Shown one piece after another: positions 1-12,158 of a DNA stretch of 12,158 nt. Location: the NCBI GenBank assembly GCA_016209865.1, contig JACQVL010000164.1, forward strand, positions 1-12,158, read 5' to 3'. This stretch comes from Candidatus Latescibacterota bacterium (GTDB taxonomy: Bacteria > JAAXHH01 > JACQVL01). Numbering within the stretch: the first letter of the stretch is position 1; the number at the start of each line of letters is the position of its first letter. The notes under the pieces were generated by a model. That model saw nothing but the letters and a program-made list of their open reading frames with translations. It was not told the DNA's origin and ran no database searches. Made by a program: the position numbers and the translations under genes.

Positions 1-585
1 ACGCCGGGCGGGGAGCCGCCGCCCGGGCCAGGGCACGACATCCGGAGCCTGGGCGCGTCAGCCGACCTGGCGTCCATCGCCGGAGAACCCGTCCCCGTGC
101 CCGATCATCTCGCCGACCCCCAGACCACCTTAGCCACCCAGGAACAACTCAAACAGGGAGAGATCTCCCCGATCGTCACCGAGGAAACACCGTCGGAGAA
201 GGTCGGCATGGGCGGGACGGGCGGCGGCGGCAGTGGGATGAGCGGCGCCGGGGGCGGCCCAGGGAGCGGCGGAGGCGGCGGCGGGGGGGATGGCCCGCCG
301 GGCACCTGGCGGTACGACACCCCCCCCAACCCGCGCCGCCTGATCACCTCCGTCCAGCCGAAATCCCTGCGCGACATCGAGGGCACGGTGAAGTTCCGCC
401 TCCTCATCGACGAGTTCGGCACCGTCATCGACGCGATCATCCTGGAGTCCTCCGGCCACCGGGTCCTGGATGACCTCGCCCAGGAGGCGGTCCGGAAGTC
501 CACCTTCAACCCGGCGACGTTCCGAGGCCGGACGGTGAAAGCGTGGATTACGTTCGGCTACGGGTTTAAGGTCGCGAAACGGTAG
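1..585 (+). CDS. TonB-family protein, C-terminal part (5' end outside window)
   Basis: The reading frame is open from the first base, so this is the 3' part of a longer gene. The first internal start-like codon (GTG at 97) has no convincing ribosome site and is not needed. The visible protein has a low-complexity stretch very rich in Gly, with some Pro and Ser, encoded at about 208-305. A TonB C-terminal-type domain follows (about 330-582), with the family pattern of a 'G.V..R..ID..G.V..A.I..SSG...LD..A..A' core and a basic C-terminus. In this family the domain contacts the TonB box and plug of outer-membrane receptors and transmits proton-motive force from ExbB/ExbD. A Gly-rich rather than Pro/Lys-rich spacer is unusual for classical TonB and fits the diverged TonB-family proteins of environmental bacteria. 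The membrane anchor is not in view, so it could also be an AgmX-like or periplasmic TonB-domain protein. Confidence 0.8.
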   Translation, partial: TPGGEPPPGPGHDIRSLGASADLASIAGEPVPVPDHLADPQTTLATQEQLKQGEISPIVTEETPSEKVGMGGTGGGGSGMSGAGGGPGSGGGGGGGDGPPGTWRYDTPPNPRRLITSVQPKSLRDIEGTVKFRLLIDEFGTVIDAIILESSGHRVLDDLAQEAVRKSTFNPATFRGRTVKAWITFGYGFKVAKR

Positions 586-647
586 CCTTCCCCTTGTCGT
601 TCCGCCTTCCCTGCTCTCCTGCTCCTTCTCCCTACGCTATCCTTGCA

Positions 648-672
648 GTCATTCCCGCGAAATCGGGAATCC
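648..672 (+). repeat. ATTCCC-N8-GGGAAT palindromic dispersed repeat, copy 1
   Basis: The core at 651-670 reads ATTCCCGCGAAATCGGGAAT. With its flanks (GTC before, CC after) it matches the copy at 7648-7672, read on the opposite strand, in 24 of 25 positions. This is the common proteobacterial-type repeat (dRS3-like ATTCCC-N8-GGGAAT) whose accidental translation gives 'VIPAKAGIQ' or 'SRESGNP' peptides. It lies 24 bp upstream of the -24 element of the usp-fhs promoter. Confidence 0.85.
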
Positions 673-693
673 ATCTCTCGACATTCCACTGTC

Positions 694-710
694 TTGGCAT
701 AGTTGTTGCA
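694..710 (+). promoter_or_regulatory. Sigma-54 (-24/-12) promoter of usp-fhs
   Basis: The sequence TGGCATAGTTGTTGCA (695-710), preceded by T, matches the RpoN consensus YTGGCACGRNNNTTGCW except at two positions (C to T and G to A after TGGCA). The GG (696-697) and GC (708-709) dinucleotides have the obligatory spacing. The predicted transcription start is near 721, giving a leader of about 86 nt before the usp start at 807. This implies that an enhancer-binding ATPase is required, and one is encoded downstream at 3540-4901. Confidence 0.8.
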
Positions 711-806
711 GTGATTCTTGTAGGGGCATGATGGACGGTGTCTCGCCCCGGGCGATTGAGGAACGGGTGACATGCTGTTGAATCTTCTTTCAACGAGGTG
801 CAATTC

Positions 807-1601
807 ATGATCCGGACGATGCTGATTCCTGTCGAAGATGGCGTCCATGGGGTGGTCGCCTATGAGCATCTCTGGCGGTTCGCCGCCCTCTATCAGGCGC
901 GGGTGTATGGCGTCCGCGTGATCGACCCGGCCGCGGTCGAGTCCGGGCTGCACGAGACGGCGGAGGCTCAAGGCCTGCTCGAAGAGGATGCCCGGCAGCG
1001 GCTGGCGGAGTTCGAGACGCTCTGCCAGACACGGGGACACCGGAGCAAGGCTGAGTTGATCATCGGGAATTTTGTCGAGGAGGTCGTCGCCAGCAGCCAG
1101 AAAGCCGACTTCCTGATCATCGGGGAAGCCGTCTCGGCACGAGGGGACAAGGACCGCCCGCGTGTGGAGGTCGTTCACCAGGTACTTCGCAAAGTGGCCA
1201 AACCCACCCTGATCGCCCGCAAGGGGTATGAACAGTTGAGACGGATTCTGGTGGGGTATGACGGGAGCGAGAAAGGGGGGCATGCGCTGCAACTCGCTGC
1301 GGATATGGCTGAGCGGACATCTGCCAGGCTGACGGTGGTGGCCGCGTGCGAGACCGCCCAGCAGGGCGCGCCTCTGGTCGATTGGGCGACCGCCTACCTG
1401 GAAAGCTACCGGCTCTCGTGGAAGCCAGTGTTGCTGGAGACAACCCCGAATGAGGCGATCACGCAGACCGCGCACGATGAAGGGGCGGACCTGGTCATCA
1501 TCGGTTCCCACGGGAAGAGCCGTCTGCATGAACTGGCGTTCGGGAGCACGACGAACCATGTGCTCGAATACGTGCGTGCATCGATCCTGATCTACCGATA
1601 A
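807..1601 (+). CDS. Tandem universal stress protein (two Usp domains)
   Basis: A 264-residue cytoplasmic protein with two alpha/beta Usp domains (about 1-138 and 145-264). The second domain keeps the nucleotide-binding set: D152 in 'VGYDGS' and the G-2x-G-9x-G-S motif at 233-247 (GSHGKSRLHELAFGS), so ATP binding is expected there. The first domain lacks this motif (GEAVSARG at the equivalent place) and is probably structural or non-binding. I chose ATG 807 because GAGG (795-798) sits 8 nt upstream. A GTG at 798 in the same frame overlaps that ribosome site and is unlikely. The gene is the first of a pair with fhs (16-nt gap) behind a sigma-54 promoter. Usp proteins of this kind bind ATP or AMP and are induced by starvation, hypoxia or respiratory stress; the actual ligand here is unknown. 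Confidence 0.93.
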   Translation: MIRTMLIPVEDGVHGVVAYEHLWRFAALYQARVYGVRVIDPAAVESGLHETAEAQGLLEEDARQRLAEFETLCQTRGHRSKAELIIGNFVEEVVASSQKADFLIIGEAVSARGDKDRPRVEVVHQVLRKVAKPTLIARKGYEQLRRILVGYDGSEKGGHALQLAADMAERTSARLTVVAACETAQQGAPLVDWATAYLESYRLSWKPVLLETTPNEAITQTAHDEGADLVIIGSHGKSRLHELAFGSTTNHVLEYVRASILIYR

Positions 1602-1617
1602 GAAAGGAGCATGGTGC

Positions 1618-3312
1618 ATGGTGTCAGACCTGGAGATCGCCCAACGCGCGACGCTGCGTCCGATCCTGGCGATCGCGGAAGAACTGGGCTTGCGGAGTGA
1701 GGAAGTCGAGCTGTACGGCCGGTATAAAGCGAAAATTCCTCTCGACACGCTGGAACGGCTGAAAGACCGGCCATCCGGGAAATACATCATCGTCACGGCC
1801 ATCACCCCGACGCCGTTAGGCGAGGGGAAGACGGTGACGACGGTTGGGCTGACGCAGGGCCTCCGGAAGGCCGGAAAACGGGCGACCGCGGTCATCCGGC
1901 AGCCGTCGTTAGGCCCGGTGTTCGGGATCAAAGGGGGCGCGGCGGGCGGGGGATACGCCCAGGTCGTGCCGATGGAAGACCTGAACCTCCACTTCACCGG
2001 CGACTTTCATGCGGTCTCCCTGGCTCATAATCTCCTCGCAGCGATGGTCGATGCCCACCTGATGCACGGGAACGCCCTCGACCTCGACCCTTCGACGATC
2101 ACCTGGACACGAGTCCTGGACGTCCTCGACCGATCCCTGCGCCATATCGTCATCGGACTGGGCGGCCGCCAGAACGGGATTCCCCGCGAAGCCTCGTTCG
2201 ATATCACCGCCGCGTCCGAAGTGATGGCCATCCTCGGCCTGACGACCGGGCTGAACGACCTGCGGGAGAGACTGGGGCGGATCGTGGTCGGGCTGAACCG
2301 GGCCGGAAAGCCGGTGACGGCGGACATGCTCCAGGCGGCGGGCGCGATGGCGGTCCTCCTGAAAGACGCCATCAAGCCCAACCTCATCCAGACGTTAGAG
2401 GGCGGGCCTGCACTCGTCCATGCCGGGCCGTTCGGCAACATCGCGCACGGGTGCAGCTCCATCTTAGCCGACCGGCTGGCGCTCCGGCTGAGCGAGTACG
2501 TGGTGACGGAGAGCGGGTTCGGGGCCGACCTCGGGTTCGAGAAGTTCTGCGACATCAAATGCCGGACGAGCGGGCTGATGCCGGATGCCGCGGTCATCGT
2601 CTGCACCGTCCGCTCGCTCAAGGCGCACAGCGGCCTGTACCACATCATCCCGGGGAAACCGCTCGATCCTGGCCTCACCAGGGAGAACGTGGAGGCCATC
2701 CAGGCCGGGGGAACGAACTTAACGAAACAGATCGAGAACGTCCGGCTGTTCGGCGTCCCGGTCGTCGTCGCCATCAACCGGTTCGAGACGGACACGGACC
2801 GGGAGATTGCGGTGATCCAGCGGCTGGCGCACGACGCGGGAGCGACTGACGTGGCGGTGAGCGACGTCTGGGCGCGCGGCGGGGACGGTGGGATCGACCT
2901 GGCGAACGCGGTCGTCCGGGCCGCCAGCCAGCCGCACGACTTCCGGTTCCTCTACCCCCTCGACGCGACGATCCAACAGAAGATCGAGACGATCGCCAGC
3001 CGGGTCTACGGGGCGGAACGCGTCCACTACGAACCCGACGCGAAGAAGAAAATCCGGCTCTACCAGAAACTCGGTCTCGACCGACTGCCCGTCTGCATGG
3101 CCAAGACCCAGTATTCGTTGTCGCACGACCCGGCGCTCAAAGGACGGCCATCCGGCTACGTGCTGCCGGTCATCGACATCCGCGCGTCTGTCGGCGCCGG
3201 GTTCCTCTACCCGATCTGCGGCGAGATCATGACGATGCCCGGACTCCCCTCTGTCCCGGCCGCGACGAAGATCGACCTGGACGCGGACGGCCGGGTTGTG
3301 GGGCTGTTTTGA
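1618..3312 (+). CDS. fhs: Formate-tetrahydrofolate ligase (10-formyl-THF synthetase)
   Basis: A 564-residue enzyme of typical family length. It catalyses formate + THF + ATP to 10-formyl-THF + ADP + phosphate; in the reverse direction it can release formate and make ATP. The P-loop TPTPLGEGKT lies at 63-72. Family signature 1 (GIKGGAAGGGY) is at 103-113, followed by 'PMEDLNLHFTGD'. Family signature 2 is recognisable but diverged (VCTVRSLKAHSG, where Ala/Gly-Leu-Lys-x-Asn/His-Gly-Gly is usual). The start ATG 1618 has AAAGGAG (1604-1609) 8 nt upstream; an ATG at 1611 is out of frame. The gene is spaced only 16 nt from usp and is surely cotranscribed with it. The enzyme feeds the folate C1 pool for purines, fMet and serine, or forms part of a Wood-Ljungdahl methyl branch or a reductive glycine route. 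No folD or other pathway gene is in view to decide between these. Confidence 0.97.
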   Translation: MVSDLEIAQRATLRPILAIAEELGLRSEEVELYGRYKAKIPLDTLERLKDRPSGKYIIVTAITPTPLGEGKTVTTVGLTQGLRKAGKRATAVIRQPSLGPVFGIKGGAAGGGYAQVVPMEDLNLHFTGDFHAVSLAHNLLAAMVDAHLMHGNALDLDPSTITWTRVLDVLDRSLRHIVIGLGGRQNGIPREASFDITAASEVMAILGLTTGLNDLRERLGRIVVGLNRAGKPVTADMLQAAGAMAVLLKDAIKPNLIQTLEGGPALVHAGPFGNIAHGCSSILADRLALRLSEYVVTESGFGADLGFEKFCDIKCRTSGLMPDAAVIVCTVRSLKAHSGLYHIIPGKPLDPGLTRENVEAIQAGGTNLTKQIENVRLFGVPVVVAINRFETDTDREIAVIQRLAHDAGATDVAVSDVWARGGDGGIDLANAVVRAASQPHDFRFLYPLDATIQQKIETIASRVYGAERVHYEPDAKKKIRLYQKLGLDRLPVCMAKTQYSLSHDPALKGRPSGYVLPVIDIRASVGAGFLYPICGEIMTMPGLPSVPAATKIDLDADGRVVGLF

Positions 3313-3314
3313 TC

Positions 3315-3328
3315 GGTGGTCGGTAGTC
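3315..3328 (+). repeat. Heptamer tandem repeat at the fhs stop codon
   Basis: Two head-to-tail heptamers, GGTGGTC and GGTAGTC, begin 2 nt after the fhs stop. Related heptamers follow the stop codons of the response regulator (4905-4922) and the CoA-transferase (9375-9387). Confidence 0.75.
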
Positions 3329-3374
3329 ACCAGAAATACCCTTGCCTGTCTGGAGAAAACGTGTACATTGGACA

Positions 3375-3509
3375 CAGTGACGAGTGACGAGTAAGTCTCA
3401 TTCTCTGAAACAGGGGGGTATGGTTGTCCTTCCCGTGAAGAAGATGGAAGGAGCCATCATTTGCTCTTGCTAACTCGTCACTCGCCACTCGTCACTCGTC
3501 ACTGTTTTT
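3375..3509 (+). terminator. 18-bp perfect inverted repeat plus T5 between fhs and the response regulator
   Basis: CAGTGACGAGTGACGAGT (3375-3392) is exactly complementary to 3487-3504, which is immediately followed by TTTTT (3505-3509). Both arms are built from GTGACGA heptamers; the right arm has an extra degenerate unit (from 3474). The 94-nt loop is long for an intrinsic terminator, so it could instead be an attenuator, a cruciform or simply an inverted repeat cluster. It ends 30 nt before the regulator start and therefore separates usp-fhs from the regulator gene. No strong sigma-70 or sigma-54 promoter is evident in 3313-3539. Confidence 0.5.
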
Positions 3510-3539
3510 CTATCCCACTGCGAGGAGGCGCTCATTCCT

Positions 3540-4901
3540 ATGCCGCACGACACCGCCCCCAGCATTCTGATCGCTGACGATGAACCGGAGATTCGGGAGG
3601 CACTCGCCCGGATCGTCAAGAAACAAGGACTGACCCCGCGGTTCGCCGCAGACGGCCGGGAGGCCCTCGACATCCTGCAATCGTCCCACGTCGACGTCTT
3701 GCTGGCCGACCTCCGGATGCCTCGGATGGATGGCCTCGAACTGCTGAAGGCGACGAAGACGATCAAACCGGACGTCGAGGTGATTCTGCTCACCGGGCAT
3801 GGGAGCGTCGAGGATGCGGTCGAGGCCATCAAGGCGGGGGCGTACGATTTCATCTCGAAACCCCCGCGCAAAGCGCTGATCGAGAAAGTCATCGCACGAG
3901 CGGTGGAGAAACGCCTGCTCGCCCTGGAAAATCAGCGCCTCCGGGAACAACTCGACGCGTTCCAGAGCGGGCAGACGATCATCGGGACGAGCCCGACGAT
4001 GAAGAAGATCATGGATACCGTCCGCCAGGTCGCGTCGAGTGCGGCCACCGTGCTCATCCAGGGAGAGAGTGGAACGGGGAAGGAGCGGATCGCGGACGCG
4101 ATCCATGCGTACAGCGCGCGCAAGAACGCCTCGTTCATCAAAGTGAACTGCGCCGCGCTGCCGGAAACCCTGCTCGAAGCGGAACTCTTCGGCCATGAAA
4201 AGGGGGCGTTCACCGGCGCGTCCACCCGGCGCATCGGCCGGTTCGAATCCGCCCATCAGGGCACCCTCCTCCTGGATGAGGTCAGCGAGATGAGCCTGGC
4301 GATGCAGGTGAAGCTCCTCCGGGTCCTGCAAGAAGGGGAGTTCGAGCGTCTGGGGAGCACGAAAACCATCCAGGTGGACGTCCGGCTGATCGCGGCGACC
4401 AACACCCACCTCCCCGACCTGGTGAAGACAGGCAAGTTTCGGGAAGACCTGTTCTACCGGCTGAACGTCATCACCCTGACGATTCCTCCGTTGCGTGACC
4501 GGCCCGAAGACACCCCGCTCCTCGCGCATCACTTCCTCCGCCTGTACGCCCGGAAGAACGAGAAGCCGGTCGAACGCATCTCCGAACAGACGATGGATCA
4601 CCTGATCCGGTATCCCTGGCCGGGCAACGTCCGCGAACTGGAGAACGTGATCGAGCGGGCGGTGGTGATGAGTACCTCGTCGGAGATCACCCCGGATGAC
4701 CTGCCCGGATCGATCACACAGACCGCCAGCCGGACAAAGCACTTGATGATTCCGATCGGCACTCCCCTCCCGGAGATCGAAGCCCAGGTCATTCGCGCGA
4801 CCCTGGAGTACGTCGGCGGGAACAAGAACGTCGCTGCCGGACTGTTGGGGATCGCCAGCCGGACGATCTACCGGAAATTGGACAAGTCGAACGGGTCGTG
4901 A
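3540..4901 (+). CDS. NtrC-family sigma-54-dependent response regulator
   Basis: A 453-residue protein with three domains. The receiver (1-120) has the acidic pocket D13/D14, phospho-acceptor D57, T85 and K107. The AAA+ sigma-54 interaction domain (about 147-380) has Walker A GESGTGKE (175-182), an intact GAFTGA loop (222-227) that contacts sigma-54, Walker B GTLLLDE (241-247) and the arginine-finger region FREDLFYRLNV (300-310). A Fis-type helix-turn-helix lies at about 415-448 (NKNVAAGLLGIASRTIYRKL). All residues needed for phosphorylation, ATP hydrolysis and promoter opening are present. ATG 3540 is served by GAGGAGG at 3522-3528 (11-nt spacing, slightly long). Its gene converges with the PAS histidine kinase gene; the stop codons are 39 nt apart. 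Likely targets are the three sigma-54 promoters in this window; that link is inference. Closest general types are NtrC, ZraR and AtoC, and a specific name is not justified. Confidence 0.95.
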   Translation: MPHDTAPSILIADDEPEIREALARIVKKQGLTPRFAADGREALDILQSSHVDVLLADLRMPRMDGLELLKATKTIKPDVEVILLTGHGSVEDAVEAIKAGAYDFISKPPRKALIEKVIARAVEKRLLALENQRLREQLDAFQSGQTIIGTSPTMKKIMDTVRQVASSAATVLIQGESGTGKERIADAIHAYSARKNASFIKVNCAALPETLLEAELFGHEKGAFTGASTRRIGRFESAHQGTLLLDEVSEMSLAMQVKLLRVLQEGEFERLGSTKTIQVDVRLIAATNTHLPDLVKTGKFREDLFYRLNVITLTIPPLRDRPEDTPLLAHHFLRLYARKNEKPVERISEQTMDHLIRYPWPGNVRELENVIERAVVMSTSSEITPDDLPGSITQTASRTKHLMIPIGTPLPEIEAQVIRATLEYVGGNKNVAAGLLGIASRTIYRKLDKSNGS

Positions 4902-4904
4902 GCC

Positions 4905-4922
4905 GGTGGTCGGTGGTCGGTC
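4905..4922 (+). repeat. Heptamer tandem repeat between convergent regulator and kinase genes
   Basis: GGTGGTC GGTGGTC GGTC starts 3 nt after the regulator stop. It occupies nearly half of the 39-bp convergent spacer. It is the same heptamer as at 3315 and 9381. Confidence 0.8.
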
Positions 4923-4940
4923 AAGTGGAGCGCAACCGTC

Positions 4941-6077
4941 TTACGCGCCATGCTCCTCCGCCAGGGGTAACCGAATCGTCACGGTCGTGCCCACGCCTCC
5001 GGCGCTCTCCAGGCTGATGCTCCCCCGGTGTTCCTGGATGACCTGCTGGGCGTACGTGAGGCCGAGTCCCGTCCCCATCGCCTTCGTCGTGTAGAATGGC
5101 TGGAAGACCTGGTCGAGGTGCTCCGACGAAATCCCCACCCCGGTATCCTGGAACCGGACCTCCGCGCACTGCTCCCGATGTGACGCTTCGACGCGCAACT
5201 CCCCGCCTTCTGACATCGCCTGGAACGCGTTACGGACGACGTTCAGGATCGCCTGTCTGGCCTGCTGTTCGTCGATGAGCACGCGGAGCGGGGCATCCGG
5301 GAATTGCCGGATGAGATGAATCCCCTGACCCGTCGCTTCGCGTTCGATAAAACGGCACACGTCCATCAGCAGCCAGGTCAAGGAGTACACCGTTTTGTCC
5401 TGCCGGGGCATGTGCGCGAAGTGGAGGTATTCCTCGATCACCAGGTTGAGGCGGTCGATCTCTGACAGGATCGTCGTGAACAGTCCTTTCACGTCATCCC
5501 GCGCGCCCACGTCGCTGCGCTTTACCTCATCCGCCAGTAGCTCGACGTTGAGGCCGATCGAGCTGAGTGGGTTTCTGATCTCGTGGGCGACCTGTGCCGC
5601 CATCTTGCCGATCGTCGCCATGCGTTCGGATTGCAGCAGTTGATCGCGCATCCGTTCCTGCTCAGTGATATCACGGATGATGGCCAGACTCCCGATGAGA
5701 CGCCCGTCGTCGTCCCGGATGGCGCTGCGCGTGAGGTCGATGGTGATGTGCTGGCCACTCTTGGTCACCCGCTGCGTCCGGTAATGCGTGAGGTAGCCGT
5801 GCGTTTCGACCTCGCGCTGAATTTGCTCCAGTTCTCCGCTGGCGAGATGCTCTGGTGGGAGGAGCCGGTGGAACGTCTGTCCGATCATCTCGTCAGCAGT
5901 ATACCCGTAGATCAACTCCGCGCCGTGATTCCACTCCTGGATGACGTTCCCGGTATCTATCACGATGATCGCGTCCGCGGAATTCTGCAGGATCGTCGCA
6001 AAATACCGGTCTTGCTCCTGCAGTCTCGCTTCCAGTCGTTCTCGTTGCGTTCGTTCGACCAGCTCCTGCTCCGACAT
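4941..6077 (-). CDS. Soluble PAS-domain sensor histidine kinase (NtrB-like)
   Basis: A 378-residue protein with no membrane segment. A short charged helical leader (1-24) precedes a PAS domain (about 25-138, ending 'AIIRDITE'). The HisKA domain has the H-box AHEIRNPL with phospho-acceptor H165. The HATPase domain has the N-box around N279/N283, G1 DTGVGI (311-316), F-box PFYTTK (327-332) and G2 GTGLGL (335-340). It is therefore a cytoplasmic sensor, probably of a small ligand, a redox cofactor or a partner protein, since no heme- or flavin-binding signature is obvious in the PAS domain. I chose ATG 6077 because AAGGGG (6087-6092) is 9 nt away; ATG 6086, three codons earlier, abuts that site. 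A further in-frame extension to 6326 has a non-protein-like Arg/Ser/Pro composition and is excluded because it overlaps the 69-residue gene upstream. It is the presumed partner of the regulator at 3540-4901. Confidence 0.95.
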   Translation of the reverse strand: MSEQELVERTQRERLEARLQEQDRYFATILQNSADAIIVIDTGNVIQEWNHGAELIYGYTADEMIGQTFHRLLPPEHLASGELEQIQREVETHGYLTHYRTQRVTKSGQHITIDLTRSAIRDDDGRLIGSLAIIRDITEQERMRDQLLQSERMATIGKMAAQVAHEIRNPLSSIGLNVELLADEVKRSDVGARDDVKGLFTTILSEIDRLNLVIEEYLHFAHMPRQDKTVYSLTWLLMDVCRFIEREATGQGIHLIRQFPDAPLRVLIDEQQARQAILNVVRNAFQAMSEGGELRVEASHREQCAEVRFQDTGVGISSEHLDQVFQPFYTTKAMGTGLGLTYAQQVIQEHRGSISLESAGGVGTTVTIRLPLAEEHGA

Positions 6078-6090
6078 ATCGGACATCCCC

Positions 6091-6300
6091 TTACTCGTCG
6101 AACCACGGCTCCTGCGCGTCTTCGGCCTGGCGGCAGTCGTCGCCGGACAAGCGACAGCGACGCTTGACGCATTCCGCATCCGCACCGAGGCACTGATACG
6201 TCCGAACCGGGAAGTCGGTGGCATCCCGCTCGAGGATCTCCAGGGTCGTCCACTTCTCCCGGAGATAGCAATAGAGGAGCCGAACAGATTGGGTGGCCAT
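6091..6300 (-). CDS. Small Cys-rich hypothetical protein (69 aa)
   Basis: I do not recognise a family. ATG 6300 has an excellent ribosome site, GAAGGAGG (6306-6313), 5 nt upstream. The stop lies 4 to 13 nt before the kinase start, indicating translational coupling. The protein is hydrophilic. Its C-terminal half has four cysteines with symmetrical spacing CX6CX4CX6C (C37, C44, C49, C56), plus C11 near the N-terminus. The end is acidic (AEDAQEPWFDE). There is no signal peptide or membrane helix. The spacing would suit binding of a metal or Fe-S cluster, or disulfide chemistry, but this is not a motif I can name. Its place between ald and the sensor kinase makes a role as an accessory sensor or kinase modulator plausible; that is inference. 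Confidence 0.75.
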   Translation of the reverse strand: MATQSVRLLYCYLREKWTTLEILERDATDFPVRTYQCLGADAECVKRRCRLSGDDCRQAEDAQEPWFDE

Positions 6301-6317
6301 GGCAGCCTCCTTCTTCT

Positions 6318-6345
6318 ATTTCCCATTTCCCATTTTCTATTCTCT
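6318..6345. repeat. ATTTCCC heptamer repeat between ald and the 69-aa gene
   Basis: Two exact ATTTCCC units (6318-6331) are followed by two degenerate units (ATTTTCT, ATTCTCT). They fill most of the 44-nt spacer and touch the ald stop codon. On the coding (minus) strand the array reads GGGAAAT and precedes the ribosome site of the small gene. The sequence differs from the other heptamers here, but the period is the same. Confidence 0.75.
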
Positions 6346-7460
6346 CACAGGACCTCGCTCAGTGTCCTGGCCTTCCGTCCATGCGCTAAGGCGACGGCTT
6401 CGTTCGTCAACGCCCCGGAGCAGATGTTGATGCCTTTGGCAAAGCCGGGGTCCTGGATCGTCGTCTGAACAAGGCCGGAGGCGGCCACCCGCGTGATCGC
6501 GCTCAGGGCGCTGTTCGTCAGGGCGTGCGTCGCCGTCCGGGCGACCTTGCTCGGGATGTTGGGGACGCAGTAGTGAATGACCCCTTCCTCGATGAAGGTC
6601 GGGGCGGAGTGATGCGTCGGATGGCTGGTCTCGACGCACCCGCCCTGATCGACCGCGATGTCGATGATGACGGATTTGGGCTTCATCGTCCGCACCATCT
6701 CCCGCGTGACCAGATGGGGAGCGCGCGCGCCGTGGACGAGCACCGCGCCGATCAGGACATCCGCGTAACTCGCCGCGCGGGCGATCGTGTAGTCATTCGC
6801 CATCATCGTCATCACCCGTCCGTCGAAGAACCGGTCGAGCCGCTGGAGCACCCGCAGGTCGTGGTCGAGGACGGTCACATGCACGCCGAGACCGACGAAC
6901 GCCCGCGCGGCGTTCGACCCGACGACGCCTCCTCCCAGGATGACCACCTGCGCAGGCGGCACGCCGGGGACTCCGCTCAGCAGGACACCCTTCCCGCCGT
7001 TCGTGCTGTCCAGCAGACTGGCGGCGATCTGCGGGGTGATGCGCCCGGCGATCTCGCTCGTCGGCAAGAGAACGGGCAGTCGCCCGTCCGGCCCCTCGAT
7101 CGTCTCGTAGGCGATCGCCTCCACCTCGCGCTCGGACAAGGCATCGATCAACTCACGCGGGGCGACCGCCAGGTGCAGGAACCCGAAGAGCATCTGGTTC
7201 CGCTCGATCAACGGGTACTCAGGCGGGGCCGGCGCGGCCACTTTCAGGATCATCTGGGCACGGCTGTACACCTCCTGGGCGGAGTAGACGACCTCAGCGC
7301 CGGCTTTCCGGTACTGCTCGTCCGTGAACCCGCTGGCCGCTCCCGCCTCGGTCTGGACGTACACGCGATGGCCCTGATGGATGAGCGTGACGACGCCCGC
7401 TGGGGCCAGTCCGACGCGGAACTCATCCCGCTGGATCTCTTTCGGTATGCCGATATCCAT
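6345..7460 (-). CDS. ald: Alanine dehydrogenase (NAD-dependent)
   Basis: A 371-residue protein of the usual length for the family. It catalyses L-alanine + NAD+ + H2O to pyruvate + NH4+ + NADH, reversibly. It begins with the family start 'IGIPKEIQRDEFRV'. Catalytic and substrate residues known from Mycobacterium Ald map well: R15, K73, H96 (in GFLHLA) and D271 (DIAVDQGG). The Rossmann motif GGGVVGSNAA lies at 176-185. ATG 7460 has GAGGGGAG about 7 nt upstream on the minus strand. The gene sits behind a sigma-54 promoter (7601-7616) with a leader of about 130 nt that still contains a remnant of a usp gene. The 69-residue protein and histidine kinase genes follow in the same direction. In other bacteria Ald is induced by starvation or hypoxia, and it either recycles NADH by aminating pyruvate or catabolises alanine. 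Confidence 0.96.
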   Translation of the reverse strand: MDIGIPKEIQRDEFRVGLAPAGVVTLIHQGHRVYVQTEAGAASGFTDEQYRKAGAEVVYSAQEVYSRAQMILKVAAPAPPEYPLIERNQMLFGFLHLAVAPRELIDALSEREVEAIAYETIEGPDGRLPVLLPTSEIAGRITPQIAASLLDSTNGGKGVLLSGVPGVPPAQVVILGGGVVGSNAARAFVGLGVHVTVLDHDLRVLQRLDRFFDGRVMTMMANDYTIARAASYADVLIGAVLVHGARAPHLVTREMVRTMKPKSVIIDIAVDQGGCVETSHPTHHSAPTFIEEGVIHYCVPNIPSKVARTATHALTNSALSAITRVAASGLVQTTIQDPGFAKGINICSGALTNEAVALAHGRKARTLSEVL

Positions 7461-7493
7461 AACACGCTCCCCTCTTCGTATCGGGTGATGGCA

Positions 7494-7586
7494 TCACTCA
7501 CGCATCTCCGGCGGTCGAACGGTCAGCACAGGGCAAGGGGCTTTCCGGACGACCCGTTCTGCCGTACTCCCGATGATAATGATTCG
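7494..7586 (-). pseudogene. C-terminal remnant of a universal stress protein gene
   Basis: Read on the minus strand, 7586-7494 encodes about 30 residues ending in a TGA at 7496-7494. They include GSTAERVVRKAPCPVLTVR, the hallmark Usp C-terminus: the GS of the ATP motif, then the last helix and strand. The frame is closed by a stop (about 7595-7593) just upstream, and no N-terminal Usp coding is present, so the first roughly 80 percent of the domain is gone. The fragment differs clearly from the intact usp at 807-1601 (there GSTTNHVLEYVRASILIYR), so it is not a recent copy. It lies in the leader of ald, 33 nt upstream of the ald start. This suggests an ancestral usp-ald operon that parallels usp-fhs. 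Confidence 0.7.
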
Positions 7587-7600
7587 TACCCTTCACTCTG

Positions 7601-7616
7601 AGCAACAATCATGCCA
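7601..7616 (-). promoter_or_regulatory. Sigma-54 (-24/-12) promoter of ald
   Basis: On the minus strand this reads TGGCATGATTGTTGCT. It fits TGGCACGRNNNTTGCW except for one C-to-T change; the base before it is G instead of a pyrimidine. GG is at 7615-7614 and GC at 7603-7602, with correct spacing. The predicted start is near 7590, leaving a leader of about 130 nt to the ald ATG. The -24 half matches the usp-fhs promoter (TGGCAT), as does the TTGTTGC around -12. Confidence 0.75.
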
Positions 7617-7647
7617 CGGCTGTTTGACCCGTCTCCCAGTGTGATCT

Positions 7648-7672
7648 GGATTCCCGCTTTCGCGGGAATGAC
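7648..7672 (-). repeat. ATTCCC-N8-GGGAAT palindromic dispersed repeat, copy 2
   Basis: The core at 7650-7669 reads ATTCCCGCTTTCGCGGGAAT. Read on the minus strand it matches copy 1 (648-672), flanks included, with one mismatch in 25. It is 33 bp upstream of the ald -24 element, in the same orientation relative to its promoter as copy 1 is to the usp-fhs promoter. Peptides such as VIPAKAGIQ read from it are artefacts. Confidence 0.85.
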
Positions 7673-7767
7673 AATAATGACAATAGAGAAGCAATACCTT
7701 GTATGAATCCTGATTGGAAGAACAAGGATCGTGTGAAGTCGGATGTTCATGCGTTGCGGAATGTCTT

Positions 7768-7862
7768 GACAATTTGTCGATGTTTTCGGTCACGGGAGCG
7801 AGACCGGAGACATTTTGTCAAGCCGGAACGGGCCAGAATCGGGGTCGGGAGGACATTCTGTC
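7768..7862. promoter_or_regulatory. Three phased GACA-N3-TGTC palindromes (candidate shared enhancer)
   Basis: The sites are GACAATTTGTC (7768-7778), GACATTTTGTC (7809-7819) and GACATTCTGTC (7852-7862). Start-to-start spacing is 41 and 43 bp, about four helical turns each, so all would face the same side of DNA. The middle site is about 199 bp from the ald -24 element and about 191 bp from the CoA-transferase -24 element. This is the expected architecture for upstream activator sites of an NtrC-type protein serving two divergent sigma-54 promoters. Binding by the regulator encoded at 3540-4901 is inference. Confidence 0.6.
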
Positions 7863-7869
7863 AATATCC

Positions 7870-7999
7870 CGGATGACACTGATCCTCTCCATCCCCACTC
7901 CCCGCCTCACGGATGACACTGATCCCCCTGCCTGAGCGACTCCGGGAAGGGTTGAGAGGGGATTAGCGTCATCCGGAGTGCTCATCTGTGTCATCTGTG
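7870..7999. repeat. ATGACAC(T/A)GAT direct and inverted repeats
   Basis: CGGATGACACTGATCC occurs at 7870-7885 and again, identical, at 7910-7925 (40-bp period). An inverted copy with 14 of 16 matches lies at 7960-7975. A tandem TCATCTGTG pair (7982-7999) gives a further inverted ATGACACAGAT. The array fills the space between the palindrome cluster and the CoA-transferase promoter. It could be a dispersed intergenic repeat family or a second set of protein sites. Confidence 0.7.
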
Positions 8000-8002
8000 A
8001 TT

Positions 8003-8019
8003 CTGGCACAGGGATTGCT
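8003..8019 (+). promoter_or_regulatory. Sigma-54 (-24/-12) promoter of the CoA-transferase gene
   Basis: CTGGCACAGGGATTGCT matches YTGGCACGRNNNTTGCW at all but one defined position (G to A after TGGCAC). GG is at 8005-8006 and GC at 8017-8018. The predicted start is near 8030, 36 nt before the ATG at 8066. It is the best of the three sigma-54 promoters in the window. Confidence 0.88.
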
Positions 8020-8065
8020 CGATAGAAGGGAGAGCGTGGAGTGAGAAAAAAGGGTGGAGCGAGAG

Positions 8066-9361
8066 ATGAACTGGCTACACGAGTATCGCAGCCGGGTGAC
8101 GACGGTGGACGAGGCACTGCGCGTCGTGGAATCCGGCCATCGGGTGTACGTCGGGAACGGCTGCGGCGCGCCGCAGCCGCTGGTCACCGCCTTAGCGAAC
8201 CGGGCCGCGGCCCTCCGGTCGGTTGAGATCGTCCATCTGATGACCTTAGGCGAGGCGCCGTACGCCGCGCCTGAGATGGCCGGACACTTCCGGCATCAAG
8301 CGTTCTTCATCGGGGAGAACGTCCGGTCGGCGGTCAACGAGGGGCGGGCGGATTTTATCCCCATCTTTCTTTCCGAGATTCCCCGGCTGTTCACGGACGG
8401 GAGCCTCCCGATCGACGTGGCGATGATCCAGGTGTCTCCCCCGGATGAGCACGGGTTCTGCAGTTTCGGGGTGTCCGTCGATTGCACGAAACCGGCGGCG
8501 GAGTCCGCTCGGATCGTCATCGCCCACGTGAACCCGCAGATGCCCAGGACCTTAGGGGATAGCTTCATCCACGTGAGCAAGCTCGACGCCGTCGTGGAAT
8601 CCGACGAACCCCTGCCCGAGCTCCCCAGATCGCCCATCTCTGACGTTCAGCGACGGATCGGCCAGCACGTCGCCGCGCTGATCGAGGATGGATCGACCCT
8701 GCAGATGGGCATCGGCGGGATTCCGGACGCGGTGCTGTCCAACCTGACGGAGAAACGCGACTTAGGGGTTCACACCGAGATGTTCTCAGACGGGATCGTC
8801 GACCTGATCGAGGCGGGCGTGATCACGAACGAGCGAAAGACACTCCATCCCGGCAAGGTGGTGTCGAGCTTTCTGTTGGGGTCGCGGGTGCTCTACCAGT
8901 TCACCGACAACAACCCGATCATCGAACTCCATCCGTCCCACTACACGAACGACCCGTTCATCATCGCCCAGAACGAGCGGATGGTCGCCATCAACTCTGC
9001 GATCGAGGTCGACCTGACCGGGCAGGTGTGCGCGGATTCGATCGGGCCGCGTTTCTACAGCGGGATCGGCGGGCAGCTCGACTTCATCCGGGGCGCGGCG
9101 CGGTCGAAGGGCGGGAAGCCGATCATCGCTCTGCCCTCGACGGCGAAGAACGGCCAGGCGTCCCGCCTCGTGCCGTTCCTGACGCCAGGCGCCGGGGTGG
9201 TGACGACGCGAGGGGACGTCCACTACGTCGTGACGGAGTACGGGACGGCGTTCCTGCACGGGAAGAGCATCCGGCAGCGCGCCCGGGCGTTGATCGACAT
9301 CGCCCATCCCGACTTCCGGGACAGCCTGGAAGCGTTCGCGCGAGAGCGGCACTACGTGTGA
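8066..9361 (+). CDS. Acetyl-CoA hydrolase / CoA-transferase family protein (4-hydroxybutyrate CoA-transferase-like)
   Basis: A 431-residue protein of the class I acyl-CoA transferase family containing 4-hydroxybutyrate, butyrate and succinate:acetate CoA-transferases and acetyl-CoA hydrolases. Its N-terminal half (1-190) and C-terminal half (195-431) are the two family domains. The CoA-binding loop GIGGIPDAVL is at 215-224. The catalytic glutamate is E238 in 'LGVHTEMFSDG', the same position as E238 of clostridial 4-hydroxybutyrate CoA-transferase, where it forms the glutamyl-CoA thioester. The C-terminal 'VVTEYGTAFLHGKS' (388-401) is also typical. ATG 8066 is preferred over GTG 8054 because GGAG (8056-8059) lies 6 nt upstream. 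It is monocistronic under its own sigma-54 promoter and converges with the cytochrome block. The substrate cannot be read from the sequence: acetate/acetyl-CoA, succinate, butyrate or 4-hydroxybutyrate are all possible. Confidence 0.92.
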   Translation: MNWLHEYRSRVTTVDEALRVVESGHRVYVGNGCGAPQPLVTALANRAAALRSVEIVHLMTLGEAPYAAPEMAGHFRHQAFFIGENVRSAVNEGRADFIPIFLSEIPRLFTDGSLPIDVAMIQVSPPDEHGFCSFGVSVDCTKPAAESARIVIAHVNPQMPRTLGDSFIHVSKLDAVVESDEPLPELPRSPISDVQRRIGQHVAALIEDGSTLQMGIGGIPDAVLSNLTEKRDLGVHTEMFSDGIVDLIEAGVITNERKTLHPGKVVSSFLLGSRVLYQFTDNNPIIELHPSHYTNDPFIIAQNERMVAINSAIEVDLTGQVCADSIGPRFYSGIGGQLDFIRGAARSKGGKPIIALPSTAKNGQASRLVPFLTPGAGVVTTRGDVHYVVTEYGTAFLHGKSIRQRARALIDIAHPDFRDSLEAFARERHYV

Positions 9362-9374
9362 AGAGCGGAACACA

Positions 9375-9419
9375 GTGGTCGGTGGTCAATGAGAAGAGAC
9401 AAAGAAGACTACTGACCAT
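9375..9419. terminator. Hairpin between convergent CoA-transferase and membrane-protein genes
   Basis: GGTCGGTGGTC (9377-9387) can pair with GACTACTGACC (9407-9417) over 11 positions, two of them G-U when read as plus-strand RNA, around a 19-nt loop. One flanking T-A pair and one further wobble can extend it. The left arm is the GGTGGTC heptamer; the right arm overlaps the stop codon of the minus-strand gene. No T-run follows, so a role in ending or protecting the convergent transcripts is only plausible. Confidence 0.4.
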
Positions 9420-9591
9420 GCCCCAGCAACGACCACAGATAAAAGCCGATACCCGCGACCAGAAACACCAGACCAGATGCTACAAAGACTATGAAGGCAA
9501 TCGGATGAGTCCAGAACAACGTGACCGTCTCGATGAACAGTCCGATCAGCACGAGGATGCCCGCGATTTGAACGCGCCGTTGGGTCGTCAT
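9409..9591 (-). CDS. Small two-helix membrane protein (60 aa)
   Basis: The start overlaps the stop of the NapC-like gene as ATGA (9591-9588), the classic sign of translational coupling, which supports it as a real gene. The 60 residues form a basic N-terminus (MTTQRRVQ) and two hydrophobic helices (about 9-28 and 32-56), with the C-terminus ending HGQ. No cysteine, heme motif or known domain is visible. Its size and position suggest an accessory subunit or assembly factor for the membrane-anchored cytochrome; this is inference. I do not recognise the family. Confidence 0.75.
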   Translation of the reverse strand: MTTQRRVQIAGILVLIGLFIETVTLFWTHPIAFIVFVASGLVFLVAGIGFYLWSLLGHGQ

Positions 9592-10268
9592 TCTTGGGTC
9601 TCCGCTTGAGTCGCCGTCGTGTCCGCCTGAGCACGCTTCGGAGGAATCCCCGGCTTCCAGAACTCCACATCCTGCAATTCCTTCACGTTATGGATGACGT
9701 CGTGACAATTGCTGCTCAGACAGGAGAGTTCGTTGACTTTCACGGCAGCCAGGGTAGTCTCATCCTTTCTATGGTACTTACTCTCTTCAAAACTGCGCGA
9801 GCCTGCATGGCAGTGTAAACATTCCCGGTTGTTGTACGGGGTGTACAGCTTGAGGGTCTGGGGGGCTGTCCCGAAGTACTGGGCATACACATGCTTGACT
9901 CCCCGAATTTTTGCGCTGATGTCGCCATACAGCGTGTAGTCCGTATGGCACGTATAGCAGGCCTGCTCACGGGGGATACGGTTGTTCTGGAAGTGTTGGG
10001 CCGGGACGAACTCGTTATCGTCCACGTACAGGCTCTTGCCATAATCCGCCATAGGATGGCACGACAGGCAAAACTCCGTCTTCTTCGACAGCTCGATATG
10101 TTCGGACATCCCCGCCCATCCGATCACCAGCGGCAGGAGAAAGATGGATAGGAACGCCATGATTCTCCCTCCTCGCTCCATGGCGGCCGGCGGTCTGACG
10201 GCGATCGTCAGGATCAGTCCCATCGTGAACGCAATGAGGATGATGAGTAAGGCTAATGGGGTGACCAT
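9588..10268 (-). CDS. NapC/NirT-like tetraheme membrane cytochrome c (quinol dehydrogenase type)
   Basis: A 226-residue protein with two N-terminal hydrophobic helices (about 4-24 and 37-53), the second likely anchoring a periplasmic heme domain. Heme sites are CLSCH (67-71), CYTCH (104-108), CLHCH (150-154) and CLSSNCH (183-189). The last has CX4CH spacing, a rarer but known form. The first reads CXXCHXM, the pattern seen in NrfH-type proteins, where the Met ligates heme 1. Candidate distal His ligands include H57, H92 and H126. Family members oxidise quinol and pass electrons to periplasmic or outer-membrane partners. The C-terminus is a hydrophilic Gln/Ala/Thr tail. The ATG at 10268 has GAGGGAG just upstream. 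It is coupled to the 60-residue membrane protein gene. No nitrate or nitrite reductase gene is adjacent, so the partner is more likely the cytochrome c or heme-porin encoded upstream. Confidence 0.9.
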   Translation of the reverse strand: MVTPLALLIILIAFTMGLILTIAVRPPAAMERGGRIMAFLSIFLLPLVIGWAGMSEHIELSKKTEFCLSCHPMADYGKSLYVDDNEFVPAQHFQNNRIPREQACYTCHTDYTLYGDISAKIRGVKHVYAQYFGTAPQTLKLYTPYNNRECLHCHAGSRSFEESKYHRKDETTLAAVKVNELSCLSSNCHDVIHNVKELQDVEFWKPGIPPKRAQADTTATQAETQE

Positions 10269-10321
10269 AGTCTCCCTCTATGACGCTAACGCTCCGAGGT
10301 TTGAGGACCCCGAGATGTATG

Positions 10322-10350
10322 ATAAAGGGCGGGGACAACAGGCCCCGCCC
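10322..10350 (-). terminator. GC-rich hairpin downstream of the monoheme cytochrome gene
   Basis: A perfect 8-bp stem, GGGCGGGG (10327-10334) with CCCCGCCC (10343-10350), has an 8-nt loop. On the minus strand it is followed by TTTAT (10326-10322). It lies 39-62 nt past the cytochrome stop codon and before the NapC-like gene. It may end or attenuate the upstream transcript, setting the cytochrome apart from the membrane pair. The T-run is short, so partial read-through is likely. Confidence 0.6.
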
Positions 10351-10388
10351 CTGACACGAGGAACGATCCAGACAATAGGGGTCAACCC

Positions 10389-10793
10389 TCATTTTTTGCC
10401 GGCGCTCCCGGATTTCATCGTGGCTAACCATTTCGACAGGGTGTCGAGCTCCTCCGTACTTCCCTTGAACTTCTTCTCATGCTTCTTGCCGTCGATCGTT
10501 TCTTTCTTGAGCAGGAACTTCGCGATCCAGTCGGCCGTGCGCTTGGTGCCGACGCCGGATAAATCCGGAGCATCCTCCTCGCCGGATTCAGCGCTCACTT
10601 GCTTCTTGATGCCCGCCGCCTGGAGGGAATGACACCCGTTGCACTCAAACTTGGTGAAGATGGGCTTCGCGTCTTTCGGCTTCCCTTCCTGGGCGAGGGA
10701 CACGGCGGTCGAGAAAGTCACGAGGAACGCAACCCCCATCACCGCCGCGATGCCCGTCAACACCGCCACGATAAAGGCTGAATCTCTTTTCAT
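10389..10793 (-). CDS. Monoheme c-type cytochrome, periplasmic
   Basis: A 134-residue precursor. Residues 1-34 form a Sec-type signal (MKRD, a hydrophobic core, probable cleavage near 'VSLA'). The mature part has one heme site, CNGCH (51-55), followed by 'DAPDLSGVGTKRTADWIAKFLL' features and a C-terminal helix typical of small class I cytochromes c. The usual axial Met position before the last helix is not occupied: that region reads KKHEKKFKGS. The only mature Met is M126, inside or after the helix, so the sixth ligand may be H105 or an unusual Met. I chose ATG 10793 because AAAGGA lies about 8 nt upstream and a signal peptide begins at once; an in-frame extension to 10880 would place 29 non-signal residues in front. 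It probably shuttles electrons between the NapC-like protein and the heme-porin. Confidence 0.88.
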   Translation of the reverse strand: MKRDSAFIVAVLTGIAAVMGVAFLVTFSTAVSLAQEGKPKDAKPIFTKFECNGCHSLQAAGIKKQVSAESGEEDAPDLSGVGTKRTADWIAKFLLKKETIDGKKHEKKFKGSTEELDTLSKWLATMKSGSAGKK

Positions 10794-10885
10794 ACAGTCG
10801 TCCTTTCTGATGAGATTTGGATAATCAAGATGAACAATCGTTGTCGCCCCTACGAATCCATAACCAGTTTTGATCGTCAACTACT

Positions 10886-10914
10886 TCTATACAGCAAATC
10901 CTCGAAGCTGGCAA
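10886..10914 (-). promoter_or_regulatory. Sigma-70-type promoter of the monoheme cytochrome gene
   Basis: On the minus strand, TTGCCA (10914-10909) and TATAGA (10891-10886) are separated by exactly 17 nt. They match the -35 consensus at 5 of 6 and the -10 at 4 of 6 positions. The start would be near 10879, giving a leader of about 85 nt to ATG 10793. It lies downstream of a hairpin that could end the heme-porin transcript. Confidence 0.45.
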
Positions 10915-10923
10915 GGATAACAT

Positions 10924-10956
10924 GGAGGGACGATGCCTGCTCCTCATCGTCCCCCC
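10924..10956 (-). terminator. Hairpin downstream of the heme-porin gene
   Basis: GGGACGATG (10927-10935) pairs perfectly with CATCGTCCC (10945-10953) around a 9-nt loop. Two more G-C pairs are possible beyond one mismatch. It begins about 17-20 nt after the porin stop on the minus strand. The following bases (TCCATGTTATCC) lack a proper T-run, so it may be an RNA-stabilising or weak termination hairpin. Confidence 0.45.
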
Positions 10957-10972
10957 ACCGTCTCCCCAGTCG

Positions 10973-12158
10973 TTAGAACATCGTCCGCAGGTTGAGGTAC
11001 AGCTTGTCAACCTTCTGGGCAGACGGGATGTCTAACAGGTTCTTCTCGTAATACACGGACGCCCGGAAGTTCTGGTTGATGACGTACGTCACCGCCGGGA
11101 CGATCCGGTGGTACTCGATGACGGGTTTCCCGCTCGCCAGCTTGTTGTCCGACGAATACTTGTCGTAGTGCAGCCCCAGATGCACCATCCGCCTGGGCAT
11201 GTACCCGCCCTCGAGCGCCACGCCTTTATACTTAAACTCCGTGGCCGGAGTGGTGACCAGGCCGCGGTTCTTGTCCTTGCCGAACACATAGGCGGCCTGC
11301 ACGTCGACCTGATCGTAGTACCGGATGTTCACCTGCGGAGAGATGCGGGTGAACTTGTTCTCGATCTGCGTGGCGGTGCCCGTCCCTTTCGTGTCCGTCC
11401 CCATGTAGTAATGGACCGTGGCCGTGGTGCCCTCGAAATCCCCGGCGACATCAGTCGCCCGCAGGACGAGCCCTGTCCAGTACTGCGGGAACTGGTTCAC
11501 ATCGGTCGCTTTCGTGCCGGGGGACATTCCGGCGTACACCAGCGCCCAGTCATTCCGGCCATAATACTGAACGCCGGGACGCGCGCTCGACATATCGATC
11601 GACTCTTCGCCCGCGCCGTTGGAGGATTTGATGAGCATCACCTCGCCTTTAATGTTCGGGAGTTGCGGCAGCCGGTTCGGGTACGAAGCGAACTCGAGCG
11701 GCGAGATGTTCCCCACCTGGAAGTTCAGGCCCCTGGAATCGGCCACGTTCGTGAAGTTGAAATAGAACCAGTTGAACTTGAAGGCGCTTTGTGCATACTC
11801 CAGCTCTGAGAAGAAGGAGATGTCCCTGTAAATCGAACCGGCGACAAACATCTGAATCCACAGCGGACTCCCGACCGTCAGCCGCGTGTCTTTGTCCGCA
11901 GGCGGCGCCTTCTTCTGCAACGAATGGGTTTCCATCATCACGGGCGTCATGTTGAGCCTGAACCCGAACAGGTTGTTCACTGACTCGATAAAGACCCCTT
12001 TGCTGTTCCCGTTTTCCGATTCACCTTCGACGGCCTGTTCGCGACCCGACACGGACGGAGCCGCCTTTCTGCGGCTGCTCGCCAACTGGTACCCGTTGCG
12101 CAGGTAGTCCTCACCGGATTGGTTGAGGCGCGGGAAGACGGAATGGCACGAGTTGCAC
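10973..12158 (-). CDS. Heme-motif plus outer-membrane beta-barrel protein (cytochrome-porin fusion), 5' partial
   Basis: The frame is open to the window edge, so the N-terminus is missing; the first ATG-like codon inside (TTG 12085) is not the start. The visible 394 residues begin CNSCH (codons 12157-12143), a c-type heme site, followed at close distance by 'FPRLN..G..Y..NGY'. That spacing resembles the CxxCH...FPxLNxFGxxF..GY segment at the N-terminus of Cyc2-type fused cytochrome-porins and related heme-tagged porins. The rest is a beta-barrel with alternating hydrophobic strands and many aromatic girdle residues. It ends in LYLNLRTMF, the C-terminal Phe signal for BAM-dependent outer-membrane insertion. 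Likely role: passing electrons across the outer membrane, with the heme sitting in the barrel. A porin whose heme motif merely marks the N-terminus is an alternative. It stands upstream of a monoheme cytochrome and a NapC-like protein on the same strand. Confidence 0.7.
   Translation of the reverse strand, partial: CNSCHSVFPRLNQSGEDYLRNGYQLASSRRKAAPSVSGREQAVEGESENGNSKGVFIESVNNLFGFRLNMTPVMMETHSLQKKAPPADKDTRLTVGSPLWIQMFVAGSIYRDISFFSELEYAQSAFKFNWFYFNFTNVADSRGLNFQVGNISPLEFASYPNRLPQLPNIKGEVMLIKSSNGAGEESIDMSSARPGVQYYGRNDWALVYAGMSPGTKATDVNQFPQYWTGLVLRATDVAGDFEGTTATVHYYMGTDTKGTGTATQIENKFTRISPQVNIRYYDQVDVQAAYVFGKDKNRGLVTTPATEFKYKGVALEGGYMPRRMVHLGLHYDKYSSDNKLASGKPVIEYHRIVPAVTYVINQNFRASVYYEKNLLDIPSAQKVDKLYLNLRTMF

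Follow-up and report, generated by a model that had tools for sequence, protein, structure and literature searches.

The window, by which we mean the whole stretch of 12,158 nucleotides analysed here, derives from contig JACQVL010000164.1 of a Candidatus Latescibacterota bacterium and contains a 593-bp intergenic region between two divergent metabolic genes. The relevant features are:

3540-4901, plus strand: NtrC-type response regulator (PF00072, PF00158, PF02954), the probable activator by co-occurrence and tree
4941-6326, minus strand: PAS histidine kinase (PF00989, PF00512, PF02518), the probable partner, convergent with the regulator
6345-7460, minus strand: ald, alanine dehydrogenase (TIGR00518 at 436 bits, above the cutoff of 392; Pfam AlaDh_PNT), target
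7602-7616, minus strand: sigma-54 promoter-like -24/-12 element for ald, TGGCATGATTGTTGC, one mismatch to TGGCACN5TTGC, nearest array site 157 bp away
7768-7778, no strand: array site 1, GACAATTTGTC, exact palindrome
7809-7819, no strand: array site 2, GACATTTTGTC, exact palindrome, 41 bp from site 1
7852-7862, no strand: array site 3, GACATTCTGTC, exact palindrome, 43 bp from site 2
8004-8018, plus strand: sigma-54 promoter-like -24/-12 element for the CoA-transferase gene, TGGCACAGGGATTGC, zero mismatches, nearest array site 147 bp away
8054-9361, plus strand: acetyl-CoA hydrolase/transferase family CoA-transferase (PF13336, PF02550), target

The regulator combines a receiver, a sigma-54 AAA+ domain and a Fis-type HTH, all detected with Pfam, with a GAFTGA motif that can be read in its translation, and this constitution places it in the NtrC family. 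Its best NCBIfam model was the AtoC equivalog, an assignment that was rejected at 508.9 bits against a curated cutoff of 714. The true start of the PAS kinase is probably nearer 6090, and its adjacency to the regulator, seen likewise in a genome of family f3, genus g4 (G011), makes it the regulator's probable partner. None of the order's other 15 genomes contains a homologue of the CoA-transferase, and the closest match to it among named genomes (69%) is in a Nitrospinae MAG; together these observations suggest that the gene was gained horizontally.

Exact matches to the palindrome GACANNNTGTC (GACA-N3-TGTC) occur four times in the window, at the three array sites and at 10435-10445, where 0.23 are expected, and none of 200 shuffles reached four. 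When the intergenic region itself was subjected to 3000 dinucleotide shuffles, one site was obtained in 45 of them and two or more in none. Given these two results, a chance origin of the array can be ruled out. The fourth match falls within a cytochrome c ORF (10389-10880, minus strand). Both promoters possess the -24 GG and -12 GC elements at the correct spacing expected of sigma-54 units, and the center of the middle site is 198 bp from the -24 element of ald and 190 bp from that of the CoA-transferase gene. As is typical of sigma-54 enhancers, multiple dyad-symmetric sites lie at a distance upstream, here three palindromes, the nearest of which are separated from the two -24 elements by 147 and 157 bp. 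The original prediction had described these three palindromes with their spacings, placed them midway between two divergent -24/-12 promoters, deemed them unlikely to arise by chance and noted the extra match in the cytochrome coding region; each of these statements was borne out. A scan of the intergenic region for IHF sites yielded a single weak match and no good site, and Rfam searches with the window and nine array loci returned zero RNA elements.

The 3.75 Mb of this genome contain 74 exact GACANNNTGTC sites, as against 43 for the reversed pattern. Site pairs 31-61 bp apart were observed four times vs none for the control, whereas at this density of sites about 0.05 would be expected. The clustered sites adjoin sigma-54 promoters. 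Seven single-site loci (L111-L117) showed no sigma-54 promoter nearby, and they were taken as chance occurrences. A search for degenerate sites revealed that the arrays are triple, the third sites of some carrying one or two mismatches, with spacings of 42/41 bp on contigs C16 and C194, 42/43 on C170 and 41/43 on both C354 and the window. We also built a sequence-only model from eight arrays, leaving out two in which MAFFT had misaligned the third site. A weak match of this model on contig C51 (E=0.03) comprised sites with spacings of 41 and 43 bp, and only afterwards was a perfect TGGCACGCTTCTTGC promoter seen 128 bp from the last site. Since the promoter played no part in finding the array, C51 is a small blind test of the association between arrays and promoters, and the association passed it. 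The genome thus holds the window array and five further triple arrays, all spaced by 41-43 bp. At C16 and C194 one of the sigma-54 promoters is oriented back across the array (L130 1967 and L131 5490, both minus strand), which would place the array within the leader transcript of the gene concerned.

Among the 16 genomes of the phylum set, G001, which belongs to the same order but another family, has seven exact site pairs and five arrays. No exact pairs were found in thirteen f3 genomes (genera g3 and g5). G011 has degenerate 41-bp arrays at the 3' end of its regulator gene and upstream of a Usp gene; next to FTHFS and a further Usp gene it also has two palindromes separated by 85 bp. The orthologous Usp genes of this genome, G001 and G011, which represent three families and are 62-74% identical, each have an array, degenerate in G011, and MTHFR-type genes are accompanied by one in this genome and in G001. 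A scan of 384 genomes found pairs in few others, several of them within coding repeats. It was through G331, whose array has two visible sites, that we reached family f236, outside the phylum, in which triple arrays with spacings of 40-42 bp occur in G390, G395 (two) and G402, giving five arrays for the family. Pairs in G031, G037, G386, G397, G390 (contig C88) and G419 were rejected as repeats in or beside coding sequence or as otherwise lacking a sigma-54 promoter; those in G106, G174 and G208 were ambiguous and were left out of the counts.

An outward sigma-54 promoter accompanies each of the 15 tabulated arrays, with three two-mismatch promoters being the only one on their side, and in seven of the 15 the array is situated between two divergent promoters of this kind. 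The 14 kb near arrays contain 21 near-consensus promoters, vs 17 in 163 kb elsewhere. A consensus derived from 43 sites is TTGACA-N3-TGTCAA; the DNA between the sites displays no conservation, only the sites and their spacing being conserved.

The distribution of the window's regulator follows that of the arrays. In the phylum set an orthologue is confined to this genome, G001 (74%) and G011 (73%), and in each genome of the rest of the order the best match has an identity of 43-46%. Within f236, the array-bearing G390, G331 and G395 encode relatives at 53-56% on the same contig as an array, and G386, G393, G397 and G399, which have no true arrays, yield matches of only about 44-47%. In a tree of 42 rows the array-linked regulators form one group (support 96/85, with the bootstrap not fully settled), next to which is placed the protein of G106, a genome with a 41-bp pair. 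They also have in common the recognition helix SRTIYRKL, which was not seen in other paralogues. This constellation makes it highly probable that the NtrC-type regulator at 3540-4901 is the activator of the arrays. As a side observation, the f236 regulators (L210 7275-8693, L220 1345-2850 and L212 301-1041) have GAFTDA in the sigma-54 contact loop vs the usual GAFTGA of the window's regulator. The G011 orthologue (L216 7794-8705, contig C8) has one in-frame stop, and G011 also has degenerate arrays, which gives the impression of a regulator and its sites decaying in parallel, though an assembly error is possible.

The original prediction had further read the array as a shared enhancer, and had named as checks whether clusters of the motif lie near RpoN promoters, whether they are conserved in relatives and whether the regulator at 3540-4901 binds them. 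The genomic evidence supports this reading: clustered sites, and not the seven single-site loci, adjoin sigma-54 promoters, arrays with their spacing recur even at orthologous Usp genes, the arrangement between divergent promoters is a repeated one, and orthologues of this regulator track the arrays. The array could nevertheless be the enhancer of another enhancer-binding protein. A search of this genome with the regulator returned 55 matches, and many of these are other sigma-54 activators or response regulators; the C16 array adjoins the gene for a different activator, and G402 has an array with no member of the 3540-4901 clade found in its fragmented assembly of 730 contigs. However, that clade alone tracks the arrays, both within the order and beyond it in another phylum, its members lie beside arrays in G331, G395 and G011, and both the C16 activator and the C134 regulator are placed elsewhere in the tree, so that we regard a different activator as quite unlikely.

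An array serving one promoter only, probably that of the CoA-transferase gene, with the other being fortuitous or differently regulated, would be in keeping with the perfect consensus match on the plus strand as against one mismatch on the minus strand, and with the 8 of 15 arrays in which just one side bears an outward promoter. Yet the form TGGCAT...TTGC seen at ald is common among array-side promoters and seven arrays are flanked by promoters on both sides, and we consider this reading unlikely. The palindromes might, finally, be operators of a regulator independent of sigma-54, or a dispersed repeat present by coincidence, for which one could point to the repeated elements D1, I4 and I5 that do occur in the intergenic region. 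That only the sites and spacing, and not the DNA between them, are conserved, and that arrays associate with promoters far above background, leaves this scarcely credible.

We therefore favor the reading that the three palindromes are a sigma-54 enhancer, one array of a regulon, at which the regulator at 3540-4901 would bind and activate both ald and the CoA-transferase gene; on the genomic evidence this is very probable. The PAS kinase would phosphorylate the regulator, one dimer of which would occupy each palindrome on a single face of the DNA, the 41-43 bp spacing corresponding to about four helical turns. The dimers might then assemble into an AAA+ ring that, by looping, reaches sigma-54 RNA polymerase at either of the promoters on its flanks, so that both genes would be activated from the array. 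The at least six arrays of the genome would form a regulon, probably for oxygen limitation or redox state.

The neighbors of arrays across lineages include several Usp genes, a CBS-domain protein, a response regulator, MTHFR and pterin-binding enzymes, to which the window adds ald and the CoA-transferase. At C170 a P-type ATPase with an HMA domain follows Usp, the radical SAM protein at C16 shares 62% identity with one encoded close to the array of G402, and an array-adjacent cytidylate-kinase-like protein has 34% identity between G001 and G395. The ald and CoA-transferase genes would fit NADH re-oxidation and acyl-CoA turnover under limited respiration. The kinase beside the regulator differs between lineages, a point that weighs against our reading: it is of the PAS type in the window and of the protoglobin type in f236, where its gene directly precedes the regulator in two of three genomes, G331 and G390, the two in which the upstream gene was seen. 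In the NmpRSTU system of Myxococcus xanthus, Usp, CBS, P-type ATPase and oxidase genes are the targets of an NtrC-like regulator that is itself under the control of a protoglobin kinase (PMC11841059). The similarities extend to an NtrC-like response regulator, multi-site sigma-54 promoters, Usp, CBS and P-type ATPase targets and, on the side of the f236 relatives, the protoglobin kinase sensor. Because both the targets and this kinase resemble NmpRSTU, we lean slightly towards oxygen or redox as the signal. NmpR recognizes GCGCA-N5-TGCGC, most of its promoters having two such sites at a distance of 14-15 nt (PMC11841059), whereas the arrays have three sites at 41-43 bp and the 43-site consensus TTGACA-N3-TGTCAA, and were on this ground rejected as NmpR-type sites. 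The window kinase differs as well, being of the PAS and not the protoglobin type.

Other known systems share parts of this arrangement. The orp operons of Desulfovibrio vulgaris are likewise two divergent sigma-54 units under one enhancer-binding protein, DVU2106 (PMC3897727), but there each promoter has its own palindromic activator site upstream, and IHF sites lie in between, in contrast to the one central three-site array and lack of a good IHF site in the window. Desulfovibrio ald is predicted to be under sigma-54 control by DVU0569, with an activator motif (PMC4641369); DVU0569 is a one-component activator whose motif is given only as a figure. At glmY, a sigma-54 promoter is preceded by three putative GlrR/QseF sites, each composed of TGTC and GACA halves (PMC8745638), but in these the halves are in the opposite arrangement (TGTC-N10-GACA) to GACA-N3-TGTC. 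The window regulator was also rejected as GlrR, at 373 bits against a cutoff of 763. When the openly accessible literature was searched for the motif as an exact string, no paper containing it was found. Sigma-54 enhancers as such are already known, as are divergent sigma-54 operons that share one activator and the predicted control of ald by sigma-54; the motif, the strict three-site four-turn geometry across lineages and the regulon appear to be undescribed.

Two unrelated lineages, known mostly at the MAG level, thereby gain a readable regulon, defined by its motif and spacing rule and provided with a likely activator and a target list. The strict spacing offers a natural test of site geometry in setting up the ring of a sigma-54 activator, and the array is a test case for whether one array fires two divergent promoters at once. 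A broader proposal, which we hold tentatively and at somewhat below an even chance, is that an undescribed response-regulator clade and its strict three-site enhancer constitute an oxygen/redox regulon in at least two phyla, with the fixed geometry pre-organizing a single activator ring for either side and bidirectional enhancers being a regular design.

Several further elements deserve mention. A one-mismatch sigma-54 site that the original prediction does not mention, TGGCATAGTTGTTGC (695-709, plus strand), precedes the genes for Usp (798-1601) and FTHFS by about 90 bp; it has no array upstream of it and may answer to another activator. On C134 two palindromes 71 bp apart (L133, 6970 and 7041), excluded from the array set, lie near the sigma-54 promoter (6855, minus strand) of an operon for a response regulator and a multihaem cytochrome, with back-to-back perfect sigma-54 promoters close by at 10500 (minus) and 10522 (plus). 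Between the window array and the plus-strand promoter, CGGATGACACTGATCC elements occur repeated and inverted (7867-7885, 7907-7925 and 7958-7975); a similar string adjoins the C354 array (L110, about 2637), which suggests that they are a dispersed repeat. Between the array and the ald promoter lies a ATTCCCGCTTTCGCGGGAAT palindrome (7651-7675), which resembles a common dispersed hairpin repeat.

Follow-up and report, generated by a model that had tools for sequence, protein, structure and literature searches.

Genes and features of the locus

The window, that is, the whole stretch of DNA analyzed, is a complete contig (C109) of 12,158 bases from a 3.75-Mb assembly that is 83% complete; the comparison set included 16 genomes of the host phylum. 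A listing of open reading frames (ORFs) confirmed four minus-strand genes at the positions assigned by an initial annotation. The first in the direction of transcription encodes a fused cytochrome-porin, here termed the heme-barrel (10973–12157). Its 394 visible residues begin with CNSCH. This heme c attachment motif lies at the barrel's N-terminal edge (12143–12157, minus strand), is followed by SVFPRLN and is invariant among 34 aligned relatives. The gene is 5ʹ-truncated at the contig end and, because the window comprises the whole contig, its 5ʹ end is not recoverable from it; profile searches of the 83% complete assembly found no further piece. Downstream lie a gene for a class I monoheme cytochrome c (10389–10793; 134 aa from its ATG), predicted to be secreted or N-terminally anchored; a gene for a tetraheme cytochrome of the NapC/NirT family (9588–10268; 226 aa), which has two hydrophobic helices at its N-terminus; and a gene for a 60-aa two-helix membrane protein (9409–9591), whose start and the NapC-like stop share 4 bases. 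Repeat scanning found an inverted repeat with 13-nt arms and a 9-nt gap between the barrel and monoheme genes (10923–10957), at which a terminator scan detected no T-run terminator, and a G+C-rich inverted repeat with 8-nt arms between the monoheme and NapC-like genes (10327–10350). A CoA-transferase gene is the convergent neighbor of the four-gene set. With respect to possible mis-binning of the contig, the monoheme and NapC-like genes are close to genes from the same taxonomic order, and the barrel is not. The alanine dehydrogenase is nearer to those of other phyla, which bears on the same question.

PF00034 recognizes the monoheme cytochrome at 27.7 bits (cut-off 21.3). AlphaFold2 models the protein with a class I fold (pLDDT 81), and structural matches to the model, flagged as middling at Z 7.5–8.1, include SoxX and MtoD (4xxl; Z 7.5). 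His105 (codon at 10479–10481, minus strand), which lies in a KH...FKG motif, is invariant in alignments A4 and A7, in which no Met is invariant. A KH or QH motif is present in 24 of 24 monoheme sequences, and the His aligns one residue before the Met of a Met-type relative. As the predicted distal ligand replacing Met, His105 suggests bis-His ligation of the heme, as in MtoD. MtoD is reported to be bis-His ligated with a potential of +155 mV (PMC4412085); a low potential for the window cytochrome, considered on the strength of its predicted ligation, was dropped for this reason.

The NapC-like protein scores 44.4 bits against PF03264 (cut-off 24.1). Like the NapC/NirT/NrfH/CymA quinol dehydrogenases, it is above the cut-off for this family, is tetraheme and has a first motif of the form CXXCHxM, all four named positions of which (C67, C70, H71, M73) are invariant in alignment A5. 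The earlier description of a tetraheme protein holds for the number of heme motifs, but only three are CXXCH; the fourth is CX4CH (CLSSNCH), a form found in several relatives, with CXXCH in others. Unlike the named dehydrogenases, the subfamily features two N-terminal hydrophobic, transmembrane-like segments (7/7 sequences), a fourth motif that is often CX4CH and a recurrent two-helix neighbor. The protein falls far below cut-off for all NCBIfam NapC/NrfH/TorC models, and its profile has no match among solved structures.

The two-helix neighbor was defined as an ORF of 45–110 aa with exactly two hydrophobic segments and a start at or near the NapC-like stop. Of 19 loci, 16 carry such an ORF immediately after the NapC-like gene. 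Among the other ORF ends of these loci, taken as controls, the figure is 3 of 499, a contrast that is indicative rather than exact because the control ends include spurious ORFs. Two of the three loci without such an ORF show one at a lower threshold. The small protein, for which Pfam has no family, can accordingly be taken as a genuine partner for the NapC-like protein, as the initial annotation had supposed, and represents a concrete, testable component.

The heme-barrel clade and its gene neighborhoods

The barrel belongs to no family in Pfam or NCBIfam and has no convincing match among solved structures at the sequence level. The first relative came from another phylum and displayed the same gene order (barrel, monoheme, NapC-like); a wider search added four more. 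Scanning genome contigs with the window barrel alone returned no match, and scanning named genomes with a profile of six relatives returned approximately 34 loci with near full-length relatives. In all, the barrel has some 36 full-length relatives in other phyla, with C1, C4 and H5 invariant. By depositor title, the carriers include Ignavibacteria, Bacteroidetes, Kiritimatiellales, Eisenbacteria, Caldithrix, Aminicenantes, Nitrospinota, Nitrospirae, Acidobacteria, Deltaproteobacteria, Lentisphaerae and Elusimicrobia. Judged by sequence, the barrel is a member of a supported fused heme-porin clade that spans at least ten phyla. Residues C1, C4, H5, F8, P9, R10 and L11 are invariant in the alignment of 34 relatives. 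A tree of 57 rows recovers the clade as monophyletic (support 99/98) and apart from AxPxFAR-type rows; within it, the window barrel nests in an 11-row, Ignavibacteriota-rich group (support 100/100), to which it is 53–60% identical, compared with approximately 29–41% for the others.

An AlphaFold2 model built from 32 aligned sequences has 16 strands (mean pLDDT 85.3, pTM 0.85), and its best PDB matches in Foldseek are 16-stranded porins of the OmpU, PorB and OmpF type (E from approximately 1e-11). Upon inspection, full-length relatives of the 5ʹ-truncated window gene carry a hydrophobic, signal-like N-terminus that ends just before the heme motif. The barrel would be expected to bind heme covalently and to reside in the outer membrane.

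Linkage of the barrel to the other genes varies. A monoheme homologue is directly downstream of it in 19 of 38 loci, and a NapC-like gene is present within 4.5 kb in 7 of 38; G406 may also have a NapC-like gene nearby. Because half of the loci lack an adjacent monoheme gene and most lack a nearby NapC-like gene, only a minority hold the complete set of four genes. The barrel-monoheme-NapC set nonetheless recurs in several unrelated genomes, and its parts occur with other redox partners. The barrel-monoheme pair adjoins a Rieske protein gene at one locus (L040) and QrcA/QrcB-like genes at another (L042). The monoheme-NapC pair is found beside a DmsE/MtrA decaheme gene (204.8 bits) and an MtrB/PioB porin gene (34.4 bits) at L162 in G099, and beside genes for gluconate-2-dehydrogenase subunit 3 and a GMC oxidoreductase at L158 and L159. 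The latter loci belong to G001 and G013, genomes of the window's own order; within that order, the monoheme-NapC-two-helix unit has its nearest relatives there. Without the monoheme gene, NapC-like genes adjoin an octaheme cytochrome gene in G005, G002 and G015 (family scan on G005 only) and a NapA gene (1072 bits) in G369. It is chiefly this interchange of modules that leads us to interpret the window as a single conduit. The earlier proposal that quinone module, periplasmic shuttle and outer-membrane heme-porin form one conserved trans-envelope set is supported.

A candidate conduit and its direction of electron flow

The four genes probably encode a trans-envelope electron conduit that joins an extracellular partner to the quinone pool with net inward flow, a reading to which we assign a probability of roughly 0.6. 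At the outer membrane, the fused heme-porin would exchange electrons with an extracellular partner that is soluble or small. The monoheme cytochrome would ferry them across the periplasm, and the tetraheme NapC-family protein, together with its two-helix partner, would exchange them with the inner-membrane quinone pool. Flow would run, as a weak commitment, from an extracellular donor to quinone, and the electrons might drain into nitrate or nitrite reduction through the NapA-type and NrfHA genes. The genes, their families and their conserved linkages are observed and the 16-strand fold is predicted, whereas heme attachment, localization, the partnership of the proteins, the direction and the substrate are inferred. 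That the full set is found in only a minority of barrel loci counts against this reading.

Other redox genes in the genome frame this reading. A NapC-like paralogue lies elsewhere, beside NrfH and NrfA genes and a gene for a NapA-type oxidoreductase (652 bits, short of the cut-off of 904). The absence of a terminal reductase from the locus, which had been taken to point to an extracellular partner, is thus a weak argument, since this cluster is in the same genome. No heme-copper oxidase (COX1) exceeds the family cut-off in the 83% complete genome, which has one partial match below it, and acetyl-CoA synthase (CdhC) has no match there to hint at autotrophy by that route, which counts against the favored reading; both negatives are weak because the assembly is incomplete.

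Dehydrogenases and Qrc complexes are normally inputs to quinone. The dehydrogenase neighbors of the same-order monoheme-NapC-two-helix units (G001, G013) and the Qrc-like neighbors of the barrel-monoheme pair (L042) therefore modestly favor uptake over export. The same conduit could instead run outward, with the NapC-like and two-helix proteins oxidizing quinol and passing electrons through the monoheme cytochrome and heme-porin to an acceptor outside the cell, for instance a partner cell, humics or Fe(III). Most NapC-family proteins, CymA among them, oxidize quinol, and this habit, along with the NapA-type neighbor of the paralogue in the same genome, counts for outward flow, as does the lack of a heme-copper oxidase above cut-off. 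Additionally, barrel carriers occur in Ignavibacteriota and Calditrichota, some members of which are reported to reduce Fe(III) or to possess genes for this or for extracellular electron transfer (PMC6137239). However, a single-heme porin is poorly suited to insoluble acceptors, as has been argued for Cyc2 (PMC8406198), and with the neighbors named above this makes export somewhat unlikely.

The locus could also be a recent assembly in which a periplasmic enzyme is the partner of the monoheme-NapC-two-helix unit and the heme-porin, a newcomer, has a separate task such as small-molecule uptake, heme-based sensing or peroxide handling. The affinities of the genes do differ: the barrel nests in the Ignavibacteriota-rich clade, the monoheme gene is nearest to same-order genes, and the NapC-like gene is nearest to those of Acidobacteria, same-order genomes and G099, so that the four-gene set is a mosaic. 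Same-order genomes, furthermore, keep the monoheme-NapC-two-helix unit without a barrel. Set against this are the invariance of the barrel heme motif, the linkage of barrel and monoheme genes at 19 of 38 loci from different phyla and the recurrence of barrel, monoheme and NapC-like genes in several unrelated genomes, which together render this alternative quite improbable.

The inward conduit could be one instance of a widespread, unnamed system for anaerobic electron uptake. There, a porin with one heme would work with a bis-His monoheme cytochrome to feed a four-helix NapC/two-helix quinone reductase as a plug-in unit for lineage-specific electron sources; this broader view is speculative and, on present indications, unlikely. 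Some carriers are labeled as near cultured lineages (Melioribacter, Caldithrix) and offer a route to testing direction and substrate.

Relation to Cyc2 and the Mto pathway

The component types are known, and their four-part combination across many phyla is apparently undescribed in the open-access literature searched. In the portions of that literature covered, no paper was found to describe a porin of the Cyc2 type alongside genes for monoheme and NapC-like proteins.

Cyc2 (clusters 1–3) is the nearest described architecture to the barrel. According to Keffer et al. (PMC8406198), Cyc2 is an Fe(II) oxidase with a fused, 16-strand porin, a CXXCH motif, PXL at +4 and, 5 residues upstream of CXXCH, the sequence AXPXFAR[Q/K][T/Y], which is called unique to Cyc2. 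The barrel shares the single N-terminal CXXCH, a length above 365 aa, the predicted 16-stranded porin and PXL at +4 (34/34 aligned rows; CNSCHSVFPRL in the window). The upstream sequence is found in 0 of 33 relatives possessing the segment, the window's own segment lying beyond the contig end; all 33 have a variant, A-x-S/T/A-x-W/F, in which S, T or A replaces P and W in most cases replaces F. The clade also stands apart from the AxPxFAR-type rows (99/98) and, unlike Cyc2, is often linked to a monoheme gene and sometimes to a NapC-like gene. The initial label of Cyc2-like heme-porin thus stands for the invariant heme motif and the predicted fold but not for the defining motif, and the barrel, in a clade of its own, is best termed Cyc2-related rather than Cyc2 by that definition. 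Because a screen built on the strict motif would overlook these heme-porins, counts of extracellular electron transfer in many uncultured phyla may be too low.

The Mto pathway of Sideroxydans (MtoAB, MtoD/PmcA and ImoA) likewise combines an outer-membrane conduit, a periplasmic monoheme cytochrome and a NapC-family tetraheme protein in one cluster, and MtoD shares with the window cytochrome the class I monoheme fold and, by prediction, bis-His ligation. Unlike Mto, the window has one fused heme-porin instead of the decaheme MtoA and 26-strand MtoB, and its NapC-like protein starts with two helices and is accompanied by a two-helix protein. MtoA-type decaheme and MtoB/PioB-type porin genes are absent from the window; such a cluster, a second conduit, is found in the same genome on C134 (MtrA type, 255.1 bits; MtrB/PioB, 350.9 bits), beside QrcAB-like genes. 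The division of labor among MtoAB, monoheme cytochrome and ImoA, as outlined in PMC13390432, is the same as that proposed for the window set. ImoA is described there as a proposed quinone reducer in its host that is able to oxidize quinol in Shewanella; with a NapC-family protein reported to work both ways, either direction of flow is mechanistically possible.

Base composition and remaining genes of the window

At the conduit end of the window (10001-12000), the G+C content is 0.556-0.585, lower than the 0.60-0.67 found over the remaining contig; this is compatible with, but does not prove, transfer of the barrel gene. The genes in window 1-9361 have no obvious link to the conduit genes and encode a TonB C-terminal domain protein, a universal stress protein, formate-THF ligase, alanine dehydrogenase and a CoA-transferase, together with a sigma-54 response regulator and a sensor kinase.

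Other clusters in the same genome

A putative second extracellular electron conduit is encoded at C134:1-16000 (locus L169). Alongside an MtrA/DmsE-type 11-heme cytochrome and an MtrB/PioB porin, this locus has genes for a pair of monohemes, for proteins resembling QrcA and QrcB, and for two-component regulators. At C194:6000-25000 (L131) are genes for a NapA-type molybdopterin oxidoreductase, a NapC-like paralogue, NrfH and NrfA; this paralogue is accompanied by a two-helix ORF of its own.

NapC-like relatives in other genomes

In two genomes of the same order (L158 in G001, L159 in G013), genes for gluconate-2-dehydrogenase subunit 3 and a GMC oxidoreductase adjoin the monoheme-NapC-two-helix unit. 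Elsewhere, the monoheme-NapC pair is adjoined by a decaheme cytochrome and an MtrB/PioB porin on the opposite strand (L162, G099:C6), and the NapC-like gene by an octaheme cytochrome gene (L160 in G005, L161 in G002, L166 in G015). In a family scan of L160 only, its octaheme cytochrome showed weak hydrazine-dehydrogenase-like similarity (77 bits against a cut-off of 900).
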